Part shown: positions 1 to 64,000 of the stretch, piece after piece
How positions within the stretch are numbered: the stretch's first letter is position 1
Layout of the letters: every line of letters starts with the position of its first letter
Source of the DNA: Pseudomonas helvetica
GTDB lineage: Bacteria > Pseudomonadota > Gammaproteobacteria > Pseudomonadales > Pseudomonadaceae
Assembly (NCBI RefSeq): GCF_039908645.1
Contig: NZ_CP150917.1
Location: forward strand, 1,460,501-1,524,500
Direction of reading: 5' to 3'
DNA length: 64,000 bases
Notes under the pieces: model-generated
What the model was told of the DNA's origin: nothing
What the model saw: the letters and a program-made list of their open reading frames with translations, nothing else
Database searches by the model: none
Position numbers and translations under genes: made by a program

Positions 1-69
1 ATCCCTAAGAACCAATTTGAGCGCTTGTGGCGCGAAATTATTGTTACTGGAAAGCGTAAGACCTTATGA
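1..69 (+). CDS. Possible 3' end of a gene entering from the left edge
   Basis: Frame 1 is open from the window edge to a TGA at 67-69 and would encode 22 residues (IPKNQFERLWREI and so on). The stretch is too short to recognise a family, and 22 stop-free codons can occur by chance. It is recorded because no other explanation for these bases is visible. Confidence 0.25.
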   Translation: MPKNQFERLWREIIVTGKRKTL

Positions 70-181
70 AAGTAGCAATTTCCGAACCAGAGTCCCGAAC
101 AAGCGTTTTAAAAGATGATTCAAGACACGTCTGGAGAGGAATCGTGCCCAAAAACGGGCGTGAACAAATTGCCGCACCAAA

Positions 182-233
182 GTAGAGCGATCGGTGGCGA
201 GGAAGCAAGCTCCCTCGTCACTGATCGCTCTAC
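182..233. repeat. REP-like palindrome, possible terminator of the acylase gene
   Basis: An 11-base arm (gtagagcgatc, 182-192) is repeated inverted at 223-233. The interior carries the 'gcgagg...cctcg' core seen in the other REP elements of the window. It begins three bases beyond the stop codon of the minus-strand acylase gene, so it could also end that transcript. Confidence 0.7.
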
Positions 234-236
234 GTG

Positions 237-2687
237 TTACTTGCCTGGCACCAGGGTCAGCCGCGTTTTGCCATATATCTTGTCGAAGTTCTGCGGTTGC
301 ATCGGCAAGCTCATGTATTGGCCTTTGAGCCACGGGTCGATGCTGTCGATATAGTTCGGGCTGGCCGGGTTACCGGATTGGCCGGTGCCGCTCTGACCCA
401 TCAGCGGTTCGGCCTGGCCGAAGTCGACAATGAAACGCATGGCCGGCACCCGCGTCACGTTGAAGTCCTGCCCCCACGTGTACGCGGCAGCATTCAATGT
501 GGTGTGGTCACCTCCGGCTGACATGGCGCCACGCACGGTCTGGCCTCGGCTGTTTTTCCATTCGTAGTGGTGCAGTTTGCCCCACTGCCAGGCTTTGTGG
601 TCGGCACCCATCTGGCTCTCGCCGGCGGTAATGGCCGCGGCCAGGCTACGGGCGAGAATGGTCGGTTTGTCTTCTTTTTGCTGCGTGCGCAGGTCATCCC
701 AGAACGGGCTGTCTTCGCGACCCAGCAAATGGTCGGCCTGGGCCGAGTAGGACAATTTGCCGTTGGCGACGAAGGCTTTCCACGTCGGGCTGGACTCTGG
801 GCCGAGCTCGTCGAGGAAGATCTGCTTCATGCTTTCTTGCAGGAACAGTTCATAGATCGCTGCGTCGGCCGAAGTCGGGCTGAGCTTGCCGTCGAACGCC
901 ATCAAGCGGTTGTAAGCTTCACGCGCTTTGCCGGCTTCGGCAGCAGGCAGTGCGTCGATCGCCTGTTTCAGCGGCTGGGACATGCCCGGGGCTTCAAACA
1001 TCTTTTTCAGTTTGGCGGCGAACAGCGTGGTCTGGTCGTACTGCATCGCGATCATGCTGCGGCTGTCGTGCTTGCCGGCAGCCGCCAGCTCGGCGATGCG
1101 CTCGCCACGCTCGGGCGCGGCCCAGGAGTTGGACAGCTGCATGCCGTAACCATGAGGGATGACCCGCTGGTTGGCGGTGCCGACCCAGCCTTGGGCCGGG
1201 TCCTGGTCATAAGGGTGGAGCATCGGGTCGGCGTAACCGTCCCAGTCGTAACGACCTTCCCAGCCCGGCGATGGCAACAGGCCTTCACCTTCGCGACGGT
1301 TCGGGAAGCGCCCGGTGACTTGCCAGCCGATGTGGCTGGCGTCGGCGAATACCATGTTCAGCGCGATAGCGCGGATTTCACGGCTGGCGTCCGAGGCTTT
1401 CTCTGCGCTCTGTGCACGGGACAAGTCGAAGAAGGCATCGAGGCTCTTGTCGTCGGTAAAGTTCGGCATCTGCAATGCCAGACCGAAACCATTGCCCAGT
1501 GCAGTGCCTTGAGCGCTATTGAGCAGCGGGCCGTGACGGGTTTCGTACACGGCTTCGCGAATCGGCCGCTGGCCTTTGACGAAGTAGGTTTCGTTGCGAA
1601 CCGTCACCGGTTGCCATTTGCCTGAGACTTCGTAGCTCAGGCCATTGCCTTGACGCTTGAGCTTTTCAAGGAACAGGTCCTGGTTATCGCCCATGACCGC
1701 GGTCATGCTCCACGCCACTTTACCGTTGAAACCGGCGAGGACCATCGGCAGGCCGGCAACGGAAACCCCGGCCGCCTGGTACTTCGGCGAACGGATCTGT
1801 ACGTAGTTCCACAGCGACGGCACGCCAATCGGGAATTGGCTGTCGCTGGCCAGCAGGCTCTTGCCGCTGCGACTGCGCTGCGGGGCAATTGCCCAGTTGC
1901 TCGACGCCGTGGCGCCGAGCAAATTCAATGCAGACAACTGGTCGCCGGCTTTACTGAGTTCGCTCAGGCCCGGGATCGTGCCGTTGAGCTTCACGCCTTT
2001 AAGCTTTTCAGCTTCGGCGAGTGGCAGCTTTTCGTCCGGATACGACGGCAACAGCCACGGGAGTTTGTCTGTCGTGACGGTTTGCGCCATCACCAGCGAA
2101 GCGATTTCTTGCGGCAGGTTGGCTGACTGGCTGAAGTTCAGCAGGCAAAAAATCAGCGCCGAATCTTCCGGCTTCCAGTATTCAGGTTTGTAGCCAGTGG
2201 CGGCCAGGTCCGACGGCAGCTTGTCGCGATAGCGGAACAGGTAGGCGTTGACCCCGCGTGCATAGACTTCAAAGAAGCGTTGCAGGCGCGGAGAGGAGGC
2301 CTTGTAGAGCTCGTCGGCACTTTTCTTCAGATTGACTGCGCGCATGTAGCGGTCAGCGTCGAGCATCTCTGCGCCGGACATCTCCGACAGGCGACCCTGG
2401 GCCAGCAGGCGCATGGTGACCATCTGGGTGATGCGATCACTGGCGTGTACGTAGCCGAGGGTGAACAGTGCGTCGTGGAAGGTGTTGCTTTCGATCAGCG
2501 GCACGCCCATGGCATTGCGCCGCACTGAAACGTTCTGCGCCAACCCTTTGAGCGGCTGCACGCCTGCGGTGGGTGGCAGGCTGTCCTGGGCATTCCAGGT
2601 CTGGCAACCGGTGAGGCTGAGCACACTGGCCACTGCTGCGGCAACGCCGAACCGGGGAAGAAAAGATGTAAAGGCTGGCGAGGCCAT
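237..2687 (-). CDS. Penicillin acylase family lipoprotein (Ntn-hydrolase)
   Basis: A protein of 816 residues, typical in length for an unprocessed penicillin/acyl-homoserine-lactone acylase. The N-terminus is a lipoprotein signal with lipobox LTGC (Cys28). The sequence [11 protein letters not shown] places a Ser at about residue 263 directly before Asn-Trp, matching the autocatalytic cleavage site where the beta chain begins with the nucleophile Ser in this family. The alpha chain would be roughly residues 29-262 and the beta chain 263-816. A GGAG Shine-Dalgarno precedes the ATG. The family hydrolyses amide bonds of beta-lactams, N-acyl-homoserine lactones or related acyl amides, and the substrate here is unknown. 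Membrane anchoring differs from the soluble periplasmic PvdQ type. Confidence 0.88.
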
Positions 2688-3021
2688 GGCAAAGCTCCTG
2701 CGGGGGTAGTACAGATTAATGGCGCTACGTTAGTGAGCAGTAGAGGGCCGCGCAAGCGGGGGCAGATCTTATTTCAAGGTTTGTCCGATAAATCAAAGAA
2801 TTTGACGCTGGACGCTGTATCTGTGGTGGGGGAGCTTGCTCCCGCTGGACTGCGTAGCAGTCCCATTTTCAGGGCCGCTTCGCGCCCCAGCGGGAGCAAG
2901 CTCCCTCGCCACAGGGGACTGCGCTGTTTTCAGGGGATTGGCGTTCACGATGACTTGCCTGGAGGAGGGTGTGATGCTCAAGTGTGGAAAATTCAATGAC
3001 CCGTGCAAGAGATAACTCGCC
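2688..3021. other. Intergenic region with REP pair
   Basis: Divergent upstream region between the acylase gene and the isochorismatase-like gene. Apart from the REP pair at 2821-2914 nothing coding is seen. Promoters for both genes must lie here but none is clear enough to call. Confidence 0.6.
2821..2914. repeat. REP pair (inverted)
   Basis: The arm ctgtggtgggggagcttgct (2821-2840 and on to about 2848) recurs inverted as gagcaagctccctcgccaca near 2893-2912. Arm spacing and sequence match the other 'gcgagggagcttgctccc' REPs in this window (6.7 kb and 54.3 kb). Confidence 0.85.
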
Positions 3022-3579
3022 ATGGAACTTCAGGCAAACGCAGTGCTTATTCTGATCGATCAGCAAAAAGGCATTCATCACCCCAGGCTTGGACCACGCA
3101 ATAACCCCCACGCCGAGGAGCGGATGGCCGAGTTGTTGAGGGAATGGCGGCGCATGGCGCGGCCGGTGATTCATGTGCAGCATTTGTCCCGCTCGCCGGA
3201 ATCGGTGTTCTGGCCACAGCAGTCGGGTGTCGAGTTTCAGGAACGGTTCGAGCCGCAATCGGGCGAGTGTGTGATCCAGAAACAGGTCCCCGATGCGTTC
3301 AGCGGGACGACGCTTGCAGCGGGTTTGCGTGAGGCGGGGATCGAGCAACTGATCATTGTCGGCGTGGCGACCCATAACTCGGTCGAGTCCACGGCGCGTA
3401 CGGCGGGCAATCTGGGGTTTGAAACCTGGGTCGTGGAAGACGCCTGCTACACCTTCGACAAGCTCGACTTCTTCGGCAACAAGCATTCGGCGCAGGAGGT
3501 GCACGCCATGTCGCTGGGCAATCTGCACGGGGAGTATGCGACGGTGGTTCGCACCACAGATATTTTAATGACTGATTAA
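3022..3579 (+). CDS. Isochorismatase-family hydrolase with Ser at the Cys position
   Basis: 185 residues with the isochorismatase/cysteine-hydrolase fold. The opening strand NAVLILIDQQKG supplies the acidic residue (Asp13), KQVPDAFSGT supplies the lysine (Lys87), and GVATHNSVESTAR is the nucleophile loop. In this family the loop normally reads THxCVxxTxR. Here the codon is TCG, so the nucleophile position is Ser120 in place of Cys. Members act on isochorismate, nicotinamide or carbamoyl compounds. The Ser may mean a different chemistry or a non-hydrolytic role, as in isochorismate-type members that lack Cys. It stands alone between two REP pairs. Confidence 0.85.
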   Translation: MELQANAVLILIDQQKGIHHPRLGPRNNPHAEERMAELLREWRRMARPVIHVQHLSRSPESVFWPQQSGVEFQERFEPQSGECVIQKQVPDAFSGTTLAAGLREAGIEQLIIVGVATHNSVESTARTAGNLGFETWVVEDACYTFDKLDFFGNKHSAQEVHAMSLGNLHGEYATVVRTTDILMTD

Positions 3580-3581
3580 AA

Positions 3582-3675
3582 CCTGTAGGAGCAAGGCTTG
3601 CCCGCGATGAACGATGACGCGTAATACCTCAGATACCGAGGCGATCCTATCGCGGGCAAGCCTTGCTCCTACAGG
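3582..3675. repeat. REP pair (inverted)
   Basis: cctgtaggagcaaggcttgc (3582-3601) recurs inverted as gcaagccttgctcctacagg (3656-3675). It sits just after the stop codon of the isochorismatase-like gene and may work as a terminator or mRNA-stabilising structure. Confidence 0.88.
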
Positions 3676-3697
3676 GGGGATGCGTTGTGTTAACGCA

Positions 3698-3907
3698 TCA
3701 AGCGCCGTGGCACTTCTTGAACTTCTTGCCGTTGCCGCATGGGCAAGGGTCGTTGCGGCCAACGTCTTTCAACGCGTTGCGCACCGGCTCCTGGTGAGCG
3801 TGGCCGCAGTTCGGGCCATGAACATGGCCATGGTCGTGATCATGGTGGTCGTGATGGTCATGATCGTGGTTGCAGTCAGGGCCATGGACATGGGGTTGCT
3901 GGGTCAT
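3698..3907 (-). CDS. Small His-rich SEC-C motif protein
   Basis: 69 residues in two parts. Residues 6-38 are almost entirely His, Asp and Gly with two HGPxC units (Cys12 and Cys34), an obvious metal-ligand stretch. Residues 49-69 form a SEC-C zinc motif ([17 protein letters not shown]: Cys55, Cys57, Cys66, His67), as at the C-terminus of SecA. The combination suggests a metal-binding or metal-buffering accessory protein, which is inference. The same SEC-C motif occurs in the YchJ-like gene 0.5 kb downstream in this strand's context. Confidence 0.8.
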
Positions 3908-3912
3908 CGAGG

Positions 3913-4398
3913 TTACTCCGGAATAAAATCGCCGGGAATTATCTCGCCATTATTGGCCAGGTGCACGTCATTGCCGATGAATAATCCGGTTTGAAGCGTT
4001 CCTTCCAGGCGATAGGGGATCGGCTGGTCGGGTTTCTTCAGCAATTTCACCACGTCGCGCAGGTGTTGCCAGAGGTTGGTGCGGATCGGCACCTGGAAAT
4101 AGCTGCTGCTTTTCGGGTCGACGGTGAACCATTCGCTGGCCTCGCCTTCGGCCAGCAGGAAATCGCTTAAATGAATCCGGTACACCAGGCCGCGAACTCT
4201 AAGGTCGGAGTCGTTGGGGTTGTCGACGCGAAAGTAGAGCATGAATTTCTGCTCAAGGAGTTTGGCGCGCACCACTTCGACTTTGAGCAGATGGACTTGT
4301 GGGTCGAGGCTGTCATCAGCGAACCAGGACGCGCAGCCACCGAGGCTCAGGAACATGAACAGGGTGACAATTCGTAAGGCGCGCTGCTGATGGGTCAT
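3913..4398 (-). CDS. LEA type 2 family lipoprotein
   Basis: 161 residues from an ATG at 4398, preceded by AGGAG at good spacing. An upstream in-frame start at 4434 lacks a ribosome site. The N-terminus is a lipoprotein signal with lipobox SLGGC near residue 22. The remainder ([21 protein letters not shown], cut here: a beta-rich 'xxNPN' domain) fits the Water-stress/LEA-14 (LEA2) fold, with FRVDNPND as the signature. Such bacterial lipoproteins are of unknown function in the envelope. It lies five bases upstream of the SEC-C gene's start on the same strand, so the two are probably cotranscribed. Confidence 0.75.
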
Positions 4399-4443
4399 AG
4401 TGGTATTTCTCCTTGACCCCCAGTCTAGCCCCAAAAGATCGCC

Positions 4444-4920
4444 TCAAACGGTGAAATAACTCGCACAACACTTCTTGAATTTCTGCCCGCTGGCGCAGGG
4501 GCATGCATCATTGCGCCCGGCCTTGAGCTGCACGGTCGGGTCAATGAAGTACCAGCGCCCGGCGTTTTGCACAAAGGATGAGCGTTCGCGGTGGCTGTGC
4601 TCGCCGGTGCTGTCGTGCCAGCGTGCGGTGAAGGTGACGAATGCATGTTCGGGCTGGCCGCCGAAGACCTCGGAGCTTTCCACCTCAAGGCCAAGCCAGG
4701 TGCTTTGCGCGCTCCATTCGCTGATCGACTGACGATCCAGGCCTGCCTGCTGGGCGGGCAGGGTGGTGGCCACCAGATAGTCGATCAGCCCCAGCACATA
4801 GGCGCTGTAGCGTGAACGCATCAAGGCTTCGGCGCATGGCGCGGGGTGGCCGGCGTGGTAATGGCCGCAGCAGGCATCCAGCAGGGTGCCACTGCCGCAC
4901 GGGCAAATGGACGTACTCAT
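4444..4920 (-). CDS. YchJ family protein (UPF0225) with two SEC-C motifs
   Basis: 158 residues from the ATG at 4920. A longer reading to 5004 would overlap the upstream gene. It has an N-terminal SEC-C motif (ICPCGSG, Cys6, Cys8, Cys17, Cys18), a central NTF2-like YchJ domain (about 30-130) and a C-terminal SEC-C motif ([16 protein letters not shown], Cys140, Cys142, Cys151, Cys152). The architecture is that of E. coli YchJ, whose function is unknown. It starts four bases after the stop codon of the DUF6231-like gene, so they form an operon. Confidence 0.85.
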
Positions 4921-4924
4921 CGTG

Positions 4925-5422
4925 TTACCACCAGTATTTTCCGAAGTTTTCCGGATTGGCCCAGAAGCGTGAATTGAGCCAGTCAGGCACTTGTTTGTAG
5001 TCAAGCAGATCGTAGGTAAACAGTGTCAGGACCTGTTCGTCACGCTGGAAGCGTTCACTGGCCTGCAGTGCCAGGGAAAAGAAGTCGGTTTCTTGCCAGC
5101 CGCAGGCTTTCAGGTCCGCCAGCACCGCGATGCGGCTGGCGTTGAGATTGCGAATCCCGCCGAGCAGGTTCAGGCCATCGCGTTTGGGCAGATGCTCAAG
5201 GCAGTCGAGTGCCAGCGCCAGGTCGAAGCGTTGTGCGGCAAGCTCAGGTGGCAGAGGGCCGGGCGCGACTTGCGCGACGCAGGCATCCGGGTGCGCGAGC
5301 TTGAAAGCTTCGAGCGCCGGGAAGCCGCTGGCGCCGATCAGCAACAGACGTTGTGGCGCATAACGGTCGAGCAAGGCGGCGAGTGCTTGCTGGGGCGTGC
5401 GCGAAGAAATACCTGTGGTCAT
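4925..5422 (-). CDS. DUF6231-like protein, methyltransferase-fold remnant
   Basis: 165 residues. The segment [20 protein letters not shown] followed by [15 protein letters not shown] reads like a reduced class I methyltransferase fold: a nucleotide-loop strand, then the 'D-x-LEHL' segment. The usual GxGxG SAM loop is not intact, so catalysis is doubtful. It matches my recollection of a conserved Pseudomonas family of unknown function found next to YchJ. It is first in a two-gene unit with the YchJ-like gene. Confidence 0.6.
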
Positions 5423-5675
5423 CGAAGATCCTCAATCAGATGTGCGAAGACTAGCCTGCCCGAACGTGCGGGCCTAGAGGTGGTTTGCAGGCAATGGTGA
5501 GGCCCGCCGTAAATACGCGGCGAAAAGCCGTGGAGTCGAACGGGTGATGGACCGCTGATCGACAGATGCGACGCTCTAAACCGCCCGTTCAGAAGAATTT
5601 TCGTTGGCCTCTGGCTTATCCGTTGCGGAAGTCGGTACTGTGCGTGCAAAGAATAATGATCTGCGGGGAGCGTAC

Positions 5676-5954
5676 ATGAAGGTGCTTTGGGGCTTGGGGA
5701 AGGGGTTGACCCTGTTGTTCTGGCTGGTGGTGCTGGTCAATCTGATCAGCCCGTTGATCGGTCCGTTTCATTTGATGATCAATCTGATCGGCTGTCTGTT
5801 GCTGATGACCCATGTTGTGGAGTTGGTGCTCTTTAACCGCAACCTTAAAGAGCGGGCTCATCCGTGGCGTGATCGCTGGCAGATCCTCATTGTCGGTATT
5901 TTCCATGTGCAAACCCTTGCAACCCCTGCCGCCGGGGAGGTTCGCCATGCGTAA
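5676..5954 (+). CDS. DUF1145 family small membrane protein
   Basis: 92 residues from the ATG at 5676 (GGGGAG at 5665-5670). Two hydrophobic segments (about 8-28 and 30-52) are followed by a basic patch NRNLKERAHPWRDR, matching the DUF1145/YhhL-type inner-membrane proteins. Function is unknown. Its stop codon overlaps the start of the collagen-like gene by eight bases, indicating translational coupling. Confidence 0.75.
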   Translation: MKVLWGLGKGLTLLFWLVVLVNLISPLIGPFHLMINLIGCLLLMTHVVELVLFNRNLKERAHPWRDRWQILIVGIFHVQTLATPAAGEVRHA

Positions 5955-6705
5955 GCTCTGCCTGCTCGCCGCCTTGATCAGCCCGATGGCGATGGCTCAA
6001 GTGGTCACGGTCGAGACCAACTCGCTGCTGCGTTTGCCCAATACCGCCAGCACCTTGCAGTTGGAGCGCCTGGAAGTCGCCGATAATGGCACGCTGCTGA
6101 TCCCCTCGAACGTGACCGAATTGAGCGTTGGCGAGTTGCGTCTGGGCCGCGAGGCACGGATCGCCATTGTCCCCAGCGAACAGGCTCTGCAACTGAATAT
6201 CAGCCGTGCGCAGCTTGCCAGTGGCAGCCAGATCACCTCGCGAGGCGCACCCGGCACTTACCTCAAGGCCGCCCGCGCCGGGCGCAACCTGAATCTGCGG
6301 ATTGCCTCGCTGAATGCTCCCGAGTTGTCGGTGGATGCCCGTGGCGGCGCCGGTGCGCCAGGTTACGTGGGGCTCGATGGCGGCAACGGCCAGGAGCCGG
6401 GTTGCACATGGGGCCAGGCCGGGCATGGGGCGGATGGTGATAATGGTGGCGATGGTCATGCCGGGGCGCCGGGTGCGCAGGTCCGGGTGGAATTACCGCG
6501 TGATTACCCGGCCCAGCAGATCAAGGTGCTGGTCGACGGTGGCGCCGGCGGCGTAGCGGGTGCCGGTGGCAAGCCCGGCGCAGGCGGAAAGGCCAAGGGG
6601 TGTTTCGTCTACCGTGCCGACGGCGGTAAAAGCGGTCGTGCAGGTGCGCAAGGTCAGCCAGGTCCTGCCGGGGCGGCAGGTGCCGTGACGGTACAGCGGT
6701 TGTAA
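5947..6705 (+). CDS. Secreted glycine-rich, collagen-like protein
   Basis: 252 residues with a Sec signal peptide cleaved near AMA|QVV (residue 17). Residues 20-125 look like a beta-helical or adhesin-type domain rich in Leu/Asn/Thr. From about residue 130 the protein becomes Gly-rich with irregular Gly-x-x repeats (GGAGAPGYVGLDGGNG, GADGDNGGDGHAGAPG, GKPGAGGKAKG). Two Cys (in EPGCTWG and KGCFVYR) could form a disulfide across the repeat region. The Gly-x-x phase is interrupted, so a true collagen triple helix is uncertain. Likely periplasmic or extracellular. The ATG at 5947 overlaps the DUF1145 gene, and AGG lies just upstream. Confidence 0.72.
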   Translation: MRKLCLLAALISPMAMAQVVTVETNSLLRLPNTASTLQLERLEVADNGTLLIPSNVTELSVGELRLGREARIAIVPSEQALQLNISRAQLASGSQITSRGAPGTYLKAARAGRNLNLRIASLNAPELSVDARGGAGAPGYVGLDGGNGQEPGCTWGQAGHGADGDNGGDGHAGAPGAQVRVELPRDYPAQQIKVLVDGGAGGVAGAGGKPGAGGKAKGCFVYRADGGKSGRAGAQGQPGPAGAAGAVTVQRL

Positions 6706-6722
6706 CAATTGGCGAGTCCCCC

Positions 6723-6867
6723 TGTGGCGAGGGGGCTTGCCCCCGCCGGGTCGCAAAGCGGCCCCAGAACCAGCGCTCCCGTTCCTTCAGAATGCATGCG
6801 GTGACTGGTTTACGACTGCTTCGCCCGAGCGCGGACCGGCCGACGGGGGCAAGCCCCCTCGCCACAA
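6723..6867. repeat. REP pair (inverted)
   Basis: tgtggcgagggggcttgccc (6723-6742) recurs inverted as gggcaagccccctcgccaca (6846-6865). It fills the gap between the convergent collagen-like and CopD-like genes. Confidence 0.88.
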
Positions 6868-6891
6868 AAGCCCTGCTGGGCTGCGTTATCC

Positions 6892-7356
6892 CTAGAACAT
6901 CGGCCGAGCCGAGGCCACCGCCACCAGCAGCAACCCCAGCAATAGATTGATCCCCACCAAGCGCCGAATCTTGCCCAGCATCGCCGCACCCGTCGGCCAA
7001 TCCTCGGCCAGCACCGCTTTACGCAATTCCGGCAGATTCAGCGCCTGAATGCGGATAAACAGCGCGGTCATCACCAGATACAACCCCATCATGATCTGCA
7101 CGTAACGCGGCGCGGTTTCAAAACCGCTGAAGCGCAGATGAATCAGCCCGACGCCACTGATCGGCAAGATCACCACCGCGACCCAGACCCAGACAAAAAA
7201 ACCTTGAAACACTTCTACCCACAGTTTTAGTCGCGCAGGCCCTTCCAGTGCCTTCATGGCGGCGGGGCGCAGGACCATCCAGGCGAAAAACATGCCGCCG
7301 ACCCAGATCAGGGCCGCCAGTACATGCAGGGTATAAATGAGGGCGAAAGGTGTCAT
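6892..7356 (-). CDS. CopD-family four-helix membrane protein
   Basis: 154 residues with four predicted membrane helices (about 5-28, 50-72, 85-105 and 132-152). The first helix has IYTLHVLAALIWVGGMFFAW, typical of the CopD/YozB-like heme- or copper-associated family. Full CopD proteins of cop operons are about 300 residues, so this is the short single-domain form. No copA/B/C neighbours are present. A GGAG Shine-Dalgarno precedes the ATG. Function is unknown; a copper link is only by family. Confidence 0.75.
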   Translation of the reverse strand: MTPFALIYTLHVLAALIWVGGMFFAWMVLRPAAMKALEGPARLKLWVEVFQGFFVWVWVAVVILPISGVGLIHLRFSGFETAPRYVQIMMGLYLVMTALFIRIQALNLPELRKAVLAEDWPTGAAMLGKIRRLVGINLLLGLLLVAVASARPMF

Positions 7357-7455
7357 TGGGGTACTCCGTTCTGCGCGGGATTAATTAGCGGGGTATGATA
7401 GCCGCCGATCCGAACCACTGAAAATTTATCCAGCGTTTTTTGCGCCCGACAATCC

Positions 7456-9600
7456 ATGATCAGCACAGAACTCAAAACCACGATCCAGGGCGCCTACTCG
7501 CGTTTTCTCGAAGCCAAGAGCCTCAAGCCGCGTTACGGCCAGCGCCTGATGATCGCCGAAATTGCCAAGGTCCTCGGTGACATCGACACCGACGACGAAG
7601 GCCGGCGCAGTGGCGACCCCGCGATTGTCGCGGTGGAAGCCGGCACCGGTACCGGGAAAACCGTGGCCTACAGCCTGGCGGCGATTCCGACTGCCAAGGC
7701 TGCCGGTAAACGCCTGGTGATCGCTACCGCGACCGTCGCCCTGCAGGAACAGATCGTCTACAAGGACCTGCCGGACCTGATGCGTAACAGCGGGCTGAAC
7801 TTCAGCTTTGCGCTGGCCAAGGGCCGTGGCCGCTACATGTGCCTGTCCAAGCTCGACATGTTGTTGCAGGAAGGTCACGCGCAAACCGCTACCGCGCAGC
7901 TGTTCGAAGAAGAAGGCTTCAAGATCGAGGTCGATGAAGCCAGTCAGAAGCTGTTTACCAGCATGATCGAAAAGCTTGCCGGCAATAAATGGGACGGTGA
8001 CCGCGACAGTTGGTCCACCGCCCTTGAAGATGCGGACTGGGCGCGCCTGACCACCGATCACAGTCAGTGCACCAACCGTCATTGCCCCAACTTTGGTCAG
8101 TGCGCCTTCTACAAGGCCCGCGAAGGCATGGGCAAGGTTGACGTGATTGTCACCAACCACGACATGGTCCTCGCTGACCTGGCGTTGGGCGGTGGTGCCG
8201 TGTTGCCCGACCCGCGCGACACCATCTACGTGTTCGACGAAGGCCATCACCTGCCGGACAAGGCGATCGGCCACTTCGCCCATTACACGCGTTTGCGTTC
8301 CACCGCCGACTGGCTGGAAACGACCGCCAAGAACCTCACCAAATTGCTGGCCCAGCACCCGTTGCCGGGCGATCTGGGCAAGCTGATCGAACAAGTGCCG
8401 GAGCTGGCCCGAGAGATCAAGACCCAGCAGCAGTTCATGTTTACTGCCTGCGAACAGGTTGCCGAATTCAAGCCCGGCGAAGACGTCGAGGGCCGTGAAC
8501 GGCCACGTCATCGTTTCGTCGGCGGGGTGATTCCCGAGCATATGCGCGAGATGGGCGTCGAGCTGAAGAAAGGCTTCGCACGCCTGACCGATGTCTTTAC
8601 CCGGCTCACCGAGCTGCTCAAGGAAGGCATGGATGGCGAGGTCAATATCGGCATCGCCAGCAATCAGGCCGAAGAATGGTATCCGCTGTTTGGTAGCCTG
8701 CTGTCCCGTTCCCAGGGCAACTGGGAGCTGTGGACCGCATTCACCGCCGAAGACCCGGAAGACAACCCGCCGATGGCGCGCTGGCTGACCCTGGCCGAAA
8801 GCGGTTCGCTGTTCGATATCGAGGTCAACGCCAGCCCGATCCTGGCGGCGGAAATGCTCCGACGCAACCTGTGGAATGTGGCTTACGGTGCGCTGGTGAC
8901 CTCGGCCACCTTGACCGCACTGGGCACCTTCGACCGTTTCCGCATGCGCGCCGGTCTGCCGAAAAAGGCCGTGACGGCGGTGGTGCCGAGCCCGTTCCAT
9001 CACGCTGACGCAGGCGTGCTGCGGGTGCCGGATCTGCGCGCCGACCCACGGGACGCGGCCGCGCACACCGCGGCGATCATTCGTGACCTGCCGGAACTGG
9101 TCGAAGGCTCGCGCGGCACGCTGGTGCTGTTCTCTTCGCGCAAACAGATGCAGGACGTGTTCGACGGCCTGGACCGCGACTGGCGCAAGCAAGTGTTCAT
9201 TCAAGGCAACCTGTCGAAGCAGGAAACCCTGAACAAGCACAAGGCGCGGGTCGATGGCGGTGACTCCAGCGTGCTGTTCGGCCTGGCGAGTTTCGCCGAG
9301 GGTGTCGACTTGCCGGGTGCTTACTGCGAGCACGTGGTGATCGCCAAAATCCCGTTCTCGGTCCCGGACGATCCGGTCGAAGCCGCGCTGGCCGAATGGA
9401 TTGAAGCCCGAGGTGGTAATCCGTTCATGGAAATCTCGGTGCCCGACGCCTCGCTCAAGCTGGTTCAGGCTTGCGGGCGCCTGCTGCGCACCGAAGAAGA
9501 CCGCGGCACCATCACTTTGCTTGACCGGCGTCTGGTCACGCAACGCTACGGCAAAGCTATCCTCAACGCGCTGCCGCCGTTTCGCCGCGAAATATCTTGA
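7456..9600 (+). CDS. dinG: ATP-dependent DNA helicase DinG
   Basis: 714 residues, the length of DinG. Walker A is GTGTGKT (63-69) and the DEAH-like box is DEGHH (261-265). Cys129, Cys205, Cys210 and Cys216 are placed as the four ligands of the 4Fe-4S cluster of XPD/DinG helicases. The C-terminal half holds motifs IV-VI ending in QACGRLLRTEEDRG. DinG is a 5'-3' superfamily 2 helicase that unwinds D-loops, R-loops and forks. It is LexA-controlled in E. coli; no clear SOS box was identified here. Confidence 0.95.
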   Translation: MISTELKTTIQGAYSRFLEAKSLKPRYGQRLMIAEIAKVLGDIDTDDEGRRSGDPAIVAVEAGTGTGKTVAYSLAAIPTAKAAGKRLVIATATVALQEQIVYKDLPDLMRNSGLNFSFALAKGRGRYMCLSKLDMLLQEGHAQTATAQLFEEEGFKIEVDEASQKLFTSMIEKLAGNKWDGDRDSWSTALEDADWARLTTDHSQCTNRHCPNFGQCAFYKAREGMGKVDVIVTNHDMVLADLALGGGAVLPDPRDTIYVFDEGHHLPDKAIGHFAHYTRLRSTADWLETTAKNLTKLLAQHPLPGDLGKLIEQVPELAREIKTQQQFMFTACEQVAEFKPGEDVEGRERPRHRFVGGVIPEHMREMGVELKKGFARLTDVFTRLTELLKEGMDGEVNIGIASNQAEEWYPLFGSLLSRSQGNWELWTAFTAEDPEDNPPMARWLTLAESGSLFDIEVNASPILAAEMLRRNLWNVAYGALVTSATLTALGTFDRFRMRAGLPKKAVTAVVPSPFHHADAGVLRVPDLRADPRDAAAHTAAIIRDLPELVEGSRGTLVLFSSRKQMQDVFDGLDRDWRKQVFIQGNLSKQETLNKHKARVDGGDSSVLFGLASFAEGVDLPGAYCEHVVIAKIPFSVPDDPVEAALAEWIEARGGNPFMEISVPDASLKLVQACGRLLRTEEDRGTITLLDRRLVTQRYGKAILNALPPFRREIS

Positions 9601-9606
9601 GACACG

Positions 9607-9624
9607 GTGGGCGAAATCGCCCAC
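9607..9624 (+). terminator. Hairpin after dinG
   Basis: Eight-base perfect stem gtgggcga/tcgcccac with a two-base centre, starting seven bases after the dinG stop codon and followed by a moderately T-rich run (ttcgttgtct). Confidence 0.65.
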
Positions 9625-9695
9625 TTCGTTGTCTATCCCCCCACTACCGATTCCACACAGGCCGTTCACTGGTCGTTAGGGAGAACCTGGTTCAT

Positions 9696-12098
9696 ATGAT
9701 TCGCCGTTCGTTACCCGCTGTTTTTGCCCTGATGTTCGCTGCGCCACTGCTGGCGGCTCCGGCCGGACAACAGACGCTGTTCAACTTTGTCCGGCCCGCC
9801 GATGTGGTCCAGGTGGCGACCCAGGACGCCAGCCTGCCGCAGTCCAACGCAGAGCAAACGGCCGAAGGTGAAGTGCTGCGCCGGGTGACCTTCAACCCGG
9901 CGGCTCAACCGAACCTGCGTCTGACTCCGCAAAGCGGCGCCTGGGACTGGTCGCAGTCTGGTGTCATGAGCTTGCGTATCCAGAGTGCAATGAACTGGCC
10001 TGTAACGCTCTACGTGAAAATCCAGAGTAACGACGGCAAGACCTTGGTCAGCCGCATCGATTTGCCGGCCGGGCCTGCGCAAACCTTGCTGGTTCCGCTG
10101 ACACCGAGTTCGCCACTGAGCCAGGGCCTGAAAGCCGGGCCGCCGATGCCGATCACTGTCGAAGGCCAGCGCGTATTGCTGACCAGCAGCACGGGTGAAC
10201 TGGATCGCAGCCAGGTGGTGTCGGTGACGCTGTCGATGGATCAGCCAAAAGTCGCCCAGAGCATCATGCTTGAGCGCTTTGGCGTGCAGGACGGCGAGTC
10301 GGTGGTCAAGGCCGCCTACGGTTCGTTAGTGGACGCTTATGGTCAGTCCACGCGAGCGAAATGGCCGGAAAAAGTCACCAGCGACGAGCAACTCAAAGCG
10401 GCGGCAAACAAAGAACAACAGCAACTGAAAACCTGGCTGGCCGAGCGTAAACGCTCGTCCCTGGACACGTTCGGTGGCTGGAGCAAAGGCCCGGCGTTCA
10501 AGGCCAGTGGCTTCTTCCGCACTGAAAAGCGTGACGGTCGCTGGTATCTGGTGACCCCGGAAGGTCACCCGTTCTATTCCCTGGGAGTCAATACAGTCAC
10601 CGCCGATACCAGCCAGACCTACGTCGCCGGGCGCGAAGCCATGTTCGAGTCGTTGCCCGCTAACGACGAGCCATTGGCCAGCCATTACGGTGAAGGCGAC
10701 AACCGCAATGGCAATGGTGCCGATCAGGGACGTGGGTTCAATGCCGGTCGCTGGTATGACTTCTACGGTGCCAACCTGCAGCGCACTTATGGCCAACCGT
10801 GTGCGGTGACGAGTGAAACCAAGGCTGATGAAGCCAAAGCCGAAGAAGCCAAGGCCGACACCGCCACAACCCCGTGCACCTCCCACACGTTCGACGAAAA
10901 ACGCTGGACCGGCCATACACTCGACCGTCTGCAAGCCTGGGGTTTCAACACCATCGGCGACTGGAGCGCCCCGGCGCTGGGCTTGAATGACCGTGTGCCG
11001 TACACCTTGCCGCTGTCCATCGTTGGCGATTACGCCAGCATCAGCACCGGCACCGACTGGTGGGGCGGCATGCCCGACCCGTTCGACCCGCGTTTCGCCA
11101 TGGCCACCGAGCGTGCCGTGGCCATTGCTGCACGCGATCACCGTGACGACCCATGGCTTATCGGTTACTTCGCCGATAACGAACTGGCCTGGGCCGGTCC
11201 CGGCGATGACCCGAAGGCCCGTTATGCCTTGGCGTACGGTACTTTGAAAATGACCACCGACGTGCCGGCCAAACGGGCGTTCCTCAAGCAACTGCGGGAC
11301 AAATACCGTAACCAGGCGGGCTTGTCGAAAGCCTGGGGCATTGATTTGCCGGCCTGGGAATTGATGGAAGACCCGGGGTTCGTGCCGCCGCTGCCAAGTG
11401 CGGAACACCCGGAAATCGAAGCCGACTTCAAATATTTCCAGAAAGTTTTCGCCGACACCTATTTCAAGACCATCGCCGATTCGCTGAAATGGCACGCACC
11501 CAACCACCTGCTGCTTGGTGGTCGGTTTGCCACCAGCACACCTGAGGCTGTCGAGTCTTGCGCGCAGTACTGCGACGTCCTGAGCTTCAACATGTACACG
11601 CTCAAACCTCAGGACGGTTATGACTTCGCCAAACTACAGGCGTTGGACAAACCGGTGCTGATCACCGAGTTCAACTTCGGTTCGCGTGATCGCGGTCCGT
11701 TCTGGGGCGGAGTAACGGAGCTGGCGAAGGAAGAAGACCGTGGGCCGGCCTACGCCAATTTCGTCAAGCAAGCGGTGAGTGAACCGTCGATTGTCGGCGT
11801 GCATTGGTTCCAGTACCTCGATCAACCGGTGAGCGGTCGCCTGCTGGACGGTGAAAACGGCCATTTCGGTCTGGTCGGGATCACCGATCTGCCGTTCCAG
11901 GGCTTTGTCGAAAGTGTGCGCAAGGCCAACTTGCAGGCCGTCGATCAGCTCGGCAAAGAAGCCGAGAAGGCCAAGGCTGCGGCCGATAAAGCCGACAGGG
12001 CCGGTCATGAAGACACAGTTGGGAAGAAAGGCCGCGCCAGCAAGGGTGCAGGGCAGGGCGCTGGCCATGCAGGTGGGCATTCCGCCAATGGTCATTAA
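9696..12098 (+). CDS. Agarase-like glycoside hydrolase, secreted
   Basis: 800 residues from the ATG at 9696, where a Sec signal peptide (MIRRSLPAVFALMFAAPLLA) starts. A beta-sandwich N-terminal part (about 25-260) precedes a TIM-barrel of the GH42/GH50 (beta-agarase/galactosidase) type. Glu496 in FADNELAW is the likely acid/base and Glu658 in ITEFNFG the likely nucleophile. Odd parts: a Glu/Ala/Lys-rich insert (about 372-393, ETKADEAKAEEAKAD) flanked by two Cys, and a C-terminal tail (about 755-800) that begins Lys/Ala-rich and ends Gly/His-rich. The substrate in Pseudomonas is unknown, and agar is unlikely. Confidence 0.78.
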   Translation: MIRRSLPAVFALMFAAPLLAAPAGQQTLFNFVRPADVVQVATQDASLPQSNAEQTAEGEVLRRVTFNPAAQPNLRLTPQSGAWDWSQSGVMSLRIQSAMNWPVTLYVKIQSNDGKTLVSRIDLPAGPAQTLLVPLTPSSPLSQGLKAGPPMPITVEGQRVLLTSSTGELDRSQVVSVTLSMDQPKVAQSIMLERFGVQDGESVVKAAYGSLVDAYGQSTRAKWPEKVTSDEQLKAAANKEQQQLKTWLAERKRSSLDTFGGWSKGPAFKASGFFRTEKRDGRWYLVTPEGHPFYSLGVNTVTADTSQTYVAGREAMFESLPANDEPLASHYGEGDNRNGNGADQGRGFNAGRWYDFYGANLQRTYGQPCAVTSETKADEAKAEEAKADTATTPCTSHTFDEKRWTGHTLDRLQAWGFNTIGDWSAPALGLNDRVPYTLPLSIVGDYASISTGTDWWGGMPDPFDPRFAMATERAVAIAARDHRDDPWLIGYFADNELAWAGPGDDPKARYALAYGTLKMTTDVPAKRAFLKQLRDKYRNQAGLSKAWGIDLPAWELMEDPGFVPPLPSAEHPEIEADFKYFQKVFADTYFKTIADSLKWHAPNHLLLGGRFATSTPEAVESCAQYCDVLSFNMYTLKPQDGYDFAKLQALDKPVLITEFNFGSRDRGPFWGGVTELAKEEDRGPAYANFVKQAVSEPSIVGVHWFQYLDQPVSGRLLDGENGHFGLVGITDLPFQGFVESVRKANLQAVDQLGKEAEKAKAAADKADRAGHEDTVGKKGRASKGAGQGAGHAGGHSANGH

Positions 12099-12237
12099 AG
12101 CCTGCGATCTTTTGATCTTTTGATCGCTGACCTATTAACGATTACGGCAACCGCCGAGCCCGCCCCTGTTCCCAAATCGCTCAAGGGCTGGAACAATGCA
12201 GGTCATTGTGTCGAAACGTTTTTTCGGAGAGTTACGG

Positions 12238-13383
12238 GTGCTGATTCAGGGTCATTACGAGCTTAAATTTGAAGCGGTGCGTGAAGCTTTCGCGGCACTC
12301 TTCGACGATCCCCAGGAACGCGGCGCGGCACTGTGCATACAAATTGGCGGTGAAACCGTCGTCGACCTTTGGGCCGGTACTGCCGACAAGGATGGTCACG
12401 AGGCTTGGCACAGCGACACCATTGCCAACCTGTTCTCCTGCACCAAGACCTTTGCTGCAGTGACTGCCCTGCAACTGGTCGCCGAAGGCAAGTTGCAGCT
12501 CGATATTCCGGTCGCCAGGTATTGGCCGGAATTCGCCGCTGCCGGCAAGGAGGCGATCACCTTGCGTCAGTTGCTCTGCCATCAGGCCGGTCTGCCGGCC
12601 TTGCGCGAGTTGCTACCCCCTGAAGCACTCTATAACTGGCAAACCATGGTCGACGCGCTGGCCGCCGAAGCCCCTTGGTGGACGCCCGGTGAAGGCCATG
12701 GTTATGCGGCGATCACTTATGGCTGGCTGGTCGGGGAACTGCTGCGACGCGCCGATGGCCGTGGTCCGGGCGAGTCGATCGTGGCACGTGTTGCGCGACC
12801 GCTGGGGCTGGATTTTCATGTCGGCCTGGCGGATGAAGAGTTTCATCGCGTGGCGCACATCGCGCGTGGCAAGGGCAATGTCGGCGATGCGGCGGCGCAG
12901 CGTTTGCTGCAAGTGACGATGCGTGAGCCGAAGGCCATGACCACTCTGGCGTTTACCAACCCGCCATCGATCATGACCAGTACCAACAAGCCGGAGTGGC
13001 GTCGTATGCAACAACCGGCAGCGAATGGCCACGGCAATGCCCGCAGCCTGGCCGGATTCTATAGCGGTCTGCTCGATGGCAGCCTGCTGGAAAGCGAGAT
13101 GCTCCAGGAACTGACTCGCGAGCACAGCCTGGGCGAAGACAAGACTTTACTGACCCGGACCCGTTTTGGTCTGGGTTGTATGCTCGATCAACCGGACGTA
13201 CCCAACGCGACCTTTGGCCTCGGCCCTCGAGCGTTTGGTCATCCGGGTGCTGGTGGCTCCATCGGTTTCGCTGACCCGGAACATGATGTGGCCTTCGGTT
13301 TTGTGACCAATACCCTTGGGCCATATGTGTTGATGGACCCTCGTGCGCAGAAGCTTGTGCGGGTTTTAGCCGCCTGTCTGTAA
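12238..13383 (+). CDS. Beta-lactamase-fold esterase (EstB-like)
   Basis: The preferred start is the GTG at 12238, which has GGAG at 12225-12228; an ATG at 12196 in the same frame has no convincing site. This gives 381 residues. SCTK (Ser67, Lys70) is the SxxK nucleophile motif of class C beta-lactamase/DD-peptidase-fold serine hydrolases, and GHPGAGG near the C-terminus replaces the KTG box, as in carboxylesterases of family VIII. The enzyme probably hydrolyses short-chain esters in the cytoplasm, since no signal peptide is visible. It stands alone between the glycoside hydrolase and the OmpA-like gene. Confidence 0.82.
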   Translation: MLIQGHYELKFEAVREAFAALFDDPQERGAALCIQIGGETVVDLWAGTADKDGHEAWHSDTIANLFSCTKTFAAVTALQLVAEGKLQLDIPVARYWPEFAAAGKEAITLRQLLCHQAGLPALRELLPPEALYNWQTMVDALAAEAPWWTPGEGHGYAAITYGWLVGELLRRADGRGPGESIVARVARPLGLDFHVGLADEEFHRVAHIARGKGNVGDAAAQRLLQVTMREPKAMTTLAFTNPPSIMTSTNKPEWRRMQQPAANGHGNARSLAGFYSGLLDGSLLESEMLQELTREHSLGEDKTLLTRTRFGLGCMLDQPDVPNATFGLGPRAFGHPGAGGSIGFADPEHDVAFGFVTNTLGPYVLMDPRAQKLVRVLAACL

Positions 13384-13526
13384 AGGGTAGCTTCAAGGCA
13401 TTTTTTTGAAAAAAACTTGCCCAATGGTCGCAGGACGGAACCCTGTGGCTTCTATAGTTTCAAAGCGTCTGTTTTATACGGGTCGTAGCGGCCCACAGCT
13501 TCTTATCTCATTTTGTGGATATCCCC

Positions 13527-14552
13527 ATGTCACTGAACAAATCTCTAGCCTTGGCACTGTGTCTCAGCATTACCGGTTGCGCGCAAACCCCACAAAATGA
13601 TGCAGACGGGGCCCACTGGTGGTCATTCGGTTCCGGTTCGGACAAAGCCGCTGCCAAACCGGACGCGAAGGCCGCTGAAGACGCTGCAGCCGCGAAGGCC
13701 AAATCGACTGCAAGTGCTGCCGCGCCAACCACCCCGGCTGCAGTTCCAGGTTCTTCAGCTGCCGCAGCAGCCAAGGCCGATAGCGAAAGCAAATGGTGGT
13801 GGCCGTTCGGCGACCAGCCAAAAGCCATCACCAAGGCCGACATCAAAGATGTGCCGATGCCTGATCCGAAAATCACCCAGGCCTGGCTGGACAGCTACGA
13901 GCCACGCTTGCGGTCTGCGGTCCAGGACGGCCATATGCAGGTTGAACGTCGTGAGAATGTGCTGGTGGTCGTAGTGCCAGTGGATGACTCTTTCAACCCG
14001 AAACGTCCAGCCATGCTGCTGCCGTCGTCCCTGGGGCAGTTCACCAAGATCGCCAAGCTGGTTGAGCCCGATACCCAGGCTGCCGTCCTGGTACTTGGCC
14101 ACGGCGACGCTGTGGGCACAACTTCCGACGCTCAACAACTGAGCAAGGACCGTGCGACTTCCGTTGCGTCGATCTTCAGCCTCAGTGGCTTGAAGCGTGA
14201 TCGTCTGATGTTGCGTGGCATGGGCAGCTTGATGCCGCGCGCCGCCAATGACAGCGCCCAGGGCCGTGCCTTGAACCGTCGCGTGGAAATCATGCTGACC
14301 CAGCGCACCACCATGCTGGCATTGCTGAACAAATACAGCCAGCCGACCCCACCACCGGTGGAAATGGTTGCAGCGCAGCCCGTCAAGCCCGCAGCACCAG
14401 CCGTGGCCACGAAAAAAGCAACGTCGAAGAAGAAAGGCGCTGTCTCGAAAAAGGCTCCGGCGAAGAAAGCTCCGGCCAAAAAACAGCCGGCCAAGAAGCC
14501 AGCAGCTGCAGCCAAAGCGGATACAGCGGCAAAAAGCACCAGCGGCCAGTAA
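13527..14552 (+). CDS. OmpA-family lipoprotein with Lys/Ala-rich C-terminal tail
   Basis: 341 residues from the ATG at 13527. Signal with lipobox SITGC (Cys about 18). Residues 25-95 are an Ala-rich low-complexity linker. Residues 115-265 hold an OmpA-like peptidoglycan-binding domain with GHGDAVG and the C-terminal NRRVEIML arginine motif. Residues 285-341 are a basic tail of KKAPAKK-type repeats resembling histone H1-like proteins. The domain order suggests an outer-membrane-anchored protein that grips peptidoglycan; the tail could bind teichoic-like or anionic polymers, which is inference. Confidence 0.82.
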   Translation: MSLNKSLALALCLSITGCAQTPQNDADGAHWWSFGSGSDKAAAKPDAKAAEDAAAAKAKSTASAAAPTTPAAVPGSSAAAAAKADSESKWWWPFGDQPKAITKADIKDVPMPDPKITQAWLDSYEPRLRSAVQDGHMQVERRENVLVVVVPVDDSFNPKRPAMLLPSSLGQFTKIAKLVEPDTQAAVLVLGHGDAVGTTSDAQQLSKDRATSVASIFSLSGLKRDRLMLRGMGSLMPRAANDSAQGRALNRRVEIMLTQRTTMLALLNKYSQPTPPPVEMVAAQPVKPAAPAVATKKATSKKKGAVSKKAPAKKAPAKKQPAKKPAAAAKADTAAKSTSGQ

Positions 14553-14591
14553 TCGGCCAGCAACTGACTGATCAAGCACAAGGAAAACGCT

Positions 14592-15239
14592 ATGCCCCGG
14601 ACTTTGGCTGATATGCGTCGTGACTACACTCGCGATGGTTTGACCGAGGCTCAGGCCCCGGCCGAGCCATTCGCGCTGTTTCATCAGTGGTTTGCCGAGG
14701 CGGTAAATACCGAGCAACCTCCGGTCGAGGCGAATGCCATGACCCTGGCCACGGTTGATCAGGACGGTCGCCCGCATTGCCGAATCCTGTTGCTCAAGGG
14801 GCTTGATGATCAGGGGTTTACCTTCTTCACCAACTACGACAGTGCCAAGGGGCAGCAGCTGGCGGGCAATCCGTTTGCTGCCATGACCTTCTTCTGGCCG
14901 ACCCTGGAGCGCCAGGTGCGTATCGAGGGTCGAGTGGTGAAGGTCACGCCGCAGGAGTCCGATGCCTATTTCCAGGTACGGCCGCTGGGCAGTCGCCTGG
15001 GGGCCTGGGCGTCTCCGCAGAGTCAGGTGATTGCCGATCGTGCCGAGCTGGAAGGGCTGCTCAAAGTCACTGAACAGCGCTTCAGCGATAGCCAGCCGCA
15101 TTGCCCGGAACATTGGGGCGGCTATCGTTTGTTGCCAGAACGCATCGAGTTCTGGCAGGGTCGGGCGAGTCGTTTGCATGACCGTCTGAACTATCGTCTG
15201 CAAGGCGCGGACTGGAGTCGCGAGCGCCTGGCACCGTAA
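14592..15239 (+). CDS. pdxH: Pyridoxamine 5'-phosphate oxidase
   Basis: 215 residues, full length for PdxH. FMN-dependent oxidation of pyridoxine/pyridoxamine 5'-phosphate to PLP in the cytoplasm. Recognisable segments: the N-terminal [28 protein letters not shown] in the FMN-binding barrel, [16 protein letters not shown], and the C-terminal RLHDRLNYR close to the active-site RLHDR motif with ERLAP at the end. Upstream AAGGAAAAC fits a ribosome site. It lies 39 bases after the OmpA-like gene on the same strand. Confidence 0.96.
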
Positions 15240-15244
15240 ACCGG

Positions 15245-15481
15245 CTACACAGTGGGGTAGGTGGCAGCCGCCGCCTCCAGCCACTGTGGCAGGTCCCGAC
15301 GTTTGATATTCTGCTGCCGGGCAATAGCCAATTGTTGCAGCATGAACGCCTTTTTCCGCTCGTCATTGCCGGCAAGTGCCAGCGCCAGATCACGGTCCAT
15401 CCAGCGTTTGATCCGCACGTACAGCCACCAATGGAAGTACAGTCCGGCAACGGTGGTGGCGACAATGATGAAGTAATCCAT
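15245..15481 (-). CDS. Small membrane-anchored hypothetical protein
   Basis: 78 residues from the ATG at 15481, which has AAGGA at good spacing; an upstream start would add 21 residues without a site. One membrane helix (about 3-22, FIIVATTVAGLYFHWWLY) is followed by a basic amphipathic cytoplasmic part rich in Arg, Lys and Gln. Not recognised as a characterised family. It is convergent with pdxH, with five bases between stops. Confidence 0.65.
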   Translation of the reverse strand: MDYFIIVATTVAGLYFHWWLYVRIKRWMDRDLALALAGNDERKKAFMLQQLAIARQQNIKRRDLPQWLEAAAATYPTV

Positions 15482-15649
15482 GGAAATCCTTGGTGCAATG
15501 GCGCAGATTCTGGAATTTGGCGCTACTGTGTGATGAGTTCTCAAGTGCGACTGTACTGCACCTGAATGAAACCAATTTTATCCGGGCAGTGCCGTGACAG
15601 GCGTCAAGCTGCGGAGTTTAATGAATACCTGTCCTTTGGAGTTGATGCT

Positions 15650-16114
15650 ATGCGTAAGTCTGTTTTGCTGGTTGCTTCTTTTTCTACGATGGCGATGCTG
15701 CTCACCGGTTGCCAATCGAGCCTGACCGGTGACTCCTACTCCCGTGACGAAGCACGTCGGGTGCAGACGATCCGTATGGGTACTATCGAGTCCCTGCGTC
15801 CGGTGAAAATCGAAGGCACCAAAACCCCGATCGGCAGCGTAGCCGGTGCGGCCGTTGGCGGCGTTGCCGGCAGCTCCGTGGGTGGTGGCAAAGGCAGCAT
15901 CGTCGCTGCGGTGATCGGCGCTGTGGCTGGCGGTCTGGCGGGTTCTGCCATCGAAGAAGGCGCGACCCGTACCCAAGGCGTGGAAATCACCGTTCGCGAA
16001 GACGACGGCAGCATGCGCGCCTACGTTCAGGAAGTTCAGCCAAACGAAGTATTCCGCGTTGGTGAACGCGTGCGTATCTCCACCGTCGGTGGCACCAGCC
16101 GCGTTTCGCACTAA
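15650..16114 (+). CDS. Glycine-zipper outer-membrane lipoprotein (SlyB-like)
   Basis: 154 residues from the ATG at 15650 (TTTGGAG upstream). Lipobox LLTGC (Cys21). Residues 62-105 are a glycine-zipper 2TM domain (GSVAGAAVGGVAGSSVGGG and GAVAGGLAGSAIEEG), followed by a small beta domain (EITVREDDGSMRAYVQ). This matches the SlyB/PcP/Rickettsia 17-kDa antigen group, which stabilises the outer membrane; E. coli SlyB is PhoP-induced. A strong terminator follows directly. Confidence 0.88.
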   Translation: MRKSVLLVASFSTMAMLLTGCQSSLTGDSYSRDEARRVQTIRMGTIESLRPVKIEGTKTPIGSVAGAAVGGVAGSSVGGGKGSIVAAVIGAVAGGLAGSAIEEGATRTQGVEITVREDDGSMRAYVQEVQPNEVFRVGERVRISTVGGTSRVSH

Positions 16115-16130
16115 GTTTTACGCGGTTAAA

Positions 16131-16166
16131 ACAAAACCCCGATCAGGTAACTGGTCGGGGTTTTGT
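16131..16166 (+). terminator. Rho-independent terminator after the SlyB-like gene
   Basis: A 16-base stem (acaaaaccccgatcag against ctggtcggggttttgt, one G-T pair) with a gtaa loop and flanking T-rich sequence, 16 bases beyond the stop codon. Confidence 0.9.
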
Positions 16167-16240
16167 GTTTTTGGCTGATTGTTTTGTTAGACCACTACAG
16201 CACACCTCGGCTGTGTGAACTCAGTAATAAATCCGGCTAT

Positions 16241-17428
16241 TCAGGGCGCTCTATTGATGCTCTTGCGACTGGCTGCTGCGGTCACCGCATAACCGATCAA
16301 TGCGGCGAGGATCGACCCAGTGAGAATGCCCATGCGGTCCATGCCGGCGTATTCGCTGCTGCCCGGCACAAAGGCCAGGGAACCGACAAACAGACTCATG
16401 GTGAAACCGATACCGCAGAGGATTGCCACGCCGAGTACCTGGCCCCAATTGGCGCCAGCGGGGAGGGCTGCGATGCCTATCTTCACGGCGAGCCAGGTCA
16501 GGCCGAAGACGCCAACGGTCTTGCCCAGCAGCAAACCGGCAGCAATGCCCATCGGTACGTGGTGGGTGAAGCTCTCAAGGTTAACGCCAGCCAGTGAAAC
16601 ACCGGCATTGGCGAAAGCGAACAACGGCAGGATACCGAAGGCCACCCAAGGGTGCAGCGCGTGCTCCAGGCTCAGCAACGGTGACGGTTCAGCGTTTTTG
16701 GTGCGTAGCGGAATGCAGAACGCCAGGGTCACACCGGCCAGCGTGGCGTGGACACCGCTCTTGAGTACACACACCCATAGAATCAGGCCAATGATCATGT
16801 AGGGGCCGAGCTTGACCACGCCTAGCCGATTCATCGCCACCAGCGCCACCAGACAGGCTGCGGCCAGCATCAACGACAGCGTCGACAATGCGCCGGAGTA
16901 GAAGATCGCGATGACGATGATTGCACCCAGGTCATCAATGATCGCCAGGGTCATCAAAAACAGTTTCAGCGAGACCGGCACACGCTTGCCCAGCAAGGCG
17001 AGCACGCCGAGGGCGAAGGCGATATCAGTGGCCATCGGGATCGCCCAACCACCCAGGGCTGGCGGGTTGTCTTTGTTGAGGAACCAGTAGATCAGCGCCG
17101 GCACGACCATGCCGCCGATGGCCGCTGCGCCCGGCAGGACGATCTGCGACGGTTTGGACAGATGGCCTTCAAGGATTTCGCGTTTGACCTCAAGGCCGAT
17201 CAACAGGAAGAACATCGCCATCAGGCCGTCGTTGATCCATAACAACAGTGGCTTGGCGATTTTCAGGGCGCCGATCTGGGCGACCACGGGAGTGTCCAGC
17301 AGGCCGTTGTAGAGCCAGGACAGCGGTGAGTTGTTGATGATCAGGGCAAGAGCTGCAGCGGCAATCAATAACAGACCGCTGGCAGCTTCCAACTGAAAGA
17401 AACGCGTGAAAGTGCTACGCAGAGGCAA
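16241..17428 (-). CDS. nhaA: Na+/H+ antiporter NhaA
   Basis: 395 residues with about 12 membrane helices. Asp135 ([11 protein letters not shown]) and the pair Asp165-Asp166 ([11 protein letters not shown]) correspond to E. coli Asp133, Asp163 and Asp164, which carry ion exchange. The start appears to be TTG at 17428 behind GGAGAG, since the only nearby ATG is out of frame. The product exchanges cytoplasmic Na+ for external H+ and supports pH and salt homeostasis. Divergent from the PLP-enzyme gene. Confidence 0.95.
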
Positions 17429-17711
17429 GGTCGCTCTCCATCTATCGATTCAAAAGGTGGACCACCCTAACCCGTACGGTTAGTTGTTAAAACAAAAGTT
17501 ATATTCTTTTTTGTTATATGCCGTTACAACGATGTCTCCCGGGCCCGGCCTGAGCCTAGCAGTTGGTTGGCGTATTGGGCCTCAGCTGTACCTGTGCGTT
17601 ATGCGGGTTTTTTCCTAAGCTTGTTGATTGAGCCTTTCGACAAGGTCAATCCATTGCCTGTTGTCACCGCCAGGTTTTCCTACGCCTATTCGATTCAATG
17701 AGAAAAAGACC

Positions 17712-18806
17712 ATGAGCGACAACCGTCAGTGGGCTCGCGAAGCCATCCGGATCATCGAAGCCGACTTCCAGCGCAGCGCCGATACGCACCTGATCCCTTT
17801 GCCACTGCCGGGATTGCCGGGCATCGAGTTGTATTTCAAGGATGAGTCCAGTCATCCCACCGGTAGCCTCAAGCATCGGTTGGCGCGCTCACTGTTCCTT
17901 TATGCGCTGTGTAACGGCTGGCTCAAGCCGGGAGCACCGGTGATCGAGGCGTCCAGCGGTTCGACGGCGATCTCCGAGGCGTATTTCGCGCGCTTGCTCG
18001 GTTTGCCGTTCATTGCAGTGATGCCGGCCACGACCTCCCGGGAAAAAATTGCGCAAATCGAGTTCTACGGTGGCAAAAGCCATCTGGTGCAGGATCCGAC
18101 ACAGATCTACGCCGAGTCCGAGCGCTTGGCCCGGGAACACGACGGCCATTTCATCGACCAGTTCACCTATGCCGAGCGTGCCACTGACTGGCGAGCCAAC
18201 AACAACATTGCCGAGTCGATCTTTCAGCAGATGCGTTTCGAACGTCATCCTGAACCGAGCTGGCTGATTTCCAGCCCTGGCACCGGCGGTACGACGGCCA
18301 CTCTGGGGCGCTACGTGCGTTATCGCCAGCATTGCACCCGCGTGTTGTGTGCCGATGCCGAGCGTTCGGTGTTCTTCGAGTACTACCAGACCGGCGACGC
18401 GAGCTTGCGTCTGGATTGCGGTTCGCGGATCGAAGGCATTGGCCGGCCGCGGGTCGAGGCGTCGTTCTTGCCTAAGGTCATCGATGCGATGGTCAAGGTG
18501 CCGGATGCGTTGTCGCTGGCGGCCATGCATTATTTGGCGCAGCGTCTGGGCCGGCATGTGGGAGGCTCGAGCGGGACCAACCTGATCGGCGCCTTGATGG
18601 CGGGGCAGCAGATGGTGGCAGCGGGGGAGAGTGGCTCGATCGTGGCGATTCTGTGTGATGGCGGCGAACGTTACGCGACCACCTATTACGATCAGGACTG
18701 GCTGAAGGCTCAGGGGTATGAGCTGAGTGGACTGATCGCGGCCGTTGTGGGCAGTGCCGAGCGCGGTGAGCCGCTGCCGACCAGCGTGTTGCGCGCCGGT
18801 ATCTAA
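17712..18806 (+). CDS. PLP-dependent cysteine synthase/desulfhydrase-family enzyme
   Basis: 364 residues from the ATG at 17712. Fold type II PLP enzyme: [11 protein letters not shown] carries the Schiff-base lysine (Lys54), [15 protein letters not shown] is the substrate loop, and [15 protein letters not shown] binds the PLP phosphate. The C-terminus ([14 protein letters not shown]) resembles the L-cysteine desulfhydrase/Cds1-like branch more than CysK/CysM. Possible roles are cysteine breakdown to pyruvate, H2S and ammonia, or beta-replacement. Exact substrate is not decided by sequence. Confidence 0.82.
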
Positions 18807-18822
18807 AACCAGGCACTGTCCC

Positions 18823-18911
18823 CGTAGGAGCAAGGCTTGCCTGCGATGAACGATAATGCGGTCTTACGGGAAGACCGCGTCAACTTCATCGCGGGCAAGC
18901 CTTGCTCCTAC
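18823..18911. repeat. REP pair (inverted) with internal hairpin
   Basis: cgtaggagcaaggcttgcct and its inverse gcaagccttgctcctacagg bracket a perfect inner hairpin gcggtctt/aagaccgc near 18859-18878. It separates two convergent genes. Confidence 0.88.
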
Positions 18912-18921
18912 AGGGTTTCGG

Positions 18922-20535
18922 TCAGGCCTCGATGCCGAGAATATCCCGCGCCACCGCTTCGGCAATGCGAATACCATCGACACCCGCCGACAGGATCCCA
19001 CCGGCATAACCGGCGCCTTCACCGGCCGGGAACAGGCCTTTGACGTTCAGGCTCTGCATCGACTCGTTACGGGTGATCCGCAGCGGCGAAGAGGTGCGGG
19101 TTTCAATCCCGGTCAGCACCGCGTCGTGCAGCGAGTAGCCGCGAATCTGCTTCTCGAAGGCCGGCAAGGCTTCACGAATGGCGTCGATGGCAAACGCCGG
19201 CAACGCCAGCGCCAGATCGCCCAGTGCAACCCCGGGTTTGTAGGAGGGTTCGACGCTGCCCAGCGCCGTCGACGGCTTGCCTGCGATGAAATCGCCGACC
19301 AGTTGCGCCGGTGCTTCGTAGTTGCTGCCACCCAGCACAAAGGCGTGGGACTCCAGACGCTCCTGCAACTCGATCCCGGCCAATGGGCCGCCCGGATAGT
19401 CGACTTCCGGGGTGATGCCCACAACAATCCCGGAGTTCGCGTTACGTTCGTTACGCGAATACTGGCTCATGCCGTTGGTCACCACGCGATTCGGCTCGGA
19501 AGTCGCCGCCACCACGGTGCCGCCCGGGCACATGCAGAAGCTGTAGACCGAACGACCGTTCTTGGCGTGGTGCACCAGTTTGTAGTCGGCGGCACCGAGT
19601 TTCGGGTGACCGGCGTATTTGCCCAGGCGCGCGCTGTCGATCAGCGATTGCGGGTGTTCGATACGGAAACCTACCGAAAACGGCTTGGCTTCCATGAACA
19701 CGCCACGACCGTGGAGCATGCGGAAGGTGTCACGGGCGCTGTGGCCGAGGGCAAGAATCACGTGTTTCGAGTGGATCTGTTCACCGCTGGCGAGCTCGAT
19801 ACCGGTCAACTGGCCGTCTTCGATCAGCACGTCAGTGACTTTTTGCTGGAAGCGTACTTCACCGCCCAGCGCGCGAATCTGCTCACGCATGTTTTCGACG
19901 ACGCCCGTCAGACGGAACGTACCGATGTGCGGTTTGCTGACGTAGAGGATCTCTTCCGGTGCGCCGGCCTTGACGAATTCGTGCAGGACTTTGCGGCCAT
20001 GGTGCTTGGGATCCTTGATCTGGCTGTACAGCTTGCCGTCAGAGAATGTCCCCGCGCCGCCTTCACCGAATTGCACGTTGGACTCGGGATTCAGCACGCT
20101 TTTGCGCCACAGACCCCAGGTGTCCTTGGTGCGCTGACGCACTTCTGTGCCGCGCTCAAGAATGATCGGCTTGAAGCCCATCTGCGCCAGCAGCAGCCCG
20201 GCGAAAATCCCGCACGGGCCGAAACCGACCACGATCGGCCGTTGGCTCAGATCCTGCGGAGCCTGGCCAACGACCTTGTAGCTGACATCCGGCGCCGCAT
20301 TGACGTTACGGTCATCGGCGAATTTGTGCAGCAATTTCGCCTCATCGCGCACGCTAAGGTCGATGGTGTAGATGAAGCACAGTTCGGAAGATTTTTTGCG
20401 CGCGTCGTAGCTGCGCTTGAACAAGGTGAAATCGAGCAGGTCATCACTGGCGATGCCCAGGCGCTGCACGATGGCTGGCCGCAGGTCTTCTTCGGGATGG
20501 TCGATCGGCAACTTGAGTTCGGTGATTCGTAACAT
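18922..20535 (-). CDS. FAD-dependent oxidoreductase (COG2509 type)
   Basis: 537 residues from the ATG at 20535, giving the start MLRITELKLP. Residues 1-90 form an N-terminal FDX-like alpha/beta domain. VVGFGPCGIFAGLLLAQMGF (about 98-117) is the GxGxxG dinucleotide loop followed by ILERG. GEGGAGTFSDGKLYS and the late LFPAGEGAGYAGGILSAGVDG are typical of this uncharacterised 'NAD(FAD)-utilising dehydrogenase' family. Cytoplasmic; substrate unknown. No operon partner. Confidence 0.85.
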   Translation of the reverse strand: MLRITELKLPIDHPEEDLRPAIVQRLGIASDDLLDFTLFKRSYDARKKSSELCFIYTIDLSVRDEAKLLHKFADDRNVNAAPDVSYKVVGQAPQDLSQRPIVVGFGPCGIFAGLLLAQMGFKPIILERGTEVRQRTKDTWGLWRKSVLNPESNVQFGEGGAGTFSDGKLYSQIKDPKHHGRKVLHEFVKAGAPEEILYVSKPHIGTFRLTGVVENMREQIRALGGEVRFQQKVTDVLIEDGQLTGIELASGEQIHSKHVILALGHSARDTFRMLHGRGVFMEAKPFSVGFRIEHPQSLIDSARLGKYAGHPKLGAADYKLVHHAKNGRSVYSFCMCPGGTVVAATSEPNRVVTNGMSQYSRNERNANSGIVVGITPEVDYPGGPLAGIELQERLESHAFVLGGSNYEAPAQLVGDFIAGKPSTALGSVEPSYKPGVALGDLALALPAFAIDAIREALPAFEKQIRGYSLHDAVLTGIETRTSSPLRITRNESMQSLNVKGLFPAGEGAGYAGGILSAGVDGIRIAEAVARDILGIEA

Positions 20536-20599
20536 GACGGGGTCCGGTTCGCGGGGGCGCACAACTGCGCCAAAGGCGTTTCACAAACCGGCGATTATA

Positions 20600-20627
20600 A
20601 GCCTCAACGGCCCGTTCCGGTGAGGCT
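20600..20627 (-). terminator. Possible hairpin terminator
   Basis: agcctca (20600-20606) pairs with tgaggct (20621-20627), with further pairing inside. It lies about 20 bases beyond the stop codon of the lipoprotein gene read on the minus strand, followed in that direction by tataatcg. A long T-run is missing, so it is weak. Confidence 0.4.
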
Positions 20628-20646
20628 AAAACAGCATCCTGTCGAA

Positions 20647-21321
20647 TCAGTCGTTACGCGAGCCGCCGAAATACGCGCAGCCACGTTGTACCTGGCCGTT
20701 GACCCGCAACTCGGCGCTCATGAATTGAACGCTGCCACGGGTGCTGTCGACGCAGCGTTGTGGTGCGATCCAGAGTTCAACGTGCTGGTCATTGGCTTCG
20801 CTACTGAGGCTGAAACGCCCGTCACCGAGTTGTTCTTCCAGAAACGGCAAGGCCAACGCTGGCTGGCCGGCGCGCTCGATCACCATGCCCTTGGTGTTGA
20901 CCTTGACGTTCCAGTCGGGCGTAGTGCCGCTGGCACGCAGGATCAGCCGCTGGAAGTTGGGGTCTTCACAGGCCGCGCTCGAGCGTTCGACGCGGTATAG
21001 CTGCTGCACGTCGAACTGGGCACCTGCATCAGCTGATTTGCCAGTGGCAACCCGGCCGCGCACGTCAGCGAAAATCTTGTGCTGCGCGCCCGCCAGCGTT
21101 GCAGCTTCCTGCAGGATGCTGGTGCTGCCGGTGTCATTGACGACATATAGCTTGTTTTCCTGGCACGGCTGAAACATCAGCTTGCCGTTGGCCATGCTGA
21201 GTTCGCCCTGCATGCGGGACAGGCCCGCCATGGACGGTTTCTCAGGCTGGCTCTGCAGCAACTGGCAACCGGCGAATACAGGAAGCAGGGCGACAAACAT
21301 CAGGGAACGGGCAGCACGCAT
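20647..21321 (-). CDS. COG3650-like lipoprotein of unknown function
   Basis: 224 residues from the ATG at 21321 with GGAGA upstream. Signal with lipobox VFAGC (about Cys18). The mature part has five Cys in places that could pair (MFQPCQENK, SAACEDPN, APQRCVD, QRGCAYFGG). The C-terminal WIAPQRCVDSTRG...GQVQRGCAYFG is the signature I recall for COG3650/HslJ-adjacent envelope proteins, whose members contain a META-like barrel. Role unknown. Confidence 0.65.
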   Translation of the reverse strand: MRAARSLMFVALLPVFAGCQLLQSQPEKPSMAGLSRMQGELSMANGKLMFQPCQENKLYVVNDTGSTSILQEAATLAGAQHKIFADVRGRVATGKSADAGAQFDVQQLYRVERSSAACEDPNFQRLILRASGTTPDWNVKVNTKGMVIERAGQPALALPFLEEQLGDGRFSLSSEANDQHVELWIAPQRCVDSTRGSVQFMSAELRVNGQVQRGCAYFGGSRND

Positions 21322-21415
21322 CGTTGGGTCTCCAGACAAGTGCCGCCACGTTACTCAGGCTGACCGCTCATCACAACCCTGCAGTGCACCTGCCCTCCTG
21401 TAAAACGCCTTGCTC

Positions 21416-22015
21416 TCAGCCGACGTTGTAGATCTGGCCAGTCTGCAGGCCTTCCACACTTTTCGCGTAGGCCAGCGCCACATCGGCGGCTGGGACCGGT
21501 TTGAATCCGCGGAAGTACGGTGCGTAGCTGCCCATGGCTTCAACCAGTACGTTAGGGCTGACCGAGTTGATCCGCAGACCGCGTGGCAACTCTATCGCTG
21601 CCGCACGGACGAAACTGTCCAGGGCACCGTTGACCATCGACGCCGAGCTGCCGGTACGAATCGGATCGTGGCTGAGAATGCCGGTGGTGAAGGTGAATGA
21701 CGCACCGTCGTTGGCGAAATCCCGGCCGATCAACAGCAGATTGACCTGGCCCATCAGCTTGTCTCGCAAGCCCAGTTCGAAGTCTTTTTCAGTCATGTTC
21801 GCCAGCGGTACGAAGTTGACGCTGCCGGCGGCGCAGATCAGTGCATCGAATTTGCCGGTCTGTTCGAACAGCTTGTGGATCGAGGCGCTGTCACTGATAT
21901 CGACCTGGAAGTCACCACTCTTGCGACCGATACGAATGATTTTGTGGCGCTGGGACAGTTCCCGGTCAATGGCCGAGCCGACAGTGCCGGAGGCTCCAAT
22001 CAAAAGAATTTTCAT
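21416..22015 (-). CDS. Atypical short-chain dehydrogenase
   Basis: 199 residues from the ATG at 22015. KILLIGASGTVGSAI is the Rossmann nucleotide loop and ALICAAGSVNF is the NAG-like strand. The usual Tyr-x3-Lys catalytic pair is absent: the equivalent stretch reads SSASMVNGALDSF, with Asn where Lys is expected. This is seen in a group of short bacterial SDRs and may mean altered or no reductase activity. The gene diverges from a LysR regulator 104 bases away, the usual setting for regulator and target. Confidence 0.82.
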   Translation of the reverse strand: MKILLIGASGTVGSAIDRELSQRHKIIRIGRKSGDFQVDISDSASIHKLFEQTGKFDALICAAGSVNFVPLANMTEKDFELGLRDKLMGQVNLLLIGRDFANDGASFTFTTGILSHDPIRTGSSASMVNGALDSFVRAAAIELPRGLRINSVSPNVLVEAMGSYAPYFRGFKPVPAADVALAYAKSVEGLQTGQIYNVG

Positions 22016-22119
22016 CGTGCGAATCCTCAAGTGGGTGAATGTGGTTTCAGTTTAGTGTGGTTTTTTTTATTGATAAGCGTGCTAATGGGCAACCTTTGGT
22101 TTTCAAATGGAAACAATCC

Positions 22120-23028
22120 ATGAGCGAAATGGATGATCTGGCGGCGTTTGCAGTGTTGATCGAGGCCGGCAGTTTCACGCTGGCAGCGCAGCAACTGGGG
22201 TGTAGCAAGGGGCAGTTGTCCAAGCGCATCAGTCAGCTGGAAACACGTTTCAGCGTAGTGCTGTTGCAGCGAACCACACGGCGTTTGAGCCTGACGGCGG
22301 CCGGTGCGGCGTTGTTGCCGCAAGCGCAGGCGCTGGTGATTCAGGTAGAGCGGGCGCGACAAGCCCTGGCACGCTTGAAGGACGATATGGCAGGGCCGAT
22401 TCGGATGACGGTCCCGGTGTCGCTGGGGGAGACTTTTTTCGATGGGTTGCTGCTGGAGTTTTCCCGAGAGTACCCCGACGTGCAGATCGAACTTGAGCTG
22501 AACAACAGTTACCGCGACTTGTCACGGGATGGCTTCGATCTGGCGATTCGTTCAGAGGTGGCCAACGACGAGCGAATGGTCGCCAAACCACTGTTGGCCT
22601 GGCACGAGATGACCTGCGCCAGCCCGGCTTATCTTGAGCAGTTTGGTGAGCCGCAGACGCCAGCGGACCTGGCCGATCATCGTTGCCTGCTCAACAGCCA
22701 TTACAGCGGCCGGGAAGAGTGGTTGTATCACCAGCAACATGAACTGTTGCGGGTGCGGGTCTCGGGGCCGTTCGCCAGCAACCACTACAACCTGCTGAAG
22801 AAGGCTGCGCTCGCTCATGCGGGGATCGCGCGCCTGCCTTCTTACTTGCTCCAGGCTGAATTGGCCGATGGCCGTTTGCGCTGGCTGCTGCGCGACTATC
22901 AGACCCGCAGCATGCCGATGTATCTGGTGCATCCGTATCAGGGCGGCTTGCCCAAGCGCACGCAAGTATTGGCCGACTACCTGATGAGGTGGTTCAAGCG
23001 CAGCGGCGAAGCGCTGGATCGGTTGTAA
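22120..23028 (+). CDS. LysR-family transcriptional regulator
   Basis: 302 residues from the ATG at 22120. N-terminal winged helix-turn-helix (MDDLAAFAVLIEAGSFTLAA, SKGQLSKRISQLETRF) and a C-terminal LysR substrate-binding domain of the CrgA/DmlR-like type (PIRMTVPVSLGETF). It most likely controls the divergent SDR gene through the shared 104-base intergenic region. The inducer is unknown. Confidence 0.88.
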   Translation: MSEMDDLAAFAVLIEAGSFTLAAQQLGCSKGQLSKRISQLETRFSVVLLQRTTRRLSLTAAGAALLPQAQALVIQVERARQALARLKDDMAGPIRMTVPVSLGETFFDGLLLEFSREYPDVQIELELNNSYRDLSRDGFDLAIRSEVANDERMVAKPLLAWHEMTCASPAYLEQFGEPQTPADLADHRCLLNSHYSGREEWLYHQQHELLRVRVSGPFASNHYNLLKKAALAHAGIARLPSYLLQAELADGRLRWLLRDYQTRSMPMYLVHPYQGGLPKRTQVLADYLMRWFKRSGEALDRL

Positions 23029-23044
23029 CCGCTGCTACAAGGGC

Positions 23045-23557
23045 TTAGCGTTTGGCGGCGTAACGTTTGGCGATCAGGTGATCGATCGATAGCATGCCCG
23101 GACCTCTGGCCATCAGGTACAGCAAAACGGCCGCCCAGGTGCCGTGAGTCGGGTAGGCGTCCGGGTAGACAAAGGTCTGAATGGTCAGCGTCATCCCCAG
23201 TAGCGCCAGGGCCGAAAAACGTGTAGCGAAGCCGACGAGGATCAGCATCGGGAAGAAATGCTCGGCGAAGGCCGCCATGTGCGCCGCCAGTTCCGGGGAC
23301 AGCAGCGGCACATGGTATTCGCTTTGGAACAACGGAATGGTCGAGTCCGCGAGGCGCGGAATACCGAGCTGGAAGGTGCCGTCGAGCAGGTCGATGGCCA
23401 GGCCCTCGACCTTGGTTTGCCCGGACTTCCAGAACACCGCGGCAATGGAGAAACGTGCAACGAAGGCGATCAGGCTGTGGGGGATTTTCTCGAACAGTTC
23501 GATGATCCGTTCGATCAAGTGGGTGATTGCGTTCGGGTGTTCGGTGCGGGTGTTCAT
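23045..23557 (-). CDS. DoxX-family membrane protein, last gene of the bufferin operon
   Basis: 170 residues from the ATG at 23557 with four hydrophobic segments; SIAAVFWKSGQTKVEG and HFFPMLILVGFATRFSALAL are DoxX-type. Its start overlaps the DUF2063 stop by four bases (ATGA). DoxX proteins close many gig/buf operons; a redox or quinone-linked role has been suggested for the family, but its part in bufferin biology is not established. Confidence 0.85.
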   Translation of the reverse strand: MNTRTEHPNAITHLIERIIELFEKIPHSLIAFVARFSIAAVFWKSGQTKVEGLAIDLLDGTFQLGIPRLADSTIPLFQSEYHVPLLSPELAAHMAAFAEHFFPMLILVGFATRFSALALLGMTLTIQTFVYPDAYPTHGTWAAVLLYLMARGPGMLSIDHLIAKRYAAKR

Positions 23558-24327
23558 GGCGATACCTTGTCGTGTTGCAAGTGGATGATGGCGTTGTGGC
23601 CGATCAGCAGCGCCAGGCACTGACTCGGGTCGAACGCCGGTGCGGCGTTCAGGGCATCGGCGACCGCTTGCCCCAGAGGGTGGTTGTTTTGCAGGCTGTG
23701 GATGAAGGTCGCAGTGCCGACATCGATCGCAAAGACCTCGACCTCCAGGCCATTGCGCAGCACCAGTGCGTTTTGCGGGTGATACGGCTCAAGGTTCCGG
23801 GGCGGTATGTCAGTCTGGTGGGCAGCCCATAGCGCAACGGTGGCGTACGGCGAACTCAGCGTGAACGTTGAGGGATGCAGATGAATATGTAGCTGTGCGA
23901 GCGCTTCGGGAGCAGCCAGCGCAGCAGCAATCCGTGCAGGCTCGACGGCATTGGCATCCGCTGCGTGATAGGCCATTACCCGCAAGCGTTCCAGGCGCGC
24001 AACATCTGCGAGGTACGGCACTGAAGCGGCCGGCGCAAAGTGCTCGATGAAACTGGCGAAGTCACTGCCGTAGTCGTTGATCAGCGCACTGGTCGGTGGG
24101 AAGTCCCGCACATAAAATCGGGCCATGGCCCGGAAGAACTCATCACCGACCAACTGTGAAACCACCGGATAGCTGTCGGTCAAGGCGTTGATCAACGAGC
24201 TCTGCACGTTGTTGCGGTACACCGCGAAGCGGCTCTCCGGGTCTGCGCCGTTGGCGCTGAACAAACCGTCAGGGCAGGGCCGTCGAGGATCAAGCAGGGC
24301 AGCGGCGAAATCGGCTTGAGTGCTCAT
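23554..24327 (-). CDS. bufC: DUF2063 partner protein of the MNIO enzyme (BufC type)
   Basis: 257 residues from the ATG at 24327. Residues 1-100 form the DUF2063 putative DNA-binding-like domain ([37 protein letters not shown]), and the C-terminal half resembles the RRE-like part seen in BufC proteins. In characterised bufferin systems this protein presents the precursor to the DUF692 enzyme. The gene overlaps the start of DoxX and the stop of the DUF692 gene by four bases each, so stoichiometry is probably coupled. Confidence 0.88.
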
Positions 24328-25217
24328 CGGCGAATCCCGGTGCAACCCAGCAATTCATCGGCTTGACGGGCCTCGGCGAGCAGCACGGAAAATGCCGGCA
24401 CCTGATTGTCGCGCTCAATCAGCGTGGCCACCGGCCCGACGCGCTCAAGAACTTGCGTATACAGCGTCCACACAGCGTTATCGATGGGGGCACCGTGATC
24501 GTCGATCAGCAGGCGATCGCCGAGGCTGTCAGTGTCTTCGGCAAATCCGGCCAGATGGATCTCGCCCACGGCATGCAACGGCAGTGCGTCGATGTAGGCC
24601 AAGGGATCGCGCTGATGATTGATGCAAGAGACGTAGACGTTGTTCACATCCAGCAGCAAGCCGCAGCCGGTGCGGCGAATGACTTCAGAGATGAAGCTGG
24701 TTTCTTCCATGCTGGAGCGCTGGAACTGCAAGTAAGTCGCCGGGTTTTCCAGCAGCATGGGGCGTTTCAGATGCTGCTGGACCTGGTCGATATGCTCGCA
24801 GACACGCTGCAGTGTCGACTCGTTATAGGCCAATGGAAGCAGGTCATTGAGAAACACCGGGCCGTGGCTCGACCAGGCCAGGTGTTCGGAAAAGGATTGG
24901 GGTTGATAGCGTTCGATCAGTTTGGCGAGCCGGGCAAGGTGCTCGGAGTTCAGCGGGCCTTCGCCGCCGATCGATAGACCGACGCCATGCAGCGACAGCG
25001 GATACTGCTCGCGGATCAAACCCAGGTAATGATGAAACGGGCCGCCGGCCACCATATAGTTTTCGGCGTGGACTTCGAAGAAACCGATGTCCGGGCGAGT
25101 ATCGAGTACTGCGCCAAAGTGCTCGGTCTTGAGCCCCAGCCCCGCGCGGGGCGGGAGCTCGGACGCCAATGCCTGAGTGTGAGGATGTACGTTGTGCAGC
25201 GCTGAAGTGGTCATCAT
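24324..25217 (-). CDS. bufB: DUF692 multinuclear iron enzyme (BufB type, MNIO)
   Basis: 297 residues; tandem ATGs at 25217 and 25214 are both usable. TIM-barrel of the DUF692/MNIO family with its ligand-bearing segments: [52 protein letters not shown] and LIERDN. In bufferin systems the enzyme uses a di- or tri-iron centre and O2 to turn precursor Cys residues into 5-thiooxazoles. The precursor gene lies directly upstream, 22 bases away. Confidence 0.92.
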
Positions 25218-25239
25218 CAACACTCAGGCAGAGGAGGGA

Positions 25240-25548
25240 TTACGACTTGGCTTTGTAGGCGGCCATTTGACCGAAGCCGGTCGGTGAGGTCGGGCTGGCG
25301 GTCTTCTCGCAAGTGCCTTTTGGCACCAGTTTGAAGTGGTTGCTCTCGAAGTCGATTTTCGAGGTGCCCGCGCAGGTAGTGCCTGCACCTGCGGCGCAAT
25401 CGTTCTTGCCTTTCATAGCGACGCCAAAGCATTTTTCCATGTCAGTGGCTGCGGCGTGGGCAGTGGTCGGCAGAGCCGCGATGCTCAGGGCGGAACCCAA
25501 GGCCAGGGCGAGGGCGGCGGCGGACAGGGTGCGAGTGGTAGCAGTCAT
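25240..25548 (-). CDS. bufA: Bufferin precursor (DUF2282, BufA1 type)
   Basis: 102 residues from the ATG at 25548, with GGAGA upstream. A Sec signal peptide ends near TAHA|AAT (about residue 33), unusual for a RiPP precursor but characteristic of bufferins. The mature part has four Cys (40, 51, 59, 80) in the conserved DUF2282 pattern [27 protein letters not shown]. Known bufferins are modified on Cys in the cytoplasm, exported, and chelate copper in the periplasm. Promoter elements must lie in the 25549-25667 region; a gtaagc/gcttac inverted repeat sits there. Confidence 0.92.
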
Positions 25549-25667
25549 GGTGTTTCTCCAAACGAGGGGTGGGTTCAAGTAAGCGTTGGTGCTTGCTTAC
25601 CCCTCTAGAGAAAGGTCATTCGAGTTCGTTACAGCGCGTGTGAAAAAACTTTTGTACACGACACAAT

Positions 25668-25740
25668 CCTGTAGGAGCACGGCTTGCCGGCGATGGTGCC
25701 CGGGAGAACGCCATCGCCGGTAAGCCGTGCTCCTACAAGG
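25668..25740. repeat. REP element (single hairpin)
   Basis: cctgtaggagcacggcttgc is repeated inverted as gcttgccgg/ccggtaagccgtgctcctac around a short loop, forming one long hairpin. It lies between the bufA promoter region and the livF terminator. Confidence 0.85.
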
Positions 25741-25741
25741 C

Positions 25742-25775
25742 AAAAAAAAACGGCCCGCAGGCCGTTTTTTTTTGC
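25742..25775. terminator. Bidirectional terminator at the end of the bra operon
   Basis: aaaaaaaaacggcc gcag-type hairpin: cggcccgcaggccg is flanked by nine A on the left and eight T on the right, so it can act in both directions. It is just beyond the livF stop codon (minus strand). Confidence 0.88.
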
Positions 25776-25783
25776 AGCAGTGC

Positions 25784-26485
25784 TTAGCCGCCCAGGTAGG
25801 CGTCGCGCACTTTAGGGTCGCTCAGCAGGGCTGCACCGGTGCCTTGCATCACTACCCGGCCGTTTTCCAGCACATAGGCACGGTCGGCAACCTTCAACGC
25901 CTGGTTAGCATTCTGTTCAACCAGGAACACCGTCACACCATCCTTGCGCAGCTGTTCGATGATGTCGAAGATCTGCTGGATGATGATCGGCGCCAATCCC
26001 AGCGACGGCTCGTCGAGCAGCAGCAGCTTGGGTTTGCTCATCAGCGCCCGACCGATGGCAAGCATCTGCTGCTCACCACCCGACATGGTGCCGCCGCGCT
26101 GGTTGAAGCGTTCCTTGAGTCGCGGGAACAACCCCAGGACCTTGTCCATTTGCTCCTGGTAATCGCCTTTCTCGGTGAAGAAACCGCCCATGGCGAGGTT
26201 TTCTTCCACGGTCAGACGGGCAAACACCCGACGACCTTCCGGGACCACGGCGATGCTTTTACGCATGATTCGCGCGGAGTCCTGGCCGACCAGTTCTTCG
26301 CCCATGTAGCGAATGCTGCCGCTATGGGCTTGCGGCGAACCGCACAGGGTCATCAGCAGGGTGGATTTGCCGGCGCCGTTGGCCCCGATCAGCGTGACGA
26401 TCTCGCCCTGACGGACTTCGACGTTGACGCCGTGCAGGGCCTGGATCTTGCCGTAGAAGGTGGAAACGTTTTCGAACTGCAGCAT
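25784..26485 (-). CDS. livF: Branched-chain amino acid ABC transporter ATPase (BraG/LivF)
   Basis: 233 residues, standard for LivF. Walker A GANGAGKST, signature MSGGEQQ, Walker B LLLDEPSLGLAP, and the C-terminal LVEQNANQAL switch His/Gln region. Partner of LivG in the inner-membrane importer for Leu, Ile, Val and related amino acids. Its start directly abuts the stop codon of livG. Confidence 0.96.
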   Translation of the reverse strand: MLQFENVSTFYGKIQALHGVNVEVRQGEIVTLIGANGAGKSTLLMTLCGSPQAHSGSIRYMGEELVGQDSARIMRKSIAVVPEGRRVFARLTVEENLAMGGFFTEKGDYQEQMDKVLGLFPRLKERFNQRGGTMSGGEQQMLAIGRALMSKPKLLLLDEPSLGLAPIIIQQIFDIIEQLRKDGVTVFLVEQNANQALKVADRAYVLENGRVVMQGTGAALLSDPKVRDAYLGG

Positions 26486-27253
26486 TTACGCTTCCCCCAG
26501 GTAGGCTTTGATCACTTCAGGATTGTCGCGGATCTGTTCCGGCGTGCCGTTGGCCAGAGGCGTGCCCTGGTTGATCACGAAAATGTGGTCGGAGATGCTC
26601 ATGACCAGTTTCATGTCGTGTTCGATCAATAGCACGGTGACGTTATGCTCTTCACGCAGGGTGCCGATCAGCGCCTTGAGGTCGTCGGTTTCCCGCGGGT
26701 TGAGGCCGGCGGCCGGTTCGTCGAGCATCAGGATGCTTGGACGGGTCATCATGCAACGGGCGATTTCCAGGCGGCGCTGCTGACCGTAGGCCAGGGTACC
26801 GGCCGGACGGTTGGCAAACTCCTTGAGGTTGACCTTGTCGAGCCAGAACTCGGCGTATTCCATGGCCTCGCGTTCGCTGCGGCGAAACGCCGGGGTCTTG
26901 AACAGACCGGCCAGGAAGTTGGTGTTCAGGTGCCGGTGCTGAGCGATCAGCAGGTTTTCCACGGCGGTCATTTCCTTGAACAACCGCACGTTCTGGAACG
27001 TCCGCACCACGCCTTTACCGGCGATCTTGTGGCCGGGCAGGCCTTCGATCGCTTCACCGTTGAGCTGGATAGTGCCAGCAGTGGGCTTGTAGAAACCGGT
27101 CAGGCAGTTGAACACGGTGGTCTTGCCGGCGCCGTTAGGGCCGATCATCGATACCACCTGTTTCTCTTTCACGCTCAGGGCAACGCTATTGACCGCCAGC
27201 AAGCCGCCAAAGCGCATGCTCAGGCCTTCTACTTTCAGGATCTCTCTGCTCAT
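26486..27253 (-). CDS. livG: Branched-chain amino acid ABC transporter ATPase (BraF/LivG)
   Basis: 255 residues. Walker [10 protein letters not shown], the LivG-specific long insert after the Q-loop ([20 protein letters not shown]), signature AYGQQRRLE in place of LSGGQ, Walker [12 protein letters not shown]. Overlaps livM by four bases. Confidence 0.96.
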
Positions 27254-28502
27254 TTACGCAGCTCCATGTGAGGACGTTGCATGGGCAGCAGACCTTGAGG
27301 ACGCCAGATCATCATCAGCACCATCAAGGCGCCGAACATCAACATGCGGTATTCGCTGAAGTCACGCATCAGCTCGGGCAACAGGATCATCACGACGGCC
27401 GCGAGGACCACGCCCAGTTGCGAGCCCATGCCGCCCAGCACCACGATGGCGAGGATGGTGGCCGACTCGATGAAGGTGAACGACTCCGGAGTTACCAGTC
27501 CTTGACGTGCGGCGAAGAAGCTACCGGCAAAACCGGCGAAGCAGGCACCCAGGGTGAAGGCCGACAGCTTGATCACGGTCGGGTTCAGGCCCAGGGCCCG
27601 GCAGGCGATTTCGTCTTCACGCAACGCTTCCCAGGCACGGCCGATCGGCATGCGCAGCAGACGGTTGATCACGAATAGCGCGAACAGCGCCAGCAGCAGC
27701 GCGACCAGGTAGAGGAAAACCACCTTGCTGACCGGGTTGTACGTCAGGCCGAAGAACTCGTGGAAGGTCTGCATGCCTTCGGCGGCCGTTCTCTCGAAGC
27801 TCAGGCCGAACAGCGACGGTTTGGGAATGTTGCTGATGCCGTTCGGTCCGCCCGTGAGGCCCGTCAGGTTACGCAGGAACAGACGGATGATCTCACCGAA
27901 GCCCAGGGTCACGATCGCCAGATAGTCACCGCGCAAACGCAGCACCGGGAAGCCCAGCAAGAAGCCGAAGGTTGCCGCCATCAAGCCGGCGATGGGCAGG
28001 CAGATCCAGAAGCTCAGGCCGTAGTAGTGCGACAGCAGCGCATAGCTGTAGGCGCCCACGGCGTAGAAACCGACGTAGCCCAGGTCGAGCAGACCTGCCA
28101 GACCGACCACGATGTTCAGGCCCAGACCGAGCAGCACATAGATCAGAATCAGTGTGGCGATATCCACCGCACCGCGCGAGCCGAAGAACGGCCAGACCAG
28201 AGCGATGACGATCAACCCCATGATGACCCAGCGCTGGGTGCTGGGCAGGGTCAGGAAATTGCTCGCACTGGCCGGGATCAATTTACCTTTGGGCACGGAG
28301 CGCATGGCCGCCGTGTATTCGCGGTCGAACAGCACGCGCAGGAACATCAACACCGAGCAGGCGGCGATGATCAGCAGCGTGGAGGTCGTGGCACCCTGTA
28401 CTTCGAGGTTGATGCCGGCGATGGACAGTTTCAGGCCGAGTACCGGGTACGCCACAGCCCAAACCAATAGCGCGCTGAAAAGCGCCTGTCTAAGATTCCT
28501 GA

Positions 28503-28506
<4 letters not shown>
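27250..28506 (-). CDS. livM: Branched-chain amino acid ABC transporter permease (BraE/LivM)
   Basis: 418 residues with about ten membrane helices; [23 protein letters not shown] EAA loop appears as [20 protein letters not shown]. Longer than many LivM proteins because of an N-terminal extension with extra hydrophobic segments (1-100), as in P. aeruginosa BraE. Overlaps both neighbours by four bases. Confidence 0.95.
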
Positions 28507-29426
<920 letters not shown>

Positions 29427-29607
29427 TACTGCGCTCCTAAAAACCTGATACGCATTTCACTGGTGGAGTCATTTTCCCGCTCAGGCCCCGTGGATCTGCA
29501 TCCACTTCGAACATGAGGTTTGCCAGCGAACCGCTGATGACGGTTTTGAGATTTTCAGGTGGGGAGGCTTCCGGATCACGGAGGCACGGCCCATTACCTC
29601 GTAAAAC

Positions 29608-29637
29608 AAAGCCCACGGCACGCCGTGGGCTTTATTG
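29608..29637 (-). terminator. Hairpin between braC and livH (attenuator-like)
   Basis: Perfect 11-base stem aaagcccacgg/ccgtgggcttt with a four-base loop. On the minus strand it is 20-50 bases beyond the braC stop codon and ends in T-rich sequence (ttttac). It can stop part of the transcription or protect braC mRNA, which would give the periplasmic binding protein in excess over the membrane parts. Confidence 0.82.
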
Positions 29638-29657
29638 GCAGTCAGTCAGGCAACGCC

Positions 29658-30785
29658 TTACTGAGGCGAAACTTCGGTTTTAGGTTTGCCAAAGTGCCAC
29701 TGGTAAACCACGAACTTGAAGTTCTTCAGGTCGCCCTTGGCGTCGTAGCTCAGGTCGCCAGTCGGAGTCTTGAAGGTGCCAGCGTGAATGGCTGCGGCCA
29801 CTTTGGCGGTGTCTTCGCTCTTCGCTGCCTTGATGCCTTCAGCGATGACTTCGACTGCCGAGTAGGCCGGGAACACGAACGGGCCGGTCGGGTCCTGTTT
29901 CTTGGCGGCGAATGCGTCAACCAGTGCCTTGTTGGCCGGATCCTGGTCGAAAGACTTCGGCAGGGTCACCAGCAGGCCTTCGGAAGCGTCCTGGGCGATC
30001 TGCGAGATGGATTCGTTGCCGACGCCTTCTGGCCCCATGAACTTGGCGTTCAGGCCTTTTTCCTTGGCTTGACGCAGGATCAGGCCCAGTTCCGGGTGGT
30101 AGCCGCCGTAGTAGACGAAGTCGACGTTGGCTTGCTTGAGTTTCTGGATGATCGAGGAGAAGTCCTTGTCGCCGGCGTTCAGGCCTTCGAACACGGCAAC
30201 CTTGACGCCTTTGCCTTCGAGGGTTTTCTTCACGGCGGTGGCGATGCCTTCACCGTATTGCTGTTTGTCGTGCAGAACGGCAACGATTTTCGGCTTTACG
30301 TGATCGGCGATGTAGTTACCGGCGGCAGGGCCTTGGGCGCTGTCGAGGCCGATGGTGCGGAACACCATTTTGTAGCCACGGTTAGTGATGTCCGGGCTGG
30401 TGGCGGCCGGGGTGATCATGATCACGCCTTCGTCTTCGTAGATGTCCGAAGCCGGTTGAGTGGAGCTGGAGCAGAGGTGGCCGACCACGAACTTGACGCC
30501 GTCGTTGACCACTTTGTTGGCAACGGCAACGGCCTGTTTAGGGTCGCAGGCGTCATCGTATTCCTTGGCTTCGAGCATCTTGCCGTCAACACCGCCTTTG
30601 GCGTTGATCTGCTCGATGGCCATTTTAGCGCCGATGAACTGCATGTCACCGTACTGGGTCACTGGACCGGTTTTAGGGCCGGCGATGCCGATCTTGATGG
30701 TGTCAGCTGCGAACGAATGGCTGGCAACCCCGGCCAGAACCATAGCGGCAAACAGTTTGGAAATCTGCTTAGTAGCCTTATTCAT
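29658..30785 (-). CDS. braC: Branched-chain amino acid-binding periplasmic protein (BraC)
   Basis: 375 residues. Sec signal peptide MNKATKQISKLFAAMVLAGVASHSFA. Type I periplasmic binding fold beginning DTIKIGIAGPKTGPVTQYG. Cys56-type and Cys81-type residues in YDDACDPKQ and VVGHLCSSSTQ correspond to the conserved disulfide of LivJ/BraC. It delivers Leu/Ile/Val (and often Ala/Thr) to BraDEFG. Confidence 0.96.
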   Translation of the reverse strand: MNKATKQISKLFAAMVLAGVASHSFAADTIKIGIAGPKTGPVTQYGDMQFIGAKMAIEQINAKGGVDGKMLEAKEYDDACDPKQAVAVANKVVNDGVKFVVGHLCSSSTQPASDIYEDEGVIMITPAATSPDITNRGYKMVFRTIGLDSAQGPAAGNYIADHVKPKIVAVLHDKQQYGEGIATAVKKTLEGKGVKVAVFEGLNAGDKDFSSIIQKLKQANVDFVYYGGYHPELGLILRQAKEKGLNAKFMGPEGVGNESISQIAQDASEGLLVTLPKSFDQDPANKALVDAFAAKKQDPTGPFVFPAYSAVEVIAEGIKAAKSEDTAKVAAAIHAGTFKTPTGDLSYDAKGDLKNFKFVVYQWHFGKPKTEVSPQ

Positions 30786-31132
30786 AGTGCTCCACTCTTA
30801 CTGTTGTAGTTTTTATAGTCCTGGCAGCCTGAGCCACAGAACCGGATCGATATCTTGGATATCCCCCGGAAATGCCCCCGGCAACTGTACCGGTACAGTG
30901 TAGAGCGCCGGTTGTTCGCTTGGAAAGCTGGCGCTCAGGGGCAAAACCTGAGGGTGTCGCATTTTTGAACGAAAAAGACAGAATTGCGGCGGGATTTTGG
31001 CTGCGTAGCGACCTGATTCAGCGGCTATCCTTGCTTTCCTGCAGTTCTCGATCAATGACTCTATTGCATCCGGGTTTTTCTGCCAGAGCGCCGACGTTAT
31101 GATTGCGCCGATTTCAATTCCGGACAGGGCCC
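30786..31132. other. Divergent regulatory region of braC
   Basis: Upstream of both braC (minus) and the DUF2288 gene (plus). It holds the 16-base perfect palindrome at 30884-30899; no gene is supported here. Confidence 0.6.
30884..30899. promoter_or_regulatory. 16-base perfect palindrome, candidate operator
   Basis: actgtaccggtacagt reads the same on both strands and lies about 100 bases upstream of the braC start codon. Its form (TGTAC-CG-GTACA) is that of an operator for a dimeric regulator such as a GntR/MocR or similar protein. The regulator is not identifiable. Confidence 0.55.
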
Positions 31133-31438
31133 ATGACTCAAGAACCTAGCACCCTCTATGCCAAGCTGCTTGGTGAAACCGCATCTATTACCTGGAAGGA
31201 ACTCGAACCGTTCTTCGCCAAGGGTGCCCTATTGTGGGTCGATCCCGACCTGGATTTGATCGCTGCCGCCGAGGCAGTTGCCCAGGACGAAGGCGAGAAA
31301 GTGGCTGCCTGGCTGGCCGCCGACAAACTCGCCAAGCTCTCTGAAACGCGGGCGCTGGATCTTTTCGAGCGTGATCCGGAGTTGTGGGCAGTGGTCGTTT
31401 CGCCGTGGATTCTGATCCAGGAAAGGGCGCAGGCCTGA
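31133..31438 (+). CDS. DUF2288 family protein
   Basis: 101 residues from the ATG at 31133. Acidic, helical, with WKELEPFFAKGALLWVDP and VSPWILIQE typical of the small DUF2288 family of proteobacteria. No known function. Alone between the braC regulatory region and a hairpin at 31573. Confidence 0.72.
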   Translation: MTQEPSTLYAKLLGETASITWKELEPFFAKGALLWVDPDLDLIAAAEAVAQDEGEKVAAWLAADKLAKLSETRALDLFERDPELWAVVVSPWILIQERAQA

Positions 31439-31572
31439 AGTGGTGCACCGATTTGGTGCTGATGACGCTCGGGTAAAAGTGTGTAGCCGAGTAGCGTGAT
31501 GGCAGGTTGCCGTAGAGAAATGCCACAGGCAGGCGGGGGGAAGGTTACGTAAACGTAACGGGAACAGTTTAA

Positions 31573-31601
31573 TAAGCAGCCGAATGGCTGCTTAATTGTT
31601 T
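31573..31601. terminator. Hairpin terminator downstream of the DUF2288 gene
   Basis: taagcagcc/ggctgctta with a gaat loop, followed by attgttt. It is 134 bases after the DUF2288 stop and symmetrical enough to act on either strand. Confidence 0.6.
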
Positions 31602-31620
31602 CTGATTGTTTGAAAAAAAG

Positions 31621-31660
31621 GATCGCAGCCTGCAGCAGCTCCTACGGGCTGCGATCTTTT
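31621..31660. repeat. REP-like palindrome / terminator
   Basis: gatcgcagcc pairs with ggctgcgatc around a 16-base loop, followed by tttt. The words are those of a second REP class common in Pseudomonas (gatcgcagcctgcggcagc). It lies just past the stop codon of the tubulin-like gene. Confidence 0.7.
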
Positions 31661-31674
31661 AGGGGGCTACGCCA

Positions 31675-33852
31675 TTACGCCGTCTTGCCCGTATGGTTAT
31701 TCAGCGAAATGACCTTGGTCTTGCCAATGCGGTGGCGGTAGATCTCGCGCAGGTACTTGATGGCCTTTTTCACGCAATCGCGCGACAGGCGGATGTCGTT
31801 GATCGAGACGAATTTGTCTTTGTCGTTGATCAGCTCGCGGTACTTCTTCTCGTACATCGGCTTGATCGCGTACCAGTTGGTGTCGAGGATCTTCGCCGGG
31901 TTTTCGAACTCGTTGAGCAGCTCGTCGATTTTCGCCTCGTCGAAGTCTTCATGAATGATGAAGTCGAGGATCGAATTGTCCAGCGTTTCGTCGAAACGGT
32001 ACGGGTTGCGGGCGAAGCAGCGCTTGATGAACGCCACGATCAAGGTCAGGAAATCGTCTGACAGGCACGGGCTCTTGGCGATCAGGGTGGTCAGCGAAAG
32101 GTTGGCCGAGGCGCCGATCACCAGCGCATAACGCTTGAGCGTGGTGTTGGGGAACAGGCTGTTGAGGTGGGTCTTCAACCGGTTCAGGTCCATGTAGGAC
32201 AGTTTGTAATCCTTGGGCAGCGATACGATCGACACCACCGACGAGCAATTCTTGAAGAAGTGCAGGTCATGCAGCGCGGCAGCGTCGTAACCCGAGTTCT
32301 TGTATTGCTCCAGCGATGCGCGATAACGCTTGGACTCGATCGGCAACAGGCTGATGCCTTCGATGGCCTGGGTCACTTTGTTGAAGTGCGGCAGGTCGAT
32401 GGAGCGGAAGAACAGGTCGTCGATGTTCAGGCGCTGCGGCTCTTTGTCGAACACCTTGAACTTGTCGCTGCTCGGTGCCGGTTGCTCTGGCACCACCGAC
32501 TCGGCGTAGGCAATCGCCACCGGCCCGGCCAGACTCATGAACAGGTCATTGGCGTCCAGGCGAATGGTTTCGCCGATATCGATGCCGGCCCGGCGGAAAT
32601 AGTTCTGATCGTAGTCGGTGGTGACCGCCTGGGCTGTCAGAATGTTGAAGATTTGCTGCGAGATGTACTGGTTGGCGTGCTTTTCCATGGCATTGACATC
32701 AATGTTCTGGATATTGCCGTCATCGTTCTCTTCGGCGTAACGCATGATGTCGTTGGAGATCAGCATCATCGCGTTCCATGGGCGGATGCGGCCCATGACG
32801 CTGGCTTCGCTGCTGTCTTCGTTGGCGAAGTTGTACGAGAAATCCCATTCTTCCGACAGGTACTTGCACAACAGGCGGCCGGCGTTGATGTGCAGCGCTT
32901 CAGACATTTCGCTGCGGTGATCGGAAATGTTCGGCAGTACGCAAATGCCGCTGGTGAAGATCGGCTCGAAAACGAAGGAGTGGCCGCTCTTGCTGTCGTG
33001 TTCGTCCACCGGTTTGGTGTCGAACGTCTTGTTCATGTACGAGTGTTGCTGGGCCAGCCCGAACTCCGAGGCCATGCCCGAACCGGTACCGCCGCCGGCG
33101 CTGAAGATCGAGAAGTACAGGCGCGACTGGTTGGCCTTGATGCCGCAGCTGTCGATCAGGTACGAGTGGATCATCTTCCAGTCGGGGCTGGAGAAACGCT
33201 GGGTGTCCTTGTTCAGGATGATCTTCGCCAGGTACTGGCCGAGGATCGGCGCGTTACCGGCGCCACCGGCGTGGACTTCCGAGAGGTCCATGATCTTCAT
33301 TTTGCTGTAGTCGCGCAGGAAGCCGCTTTTTTCGCCCTTGCGCGAGAAACGGATACGTCCGGCGATGTCTTTGTCGAGGTCGCCGAGCATCACCAGTGGT
33401 TCGACCAGGAACACCGGTTTGGTGGCCTTGCCGACACCCAGTTTGAGGTTGTTACGAATCCATTGCGCAGGGCTGTAGCCCTTTTCAGCATAGGGCTTGT
33501 CTTCGTTGTTGAACTCGTTGAGGTAGAACTTGCGGGCGTTGTACACCAGCTCCGCAACGTCCAGCGCAATGTTCGATCCGCAGCGACCCAGACCGATCAG
33601 GCACACCGAAGGGAATTCCTGCTGATGCAGTTCGTGGGCGTCTTCCAGGTGCGGCGGCTTGGGGAACACCAGATCGCGCAGGCCATCGAGGTTGTCGAGG
33701 ATGCGATCGGTGTTGGTCTCGGTAAAGTACAGGTACTGCTGGGTCGCAAGCGGGCGCGAGCTGGTCAATGGCTTCGGGACTGAGGGTTTATCCGTGGCGG
33801 CGGTGAGCGTCAGTTCGGATACCGCTGGGGCAGGATTATTTTTAGAAGTCAT
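31675..33852 (-). CDS. FtsZ/tubulin-like GTPase, 725 residues
   Basis: Not a known named gene. Tubulin/FtsZ features in correct order: LIGLGRCGSN (85-94, T1-like loop), HAGGAGNAP (194-202, comparable to FtsZ T3 GAGANP), GGGTGSG (253-259, the tubulin signature T4 loop), a candidate T6 Asn in LISND (367) and a T7-like catalytic loop RLDAND (431-436) followed by a hydrophobic helix SLAGPVAIAYAES, as in FtsZ NxDxxD. An N-terminal extension (1-80) and a C-terminal region (460-725) are larger than in FtsZ, closest in plan to the 'Tubulin_2' group. No membrane segment or signal peptide. Single gene with no partner on its strand. Proposed role, by inference only: a filament-forming GTPase of unknown purpose. 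Confidence 0.78.
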   Translation of the reverse strand: MTSKNNPAPAVSELTLTAATDKPSVPKPLTSSRPLATQQYLYFTETNTDRILDNLDGLRDLVFPKPPHLEDAHELHQQEFPSVCLIGLGRCGSNIALDVAELVYNARKFYLNEFNNEDKPYAEKGYSPAQWIRNNLKLGVGKATKPVFLVEPLVMLGDLDKDIAGRIRFSRKGEKSGFLRDYSKMKIMDLSEVHAGGAGNAPILGQYLAKIILNKDTQRFSSPDWKMIHSYLIDSCGIKANQSRLYFSIFSAGGGTGSGMASEFGLAQQHSYMNKTFDTKPVDEHDSKSGHSFVFEPIFTSGICVLPNISDHRSEMSEALHINAGRLLCKYLSEEWDFSYNFANEDSSEASVMGRIRPWNAMMLISNDIMRYAEENDDGNIQNIDVNAMEKHANQYISQQIFNILTAQAVTTDYDQNYFRRAGIDIGETIRLDANDLFMSLAGPVAIAYAESVVPEQPAPSSDKFKVFDKEPQRLNIDDLFFRSIDLPHFNKVTQAIEGISLLPIESKRYRASLEQYKNSGYDAAALHDLHFFKNCSSVVSIVSLPKDYKLSYMDLNRLKTHLNSLFPNTTLKRYALVIGASANLSLTTLIAKSPCLSDDFLTLIVAFIKRCFARNPYRFDETLDNSILDFIIHEDFDEAKIDELLNEFENPAKILDTNWYAIKPMYEKKYRELINDKDKFVSINDIRLSRDCVKKAIKYLREIYRHRIGKTKVISLNNHTGKTA

Positions 33853-34050
33853 TGTGCGCCATGTGCCTGGACTGGTTGGTTCGGTGGCGAGATGTCATCA
33901 AGCCATCACGAATAAAGAACTCGCGACTTTACAGCGCGATATTGTCCCCAGCGATAGGGCTTTACCTGAGCGTCGCTAGGGGGAATCCTTTCCTGAGTCA
34001 TGATGAATCGGCCAAAATTTGGCGATCTTTAATCGAACGGAGGCAATTTG

Positions 34051-34944
34051 ATGGCAGCGTTACCTTCTTTGGCGTTTGCCGGTATTGGCTTGATGGGTTT
34101 ACCAATGTGTCGGCGTTTGTTGGCAGCGGGATATCCACTGACCGTCTGGAACCGCAACCCCGACAAGTGCGCGCCCTTGGTCGAGGCCGGAGCGCGACAA
34201 GTGGCCACACCTGCCGAGCTGTGTCAGCACGCCGATCTGGTGATGTTGTGCCTGGCCAATACCGAGGTGGTACGCGAGGTCGTGTTCGGTGCTGCGGGCG
34301 TGGCATCCGGTGCGAAAACCGGTCAGTTGCTGGTGGATTTTTCCAGCCTGGAGCCCACCGCGACGCGGGAAATGGCTGCCGAACTGGTCAGTCGTACGGG
34401 CATGGGCTGGGTGGATGCGCCGGTGTCTGGTGGTGTGGCGGGGGCCGAGGCCGCAAGCCTGGCGATCATGGTGGGTGGTGAGTCAGCCGATGTCGAACGC
34501 GTACGCCCGGTGTTGTCGAGTCTTGGCCAATGGGTCACGCACATGGGCGCGGTCGGCGCAGGGCAGGTGACCAAGGCCTGCAATCAGATGATCGTTGCCT
34601 GCAATGCGTTGGTGATCGCTGAAGTGGTGGCGTTGGCTGAACGTTCAGGCGTGGATGCGAGCCTGTTGGCCGAAGCATTGAGCGGCGGGTTTGCCGACTC
34701 TAAACCCTTGCAGATACTTGCCCCGCAAATGGCCGAGAGCCGTTTCGAACCCATAAAGTGGCATGTTCGAACGCTGCTCAAGGACCTGGATGGCGCCGTG
34801 AAGTTTTCCCGCGAGCAAGGCTCCGCGATGCCGATCAGTGGACTGGCCGCGCAGTTGATGCGTCTGCATGCAGGTCAGGGCTTTCTGGAAAAAGATCCCG
34901 CGACACTAATCCATCTATACCGCGAGCCAGACTCAAAGGATTGA
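34051..34944 (+). CDS. NAD(P)-dependent beta-hydroxyacid dehydrogenase (HIBADH family)
   Basis: 297 residues from the second ATG at 34051, with ACGGAGG at 34037-34043. FAGIGLMGLPMCRRLL is the Rossmann loop, DAPVSGGVAGAEAASL is the substrate loop, and GQVTKACNQMIVA carries the catalytic Lys. The family includes 3-hydroxyisobutyrate, tartronate-semialdehyde and glyoxylate reductases; the substrate is undecided. Its last 110 bases overlap, tail to tail, the end of the MHYT-GGDEF-EAL gene. Confidence 0.9.
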   Translation: MAALPSLAFAGIGLMGLPMCRRLLAAGYPLTVWNRNPDKCAPLVEAGARQVATPAELCQHADLVMLCLANTEVVREVVFGAAGVASGAKTGQLLVDFSSLEPTATREMAAELVSRTGMGWVDAPVSGGVAGAEAASLAIMVGGESADVERVRPVLSSLGQWVTHMGAVGAGQVTKACNQMIVACNALVIAEVVALAERSGVDASLLAEALSGGFADSKPLQILAPQMAESRFEPIKWHVRTLLKDLDGAVKFSREQGSAMPISGLAAQLMRLHAGQGFLEKDPATLIHLYREPDSKD

Positions 34945-37120
34945 TGGCGAGTGCGTGTTTGCGCTGGTTGATCTCGTTCAGTACCGGACGTAATTCAGCC
35001 AGCGGCACCGGGCGGCTCAACAAGTAACCCTGAACAAAGTCGCAACCGAAACGTTCGAGAAACTGGTACTGCTCCAGGGTTTCGACCCCTTCGGTGACCA
35101 CTTGCAAATGCAGGGTGTGGGCCATGACGATAATGGCCTGGACGATCTCCATGTCCTGAGTGGCCTTGGGGATGTCCTGGATAAACGAACGGTCGATTTT
35201 CAGGGTGTTCAGCGGCAGGCGCTTGAGGTAGGCCAGCGACGAATAACCGGTGCCGAAGTCGTCGATCGACAACGAAACACCGAGCGCCCGAATCTTGCGC
35301 AGTAGCACCAGCGTATTGGCAATATTGCCCATCAGTGCGTTTTCCGTGACCTCCAGCTCCAGCCTCTGCGGTGAGACGCCGGCTGCTCGCAGCGCACTTT
35401 CGACTTCTTCGGCGAGCTCTTCGCGAGCGAGATTGAGAGGTGAGCAGTTCACGGAGATTTTCAACGACTCGCAGCCGTGCCTGGACAGCTCGCTCAGGTC
35501 TGCGCAGGCTTTGCGCAGCACCCAGTTGTCGAGTTCGGCGATCAAGCCATTGGCTTCGGCAATCGCGATGAAACGATCAGGGGCGAGCAAGCCGTGTATC
35601 GGGTGCTGCCAGCGAATCAGCGCTTCCAGTTTGGTGACCTGGCCGCTTTTGAGGTCATAGATCGGCTGGTAATAAAGCATCAATCCGTCTTCGTCGCGTA
35701 AGGCATTGCGCAGTTCTTCTTCGAGCTGCAGCGCCATCGTCGCCTTGGTTTTCAGGTTGGAGCTGAAGAAGTGCAGGCCGTTTCGGCCGTTGCCCTTGGA
35801 TTGGTACAGCGCCAGGTCGGCGTGTTTCAGCAGTTCCTCGCAGGTTTTGCCGTCGTCAGGGAACACGCTGATACCGATGCTGGTGGTCATGACCATGCGC
35901 CTGCCGGCCAACTCGATCGGCTCCTTCATCTTTTGCATGATGCGCTGGGCCATGTGCCGTGCTTCGTCGCGCTCACGCAGGTTGATCAGAATGCAGAACT
36001 CATCGCCGCCAAACCGCGCGACCACATCATCGTGGCTGCGGGTCGAGCTTTTGATGTGGCTGGCGAGCACTTTCAACAGTTCGTCACCGGCGTCATGACC
36101 GAGGCTGTCGTTGATCCGCTTGAAGTGATCGATGTCCAGAAACATCACCGCCAGCATGCCGCCATGGGTGCTTTTCTCGATGAGCTTTTCGGCGAAGATC
36201 TGATTGAAGCCGCGGCGGTTGATCAGGTTGGTCAGGGGGTCGTAGTGCGCCACTTGTTGCAGCGACATGCGCGCCTGATCCAGTTGACTGAGCAGCGCGT
36301 TGACCCGGCGCAGGTCATGGTCCTTGTGCTGCAGTTTTTTGTCGGCGAGGGCGGCGCTGATGCTGCTGCCGATGACCACCAGCGCGATCAGCGCAATTGT
36401 CAGTGCCAGTTGCAGGTGGTCGTTGTCGACCGACAGTTGCATGGGGACTCCGGTCGGCAACACCAGGCTCATGGACTGCATGCCGGTGAAGTGCATGCTC
36501 ACGATGCCGGCGCCGAGTACCAGGCTGGCGGTGTATTTGAGTACTTGATGAGCGATGCCGCCGCCGTTGCGCAGACCATGCGACAGCAGCAAGGCAATGG
36601 CGCTGGCACCGATGGCAATCAGGACCGACAGGCCGAACACGATTGGCTGGTAGTGGGCCACGGCGTTCGAGCGCATTGCCGTCATTCCCACGTAATGCAT
36701 GGTGGCGATGCCCAGTCCGATGCAAATCGAGGTTTGCACGTATTGCCGCACGTTAAGTTGAGCATTGCTCAGGGTGTTCATCGCTACAAAGGCTGCAATA
36801 AAGGCGATCAACAGGGAAAGCAGGGTGGCCGGCAAGTCGTAATGGATGTCGATGGGGGCCTGGAACGCCAGCATGCTGATGAAGTGCATGGCCCAGATAC
36901 CGCCCGACAGGCAGCAGGCACCGACCCAGCGCCAGAGCCGTTGAGAGGCAGGATTTTCGGCATTACCGACGCGTTCGGCCATGTCCAGCGTGGCGAAGCT
37001 GGCTGCACAGGCAACCAGATAGGCCAGTAGCACCAGAAAGGGGTTATGAGTGCAATTGAGGACGACTTGCCCGCTGCTCTCTGGCAGCTCGGTAATGAAA
37101 TGCAAACCAGGCCACTCCAT
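34835..37120 (-). CDS. MHYT-GGDEF-EAL cyclic-di-GMP signalling protein
   Basis: 761 residues from the ATG at 37120 (MEWPGLHFITE); earlier in-frame starts would add up to 48 residues without a ribosome site. Residues about 20-240 are a seven-helix MHYT sensor with MHFISM, MHYVGMTAM and MHFTGMQSM metal-binding repeats, thought to sense O2, CO or NO via copper. A GGDEF domain (ARFGGDEFCIL intact) and an EAL domain (LEALIRW, EVTENALM, SIDDFGTGYSS, VVTEGVET, all key residues present) follow. Both synthesis and breakdown of c-di-GMP are possible. The last 36 residues extend beyond the EAL domain and overlap the dehydrogenase gene. Confidence 0.92.
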   Translation of the reverse strand: MEWPGLHFITELPESSGQVVLNCTHNPFLVLLAYLVACAASFATLDMAERVGNAENPASQRLWRWVGACCLSGGIWAMHFISMLAFQAPIDIHYDLPATLLSLLIAFIAAFVAMNTLSNAQLNVRQYVQTSICIGLGIATMHYVGMTAMRSNAVAHYQPIVFGLSVLIAIGASAIALLLSHGLRNGGGIAHQVLKYTASLVLGAGIVSMHFTGMQSMSLVLPTGVPMQLSVDNDHLQLALTIALIALVVIGSSISAALADKKLQHKDHDLRRVNALLSQLDQARMSLQQVAHYDPLTNLINRRGFNQIFAEKLIEKSTHGGMLAVMFLDIDHFKRINDSLGHDAGDELLKVLASHIKSSTRSHDDVVARFGGDEFCILINLRERDEARHMAQRIMQKMKEPIELAGRRMVMTTSIGISVFPDDGKTCEELLKHADLALYQSKGNGRNGLHFFSSNLKTKATMALQLEEELRNALRDEDGLMLYYQPIYDLKSGQVTKLEALIRWQHPIHGLLAPDRFIAIAEANGLIAELDNWVLRKACADLSELSRHGCESLKISVNCSPLNLAREELAEEVESALRAAGVSPQRLELEVTENALMGNIANTLVLLRKIRALGVSLSIDDFGTGYSSLAYLKRLPLNTLKIDRSFIQDIPKATQDMEIVQAIIVMAHTLHLQVVTEGVETLEQYQFLERFGCDFVQGYLLSRPVPLAELRPVLNEINQRKHALAINPLSLARGIDGLVSRDLFPESPDLHADASTARPVH

Positions 37121-37415
37121 AGCATGCCCCGCCTTTGAGTCATTCTCTGCCGGCGCCATGAACGCTGGCGAATGTCTGGAGTATAGAGGCCGTGCACAGA
37201 GCACAAGAAATAGTGGCACATTGGCACTAATGATTTTGCAATAAGCCGGGGAGCGCTTAGACATAAATTGTCACGCGCGCGGCTTTGGCTGTCATGAGCG
37301 GGTATCAGCCTGACGAATAATGACAGACAGCAAACATGGCGCTGACTAGATTGCGGGTACCGGGCTGGAGTGTTGTCGGCAGTGAAGCCCTCATAACAAT
37401 AAAAGAGACGGACCC

Positions 37416-38765
37416 ATGCAGAACTCGACCCAAGCGGCGAATGCCTGGCGCATTCTGTTCCTGCTGTTTCTGGCCAATCTGTTCAACTTCTTCGATCGTA
37501 CGATCCCGGCGATCATCATCGAGCCAATCCGCATGGAATGGCACCTCAGCGACTTTCAACTGGGGATCATCGGTACTGCATTCACGATCATTTATGCCAT
37601 TGCCGGTCTGCCGTTAGGGCGACTGGCGGACACCGGTTCGCGCAGCAAACTGATGGGCTGGGGCTTGGCGGTCTGGAGCGGGTTGACCGCAGTCAACGGC
37701 CTGGTGGGGAGTTTCTGGAGTTTCCTAATCGTGCGCATGGGGGTCGGCATCGGTGAAGCCAGCTATGCGCCGGCCGCCAATTCGCTGATCGGTGATTTGT
37801 TCCCGGCACACCGTCGGGCGCGGGCCATGGGGATCTTCATGCTCGGTTTGCCGCTGGGCCTGTTGCTGGCGTTCTTCACCATCGGCGCGATGGTCAAGGC
37901 GTTCGACAGCTGGCGTGCACCATTCTTTATCGCGGCGATCCCGGGTTTGATCCTGGCGATCTTCATGTTCTTCATCAAGGAACCCCAGCGCGGCGCGGCG
38001 GAAACCGTGCGCGTGTCCCAGGAGCGGGTGGATCGGCCGATTCGCCGGGTGCTGGCGATTCCAACGTTCCTCTGGCTGGTGATGGCGGGGCTGTGTTTCA
38101 ACTTCGCCACCTATGCCTGTAACTCGTTTCTGGTGCCGATGTTGCAGCGCTACTTTCAGATGCCATTGCAGCAAGCGGCGGTGGCGACCGGGGTGATCGT
38201 CGGTGTGACCGGCTTGTTCGGCCTGACGCTGGGCGGCTGGGTGGCTGACAAGATTCACCAGCGGGTGGCCAACGGTCGGCTGCTGTTTGCTGCGTTCAGC
38301 CTGATCATCTCGACCCTATGCACGGCCTGGGCACTGCATGCAGGACGGATTGAAATCGGTGTGTTCGTCGCCGTGTTCAGCGTCGGCTGGTTGTTTGCCT
38401 ACAACTTCTATACCTGCGTTTACACGGCTATTCAGGATGTGGTCGAACCGCGTTTGCGCGCCACGGCGATGGCGTTGTTTTTTGCCGGACTCTACCTGTT
38501 GGGCGGTGGCTTGGGGCCGGTGGTGGTCGGCGCTTTGTCCGATCACTTTGCCCATAGCGCAATGCTGGCGGCCGGCGCCGAGCAAATGAACGAGGCCTTC
38601 AAGGCGGCAGGGCTGCATGACGCGATGTACCTGATTCCGGTGGCGTTGTTTTCGACCATGGTGTTTCTGTTCCTGGCTTCGCGGTGTTTTGTGCGGGATG
38701 CCAAGCGGATGAAGGAAGGGTTGATGGCGGTGGTTGAGCCGGGGATTGCGGTGGCAACAGCTTAA
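37416..38765 (+). CDS. MFS transporter (Spinster-like)
   Basis: 449 residues, 12 membrane helices. MEWHLSDFQLGIIGTAFTII and PLGRLADTGSRSKLMGWGL form the helix 1-3 region with the MFS motif A (GRLADTGSR), and GEASYAPAANSLIGDLFP in helix 4-5 is the signature of the Spns/proton-coupled subgroup. Substrate unknown. Divergent from the c-di-GMP gene and followed by a strong terminator. Confidence 0.85.
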   Translation: MQNSTQAANAWRILFLLFLANLFNFFDRTIPAIIIEPIRMEWHLSDFQLGIIGTAFTIIYAIAGLPLGRLADTGSRSKLMGWGLAVWSGLTAVNGLVGSFWSFLIVRMGVGIGEASYAPAANSLIGDLFPAHRRARAMGIFMLGLPLGLLLAFFTIGAMVKAFDSWRAPFFIAAIPGLILAIFMFFIKEPQRGAAETVRVSQERVDRPIRRVLAIPTFLWLVMAGLCFNFATYACNSFLVPMLQRYFQMPLQQAAVATGVIVGVTGLFGLTLGGWVADKIHQRVANGRLLFAAFSLIISTLCTAWALHAGRIEIGVFVAVFSVGWLFAYNFYTCVYTAIQDVVEPRLRATAMALFFAGLYLLGGGLGPVVVGALSDHFAHSAMLAAGAEQMNEAFKAAGLHDAMYLIPVALFSTMVFLFLASRCFVRDAKRMKEGLMAVVEPGIAVATA

Positions 38766-38786
38766 GATCTTGCAGGTCTTCAGAAA

Positions 38787-38820
38787 ACAAAAAGGCCCGC
38801 ATCGCTGCGGGCCTTTTGTT
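38787..38820 (+). terminator. Bidirectional terminator between MFS gene and rapA
   Basis: aaaaaggcccgca/tgcgggccttttgttttt: an 11-base GC-rich stem with A-run before and T-run after, serving both convergent genes. Confidence 0.92.
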
Positions 38821-38841
38821 TTTACCGGGGGAGAGGAGGGA

Positions 38842-41688
38842 TTACCCCGCCACCAGCACCCGGATCGCTTCCAGTCGCAGTGCCGCTTTGTCGAGCATGG
38901 CCAGGCCTTGCTCGCGCTGCTGGCGCAGGGCAACCAGTTCGCTGTCGCGCACGGTCGGGTTGACCGCTTGCAGGGCGGTCAGGCGCGCCAGCTCTTCTTC
39001 GGTGTCGGCGGCCAGGCGGCGTTGCGCTTCGGCTACACGTTCGGCGTGGCGCGGAGTGATCTTCTCTTCACCGGCATTGATGCGCGGTGTCAGTTGATCA
39101 CGCTGGGCCTGGACGAACTTGTTGGCGCTGGCGCGAGGCACGCTTTCGAGCTGGTCGTTGAGGGTTTCGAACGAGACGCGGCCCGACAGGTCGTTGCCGT
39201 TGGCATCGAGCAGGCAGCGCAACGCCGCCGGCGGCAGGTAACGGCCCAGTTGCAGCGAGCGCGGGGCAACCACTTCGCTGACATAGAGCAGTTCCAGCAA
39301 CACGGTGCCAGGCTTGAGCGCCTTGTTCTTGATCAGCGCCACGGCGGTGTTGCCCATCGAACCGGACAGCACCAGGTCCATGCCGCCCTGAACCATCGGG
39401 TGCTCCCAGGTGATGAATTGCATGTCTTCGCGAGACAGCGCCTGGTTGCGGTCGTAGGTGATGGTCACGCCTTCGTCGTCACCCAGCGGGAAGCTGGCGT
39501 CGAGCATTTTTTCGCTCGGCTTGAGGATCAGCGCGTTTTCCGAATGGTCTTCGCTGTCGATGCCGAATGCGTCGAACAGGGTTTCCATGTAGATCGGCAG
39601 GGCGAACTGATCGTCTTGCTCAAGAATCGCCTCAACCAGCGCGTCACCTTCGCCAGCGCCACCGGAGTTGAGTTCCAGCAGGCGGTCACGGCCGCTGTGC
39701 AACTCGGCTTCGAGGTTTTCACGGGTGGTGCGGGCTTCGTCGATCAGCGCTTGCCACTCGCCGTCATCGGCATTTTCCAGCAGCGGCAGCAGGCGCGGGC
39801 CGAACTGATGCTGCAAGGCGTTGCCGGTCGGGCAGGTGTTGAGGAACGCATTCAGCGCTTCGTGATACCACTGGAACAGGCGCTCTTGCGGGCTGGTTTC
39901 CAGGTACGGCACGTGCAGTTCGATGACGTGCTTCTGACCGATCCGGTCGAGACGCCCGATCCGCTGTTCCAGCAGGTCCGGGTGCGATGGCAGGTCGAAC
40001 AGCACCAGGTGGTGGGAGAACTGGAAGTTGCGACCTTCACTGCCGATTTCCGAACAGATCAGTACCTGGGCACCGAATTCTTCGTCAGCGAAGTAAGCCG
40101 CCGCGCGGTCACGTTCGAGGATGTTCATGCCTTCGTGGAACACCGTGGCCGGAATGCCGGAACGTACGCGCAGGGCGTCTTCCAGGTCCATCGCGGTTTC
40201 GGCGTGGGCACAGATCACCAGCACTTTGGTGCGCTTGAGCATTTTCAGCTGGTCGATCAGCCATTCGACCCGTGGGTCGAAGCGCCACCAGCGTTGTTCT
40301 TCATCTATATCCGGCTGAGCCTGGAAGCTGACTTCCGGATACAGCTCGGCGTGTTCGCCCAGCGGCAGTTCGAGGTATTCGTCCGGGCACGGCAGCGGGT
40401 ACGGGTGCAGTTTGCGTTCCGGGAAGCCTTGTACCGCGGCGCGGGTGTTGCGGAACAGCACGCGGCCAGTGCCGTGGCGGTCCAGCAATTCGCGGACCAG
40501 ACGGGCGCTGGCCTCGGCGTCGCCAGCGTTGACGGCAGTCAGTAGCGCTTCGCCTTCGTCACCGAGGAAACCCTGGATGGTTTTGTGTGCGGCCGGGGAC
40601 AAGCGCCCCTGGTCCATCAGCTCCTGAACGGCTTCGGCCACCGGGCGATAGTTTTCGCTCTCGGCGCGGAAGGCTTTCAGGTCATGGAAACGGTTTGGAT
40701 CGAGCAGGCGCAGGCGCGCGAAGTGGCTGTCCTGACCCAATTGCTCCGGGGTCGCGGTCAGCAGCAGCACACCGGGGATGGTTTCCGCGAGTTGCTCGAC
40801 CAGCGAATACTCAGGGCTGACCTGATCTTCGTGCCACACCAGGTGGTGCGCTTCGTCGACCACCAGCAGGTCCCAGCCGGCAGCGAACAACGCGTCCTGG
40901 GCCTTTTCGTCGTCCACCAGCCATTCCAGAGCGACCAGTGCGAGCTGGGTGTCTTCAAACGGGTTGCCGGCATCGCTTTCGATGAAGCGTTCTTCGTCGA
41001 ACAGCGCGACTTGCAGGTTGAAACGACGGCGCATCTCCACCAGCCATTGGTGCTGGAGGTTTTCCGGTACCAGGATCAGCACGCGGTTGGCGCGGCCCGA
41101 GAGCAGTTGGCGATGGATCACCAGACCGGCTTCGATGGTTTTACCCAGACCTACTTCGTCCGCCAACAAAACCCGCGGCGCAATACGGTCAGCAACTTCA
41201 CGGGCGATGTGCAATTGGTGAGCGATCGGCTGCGCACGCACGCCACCCAGGCCCCAGAGCGAGGATTGCAACTGGCGGCTGGTATGTTCCAGGGTGTGGT
41301 AACGCAGAGAGAACCAGGCCAGTGGGTCGATCTGCCCGGCGAACAAACGGTCGCTGGCCAGACGGAACTGGATGAAGTTCGATAGTTGGGTCTCAGGCAG
41401 CGTCACCACTTCGTTCTGCGCGTTGAGCCCGTGATAGACCAGCAGGCCGTCGACGTCGTCGACTTCGCGCACGGTCATTTTCCAGCCTTCGAAGTGAGTG
41501 ATCATGTCACCCGGCGAAAACCTCACGCGAGTGAGGGGCGCATTCCGTAGCGCGTACTGGCGAGTGTCGCCAGTGGCCGGATAGAGCACGGTCAGCAAGC
41601 GACCGTCCTGTGCCAGAACGGTGCCTAGACCTAGCTCGGCTTCGCTGTCACTAATCCAGCGTTGCCCCGGTTGATACTGCTGCGCCAT
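38842..41688 (-). CDS. rapA: RNA polymerase-associated protein RapA
   Basis: 948 residues, close to E. coli RapA (968). Two N-terminal KOW/Tudor-like barrels (about 1-110), SNF2 core with Walker [18 protein letters not shown] box, [16 protein letters not shown] and the C-lobe [12 protein letters not shown] motif VI. Swi2/Snf2-type ATPase that binds core RNA polymerase and promotes its recycling. Single gene. Confidence 0.97.
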
Positions 41689-41760
41689 GCTGCCTGACTC
41701 CCGCCTTGAAAAAGCCGACTATATTAACGGATGCGGGTCCCGAGGCCAAAGGGTTACTCG

Positions 41761-41790
41761 CGTAGGAGCGGCCGAAGGTTCGGGCCGCGT
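41761..41790. repeat. REP-like hairpin upstream of rapA
   Basis: gtaggagcggccgaaggttc with gcggccgaa/ttcgggccgc pairing (one bulge). It begins with the gtaggagc word of the REPs elsewhere in the window. Confidence 0.45.
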
Positions 41791-41867
41791 TGGCTCGCAA
41801 GTTTGCGACCGTTGGCTCAAGTCGCCGACTCAGCAGCCGACAGCCTGCTGTCAGGAGACTAATAACC

Positions 41868-42209
41868 ATGCTGCCACCGATGCTCCCCTTGAGTGCCGTG
41901 CCGATTACTTCCCAGCAGGATCCGATTCGCCAGCGGCCGGATATTCCGCCGGTGGTGCCGGTGGAGGCGAGCTCCAGCGAAAGTACGATCGACCTGCACA
42001 AGCGCCATGCCGAAGAGTCGGCGCAGTTGTTGCGCGAAGAGCAGCGGCGTCAGCAAGCGCGCGACAAGCGTCGCCGCGAAGCCGAAGAGGACCCTGAAGA
42101 GCACTTGGCTGTGCCGGGTGACGAGTTGAACGCCGACAATACGGTGCCCGTTGTCCCGCTGATAGACGATCAGCCGCGCCAGGGATTGTGGGTCGATGTC
42201 GAGGTCTGA
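41868..42209 (+). CDS. Hypothetical basic/acidic low-complexity protein
   Basis: 113 residues from the ATG at 41868 (CAGGAGA upstream). Pro/Val-rich N-terminus (LPPMLPLSAVPITSQQDP), a charged helical block LHKRHAEESAQLLREEQRRQ (about 50-75), and an acidic C-terminal end. Conserved Pseudomonas proteins of this appearance are sometimes labelled aspartate-semialdehyde dehydrogenase, which nothing in this sequence supports. Function unknown. Confidence 0.65.
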   Translation: MLPPMLPLSAVPITSQQDPIRQRPDIPPVVPVEASSSESTIDLHKRHAEESAQLLREEQRRQQARDKRRREAEEDPEEHLAVPGDELNADNTVPVVPLIDDQPRQGLWVDVEV

Positions 42210-42356
42210 CGCTTACTCACTTTTTGTTGCGCTGTGATGTTGCTGGCGACTGGTCAGCGCCGGCTATTGGCCGCATTATTGGCAAACCCTGAGCGGGCAG
42301 GGTGACAGTAGTCACTTTGCTACGCCTGTATTGACCTTGAAGATGTAAGCCACGCC

Positions 42357-42518
42357 ATGAGCCAAGATGACAAGCTGATTGACCTCAACACCGAGCGTGC
42401 CAAGCGCGTGCATGACCTTAATGAAAAGCGCCTGAACGAAGTGCGCCAGGCTTTCGAGCAGGCCATGCCTTTGGGTAAAGCGAAGAAAAAGCCGAAAAAC
42501 AAACCGAAAAAGCGTTGA
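42357..42518 (+). CDS. Small lysine-rich protein
   Basis: 53 residues, ATG at 42357. MSQDDKLIDLNTERAKRVHD is followed by a helix and ends in a Lys-rich run (KAKKKPKNKPKKR). Similar small proteins recur in Pseudomonas genomes. Coding is supported by the clean helix-like composition and placement in a short gene-dense tract; function unknown. Confidence 0.6.
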   Translation: MSQDDKLIDLNTERAKRVHDLNEKRLNEVRQAFEQAMPLGKAKKKPKNKPKKR

Positions 42519-42663
42519 TCCTCCCTGTTTCCATTGATGCAGGTCAGTTATTTCCCTTCCTTTTACGCCCGGTCTTGGGCGGCATTGATCCCGGTCAATT
42601 TTCTTCTGCGCCCGATTGGGTAACTTAGCCCCATCGCAACAGGGCAAGTGCAGGAGGCCAGTC

Positions 42664-42780
42664 ATGTTTTTCGATAATGTGGTGATTGCCGGAGTGCTGA
42701 CAGTTGGCCTCATGGTTCTGTTTTTTGCCGGGTTTGGATTTTTTATCTGGAAAGACGCACATAAGCGTAAAAAGCCTTAG
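42664..42780 (+). CDS. 38-residue single-span membrane peptide
   Basis: ATG at 42664 preceded by GCAGGAGGCC. MFFDNVVIAGVLTVGLMVLF is one membrane helix followed by a basic tail (KDAHKRKKP), a positive-inside topology. Its size and pattern resemble CcoQ-like or other small accessory membrane peptides. A UUCG-type terminator follows. Confidence 0.7.
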   Translation: MFFDNVVIAGVLTVGLMVLFFAGFGFFIWKDAHKRKKP

Positions 42781-42814
42781 GTCTTTCTGGAAGCACGAGC
42801 ACGCAAGGCATTTT

Positions 42815-42841
42815 GGGCGACTTCGGTCGCCCTTTTTTTTT
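42815..42841 (+). terminator. Rho-independent terminator with UUCG tetraloop
   Basis: gggcgac (42815-42821), loop ttcg, gtcgccc (42826-42832), then nine T. It ends the small membrane peptide transcript. Confidence 0.95.
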
Positions 42842-43382
42842 GCCTGCGGTTTTTTGTGGAGTCAGCGCTTGCAGGTGTACATATCCGTTGCTGCGGTAAC
42901 GGCCGCTTAGGGTTTCGCCCTTACGGCGCCTCACTTTTCCAAACGCCGGGGTGCCGGCCCAGCGAAAAGTAAGCAAAAGTCTTCGCCCCAAGCGTACGGC
43001 ACCTCGCCTAGGCTCGGCGTCCCCTTGCTCCGGTGTCCATCAGGGGGCATCGCCTACGGTCTGCTTCGCGACGACCTCCTCTCGATGTGTCCGGCTACGC
43101 CGTACGGCGCTACGCGCCCACCCCCTGATGAACACCTCCACTCGGCCTTCCGAAGGGGCGGGTGGATCAAGATCAACAGCCACAGCACGGCGGCCTGACA
43201 GCCGGCCTGAGTGGTTGGGGTGTGTGGGGTTTGAGATCGTTCCCCACGCTCTGCGTGGGAATGTCGCCCGGGACGCTCCGCGTCCCTTCACGGACATGGA
43301 AACGATCATCAAATTCTTGCAAATCCTGCAGGCACAAAAAAAGCGCGACCTCCAGGAGGGCGCGCCTTTTTTGTACGGCGTG
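42842..43382. repeat. Repeat-rich intergenic tract
   Basis: No believable gene. It contains short palindromes: ttccccacgc/gcgtgggaa (43240-43261) and gggacg/cgtccc (43270-43286), whose reading FPTLCVGM is the DUF1534-type translation found repeatedly in Pseudomonas genomes. The 42895-43150 part (gcgcctcacttttccaaacg, gaaaagtaagcaaaagtctt) is, from memory, another multi-copy intergenic sequence. The tract lies directly left of the IS element. Confidence 0.6.
43333..43374. terminator. Strong hairpin, likely the original pit terminator
   Basis: acaaaaaaagcgcgacctcc with the inverted aggagggcgcgccttttttgt: long GC stem flanked by A-run and T-run. It ends nine bases before the IS element. Read on the minus strand it would terminate pit if the IS were absent. 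Confidence 0.85.
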
Positions 43383-43435
43383 TGTCCCGTCCTGAATAAG
43401 GTTTACACCTTCTGATCTATTTTCAGGAGGGAATA

Positions 43436-43837
43436 ATGGAATCAGCAAAAAGGCGTAGTCAGCGAGACTACACGCTGACTTTTAAATTGTCGGTCGTCGA
43501 CCAGGTCGAAAAAGGCGAGCTGAGTTATAAAGAGGCTCAGGAGCGCTACGGGATTCAAGGCAAAACGACCGTTCTGACGTGGTTACGCAAGCACGGTCGG
43601 CAAGATTGGAGCCCAGGCACATACATTGGCTCGCCGAGGATGGGGTCTATGCCCGACAAAAACCGACCATTAACGCCAGAGCAACGCATCAAAGAGCTTG
43701 AAGAGCAGCTAGCTCTGTCCAATCAGAAAGCGCAGTTTTTCGAAGCTGTCGTGGATGTCTTGAAGAATGACTACGGCCTTTCTGTCATAAAAAAGCGTCC
43801 CGGCAAGTCCTCGCGCAAAAGCGAGTCCAAAACCTGA
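43436..43837 (+). CDS. IS3-family transposase OrfA
   Basis: 133 residues with AGGAGGG upstream. Helix-turn-helix of the HTH_Tnp_1 type (LTFKLSVVDQVEKGELSYKE, ERYGIQGKTTVLTWLRKHG) and a leucine-rich coiled coil (PEQRIKELEEQLALSNQKAQ). It binds the inverted repeats and, with OrfB, forms the full transposase after frameshifting at A AAA AAG (43789-43795). Confidence 0.93.
   Translation: MESAKRRSQRDYTLTFKLSVVDQVEKGELSYKEAQERYGIQGKTTVLTWLRKHGRQDWSPGTYIGSPRMGSMPDKNRPLTPEQRIKELEEQLALSNQKAQFFEAVVDVLKNDYGLSVIKKRPGKSSRKSESKT
43789..43795 (+). promoter_or_regulatory. Programmed -1 frameshift heptamer
   Basis: A-AAA-AAG lies in exactly the phase needed in OrfA (ATA AAA AAG). After a -1 slip the frame stays open from 43795 straight into OrfB without a stop codon. 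Confidence 0.85.
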
Positions 43838-43860
43838 GTATCAGCAGGGCTTGCCAGTTC

Positions 43861-44661
43861 ATGGGGATAAGCCGACAGGCTTACTACAAACGCAATCGCG
43901 CCGATGCTGCTCGTCTCGTTCTGGACCAGAAAGTTGCCGACTTCGTTCAGCAAAAGCGTCAGCGGCAGCCGCGCTTGGGCACCCGAAAGCTGCATTACTT
44001 GCTGCATTGCCAGCCTCAACTTGAGCTGCAAGTGGGTCGAGATCGGCTGTTTTCGATTCTGCGCGAAAGGCGTTTATTGGTGGTCCGCAAGCGGGCCTAT
44101 CACAAAACGACCGACAGCCATCATCGCTTTCGACGCCATCCGAACCTGCTCAAGCCCGGTCCTGATCAGGTTGTTGCAAGCGGCCCGGAACAAGTCTGGG
44201 TGGCGGACATCACCTATTTGCCAACTCAGGAAGGCGTGGCCTATCTAAGCCTTGTGACGGATGCTTTTTCGCGAAAGATCGTGGGCTATCACGTCCATGA
44301 AAGCCTGCACGCCGAGTCGGTAGCGCATGCGCTGCGCCGGGCGGTGAAACGCCGTCGAACGGAGCAGTCGCTGGTCCACCACTCGGATAGAGGCAGCCAG
44401 TATTGCTCGGGAATGTACCAGGAACTGCACGCGAAACACGGCATCCGGTGTTCTATGACGGACGGCTATGACTGCTACCAAAATGCATTGGCAGAGCGGG
44501 TCAACGGGATATTAAAGACAGAGCTTATGCTCCAGCGACCGCAGGATTTGACGCAGGCGAAGAAGATGGTGAGTGAGTCGGTATCGATCTATAACGGCGA
44601 GCGACCGCACTTGTCTTTGAAATACAAAACGCCCGATGCGGTGCATCGGGCGTTGAAGTGA
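43861..44661 (+). CDS. IS3-family transposase OrfB (DDE integrase domain)
   Basis: 266 residues counted from the first ATG; the working product is the OrfAB fusion from 43436. HTH_21 domain, then rve core with DDE residues in WVADITYLPT, HHSDRGSQY and ALAERVNGILKTE, all present. The C-terminus (YNGERPHLSLKYKTPDAVH) is complete. In phase -1 relative to OrfA. Confidence 0.95.
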   Translation: MGISRQAYYKRNRADAARLVLDQKVADFVQQKRQRQPRLGTRKLHYLLHCQPQLELQVGRDRLFSILRERRLLVVRKRAYHKTTDSHHRFRRHPNLLKPGPDQVVASGPEQVWVADITYLPTQEGVAYLSLVTDAFSRKIVGYHVHESLHAESVAHALRRAVKRRRTEQSLVHHSDRGSQYCSGMYQELHAKHGIRCSMTDGYDCYQNALAERVNGILKTELMLQRPQDLTQAKKMVSESVSIYNGERPHLSLKYKTPDAVHRALK

Positions 44662-44700
44662 AACAGGTGTAAACCTATTTCAGGACTAGACAGCGGTAGA

Positions 44701-46176
44701 TCAGCTGCCGAGTGCCTTCGATGCCAGCCAGAACAGGCCGGCCGACAGGGCCACCGTTGCTGGCAGGGTCAGGACCCAGGCCAGCAGGATGGTTTTCACG
44801 GTGCCGCCTTGCAGGCCGCTTTTGTTGGCGATCATGGTCCCGGCCACACCCGAAGACAGCACGTGGGTGGTCGATACCGGCAGGCTGAAGATGTTCGCCA
44901 GGCCGATCATGCCCGCCGTGGTGATTTGTGCCGACATGCCTTGAGCGTAAGTCATGCCTTGCTTGCCGATTTTCTCGCCGATGGTCAGTACCACGCGTTT
45001 CCAGCCAACCATCGTACCCAGGCCGAGTGCCAGGGCGACCGCCAGAATCACCCAGAACGGGGCATATTCGGTGGTGGTGGTCAGGTCTTTGCGCAGTTTG
45101 TCCAGGTCAGCCTTTTCGCGGGCATCGAGGCCAGGCAACTTGCCGACCTTTTTCGCCGTATCGTCCAGGCAGAGCAGGTAGCGACGCACTTCAATGCGGC
45201 TTTCTTGCGACAGCGAGTGGTAGTCCGCTACACCCTTGAGCGTGCCGAGCAGGGCGGTGATGGTCGGTTCGGTCTGTTGCGGGTTGCAGCGGAATTTCTC
45301 CGGCAAATCGCCATCCAGGCTTTTGCCCAAGGCCAGGAACTCGCCCAGGGTATCGGCATTACGCTTATAGAACTGGCTCAGGTGCAGGGTCGCATCGCGA
45401 GTCCGCTCGATCTGGTAGGTGGTGCTGCTCAGGTCGAGTACGAACTGGGCCGGCACGATACCGATCAATACCAGCATGATCAGGCCGATGCCTTTCTGGC
45501 CATCGTTGGAGCCGTGAACAAAGCTGACAGCCATTGCCGAGATCACCAGAACCAGGCGGTTCCAGAACGGCGGGTGTTTCTTGTCGTCAAGTTTGCGGCG
45601 TTGGTCCGGTGTCTTGTGCATCTTGGACAGGGGACGCCACCATTTCAGGCCAACCAGCACCAGCGCGGCTACCAGGAAACCGGCTAATGGCGAGAACACC
45701 AGCGAGGCGCCGATATCGATCGCTTTCTGCCAGTTGACACCGTCAGCCAATGGAATGTCGTTGATCAGGGCGTTCGCCAGACCCACACCGAGGATCGAAC
45801 CGATCAAGGTATGGGAGCTTGAGGCCGGGATACCGAAGTACCAGGTCCCCAGGTTCCAGGTGATGGCCGCAGCGAGCAACGAGAACACCATCGCCAACCC
45901 GTGGCCGGTATTCACATTGATCAGCAGTTCCACCGGCAACAGGTGGACGATGGCATACGCCACGCCAACGCCGCCCAGCAATACGCCGAGGAAATTGAAC
46001 ACACCGGAAAAGAACACTGCCAGATGAGGCGGCATGGCTTTGGTGTAGATAACAGTGGCAACCGCGTTAGCGGTGTCATGAAAGCCGTTGATGAACTCGA
46101 AGGCGAGGACAAAGGCCAGGGCGAGCAAGAGGCTCACAAGCACCCAAGCATCCAGTCCGCTGAATAAATCGATCAT
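44701..46176 (-). CDS. pitA: Inorganic phosphate transporter, Pit family
   Basis: 491 residues, about 10 membrane helices in two repeats. The Pit signatures FEFINGFHDTANAVATVIYT and SFVHGSNDGQKGIGLIML are present, separated from the last helices by a large soluble loop (about 235-370). Low-affinity, proton-coupled uptake of metal-phosphate. The stop codon is eight bases from the right end of the IS, which has separated the gene from the hairpin at 43333-43374. Confidence 0.93.
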   Translation of the reverse strand: MIDLFSGLDAWVLVSLLLALAFVLAFEFINGFHDTANAVATVIYTKAMPPHLAVFFSGVFNFLGVLLGGVGVAYAIVHLLPVELLINVNTGHGLAMVFSLLAAAITWNLGTWYFGIPASSSHTLIGSILGVGLANALINDIPLADGVNWQKAIDIGASLVFSPLAGFLVAALVLVGLKWWRPLSKMHKTPDQRRKLDDKKHPPFWNRLVLVISAMAVSFVHGSNDGQKGIGLIMLVLIGIVPAQFVLDLSSTTYQIERTRDATLHLSQFYKRNADTLGEFLALGKSLDGDLPEKFRCNPQQTEPTITALLGTLKGVADYHSLSQESRIEVRRYLLCLDDTAKKVGKLPGLDAREKADLDKLRKDLTTTTEYAPFWVILAVALALGLGTMVGWKRVVLTIGEKIGKQGMTYAQGMSAQITTAGMIGLANIFSLPVSTTHVLSSGVAGTMIANKSGLQGGTVKTILLAWVLTLPATVALSAGLFWLASKALGS

Positions 46177-46552
46177 GAAGGTTTTCTGACCCGGTCATAA
46201 GGGGGCGCGATTATGCCAGAAAACCCTGCTAATCAATGCACTTGCTGCTCATCGGTTACATTCTTCAACGAATTAGTGTGTAACAAGGCCCTAAGTCCCA
46301 GCGTTGCCGTAGGTTTTTCAAGCCTTTGATTTCATTGGGTGTTGTGGCGCACGCCAGCATTTCAGCGACTTCGATGGGAGGCCGAACGGGGTGTGTGAAA
46401 TATCTGTAAGGAGGGCCAGCCAAGCGCCAATAACCTCATCCGGTAGGAGTGAGGTGGCAATCGCCGGCTTTTAGCAGGCGCGATATGGGACGCCATTTCA
46501 TTCAGCGTGTAGCTGAAGGTGACGCAGGCCCTGAAAACTCAAACCTTCGCGA
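46177..46552. other. Upstream region of pit, no gene seen
   Basis: 376 bases. No open frame with a ribosome site, no convincing Pho box or RNA gene recognised. It should contain the pit promoter. Confidence 0.5.
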
Positions 46553-46753
46553 TTATGGCTCTTCGGCTTTGAGTTCCTTTTCCATCTTCTGCAGTTCCTG
46601 GGTAAAGGCCTGATCGAGGATGCTGGCGCGTTTACGCCAAGGTTTGCGTTCCGGGTCGGGCTGAGCGGCGTAGGTGGTGACTTCCCCGCCGTAAACTTCC
46701 TTGTAACGTTGTTCCTGGCGCTCAAGTTCCGCGCGCAGTTCTTCTTTCGTCAC
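46553..46753 (-). CDS. Small conserved hypothetical protein
   Basis: 66 residues from a GTG at 46753 preceded by AGGTAA. An ATG further out (46801) would add 16 unlikely residues. Charged helical protein: [20 protein letters not shown], then [20 protein letters not shown]. Resembles a short Pseudomonas family of unknown function. No partner. Confidence 0.62.
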
Positions 46754-47464
46754 AGTGTTACCTAATTGAGTTGAGATAAATTCTGGTGATACGCACTGCA
46801 TTCGTTGTGTCGGTCACACGCCTCTCAAGCAGAGTGTCCGGGAAGACACCCATTGCGAAAGCGTTGTGCTTGACAGCTTCCTTCGTGCAGGCGGCCACGG
46901 CACCAGAGTAGAACCACTGACGTAGCATCAGTTTCTTTGTTTTTTGCAAACGCATGGGTCGGGCATTCGAAATGAGCGTCAGGCGTTTGCCAGCAGGAAG
47001 CAGGGTTGAAACCTCGCGCTGCCTGAGTGATTGGATCCCGTAGTTGCCAACAAGCACGGTCATCACTGAGTTGCATTATAGCGACCGATTGGCAGAACAC
47101 TATCTCGAATAACTTAAAAGTGCTTCGTTCTGTGAATTTGTGTTGTTACCCGCAAGTCGTGTGTGCAGTGCACTTTGGGGCAACGTCTTTAACAAGCCCA
47201 TTTCCTGGCGCCATTAAGTCGTACAAGTTGAGTGGATTAGAACGTGGTTGTTATTCAGTGTCAGCTAAAGTGTCAAAATCTGTAATGAACGGTTCCCGGT
47301 CTTATCGGAAAATGTACCGCAGGCCTTATGCCATTGGGTCGTGCGTCGGTTGATTGCGATTATCGATTAATGGTTCGATAATCGCCCAACCTTGGCTGCC
47401 GATGCTTGTACACAAGCTCCGGAGCAGCTTGTAATAGCTATCGAACTCTGGGGAATGACCTGAA
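46754..47464. other. Long intergenic stretch upstream of pcaR
   Basis: 711 bases of lower G+C. Minus-strand frames at 46758-47066 and 46825-47100 are open but unsupported. The only clear structure is the PcaR-type inverted repeat at 47356-47385. Confidence 0.5.
47356..47385. promoter_or_regulatory. Putative PcaR operator upstream of pcaR
   Basis: gcgattatcga and tcgataatcgc are perfect 11-base inverted arms around an 8-base spacer. The right arm with its flanks (gttcgataatcgccc) matches, as I recall it, the PcaR box GTTCGATAATCGCAC known from P. putida. About 80 bases before the start codon, consistent with autoregulation. Confidence 0.75.
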
Positions 47465-48307
47465 ATGAACGATCAATTGCGCAATTCCTTTGCTTCAGTG
47501 GCGCCGCCGATCGTTGCTTCGCCGGCCAAGCGGATTCAGGCATTCACTGGCGATCCGGACTTCATGACTTCCCTGGCCCGCGGCCTGGCGGTGGTGCAAG
47601 CCTTCCAGGAGCGCAAGCGGCATCTGACCATCGCGCAAATCAGCCACCGTACGGAAATACCCCGCGCTGCCGTACGCCGTTGCCTGCATACGCTGATCAA
47701 GCTCGGCTACGCAACCACCGATGGCCGAACCTATTCGCTGCTGCCCAAAGTCCTGACCCTTGGCCATGCCTATCTGTCCTCGACGCCGCTGGCGGTATCG
47801 GCCCAGCCTTATCTGGACCGCATGAGCGAACAACTGCACGAGGCGTGCAACATGGCCACGCTGGAGGGGGATGACATCTTGTATATCGCCCGTTCGGCCA
47901 CGACCCAGCGTTTGATCTCGGTCGATCTGTCGGTGGGCGGGCGTTTGCCGGCTTACTGCACCTCCATGGGGCGGATTCTTCTGGCCGCGCTGGACGATGC
48001 ATCGCTGCACGATTACCTCGAACATGCCGAATTGCAGGCCAAGACCAGCCGCACCCTGCATACGCGCGAGTCATTGCTTGAATGTCTTCAGGAAGTTCGG
48101 CAGCAAGGCTGGTGCATTGTCGATCAGGAACTCGAGCAAGGCCTGCGCTCGATTGCCGTTCCGGTGTACGACGCTTCCGGTCAGGTGCTGGCTGCGCTGA
48201 ATGTCAGTACACACGCTGGACGGGTCAGTCGCAATGAACTGGAGCAGCGCTTTTTGCCCGGGTTGTTGAGTGCCAGCCGTGAGTTGAGTGCCCAGCTGTT
48301 TGCGTAA
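47465..48307 (+). CDS. pcaR: IclR-family regulator PcaR
   Basis: 280 residues. N-terminal winged helix-turn-helix (FMTSLARGLAVVQAFQER, IAQISHRTEIPRAAVRRCLHT) and an IclR effector domain (CNMATLEGDDILYIARSATT; C-terminal VPVYDASGQVLAALNVS). PcaR of Pseudomonas activates pca genes in response to beta-ketoadipate. Position at the head of the pca cluster supports the name. Confidence 0.93.
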   Translation: MNDQLRNSFASVAPPIVASPAKRIQAFTGDPDFMTSLARGLAVVQAFQERKRHLTIAQISHRTEIPRAAVRRCLHTLIKLGYATTDGRTYSLLPKVLTLGHAYLSSTPLAVSAQPYLDRMSEQLHEACNMATLEGDDILYIARSATTQRLISVDLSVGGRLPAYCTSMGRILLAALDDASLHDYLEHAELQAKTSRTLHTRESLLECLQEVRQQGWCIVDQELEQGLRSIAVPVYDASGQVLAALNVSTHAGRVSRNELEQRFLPGLLSASRELSAQLFA

Positions 48308-48493
48308 GCTGTTCGGTAAACGCACAGAGTCGCGTTTGGCGAATTGACGCTGTTTCCCTTGCCTCATTAATGTCGCGGCAGCGTCATCCGCTGCTGTTGG
48401 CCACTGCTCCTGGCACCGGAAGACGACCGAATAATAATGAAGAGGCGATTGCCTGCGCGTATTCGCCTGCGCTTCTTGCCTGGGATAAAAATA

Positions 48494-49840
48494 ATGAACC
48501 AGCCTCAATCCGCTGTCGGGAACTGCCTCGATGTGCAGTCCTTTATCAATGCCCAACCGCTGTCGCGCTATCAATGGCGGGTGGTGATCCTGTGTTTCCT
48601 GATTGTGTTTCTAGATGGCCTGGACACCGCGGCCATGGGTTTTATCGCACCGGCGCTGTCCCAGGATTGGGGGATCGACCGCGCCAGCCTCGGCCCGGTG
48701 ATGAGTGCCGCGCTGATCGGCATGGTCTTCGGCGCGCTGGGCTCAGGACCGCTGGCTGACCGTTTTGGACGAAAAATCGTACTGGTCGGCGCGGTACTGT
48801 TATTCGGCGCCTTCAGTCTGGCCTCGGCCTACAGCACGAATGTCGAGCAACTGCTGGTGCTGCGTTTCCTGACCGGGCTTGGCCTGGGCGCCGGCATGCC
48901 GAACGCCACCACGCTGCTGTCGGAGTACACCCCGGAGCGCAAAAAATCCCTGCTGGTAACCAGCATGTTCTGCGGCTTCAACCTGGGCATGGCCGGTGGC
49001 GGTTTCATCTCGGCCAAGCTGATCCCGGCGTTTGGCTGGCACAGCCTGTTGCTGATTGGCGGGGTTCTGCCGCTGATTCTCGGCGTGGTGCTGTTGCTGT
49101 GGCTGCCGGAGTCAGCGCGTTACCTGGTAGTGCGCAATCGCGGCACCGACAAAGTGCGCAAGGCGCTGGCGCCGATTGATCCGGCGACTATCGCCCAGGC
49201 GTCGAGTTTCAGCGTACCCGAACAAAAAACCGTGAAGGCCCGCAATGTGTTCGCGGTGATTTTCTCCGGCACTTACAGCACCGGCACGTTATTGCTGTGG
49301 CTGACCTATTTCATGGGGCTGGTCATCGTCTACCTGTTGACCAGTTGGCTGCCGACCCTGATGCGTGACAGCGGCGCGAGCATGGAGCAGGCGGCCTTCA
49401 TTGGTGCGCTGTTCCAGTTTGGCGGCGTGCTGAGTGCAGTGGCGGTGGGCTGGGCGATGGACCGGTTCAATCCGCACAAGGTGATCGGTACTTTCTACTT
49501 GTTGGCCGGGGTGTTTGCCTACGCGGTAGGGCAAAGCCTGGGCAACATCACACTGCTGGCAACGTTAGTGCTGGTCGCCGGGATGTGCGTCAACGGCGCG
49601 CAATCGGCGATGCCGTCGCTGGCGGCGCGCTTCTATCCAACTCAAGGTCGGGCCACGGGCGTGTCGTGGATGCTCGGGATTGGCCGTTTCGGTGCGATTC
49701 TCGGCGCCTGGATGGGGGCGACGTTGTTGGGCCTGGGCTGGAATTTCGAACAGGTGCTGACGGCATTGGTGATTCCGGCGGCGTTGGCCACCACGGCGGT
49801 GGTGATCAAAGGCATGGTCAGCCATGCGGATGCGACTTGA
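48494..49840 (+). CDS. pcaK: 4-hydroxybenzoate/protocatechuate transporter PcaK
   Basis: 448 residues from the ATG at 48494 with 12 membrane helices; AAHS family of MFS. LDGLDTAAMGFIAPALSQDW holds the DGxD motif of helix 1, and GPLADRFGRKIVLVGA is motif A. PcaK is a proton-coupled importer and chemoreceptor-linked permease for 4-hydroxybenzoate. pcaR is directly upstream. Confidence 0.92.
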   Translation: MNQPQSAVGNCLDVQSFINAQPLSRYQWRVVILCFLIVFLDGLDTAAMGFIAPALSQDWGIDRASLGPVMSAALIGMVFGALGSGPLADRFGRKIVLVGAVLLFGAFSLASAYSTNVEQLLVLRFLTGLGLGAGMPNATTLLSEYTPERKKSLLVTSMFCGFNLGMAGGGFISAKLIPAFGWHSLLLIGGVLPLILGVVLLLWLPESARYLVVRNRGTDKVRKALAPIDPATIAQASSFSVPEQKTVKARNVFAVIFSGTYSTGTLLLWLTYFMGLVIVYLLTSWLPTLMRDSGASMEQAAFIGALFQFGGVLSAVAVGWAMDRFNPHKVIGTFYLLAGVFAYAVGQSLGNITLLATLVLVAGMCVNGAQSAMPSLAARFYPTQGRATGVSWMLGIGRFGAILGAWMGATLLGLGWNFEQVLTALVIPAALATTAVVIKGMVSHADAT

Positions 49841-49871
49841 GCAGAGTTTTTTGTTGAAGGTGCCGGCCTCT

Positions 49872-49960
49872 TCGCGGGCAAGCCGTGCTCCTACAGGATT
49901 TCAGTCGTTTACAAATGGCGTGATCAACGTCCCGTCGTAGGAGCAAGGCTTGCCCGCGAT
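49872..49960. repeat. Two REP elements, outward-facing orientation
   Basis: gcgggcaagccgtgctccta (49874-49893) and gtaggagcaaggcttgcccg (49937-49956) are inverted copies with the core words outermost reversed relative to the other pairs. Lies after pcaK. Confidence 0.85.
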
Positions 49961-50003
49961 GCTTTTCGGTAGCGCAATGGGAACGATAGGGAGGCAACAA
50001 TCT

Positions 50004-50036
50004 GTTCGATAAGCGAACACTTAGTCGATTATCGGA
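50004..50036. promoter_or_regulatory. Putative PcaR operators upstream of the CoA-transferase genes
   Basis: gttcgataagcgaac (50004-50018) is an imperfect copy of the PcaR box, followed by gtcgattatcgga (50024-50036), inverse copy of its core. They lie about 100-135 bases before the catI-type start codon, where PcaR acts on pcaIJ in P. putida. Confidence 0.65.
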
Positions 50037-50137
50037 TTGTTTGGGGTTTTTCGGCGGCTTAATCTTCAGTCATTCCGGCGCTGCTCATCGCGCTTTGTCC
50101 TCCACATCGGTTTACTGATAATCGGGAGTCCAACCCC

Positions 50138-50995
50138 ATGGCTGAAATCCTTTCGCTGCACGACGCGGTGAAGCAATTCGTCAACGACGGCGATACCGTC
50201 GCACTTGAAGGCTTCACGCACTTGATTCCGACCGCAGCGGGTCATGAAATCATTCGTCAGGGCAAGAAAGATCTGACGCTGGTGCGCATGACTCCTGATC
50301 TGGTCTACGACCAATTGATCGGTGCCGGTTGCGCTCGCAAGCTGATTTTCTCCTGGGGCGGTAACCCGGGTGTAGGCTCCCTGCACCGTCTGCGTGATGC
50401 CGTCGAGAAACAGTGGCCGCACGCGCTGGAAATCGAAGAGCACAGCCACGCCGACCTGGCCAATGCCTACGTTGCGGGCGCTTCCGGCCTGCCGTTCGCA
50501 GTGCTGCGGGCCTACGCCGGTTCCGACTTGCCGAAGGTCAACCCGTTGATCAAAAGCGTGACCTGCCCGTTCACCGGTGAAGTGCTGGCGGCGGTGCCGT
50601 CGGTGCGCCCGGACGTCACGGTAATCCACGCGCAAAAGGCCGATCGCAAGGGCAACGTCTTGCTCTGGGGCATTCTTGGCGTGCAGAAGGAAGCCGCATT
50701 GGCCGCCAAGCGCTGCATTGTCACCGTTGAAGAAATTGTCGACGACCTGAAGGCGCCGATGAACGCCTGCGTCTTGCCGACCTGGGCCTTGAGCGCGGTT
50801 TGCCATGTGCCCGGCGGCGCGCATCCGTCCTACGCCCATGGTTACACCGAACGCGACAACCGCTTCTATCAGGCCTGGGACCCGATTGCCCGCGACCGTG
50901 AAACCTTCACCGCGTGGATCAACGAATACATCCACGGCAGTGCTGACTTCAGTGAATTCCAGGCCAAGCTGGCTAAAGCGTCGGAGGCTCAATAA
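50138..50995 (+). CDS. catI: 3-oxoadipate CoA-transferase subunit A (CatI type)
   Basis: 285 residues, long compared with the usual PcaI (about 230) and in the range of CatI and glutaconate CoA-transferase alpha subunits. LHDAVKQFVNDGDTVALEGF and FSWGGNPGVGSLHRLRDAVE are the CoA-binding strands. Transfers CoA from succinyl-CoA to 3-oxoadipate, together with the next gene. The stop codon overlaps the next start (TAATG). Confidence 0.88.
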   Translation: MAEILSLHDAVKQFVNDGDTVALEGFTHLIPTAAGHEIIRQGKKDLTLVRMTPDLVYDQLIGAGCARKLIFSWGGNPGVGSLHRLRDAVEKQWPHALEIEEHSHADLANAYVAGASGLPFAVLRAYAGSDLPKVNPLIKSVTCPFTGEVLAAVPSVRPDVTVIHAQKADRKGNVLLWGILGVQKEAALAAKRCIVTVEEIVDDLKAPMNACVLPTWALSAVCHVPGGAHPSYAHGYTERDNRFYQAWDPIARDRETFTAWINEYIHGSADFSEFQAKLAKASEAQ

Positions 50996-51774
50996 TGGCT
51001 TACTCCACCAACGAAATGATGACTGTCGCCGCCGCTCGCCGCCTGAAGAATGGCTCAGTGTGCTTCGTCGGCATCGGCCTGCCGTCGAAAGCGGCCAACC
51101 TGGCGCGTCTGACTTCCTCTCCAGATGTAGTCCTGATCTATGAATCGGGTCCGATCGGTGCCAAGCCGACGGTATTGCCGCTGTCGATCGGTGACGGCGA
51201 GCTGGCGGAAACTGCCGACACCGTTGTTCCGACCGGTGAGATTTTTCGCTACTGGTTGCAAGGCGGGCGCATTGACGTCGGTTTTCTCGGTGCTGCTCAG
51301 GTCGACCGTTTTGGCAACATCAACACCACCGTGGTTGGCGATTACCATCAGCCGAAAGTCCGCTTGCCGGGTGCTGGCGGTGCGCCGGAGATTGCCGGCT
51401 CGGCGAAAAGCGTGTTGATCATCCTTAAACAGTCGGCTCGTTCGTTTGTCGACAAACTCGACTTTATTACCTCCGTCGGCCATGGCGAAGGCGGTGACTC
51501 GCGCAAGCGTCTCGGCCTGCCGGGCGCCGGTCCCGTGGGGATCATTACTGACCTGTGCATCATGGAACCGGAAGCCGGTAGCAATGAATTCGTGGTCACC
51601 GCGCTGCACCCGGGCGTGACCCGCGAGCAAGTGATCGCCGCCACTGGTTGGGCTGTCCGCTTTGCCGATCAGGTGGAGCACACCGCCGAACCGACCGACA
51701 TCGAATTGGCTGCGCTGCGTGATCTTGAAGCGCGTACTGCTGCCGCCCACGGCCAAGCACCGGGAGAAGCGTGA
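50995..51774 (+). CDS. catJ: 3-oxoadipate CoA-transferase subunit B (CatJ type)
   Basis: 259 residues, again nearer to CatJ (about 260) than PcaJ (about 210). VVLIYESGPIG carries Glu50, the catalytic Glu that forms the CoA thioester. GHGEGGDSRKRLGLPGAGP and PEAGSNEFVVTALHPG are characteristic. The stop codon overlaps pcaF (TGATG). Confidence 0.88.
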   Translation: MAYSTNEMMTVAAARRLKNGSVCFVGIGLPSKAANLARLTSSPDVVLIYESGPIGAKPTVLPLSIGDGELAETADTVVPTGEIFRYWLQGGRIDVGFLGAAQVDRFGNINTTVVGDYHQPKVRLPGAGGAPEIAGSAKSVLIILKQSARSFVDKLDFITSVGHGEGGDSRKRLGLPGAGPVGIITDLCIMEPEAGSNEFVVTALHPGVTREQVIAATGWAVRFADQVEHTAEPTDIELAALRDLEARTAAAHGQAPGEA

Positions 51775-52976
51775 TGCGCGAGGTTTATATCTGCGATGCG
51801 ATTCGCACACCGATCGGCCGTTTTGGCGGTGGTTTGTCGACGGTTCGCGCTGACGATCTGGCTGCCGTGCCGATCAAGGCACTGATGGAGCGCAACCCGA
51901 GTGTCGATTGGAGCGCCGTGGACGAAGTGTTCCTCGGTTGCGCCAACCAGGCCGGCGAAGACAACCGCAACGTGGCGCGCATGGCATTGCTGCTGGCCGG
52001 GTTGCCGGACAGCATTCCCGGCGTGACCCTCAATCGTTTGTGTGCCTCGGGCATGGACGCCATCGGCACGGCGTTCCGGGCAATTGCCAGCGGTGAGATG
52101 GAGCTGGCGATTGCCGGCGGTGTCGAGTCGATGTCCCGCGCACCGTTCGTGATGGGCAAGGCCGATGCGGCGTTCTCGCGCAACATGAAACTGGAAGACA
52201 CCACCATCGGCTGGCGCTTCATCAACCCGTTGATGAAGGCTCAATACGGCGTCGACGCGATGCCGCAGACGGCCGATAACGTGGCCGACGATTACGCGGT
52301 TTCCCGCGCCGATCAGGACGCTTTCGCACTGCGCAGTCAGCAACGTACAGCGGCCGCGCAAGCTGCCGGCTATTTCGCCGAAGAAATCGTCCCGGTGCGC
52401 ATTGCCCACAAGAAGGGCGAAAGCGTGGTCGAGCAGGACGAACATCCGCGCGCTGACACCACTCTGGAAACCCTGAGCAAACTCAAACCGGTCAACGGCC
52501 CGGACAAAACCGTCACCGCTGGCAACGCCTCAGGCGTGAACGACGGTGCCGCGGCGCTGATTCTCGCGTCTGCCGAAGCGGTGAAAAAACACGGTCTGAC
52601 CGCCCGCGCTCGGGTATTGGGCATGGCCAGCGCTGGTGTTGCGCCGCGAGTGATGGGCATCGGCCCGGTGCCGGCGGTGCGCAAGTTGACCGAACGGCTG
52701 GGCGTGGCGGTCAGCGATTTCGATGTGATCGAACTCAATGAAGCCTTTGCCAGCCAGGGCCTGGCGGTGTTGCGTGAACTCGGTCTGGCCGACGACGCAG
52801 CGCAGGTCAACCCGAACGGTGGCGCCATTGCGTTGGGTCATCCGTTGGGCATGAGTGGTGCGCGGCTGGTACTGACGGCGCTGCATCAGTTGGAAAAAAC
52901 TGGCGGCAAGAAAGCGCTGGCGACCATGTGCGTTGGTGTTGGCCAAGGCCTGGCACTGGCCATCGAACGGGTCTGA
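51774..52976 (+). CDS. pcaF: 3-oxoadipyl-CoA thiolase
   Basis: 400 residues from the ATG at 51774. Thiolase with acyl-enzyme Cys90 (LNRLCASGMDA), ELNEAFA, GHPLGMSGAR (His) and MCVGVGQG (second Cys). Cleaves 3-oxoadipyl-CoA to succinyl-CoA and acetyl-CoA, the last step of the pathway. Confidence 0.95.
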   Translation: MREVYICDAIRTPIGRFGGGLSTVRADDLAAVPIKALMERNPSVDWSAVDEVFLGCANQAGEDNRNVARMALLLAGLPDSIPGVTLNRLCASGMDAIGTAFRAIASGEMELAIAGGVESMSRAPFVMGKADAAFSRNMKLEDTTIGWRFINPLMKAQYGVDAMPQTADNVADDYAVSRADQDAFALRSQQRTAAAQAAGYFAEEIVPVRIAHKKGESVVEQDEHPRADTTLETLSKLKPVNGPDKTVTAGNASGVNDGAAALILASAEAVKKHGLTARARVLGMASAGVAPRVMGIGPVPAVRKLTERLGVAVSDFDVIELNEAFASQGLAVLRELGLADDAAQVNPNGGAIALGHPLGMSGARLVLTALHQLEKTGGKKALATMCVGVGQGLALAIERV

Positions 52977-53015
52977 TGCGCCGCTGCGCTATCGAACAAG
53001 AAAAGAGGAGGTTTC

Positions 53016-53720
53016 ATGACTGACAAGCCTGGTTACCGTCGCCCGCAAGCGGGCACCCAGCCGGAATATTTGCATCCGGCCTATCAATCGACCAATCGCC
53101 GTTCGCCGTCCAAGCCGTTGGTGTTTTTGCCTCACTCATTGTCGGAAATTACCGGCCCGACCATTGGCGCCGAGTCGCTGCAAGAGCGGGACAATGACCT
53201 GACCGCCCAGCATCAGGGCGCGCCATTGGGGGAGCGGATCATCATTCACGGCCGTGTGCTGGATGAGAACGGCCTGCCGGTGCCGGGGATTTTAGTGGAG
53301 ATCTGGCAGGCCAACGCCGCTGGCCGCTACAACCATGACCGCGACCTGCATGACGCGCCGCTGGACCCGAACTTCACCGGCACCGGCCGCACCGTGACCG
53401 ACGCCGATGGCTGGTATCAGTTCCAGACCATCAAGCCTGGCGCTTACCCGTGGGGCAACCACCACAACGCCTGGCGCCCGGCGCATATCCATTTCTCGCT
53501 GTTCGGGCCGAGCATTCTGACGCGCCTGGTGACGCAGATGTATTTCCCCGGTGATCCGTTGCTGGCCTACGACCCGATTTACAACTGCGTACCCGATACC
53601 AGCGCCAAAGAGCGCTTGATCGCCAGTTTCGACCTGGAAAAAACCATCCCGTCCTACGCCCTCGGTTATCGCTGGGATATCGTTTTGCGCGGCCGCGATG
53701 CCACGCCGATGGAGAAATAA
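53016..53720 (+). CDS. pcaH: Protocatechuate 3,4-dioxygenase beta subunit
   Basis: 234 residues. Fe(III) ligands are visible: Tyr105 (GRYNHDRD), Tyr144 (GAYPWGN), His157 and His159 (PAHIHFSLFG), equivalent to P. putida Tyr408, Tyr447, His460 and His462. Intradiol ring cleavage of protocatechuate to 3-carboxy-cis,cis-muconate. GAGGAGG precedes the ATG. pcaG follows one base later. Confidence 0.97.
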   Translation: MTDKPGYRRPQAGTQPEYLHPAYQSTNRRSPSKPLVFLPHSLSEITGPTIGAESLQERDNDLTAQHQGAPLGERIIIHGRVLDENGLPVPGILVEIWQANAAGRYNHDRDLHDAPLDPNFTGTGRTVTDADGWYQFQTIKPGAYPWGNHHNAWRPAHIHFSLFGPSILTRLVTQMYFPGDPLLAYDPIYNCVPDTSAKERLIASFDLEKTIPSYALGYRWDIVLRGRDATPMEK

Positions 53721-53721
53721 G

Positions 53722-54288
53722 ATGACGCTGAACGCGACGACGTCCCACACGGTCGGGCCGTATTACCACATCGGTCTGACCTGGTTGAACCGTGAAAACC
53801 TGACCGTTGAACAAACTCTCGGCGAGCGTGTGACGATCACCGGGCAAGTGGTCGATGGCAACGGCGATTTCGTCAACGACGCGATGCTGGAAGTCTGGCA
53901 GGCCAATGCCGCCGGCAAGTATGACCATCCAGAAGACGAGCAAGACAAACCGCTGGACCCGAACTTCGAAGGGTTTGGCCGAGTGCCGGTGGACGCAGAA
54001 GGGCGATTCCGTTTCACCACCATCAAACCGGGGACAGTGCCGGGGCTCAAGGGCAGCACCCAGGCGCCGCACCTGGTGGTGCTGGTGTTTGCCCGAGGCC
54101 TGGTCAAGCACTTGCTGACGCGAATCTATTTTGACGGCGAACTGGCCAACACCAGCGACCCGCTGCTGGCCTGCGTGCCTGAAGAGCGCCGCACGACCTT
54201 GATGGCGAAAGCCAATGGGACGGGCGCGTTGCAGTGGAACGTGATCCTGCAGGGCACCGATGCCGAGACGGTGTTTTTCGATTATTGA
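53722..54288 (+). CDS. pcaG: Protocatechuate 3,4-dioxygenase alpha subunit
   Basis: 188 residues from the ATG at 53722. Same intradiol dioxygenase fold (VTITGQVVDGNGDFVNDAML, EVWQANAAGKYDHPEDE, QAPHLVVLVFARG) but without the His-x-His iron pair, as expected for the alpha chain. Structural partner of PcaH. Confidence 0.95.
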   Translation: MTLNATTSHTVGPYYHIGLTWLNRENLTVEQTLGERVTITGQVVDGNGDFVNDAMLEVWQANAAGKYDHPEDEQDKPLDPNFEGFGRVPVDAEGRFRFTTIKPGTVPGLKGSTQAPHLVVLVFARGLVKHLLTRIYFDGELANTSDPLLACVPEERRTTLMAKANGTGALQWNVILQGTDAETVFFDY

Positions 54289-54302
54289 GTTCACCGCACT
54301 TT

Positions 54303-54456
54303 TGTGGCGAGGGCGCTTGCTGTGGCGAGGGGGCTTGCCCCCGTTCGGCTGCGAAGCAGTCGTAAAACCTGCGAACGCGTTCTATCCGACAGATCTCGTT
54401 CGCAGGATTTGGGCTCGCTTCGCAAGCCAGCGGGAGCAAGCTCCCTCGCCACAGGT
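54303..54456. repeat. REP cluster after pcaG
   Basis: tgtggcgagggcgcttgctg (54303-) and tgtggcgagggggcttgccc (54319-54338) are tandem REP starts, with the inverted mate gagcaagctccctcgccaca near 54436-54455; a hairpin around cctgcgaacg/cgttcgcagg lies inside. Confidence 0.85.
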
Positions 54457-54542
54457 TTATCGCAGTGTTCGGGTTTGTTCTGTGGAGCGGGGCTGTTGCA
54501 AAGTATGTCTAGACTCTCTCTGTCCCCATCGAGTGAAAAACC

Positions 54543-55838
54543 ATGACAACAATAACCAGTCTCTACACCGCTGAAGAGCGTGGCAAAAGGATCTTTGCAA
54601 TTGTCGGGGCGTCTTCCGGCAACCTGGTCGAGTGGTTCGACTTCTATGTTTACGCCTTCTGCGCAATCTATTTTGCCCCGGCGTTTTTCCCCTCCGACAA
54701 CCCCACGGTGCAACTGGTGAACACCGCCGGAGTGTTCGCCGCAGGGTTTTTGATGCGTCCCATCGGCGGCTGGCTGTTTGGCCGGGTGGCCGACAAACAC
54801 GGGCGCAAGAATTCCATGATGATTTCGGTGCTGATGATGTGCGCCGGCTCATTGCTGATCGCCTGTCTGCCGACCTACAAGGACATCGGCGTCTGGGCTC
54901 CGCTCCTGCTGCTGGTGGCTCGCCTGATCCAGGGCGTGTCGGTGGGCGGTGAATATGGCACCACCGCGACCTACATGAGTGAAGTCGCGCTCAAGGGCCA
55001 GCGCGGTTTCTTCGCCTCGTTCCAGTACGTGACCTTGATCGGCGGCCAACTGTTGGCAGTGTCCTTGGTGGTGATCCTGCAACAGTTCCTGACTGAGGAC
55101 GACCTGCGTGCCTGGGGCTGGCGGATTCCGTTCGTGGTCGGTGCTGCTGCTGCATTGATTTCGCTGTTCCTGCGTCGTTCGCTGAAAGAAACCACCAGCA
55201 AGGAAATGCGCGAAAACAAGGATGCCGGCAGCATGGCCGCGTTGTTCAGGAACAACACCGCCGCCTTTATTACGGTGCTCGGCTTCACCGCTGGTGGTTC
55301 GCTGATTTTCTACACCTTCACCACCTATATGCAAAAGTACCTGGTGAACACCGCCGGGATGCCCGCCAAGACCGCCAGTTACATCATGACCGGCGCACTG
55401 TTCCTTTATATGTGCATGCAGCCGTTGTTCGGCACGCTCGCCGACAAGATCGGCCGGCGCAACTCGATGCTTTGGTTCGGTGCGCTGGGGACTTTGTTCA
55501 CCGTGCCTATCCTGCTGACCTTGAAGTCGGTGACCAACCCGTACCTGGCGTTTGGGCTGATCACCGTGGCATTGGCCATCGTCAGTTTCTACACCTCGAT
55601 CAGCGGTCTGGTGAAAGCCGAAATGTTCCCGCCGCAAGTCCGTGCGCTGGGGGTGGGCCTAGCCTACGCGGTGGCCAATGCGATCTTCGGCGGTTCGGCC
55701 GAGTACGTGGCCTTGAGCCTGAAATCGGTGGGTATCGAAAACTCCTTCTACTGGTACGTGACGGCGATGATGGCAATCGCCTTCCTGTTCAGCCTGCGTT
55801 TGCCGAGGCAGGCAGCGTACCTGGAAAACGAACTTTGA
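54543..55838 (+). CDS. pcaT: MHS-family MFS transporter PcaT (beta-ketoadipate/dicarboxylate)
   Basis: 431 residues, 12 membrane helices, metabolite:H+ symporter subfamily ([60 protein letters not shown]). Placement between pcaG and pcaB and family support PcaT, a beta-ketoadipate importer; a general dicarboxylate such as alpha-ketoglutarate is the alternative. Confidence 0.82.
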
Positions 55839-55887
55839 CTTGTCGGCGCGCGCCTGAAGCGGGCGCGCGCCGCGTAAGGAATCCCCT

Positions 55888-57249
55888 ATGCAACGACCGG
55901 GCAATCAATTGTTCGATGCCTATTTCACGGCTCGAAATATGCGTGAAGTGTTCAGCGATCAGGGCCGGGTTCAGGCCATGCTCGATTTTGAAGCCGCATT
56001 GGCTCGGGCCGAGGCGCGGGTCGGGCTGATTCCGGCATCTGCCATTGCCCCGATCGAGGCGGCTTGCCGGGCCGAGCACTACGACTTTGCGGCCCTTGGC
56101 GAGGCGATTGCGATTGCCGGTAACTCGGCGATTCCGTTGGTCAAGGCGTTGGGCAAGCAAATCGCTGCGCATGATCAGGACGCCGAACGTTACGTGCATC
56201 TGGGCGCAACCAGTCAGGATGTGATGGACACCGGGCTGGTGCTGCAAGTGCGCCAGGCACTGCACTTGATCGACAGCGATCTGGCGCGACTCGGCGAAGC
56301 GTTGGCGATCCAGGCCCGGCACCATGTGCTCACGCCACTGGCCGGACGTACCTGGCTGCAACATGCGACGCCGGTCACGCTGGGGATGAAAGTCGCCGGT
56401 TGGCTGGGGGCGGTGACGCGCAGTCGGCAACGTCTGCACGCACTCAAGCCGCGCCTGCTGGTGCTGCAATTTGGTGGTGCCAGCGGAACCCTCGCAGCCC
56501 TCGGCGAGCAGGCCATGCCGATTGCCGAAGCGCTGGCGCAGGAGCTGCAACTCACATTGCCGGAACAACCCTGGCACACCCAGCGCGACCGGCTGGTGGA
56601 GTTTGGCGCAGCGCTGGGCCTGATCGCCGGCAGCCTCGGCAAACTCGGCCGTGACATCAGCCTGCTGATGCAGACCGAGGCGGCGGAAGTCTTCGAACCT
56701 TCGGCACCGGGCAAGGGCGGCTCCTCGACCATGCCGCACAAACGCAACCCGGTGGGCGCGGCGGTACTGATCGGTGCTGCGACGCGTGTTCCCGGATTGC
56801 TGTCGACATTGTTCAGCGCCATGCCGCAAGAGCACGAACGCAGCCTCGGGTTGTGGCATGCCGAGTGGGAAACCCTGCCGGAAATCTGCTGCCTGGTGTC
56901 CGGTGCCTTGCAGCAAGCGCTGTTAATTACAGAAGGGCTGGAGGTCGACGCCGAGCGCATGGCGCAGAACCTCGACTTGACCCAGGGTCTGGTGCTGGCC
57001 GAAGCCGTGAGCATCGTCCTCGCCCAACGGATCGGTCGCGATAAAGCCCACCATCTGCTGGAACTGTGCTGCAAACGCGCGGTGGCCGAGCAGCGACATT
57101 TACGTGCGGTGCTCGGTGATGAGCCACAGGTGACTGCCGAGCTCTCGAGCGCTGAACTCGATCAATTGATGAACCCTGCGCACTACCTTGGTCAGGCTCA
57201 AACCTGGGTTGAGCGTGCGCTGGCCGAACATGTTGCCCTGACTGCCTGA
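55888..57249 (+). CDS. pcaB: 3-carboxy-cis,cis-muconate cycloisomerase
   Basis: 453 residues. Fumarase/aspartase superfamily with GATSQDVMDTGLVLQ and the signature GKGGSSTMPHKRNP. Converts 3-carboxymuconate to 4-carboxymuconolactone. It follows pcaT by 49 bases, in the pcaTBDC order of pseudomonads. Confidence 0.95.
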   Translation: MQRPGNQLFDAYFTARNMREVFSDQGRVQAMLDFEAALARAEARVGLIPASAIAPIEAACRAEHYDFAALGEAIAIAGNSAIPLVKALGKQIAAHDQDAERYVHLGATSQDVMDTGLVLQVRQALHLIDSDLARLGEALAIQARHHVLTPLAGRTWLQHATPVTLGMKVAGWLGAVTRSRQRLHALKPRLLVLQFGGASGTLAALGEQAMPIAEALAQELQLTLPEQPWHTQRDRLVEFGAALGLIAGSLGKLGRDISLLMQTEAAEVFEPSAPGKGGSSTMPHKRNPVGAAVLIGAATRVPGLLSTLFSAMPQEHERSLGLWHAEWETLPEICCLVSGALQQALLITEGLEVDAERMAQNLDLTQGLVLAEAVSIVLAQRIGRDKAHHLLELCCKRAVAEQRHLRAVLGDEPQVTAELSSAELDQLMNPAHYLGQAQTWVERALAEHVALTA

Positions 57250-57261
57250 AGGAGAATTTCT

Positions 57262-58062
57262 GTGGGATTCGTACAACTCGCCGACGGCGAACTGAACTAC
57301 CAACTCGACGGTCCGGAACACGCCCCGGTGCTGGTGCTGTCCAACTCGCTGGGTACCGACCTGCACATGTGGGACGCGCAGATTCCGGCGTTCACCCAAC
57401 ACTTTCGGGTGCTGCGTTTCGACACTCGCGGTCATGGTCGTTCGCTGGTGACGCCGGGGCCTTACAGCATCGAGCAGTTGGGCCGTGACGTGCTGGCGTT
57501 GCTGGATGCCCTGAACATCGAGCGCGCCCATTTTTGCGGTCTGTCCATGGGCGGGTTGATCGGTCAGTGGCTGGGGATCAATGCCGGCGAGCGTCTGAAC
57601 AAACTGGTGGTGTGCAATACCGCGGCAAAGATCGGTGATCCTTCTGTGTGGAACCCGCGGATCGAAACCGTGCTGCGCGACGGTCCGGCAGCGATGGTCG
57701 CACTGCGCGATGCATCGATTGCCCGTTGGTTTACCCCGGACTTTGCCCAAGCCAATCCGGCGGTGGCGAAGCGGATCACCGACATGCTCGCCGCCACTTC
57801 ACCGCAAGGTTATGCCGCCAATTGCGCGGCGGTACGCGATGCCGATTTCCGCGAGCAACTGGCATCGATCACGGTACCGACCCTGGTCATCGCTGGCACC
57901 GAAGACGCGGTCACGCCACCTTCCGGCGGGCACTTTATTCAAGAGCGGGTGAGAGGCGCCGAGTACGCCGAGTTCTACGCCGCCCATTTGTCCAACGTTC
58001 AGGCCGGCAGCGCGTTCAGTGACCGGGTGCTGAGTTTTTTGTTGGCTGAAAAGTCTATCTGA
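57262..58062 (+). CDS. pcaD: 3-oxoadipate enol-lactonase
   Basis: 266 residues, GTG start at 57262 behind AAGGAGAA. Alpha/beta-hydrolase with nucleophile Ser95 (FCGLSMGGLIG), Asp in VIAGTEDAVTPP and His in AAHLSNVQAG. Opens the enol-lactone to 3-oxoadipate. Confidence 0.94.
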   Translation: MGFVQLADGELNYQLDGPEHAPVLVLSNSLGTDLHMWDAQIPAFTQHFRVLRFDTRGHGRSLVTPGPYSIEQLGRDVLALLDALNIERAHFCGLSMGGLIGQWLGINAGERLNKLVVCNTAAKIGDPSVWNPRIETVLRDGPAAMVALRDASIARWFTPDFAQANPAVAKRITDMLAATSPQGYAANCAAVRDADFREQLASITVPTLVIAGTEDAVTPPSGGHFIQERVRGAEYAEFYAAHLSNVQAGSAFSDRVLSFLLAEKSI

Positions 58063-58072
58063 GGAGTGATTT

Positions 58073-58465
58073 GTGGACGAGAAACAACGTTACGCCGACG
58101 GCATGCAAGTGCGTCGCGCGGTGCTCGGCGATGCTCATGTCGATCGCAGCCTGGCGACCCTGACCGAGTTCAATTCGGAGTTTCAGGACATGATCACCCG
58201 CCACGCCTGGGGTGACATCTGGACCCGCCCTGGCTTGCCACGCCACACCCGCAGCCTGATCACCATCGCCATGCTGATCGGCATGAACCGCAACGAAGAG
58301 CTGAAACTGCACCTGCGTTGCGCGGCGAACAATGGCGTCACCCGCGCCGAGATCAAGGAAGTGCTGATGCAGAGCGCGATCTACTGTGGCATCCCGGCGG
58401 CCAATGCAACCTTCCACCTGGCCGAGTCGGTGTGGGATGAGTTGGGTGTCGAATCGCGCGAGTAA
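58073..58465 (+). CDS. pcaC: 4-carboxymuconolactone decarboxylase
   Basis: 130 residues, GTG start at 58073 (GAGGAGTG upstream). CMD/AhpD-like fold: TRPGLPRHTRSLITIAMLIG, LKLHLRCAANNGVTRAEIKE, QSAIYCGIPAANATFHLAES. Decarboxylates 4-carboxymuconolactone; last gene of the cluster. Confidence 0.95.
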   Translation: MDEKQRYADGMQVRRAVLGDAHVDRSLATLTEFNSEFQDMITRHAWGDIWTRPGLPRHTRSLITIAMLIGMNRNEELKLHLRCAANNGVTRAEIKEVLMQSAIYCGIPAANATFHLAESVWDELGVESRE

Positions 58466-58473
58466 TTACCTTA

Positions 58474-58497
58474 GGCCCTGACGCGATTGTCAGGGCC
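58474..58497 (+). terminator. Stem-loop after pcaC
   Basis: Perfect nine-base stem ggccctgac/gtcagggcc with a six-base loop, nine bases beyond the pcaC stop. No T-run follows, so it may be a mRNA end-protecting structure more than an intrinsic terminator. Confidence 0.6.
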
Positions 58498-58521
58498 GCA
58501 ACGCTTCAGCGACGGCGTACC

Positions 58522-59421
58522 TCAATGAGAGTTGCTGTCCCAGAACCAGCTCCACACGCCAGGCAAATGCACCGGTTGGTTGGCATCGCGCACGGTACGG
58601 GCCATGGCGGCGCGTTGCACGGCAGCCTGGTCGTCGTAAAACGGTTTGGCGGCGGTTGTCACACCGGTCTCGCGGGCGCAGTCGAGCAGAATCTGTAGAT
58701 ACTCCCCCATGTGCCAGGACGTGTAGCGATTGAGGTCGTGAAACGTCACCACCACTGGAATAACACCGTCGACTGTCGGCAGTTCACCAGCCGCAATCCG
58801 TTCGCGCACCTCGGACATTTGCCTGAGCATGTTGGAACGTCGGCGCGGGCTGCCATTGAAGCCCCATATCTTGCCGTCATTGGCGCTCAGGTCGGTCAGC
58901 AGTACATGCAAACCATGTTGTTGATAGGCGGCGAAGGTGCGTTTGTCGTAATTCCAGAACGGCGGCCGCAACAGCACCGGCGTGCTGCCGGTGATCGCCG
59001 CAATGTCCGCAGAGCCTTGGGTGAGCGACTGTTCGAGTTCTTCCGGGGAGAGCGAGCGGTGATTGGTATGCCACTGCGTGGCGGTGTGGAAGCCCAGGGT
59101 CTGGCCCTCGGCATGTTCACGCTGCATGATTTTTTTGCCCAGTTCGCTGCCACCGGCCCGGGGGGCTTGTGTCTGCACGAAGAACACCGCCTTGATACCC
59201 GGCTCAATCGGGTTGTTGGCAAGCACGTCGAGAACGGCACTGGTCGGATTGAAAAAACTGGACGCGCTTGGACCATCGTCGAAGGTCAGCAAAAAGCGGA
59301 TCGGCGGGGTCGAGCGCAGAATCTGCTCGGTCTTCGGGGTCAGTTCGATCGGCGGGCCGATACAGCCGCTGAGGCCGACCGTTACGGCAAGGACGGATAA
59401 GACAGCAGCGATCAGTTTCAT
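58522..59421 (-). CDS. Polysaccharide deacetylase (NodB-type) lipoprotein
   Basis: 299 residues. Lipobox LSGC (Cys20). CE4 domain: TFDDGP (46-51) supplies the Asp, LGFHTATQWHTNHRSL the two metal His, and RPPFWNYD the Arg-Pro-Pro-Phe motif. The metal-binding motif normally reads HSxxHP; here it is H-x(5)-H-x-x-H, so ligands are a little unusual. Acts on N-acetylated glycans or peptidoglycan in the periplasm, by family. Convergent with the pca cluster. Confidence 0.85.
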   Translation of the reverse strand: MKLIAAVLSVLAVTVGLSGCIGPPIELTPKTEQILRSTPPIRFLLTFDDGPSASSFFNPTSAVLDVLANNPIEPGIKAVFFVQTQAPRAGGSELGKKIMQREHAEGQTLGFHTATQWHTNHRSLSPEELEQSLTQGSADIAAITGSTPVLLRPPFWNYDKRTFAAYQQHGLHVLLTDLSANDGKIWGFNGSPRRRSNMLRQMSEVRERIAAGELPTVDGVIPVVVTFHDLNRYTSWHMGEYLQILLDCARETGVTTAAKPFYDDQAAVQRAAMARTVRDANQPVHLPGVWSWFWDSNSH

Positions 59422-59570
59422 GTGTTTGCTTTGGCCTACGACAGATCAGGACGAATGCAGACTGTCGGTGCGCGGTTATTCACCACGCCGCCAACCGTCG
59501 CTCCCATGGAAGTCTCCATAGGAGCATAACGGTGCTGAACGGTTCATGTCCTCGCGGTATTTTTATCGCT

Positions 59571-60833
59571 TTAGAGCAGGCTGATCGGATAGCTGACGAT
59601 CAGGCGGTTTTCGTCGAACTCGTTGTTGCTGTAGTCCCGACGCATGGTCGAGTTGCGCCACCTGACGTTGAGGTTTTTCAGGCTGCCACTTTGCACGGTG
59701 TAGCCGATTTCGCTCTCGCGGCCCCATTCCTTGCCGTCGGTGACGGTCCCGGTGTGCACATTAGAACCGCTGATGTAGCGGTTCATCAGGGTCAGACCGG
59801 GAATGCCGAGGGCAGCGAAGTTGTAGTCGTGGCGCAGTTGCCAGGATTTCTCCCGGGCGTTGTCGTAGCTCGAGTTGTAACTGTCGTTGGCCAGCGTCCC
59901 GCCGCTGGTGCCATTGACCCGCATCCAGGCATTGTCGCCGGTGAGTTTCTGCAAGCCGACATAGAAGGTGTTGCCGCCATATTTGGCCGAGAACAGCCCG
60001 GACCAGGTTTTGTTATCGAGGTCGCCGGCCCGTGCGCTGCCATCTTCCTTGCCATAGAAGAAGCCAAGGTTGGCGCCCAGCGTCCAGTCGCCCAGTGGCT
60101 GGGTGTGGACCAGGTTGATAAATTGCTGGCTGTAGATGTCCTTGAGCTGGGCATTCCACACCCCGATTTGCGTGCGCTTGTCGTTGAAGCTGTATTCGGC
60201 GCCTTCAAAGTTGAAACGGTCGGAGGTGAAGGCGGGTTTGCCGGTCATCGACATGTCACTCATGCTGCTGTCGTCACGCGGGCTGTTAGCGCGCATCTGA
60301 CCGCCGTAGAGCGTCAGGCCGTCGATTTCCTTCGAGGTGATCTGGCCACCGCGAAACGTTTGCGGCAACGAACGCCCATCGTCCGAACGCAGGATCGGCA
60401 ACACCGGCATCCACTCACCGACTTTCAACTCGGTCTTGGAAAGCTTCGCCTTGAACGCCACACCCAGACGTCCGAAGTTATCGGCGGGGCGACCATCGTG
60501 GTCCAGCGGCAGCAGCTGCGTCCCGCCGGTGCCGCGTCCGCCATCGAGCTTCACCGAGTACAGGCCCAATACGTCCATGCCGAAACCGACGGTGCCCTGG
60601 GTGAACCCGGATTTGGCATCGAGGATGAAGCTTTGCGTCCATTCTGCCGCTGTTCCTTGCGCCTTGGTCGGGTTGGTGAAATTGCGGTTGAAGTAGAAGT
60701 TGCGCAGGTTGAGGTTGGCCTGGGCGCCGTCTAGAAAGCCTGACTCTTCGGCTAGCGCCGGGAGGGCTGCGCTGACCAGTGCGGTGGTCAATAGAGTCGG
60801 CAAAAGCTGTTTTGCACAGGTGGAAGGCTTCAT
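59571..60833 (-). CDS. OprD-family outer-membrane porin
   Basis: 420 residues, the OprD/Opd length. Sec signal peptide ending PALAEES, then SGFLDGAQANLNLRNFYFNR, the usual start of OprD beta-strands; ends LIVSYPISLL. Substrate-specific diffusion channel, of the OpdK/PhaK aromatic-acid branch or a basic amino acid branch, which sequence inspection cannot decide. The neighbouring pca genes favour an aromatic-acid substrate, by inference. Confidence 0.9.
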   Translation of the reverse strand: MKPSTCAKQLLPTLLTTALVSAALPALAEESGFLDGAQANLNLRNFYFNRNFTNPTKAQGTAAEWTQSFILDAKSGFTQGTVGFGMDVLGLYSVKLDGGRGTGGTQLLPLDHDGRPADNFGRLGVAFKAKLSKTELKVGEWMPVLPILRSDDGRSLPQTFRGGQITSKEIDGLTLYGGQMRANSPRDDSSMSDMSMTGKPAFTSDRFNFEGAEYSFNDKRTQIGVWNAQLKDIYSQQFINLVHTQPLGDWTLGANLGFFYGKEDGSARAGDLDNKTWSGLFSAKYGGNTFYVGLQKLTGDNAWMRVNGTSGGTLANDSYNSSYDNAREKSWQLRHDYNFAALGIPGLTLMNRYISGSNVHTGTVTDGKEWGRESEIGYTVQSGSLKNLNVRWRNSTMRRDYSNNEFDENRLIVSYPISLL

Positions 60834-61259
60834 GAAGTCGGGTCTCTCTAATTGTTAGGGATGAAGCAGGACGCAGCCGCAACCAAGGGGTTGCAGACAA
60901 AAATTCGAATTCGGGTCAACGAACGGGAGAGATCAGCCGGAGCGGGTAGGGTGTGCAGTCATGGTGCCGGACCTGTTGTTATTGGTTCTTGTAGGTGGGG
61001 GAATGGTGCGGGGGATCAAGGGCGGGATTCAATCGGGCGTACCGGGTTTTGGGCGATAATCGAACACAAATCGACGCCTGTCGGATCACCAGCGGTATGA
61101 AGCATTGTTAATTAAATCCCATAGTTATTCGGGGCAATAATGGGTGTCTGCCTGTGTGTTCTATTAATGACGCATTGCTGTCCAGTGGCTATTAAATAGA
61201 AGGGCCTATTACTTTGGTTGTAAGCGCTTTCTTACAGTTCTTGTTGTCATTAAACGACT

Positions 61260-61308
61260 ATCGATAATCGCCAGTTAACCTTAAGAAACGGTGTTATCGA
61301 TTATCGTG
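61260..61308. promoter_or_regulatory. Pair of PcaR-box-like sites
   Basis: atcgataatcgcc (61260-61272) and gttatcgattatcgtg (61293-61308) hold the 9-base core cgataatcg and its inverse cgattatcg, 27 bases apart. The same nonamer forms the core of the perfect inverted repeat before pcaR. It could serve the porin on the left, the RiPP operon on the right, or both. Confidence 0.5.
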
Positions 61309-61357
61309 AAACGGTTTAAAGGGAGCCGTGGGGATGGCTGGAAAAGAGCAGTGGTCT

Positions 61358-61366
61358 TGCTATATT
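61358..61366 (+). promoter_or_regulatory. Candidate extended -10 promoter of the RiPP operon
   Basis: tgctatatt fits TGn-TATAAT in five of six -10 positions plus the extended TG. The -35 region 17 bases upstream is poor (ctggaa). It would give a leader of about 80 bases before the precursor ATG. Confidence 0.4.
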
Positions 61367-61452
61367 CAAAGTCCCCAGGACGGGCGAGGGAAAGTTACAT
61401 GCTTCGTCAGGGGTGCATTTTTCGTCGTGCCGAAATAACAAGGAGAAGTACC

Positions 61453-61710
61453 ATGAGCAATAAAGTCAATCAGCAAACCTTGGCCACGGTTGTTGGACGT
61501 GCGGTGCTGGATCCGGGGTTTGCCGATGCACTTCACAATGATCCTGCCTCGGCAGCTAAAAATATTGGTGTGCATCTAAGTGCTGATGAAATTGCGGCGG
61601 TTAAAGGCATTGATGCTGCAAAACTGTCGGCTGCCTCTGCCGGTATTCGAAATAATCTGGGGACGCGTGCCATATTTGATACCCAGCAACAGCAAGCGCG
61701 CATGGATTAA
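61453..61710 (+). CDS. Putative RiPP precursor (NHLP/Os1348-like leader)
   Basis: 85 residues from the ATG at 61453, with AGGAGA eight bases upstream. Residues 8-56 (LATVVGRAVLDPGFADALHN, ADEIAAVKGID) match in pattern the helical leader of NHLP-clan RiPP precursors (RAVxDPxFxxxLxxDP...LTxxExxALxxLD). The rest (SAASAGIRNNLGTRAIFDTQ then QQQARMD) has no Cys and ends in an Asp. It is followed by the genes of an acetyltransferase, an HEXXH protein and a DUF692 enzyme, so a modified peptide is expected. Which residues are changed is unknown. No GG cleavage site is obvious. Confidence 0.72.
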   Translation: MSNKVNQQTLATVVGRAVLDPGFADALHNDPASAAKNIGVHLSADEIAAVKGIDAAKLSAASAGIRNNLGTRAIFDTQQQQARMD

Positions 61711-61721
61711 CGGCCGGTGAT

Positions 61722-61774
61722 GCCATTTGGCGTACCCCGAAAGGTGGGTCTTTCACGCAGGTACGCCGAATGGC
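61722..61774 (+). terminator. Long stem-loop between precursor and enzyme genes
   Basis: gccatttggcgtacc (61722-61736) pairs with ggtacgccgaatggc (61760-61774) in 14 of 15 positions plus one G-T; the 23-base loop holds a second small stem gaaag/ctttc. It starts 11 bases after the precursor stop codon. A partial terminator or RNA-processing site giving more precursor than enzyme is the likely purpose. Confidence 0.75.
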
Positions 61775-61823
61775 TTTATGAAGTGTCATGAGGCACAGCG
61801 GTCGAGCGCGGAGTGAATGACTC

Positions 61824-62300
61824 ATGCCTGTCACCTTGGCTCCAATGGATAACGCGGACTTTGCAACGTTCGCCGAAAGAGCCGTTGCTGAATATGGTGA
61901 CGGTATGGTCGTCTCGGGTGAGTGGGCCCATGAGGAGGCCTCGCAAAGGGCACGCAGTGTCTTCGAGCAGTTGTTGCCGCAAGGGCGACTGACTGAAAAA
62001 AACCAACTCTGGGTGATCAAGGATCAGGAGCGTCGTATTGGCGAGTTGTGGGTCGCCGAGCGACACACCGGTGCCGGCAAGAGTGCCTTCATCCTGGATA
62101 TCTACATTGACCCTGGAGAGCGCCGCCAGGGTTATGCGAAACAATCACTGTTGGCCCTCGAGTCATGGGCACGCCAGGCGGGATGCGAAGAAGTGCGACT
62201 GCACGTCTTTGGTCGCAACGATGCGGCGCGTCGTCTTTATGAACAATCAGGGTATGGCATCGCCAGTCTGACGATGGCGAAGCCGTTGCCGCCTACCTAA
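61824..62300 (+). CDS. GNAT-family N-acetyltransferase
   Basis: 158 residues. Acetyl-CoA motif A: FILDIYIDPGERRQGYAKQS (Arg/Gln-x-x-Gly-x-Ala loop), and C-terminal VFGRNDAARRLYEQSGYG. It lies 15 bases before the HEXXH gene, so same operon. In a RiPP context it could acetylate the product as tailoring or self-protection, which is inference. Confidence 0.88.
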   Translation: MPVTLAPMDNADFATFAERAVAEYGDGMVVSGEWAHEEASQRARSVFEQLLPQGRLTEKNQLWVIKDQERRIGELWVAERHTGAGKSAFILDIYIDPGERRQGYAKQSLLALESWARQAGCEEVRLHVFGRNDAARRLYEQSGYGIASLTMAKPLPPT

Positions 62301-62314
62301 GGGAAGGTTGAAAA

Positions 62315-63475
62315 ATGGAAATCGGGAACAGTGGTCTGCGTGAGCTATCCGATGACGAGTTGTTTCAGGGCACGACATTCCTGCCGGACACGGATCCTTC
62401 ACGATTTGACGTATTGCTGGAACGTGTCAGTCGAAATCGCTACACAAGTTTTGTTGCGCTGTACACCGAACTTTTTCAACTGTTTCCCAATGCTCCGCAG
62501 TTGGCGGAGTTTTTCGAGCAGGCATTCAATCTTATTGTGCCGCCGACCCGCGAGCAGCGCGTGATTATTAATGATCCGGTGTTTCAAGTGTGGAGTGTAT
62601 TGACGGCTCATTATGCCAACCTGGTTATCACGAAAAAGGCGGCGAATACCGATGAGTTAGAGCGCATGTTGATCGAGTTCCCACTGATGCTGGCGCGGGT
62701 GAAAAAGAACGACAGTGTTCACATGAATGATTATTGCCCGCCGGTGTATCGTTTTAATGTTGATCCGTTGGTGATGAGAGTGGCACCGCCCAGTTATGAG
62801 TTTCCGGAAGATGAAGCAACCCGTAAACAATTGGAACGTCATGGTCATTCCGTGAGTTTCTTTTGCGATGTGGTGAATATCGCGCTGTTGCGGATAGAAC
62901 ACTCGTGGCCCGCCTGTCGCGAGCAGTTTAGAAAACTGGTCAAGTCCATATGTTATTTGCCCGATGGTTCATTTCGAAGCTGCTCGGCTTCGCGCTTCAC
63001 CGGGATCATCCTCATCTCGAACCGGGATGATTCGATTCTCGACCTGGAAGAGTCGCTGGTGCATGAGGCCACTCATCAGTTGCTCTACAACATTGTCGAA
63101 GTGTGCCCGGTCGTCAGGGATGAGACCTCGCGGGAGGCATTGTTCACCTTGCCGTGGTCGGGGCAGAAGCGTGACCTCTATGGTTATTTTCATGCGTTTT
63201 TCGTGTACGTCGCGTTGGTCAAATACCTGGAGCGGGTTCGTTCGCGCTCGTCCCATGAACTGCAGCGGGCACAAAAACGCCTGGTGTTCATCCTGCAAGG
63301 CTTGATCAAGGCGTTACCGGATTTCGAAGCGTGCGCGGATTTCACCCCTCAGGGCCGCCAACTGCTGGAAAACCTGATCAAAGAAGTCAGGGCGCTGGAA
63401 ACTCAACACGCCGCGTTGTTGGCGATATCGGGCGCTGCGGCGGGGGCTAAACGCATGCTGGGCCTGACCGGTTGA
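62315..63475 (+). CDS. HEXXH-motif putative peptide-modification protein
   Basis: 386 residues. The motif HEATH at 250-254 (LEESLVHEATHQLLYNIVEV) and later YFHAFFVYVALVKY (His293, possible third ligand) fit the family named for HEXXH peptide-modifying proteins in RiPP clusters (TIGR04267, by my recollection). Mostly helical, cytoplasmic, no membrane segment. AGGGAAGG precedes the ATG. Activity in this family is largely unproven; some members act as metalloenzymes on the precursor. The MNIO gene starts 16 bases later. Confidence 0.78.
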   Translation: MEIGNSGLRELSDDELFQGTTFLPDTDPSRFDVLLERVSRNRYTSFVALYTELFQLFPNAPQLAEFFEQAFNLIVPPTREQRVIINDPVFQVWSVLTAHYANLVITKKAANTDELERMLIEFPLMLARVKKNDSVHMNDYCPPVYRFNVDPLVMRVAPPSYEFPEDEATRKQLERHGHSVSFFCDVVNIALLRIEHSWPACREQFRKLVKSICYLPDGSFRSCSASRFTGIILISNRDDSILDLEESLVHEATHQLLYNIVEVCPVVRDETSREALFTLPWSGQKRDLYGYFHAFFVYVALVKYLERVRSRSSHELQRAQKRLVFILQGLIKALPDFEACADFTPQGRQLLENLIKEVRALETQHAALLAISGAAAGAKRMLGLTG

Positions 63476-63491
63476 CGCCAGGGAGGCGGAC

Positions 63492-64000
63492 ATGGCGATG
63501 TTTGATGCTTCGCAATTTCCGGAGGCCGGCGTCGGGCTGGAATACCATTTGCCACGGCACACGCCTCAGGATGAGTTATCGGAGGAGGGGCTCGACCCGA
63601 CCGTCGAACGGATTCTCGCCGAGGGCTTGCCACATTTTGATTACGTCGAGTTTCAGCCGACGCACTGCATTCTGGAACCGCGTCTGCTTGAGCTCGGTGC
63701 GCAAGTACCGAGCTTGCTGCATTCTTCCAGTTTGTCCTTGGGCAGTGTGGGCATCGCGATGGACCGCGAGTTTCTGAAAATGACTCGGCGGCTGTGCGAG
63801 AAGACCCGCTCGCCCTGGCTGGCCGAGCATATTTCCTGGTCGCGGTTTCACGGAGGCGACACTCAGCATTTCATTCTGCCGACCCTGGCCCAAGAGGTGG
63901 CTGACACGGTGGTGGCCAACGCCATTGAATTGCGTGACCTCACGGCAACGCTGCTGGTACTGGAAAACGCGCCGCGGTTGTTTTCGTTGCAGGATACACA
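63492..64000 (+). CDS. DUF692-family MNIO enzyme, truncated by window end
   Basis: Open from ATG 63492 (GGGAGGCGGAC upstream) to the last base, 169 residues seen of an expected 280-300. Family landmarks: VGLEYHLP, FDYVEFQPTHC (Glu53), SLLHSSSLSLGSVG (His77), WLAEHISWS (Glu112, His113) and LVLENAPRLF (Glu158), in the same order as in the bufB-type enzyme at 24.3 kb. The Glu at FDYVEF, His at LLHSS and Glu/His at AEHISW correspond to iron ligands. It should oxidise the precursor at the Asp, Cys or another residue. Divergent enough from the bufB product to be a separate subfamily. Confidence 0.88.
   Translation, partial: MAMFDASQFPEAGVGLEYHLPRHTPQDELSEEGLDPTVERILAEGLPHFDYVEFQPTHCILEPRLLELGAQVPSLLHSSSLSLGSVGIAMDREFLKMTRRLCEKTRSPWLAEHISWSRFHGGDTQHFILPTLAQEVADTVVANAIELRDLTATLLVLENAPRLFSLQDT

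Follow-up and report, generated by a model that had tools for sequence, protein, structure and literature searches.

The window, that is, the whole stretch of 64,000 nucleotides analysed here, lies on the + strand of a 6.44 Mb Pseudomonas helvetica genome that forms a single contig (G000:C1:1460501-1524500). Four open reading frames follow one another at its 3' end, all on the + strand, and the checked coordinates bear out the spacing of 113, 14 and 16 bases given in the original prediction. Gene A (61453..61710) encodes an 85-residue precursor with an Os1348-type NHLP leader and the tail AIFDTQQQQARMD; gene B (61824..62300), a GNAT-family N-acetyltransferase of 158 aa; gene C (62315..63475), an alpha-ketoglutarate (aKG)/Fe(II) HEXXH peptide hydroxylase of 386 aa; and gene D (63492..64000 in the window, the first 169 of 657 codons), the MNIO part, at the N-terminus, of an oxidase fusion of the MNIO-SagB/ThcOx type. 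Family profiles likewise upheld the prediction of a RiPP locus with an NHLP/Os1348-type precursor, a GNAT, an HEXXH protein and an MNIO: gene A scores 74.8 bits against NF038399, 'Os1348 family NHLP clan' (cut-off 40), gene B 61.8 bits against PF00583 (cut-off 20.7), gene C 113 bits against TIGR04267, 'aKG-HExxH-type peptide beta-hydroxylase' (cut-off 40), and gene D 96.4 bits against the MNIO family PF05114 (cut-off 25).

Reading the sequence past 64000 completed gene D, which ends at window-equivalent position 65465 (whole gene L004:4493-6466, 657 residues). Its description as a DUF692 enzyme was right as to the MNIO domain but left unseen a SagB-family second half beyond the window end, which scores 112.9 bits against TIGR03605 (SagB-family dehydrogenase, cut-off 78.4) and also matches TIGR04511. 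Further downstream, on the opposite strand, lie orthologues of the efflux pump ORFs annotated emhC, emhB and emhA that flank cluster OS3 of Pseudomonas sp. Os17, with emhR further on. Between D and emhC the window locus, as distinct from OS3, has a small ORF, probably a DUF6124 protein, which has no NCBIfam match.

The hexamer AAGGAG at 61440..61445 (+ strand), -13 to -8 from the precursor start, is a Shine-Dalgarno sequence and a candidate RsmA/E (ANGGAN) site. It stands at -13 in 19/19 loci of the window's kind (type I, see below) and in 0/6 loci of a two-gene kind (type II), and would serve equally as an ordinary canonical ribosome-binding site. For the Os17 orthologue, control by Gac is on record, the precursor being under GacA (PMC7726476); by analogy, expression of the window cluster is likely to be under Gac/Rsm control as in Os17. 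A promoter and terminator scan of 60830-61900 gave no excess over shuffled sequences (1 vs 1.3; 0 vs 1.0), and no tRNA was found in the surroundings of the locus (L004). In 1-kb windows, GC content is lower in the cluster's 5' half (0.51-0.55) than just upstream (0.58-0.59).

The precursor and its published counterparts

The sole PDB match of the precursor is 6lk7, the Os1348 protein of Pseudomonas sp. Os17, which covers residues 1-85 (E 5.8e-31) and ends in the very same tail. The frame is conserved in homologous loci: across 19 type I loci its median pN/pS is 0.265 (166/171 pairs, the 5 pairs with pS <=0.05 having been dropped; L039, which is the same place as L010, is left out of the 19 loci, and a few near-copies remain among them). 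The precursor frame is therefore real and conserved beyond chance. Within the tail, F-D is kept in 19/19 of these loci and ARMD in 18/19, the exception being AQMD in L042. The 85 residues contain no Cys; bufferin precursors are Cys-rich and Sec-exported.

These matches, together with the published four-gene arrangement, identify the window locus as an already described cluster type; the original prediction, which knew of no description, had overlooked reports of 2020 (PMC7726476) and 2025 (PMC12452194, PMC12636437). Cluster OS3 (Os1348-Os1351, also named pos) has the same gene order, the same chromosomal site upstream of emhABC, the Os1348 leader, the AIFDTQQQQARMD tail, the HEXXH enzyme and the MNIO-nitroreductase fusion (PMC7726476, PMC12636437), its proteins being 67% (precursor), 60% (GNAT), 58% (C) and 65% (D) identical to those of the window. 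The pfl cluster of P. fluorescens CH267 shares the precursor, the GNAT, the HEXXH enzyme, the MNIO-nitroreductase fusion and a Gln run followed by ARMD (PMC12636437), but the PflA tail, AIFDQQQQIQARMD, has five Gln where the window precursor has four; L041 carries this published PflA tail. The HEXXH and MNIO/nitroreductase pair has also been classified as 'adjamnio-III - MNIO/nitroreductase', a group in which an HEXXH protein of 267-386 residues adjoins the fusion; that survey names no precursor gene for the group (PMC12452194), whereas at the window locus the precursor is gene A.

More distant systems have parts of this equipment. The pes cluster of nitrilobacillin also combines an Asp-hydroxylating MNIO with an aKG-HEXXH hydroxylase, but there proline is the residue that the HEXXH enzyme hydroxylates, and the C-terminus is turned into a nitrile by an asparagine-synthetase-like protein (PMC13060819). 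Gene D reaches 85.4 bits against NF050167, the profile of BufB-type maturases of bufferin clusters, below the cut-off of 310. As for TOMM and linear azole peptides, no YcaO cyclodehydratase is found among the four proteins, though a SagB-type dehydrogenase domain is present.

Predicted chemistry of the tail

Our main reading, to which we give a probability of roughly 0.9, is that the locus is orthologous to the Os1348/pfl/pos RiPP cluster and that its enzymes, by prediction, oxidise, shorten and amidate the tail AIFDTQQQQARMD. The chemistry of the orthologous pfl and pos clusters was reported in 2025 (PMC12636437), and the peptide chemistry of the window locus, envisaged as new in the original prediction, would by orthology be the one reported there. 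In that work, the HEXXH orthologues PflC and PosC beta-hydroxylate the run of Gln residues and take off ARMD oxidatively, so that an amide is left behind, while the PflD fusion makes Z-dehydrophenylalanine and 3-hydroxy-Asp. The stretch of the window precursor predicted to be modified, by orthology with PosA and PflA, is F75-D76-T-QQQQ(78-81)-ARMD(82-85), at 61675..61707 (+ strand). The Os1348-type leader (about residues 1-70) would bring this tail to the enzymes. By analogy, protein C would beta-hydroxylate Gln78-81 and then oxidise the alpha-carbon of Ala82, upon which ARMD would leave and Gln81 would end in an amide; the alpha-carbon route of ARMD removal is the proposal of the authors of PMC12636437. 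Protein D would act at two sites: its SagB-like FMN domain would convert Phe75 to Z-dehydrophenylalanine by desaturation, and its MNIO domain would add a hydroxyl group to Asp76. The leader may finally be cut off by a protease whose gene lies outside the cluster, and the GNAT may then cap the product. The predicted monoisotopic shifts of the window precursor are -410.21 Da with C alone and -396.23 Da with C plus D. Because PosD was inactive and PflB was without activity in E. coli (PMC12636437), the oxidation of Phe75 and Asp76 by D, and the leader removal and GNAT capping, may differ here. The locus is thus a further orthologue in a family of recent and unusual chemistry, for which precursor mass shifts can be predicted.

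The sequence of gene C agrees with its assigned role. It has HEATH at 250-254 and a His at 293, and H250, H254 and H293 are likely to be its iron ligands, H293 being proposed as the third from its conservation. ChlH-type aKG-HEXXH hydroxylases (PDB 8s5f) have the HEXXH motif and its surrounding sequence in common with gene C, the sequence match being confined to 223-355 (E 2e-7). The protein is 100% identical to that of Pseudomonas fluorescens FW300-N2E3, to which the host is therefore closely related. The original prediction saw in this HEXXH protein a stand-in for the usual DUF2063-type partner of the MNIO; the corresponding rival reading makes it a partner or a peptidase in a new cluster of unreported chemistry. 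No DUF2063-type partner is indeed present among the four genes, and PflC does hydrolyse a truncated substrate, which is a peptidase activity (PMC12636437). On full-length precursor, however, PflC and PosC are alpha-ketoglutarate/Fe(II) hydroxylases that do not need the MNIO protein (PMC12636437), and both the tail and the gene order of the window locus are those of the published clusters, all of which makes the earlier view highly improbable.

The leader may be held by protein D itself. A structural model of the L007 protein (96% identical to D) aligns with MNIO structures over 10..276 and with ThcOx over 293..657, and its middle region contains strands at 298-300, 305-308, 312-317 and 322-327 and helices at 328-338, 343-347 and 358-370; the ThcOx and BmdC alignments to the model begin at 293-294, with rmsd of 16.4-19.9. 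ThcOx carries RRE-like domains at the corresponding position. We infer that the middle region of D, similar in look to the N-terminal domain found in ThcOx/BmdC oxidases, may adopt the winged-helix fold of an RRE, hold the leader and so replace a separate MNIO partner. When modelled alone, this region does not fold (pLDDT 46.7); it has no Pfam or NCBIfam match at E<=10, and its profile hit only two distinct PDB sequences, both retro-aldolases at a chance-level E of ~0.5. Among seven distant fusions, identity to L007 is 21-53% in the middle region, 47-73% in the MNIO part and 63-77% in the nitroreductase part; such faster evolution would be compatible with leader recognition.

In Os17, deletion of the gene A or D orthologue weakens the killing of B. 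subtilis, while deletion of B or C does not (PMC7726476), and since killing is kept in the B and C deletions reported there, a simple pathway in which every enzyme is needed for an antibiotic fits poorly. A rival reading takes the functional product to be the modified precursor at full length, a dimeric small protein like Os1348 that keeps its leader and has a regulatory or structural role. Full-length Os1348 was detected in lysates of whole cells, and the form seen in the crystal is predicted to be a stable dimer (PMC7726476); moreover, a protease gene was not found in the published clusters (PMC12636437), and no secretion was detected by Takeuchi et al. (PMC7726476). The antibody test might nevertheless miss a small released tail, every previously characterised RiPP loses a leader or follower, as argued in PMC12636437, and the GNAT is conserved in 12/12 type I genomes. 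We consider a full-length product fairly unlikely.

Distribution of the cluster and its possible link to the efflux pump

A search of 398 Pseudomonas genomes with gene C (E<=1e-20) gave 22 matches in 21/398 genomes. Comparing the neighbourhood of each of the 21 non-window matches with the window genes (contig ends shortened two of the neighbourhoods) distinguished three types of locus. Type I comprises 12 genomes (G000, G108, G183, G079, G355, G083, G220, G347, G061, G325, G377 and G354), and this neighbourhood search with the HEXXH protein, which the original prediction had proposed, found the order A-B-C-D in 12/12 of them, with emhC next in 11/12. Type I gene C has a median pN/pS of 0.388 (15 pairs, 6 loci). 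At a wider scale, among 398 genomes sampled from the whole phylum, gene C was matched in two at E<=1e-10, namely G000 and G083, which belong to the same genus as the window, and the D fusion in 1/369 genomes across the class at E<=1e-60, namely the window's own; fusions of 45-51% identity exist in the protein database, one of them named Allosphingosinicella. Gene C had no match in 50,697 phage records (tblastn), nor had 61453-64000 of the window any in 72,556 plasmid records (megablast).

The single exception to the emhC neighbourhood is P. batumici (G079, whose precursor is that of L010), where the cluster follows ORFs that resemble TatABC by eye and adjoins a 235-aa ORF. This case bears on the idea that the neighbouring EmhABC efflux pump is an exporter functionally tied to the cluster. 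Adjacency in 11/12 type I clusters speaks for such a tie, as do the accounts that in an Os17 emhB-type mutant the precursor accumulates and that a plasmid copy of the cluster fails to restore activity (PMC7726476). In P. batumici (L010, L039), however, the complete cluster lies on an 86.7 kb contig without an emhB match at E<=1e-200, and the best emhB match of the species (87%) is on a different contig. Furthermore, emhB matches of 78-96% occur in 6/6 genomes tested, three of which (G001, G002 and G005) have no cluster. The location of the cluster away from emhABC in P. batumici argues against the link in cis to export proposed for Os17; P. batumici is a single natural relocation, and transport may still occur in trans. 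Overall, a functional tie to the pump seems unlikely to us.

Two-gene and REXXH relatives

Type II comprises six genomes (G070, G141, G169, G006, G334 and, as a second copy, G079), with a precursor 41.7-46.4% identical and a C protein 55-57% identical to those of the window, and no match to B or D; the GNAT in particular is matched in 0/6 of these loci. Both remaining genes belong to the same families as their type I counterparts: in L047, the precursor scores 54 bits against NF038399 (cut-off 40) and C scores 107.9 bits against TIGR04267 (cut-off 40). All six loci adjoin lexA (183.3 bits against TIGR00498 for the L047 copy, cut-off 110.95). Among the type II tails are FDQQQ-VRTD and FDQQR-IRMD, where the window precursor has FDTQQQQ-ARMD, and the position of the cleaved Ala holds Val in 4/6 and Ile in 1/6 of them, while L052 keeps the Ala but lacks the Phe. 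The replacement of Ala at the published cut position may mean that the type II enzyme hydroxylates without cutting and gives a different product. The PosA A91V mutant, which is hydroxylated and uncleaved (PMC12636437), is the published counterpart of the natural type II Val. Type II C is well kept, with a median pN/pS of 0.236 (10 pairs, 5/6 loci); the precursors have a median of 0.558 (15/15 pairs) versus 0.265 in type I, a weaker constraint that speaks against a non-cutting pathway, since some of them may be decaying.

Type III is made up of four genomes (G044, G395, G307 and G037) in which C stands alone, with 47-50% identity, next to lexA in 3/4 loci. In 4/4, R replaces the first His of the motif at 250 and Q replaces His293 (HEXXH becomes REXXH), so that two of the three likely iron ligands are changed. 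A protein search found the same double change in 8/87 proteins, six of them named (two each from P. gingeri and P. asplenii, one each from P. agarici and P. vanderleydeniana); these eight and the four genomes are not independent sets, three of the proteins being identical to L054, L056 and L057 and one more being close to L055. When the type III genomes were searched with a profile built from ten type I and II precursors, 3/4 gave no precursor at E<=1. The match in G307 (E 0.35) was rejected as chance, because it falls within an open frame of 1010 residues, well away from the enzyme.

A tree built from 43 rows, of which 13 are loci and 30 come from the 87 proteins, places types II and III as sisters, each recovered in 100% of bootstrap trees, beside the Pseudomonas type I group; P0118, P0120 and P0128, assigned to group I by guess, branch outside the type I clade of Pseudomonas. 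It is possible, though we put it somewhat below even odds, that the Os1348 enzyme family includes a second, non-cutting RiPP pathway of two genes (type II) and a precursor-less REXXH sister lineage, under purifying selection, which is no longer an oxygenase and has another job. Searches of the open-licence PMC literature and the main text of PMC12636437 gave no description of types II and III; Figures S1 and S2 of that paper reportedly depict clusters and precursors of related kind. Relative to the main texts examined, the cluster away from emhABC, the two-gene variant with the Ala replaced and the REXXH lineage are new here. Type II offers a natural two-gene variant with the cut Ala replaced, a counterpart of A91V, and the REXXH lineage a view of a likely iron oxygenase that has lost metal ligands and substrate. 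The type III C proteins have a median pN/pS of 0.349 (6 pairs), and the two that were scored, at 106.1 and 112.4 bits, are above the TIGR04267 cut-off, so that an annotation pipeline would call such proteins hydroxylases.

Variants of the four-gene locus

Between the MNIO-fusion gene D and the efflux gene emhC, the ends of both genes occur in locus L009 a second time, in incomplete form (L009:12728-13182), a sign of local duplication. The type I precursor of locus L042 (L042:12761-13021, minus strand) has AQMD instead of the C-terminal ARMD and QQQNVQ where others have the Gln run, and is a naturally occurring variant of the substrate.

Two-gene loci and the REXXH lineage

The type II loci L047, L048 and L050-L053, two-gene units of a precursor and the HEXXH gene, adjoin lexA, and their precursor core is FDQQQVRTD or similar. 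In L054, L055, L056 and L057, where gene C is of the REXXH lineage, two of its three likely iron ligands are replaced and no credible precursor gene was found; its frames are open and constrained. A large ORF immediately follows the REXXH gene in L055 (1,874 residues, L055:8233-13857) and L057 (1,955 residues); an NCBIfam search with the former gave no match.

Other MNIO genes of the genome

Apart from the Os1348-type locus, the window also contains a bufferin-type cluster (23045-25548, minus strand). Its MNIO (24324-25223) matches NF050167 BufB at 390.3 bits (cut-off 310); an HvfC-like partner (53 bits) and an HvfX-like protein (37 bits) score under their cut-offs, and a Cys-containing precursor matches BufA2 weakly (22.8 bits, cut-off 60). 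A third MNIO lies outside the window, at G000:C1:4677539-4678327 of the same genome.
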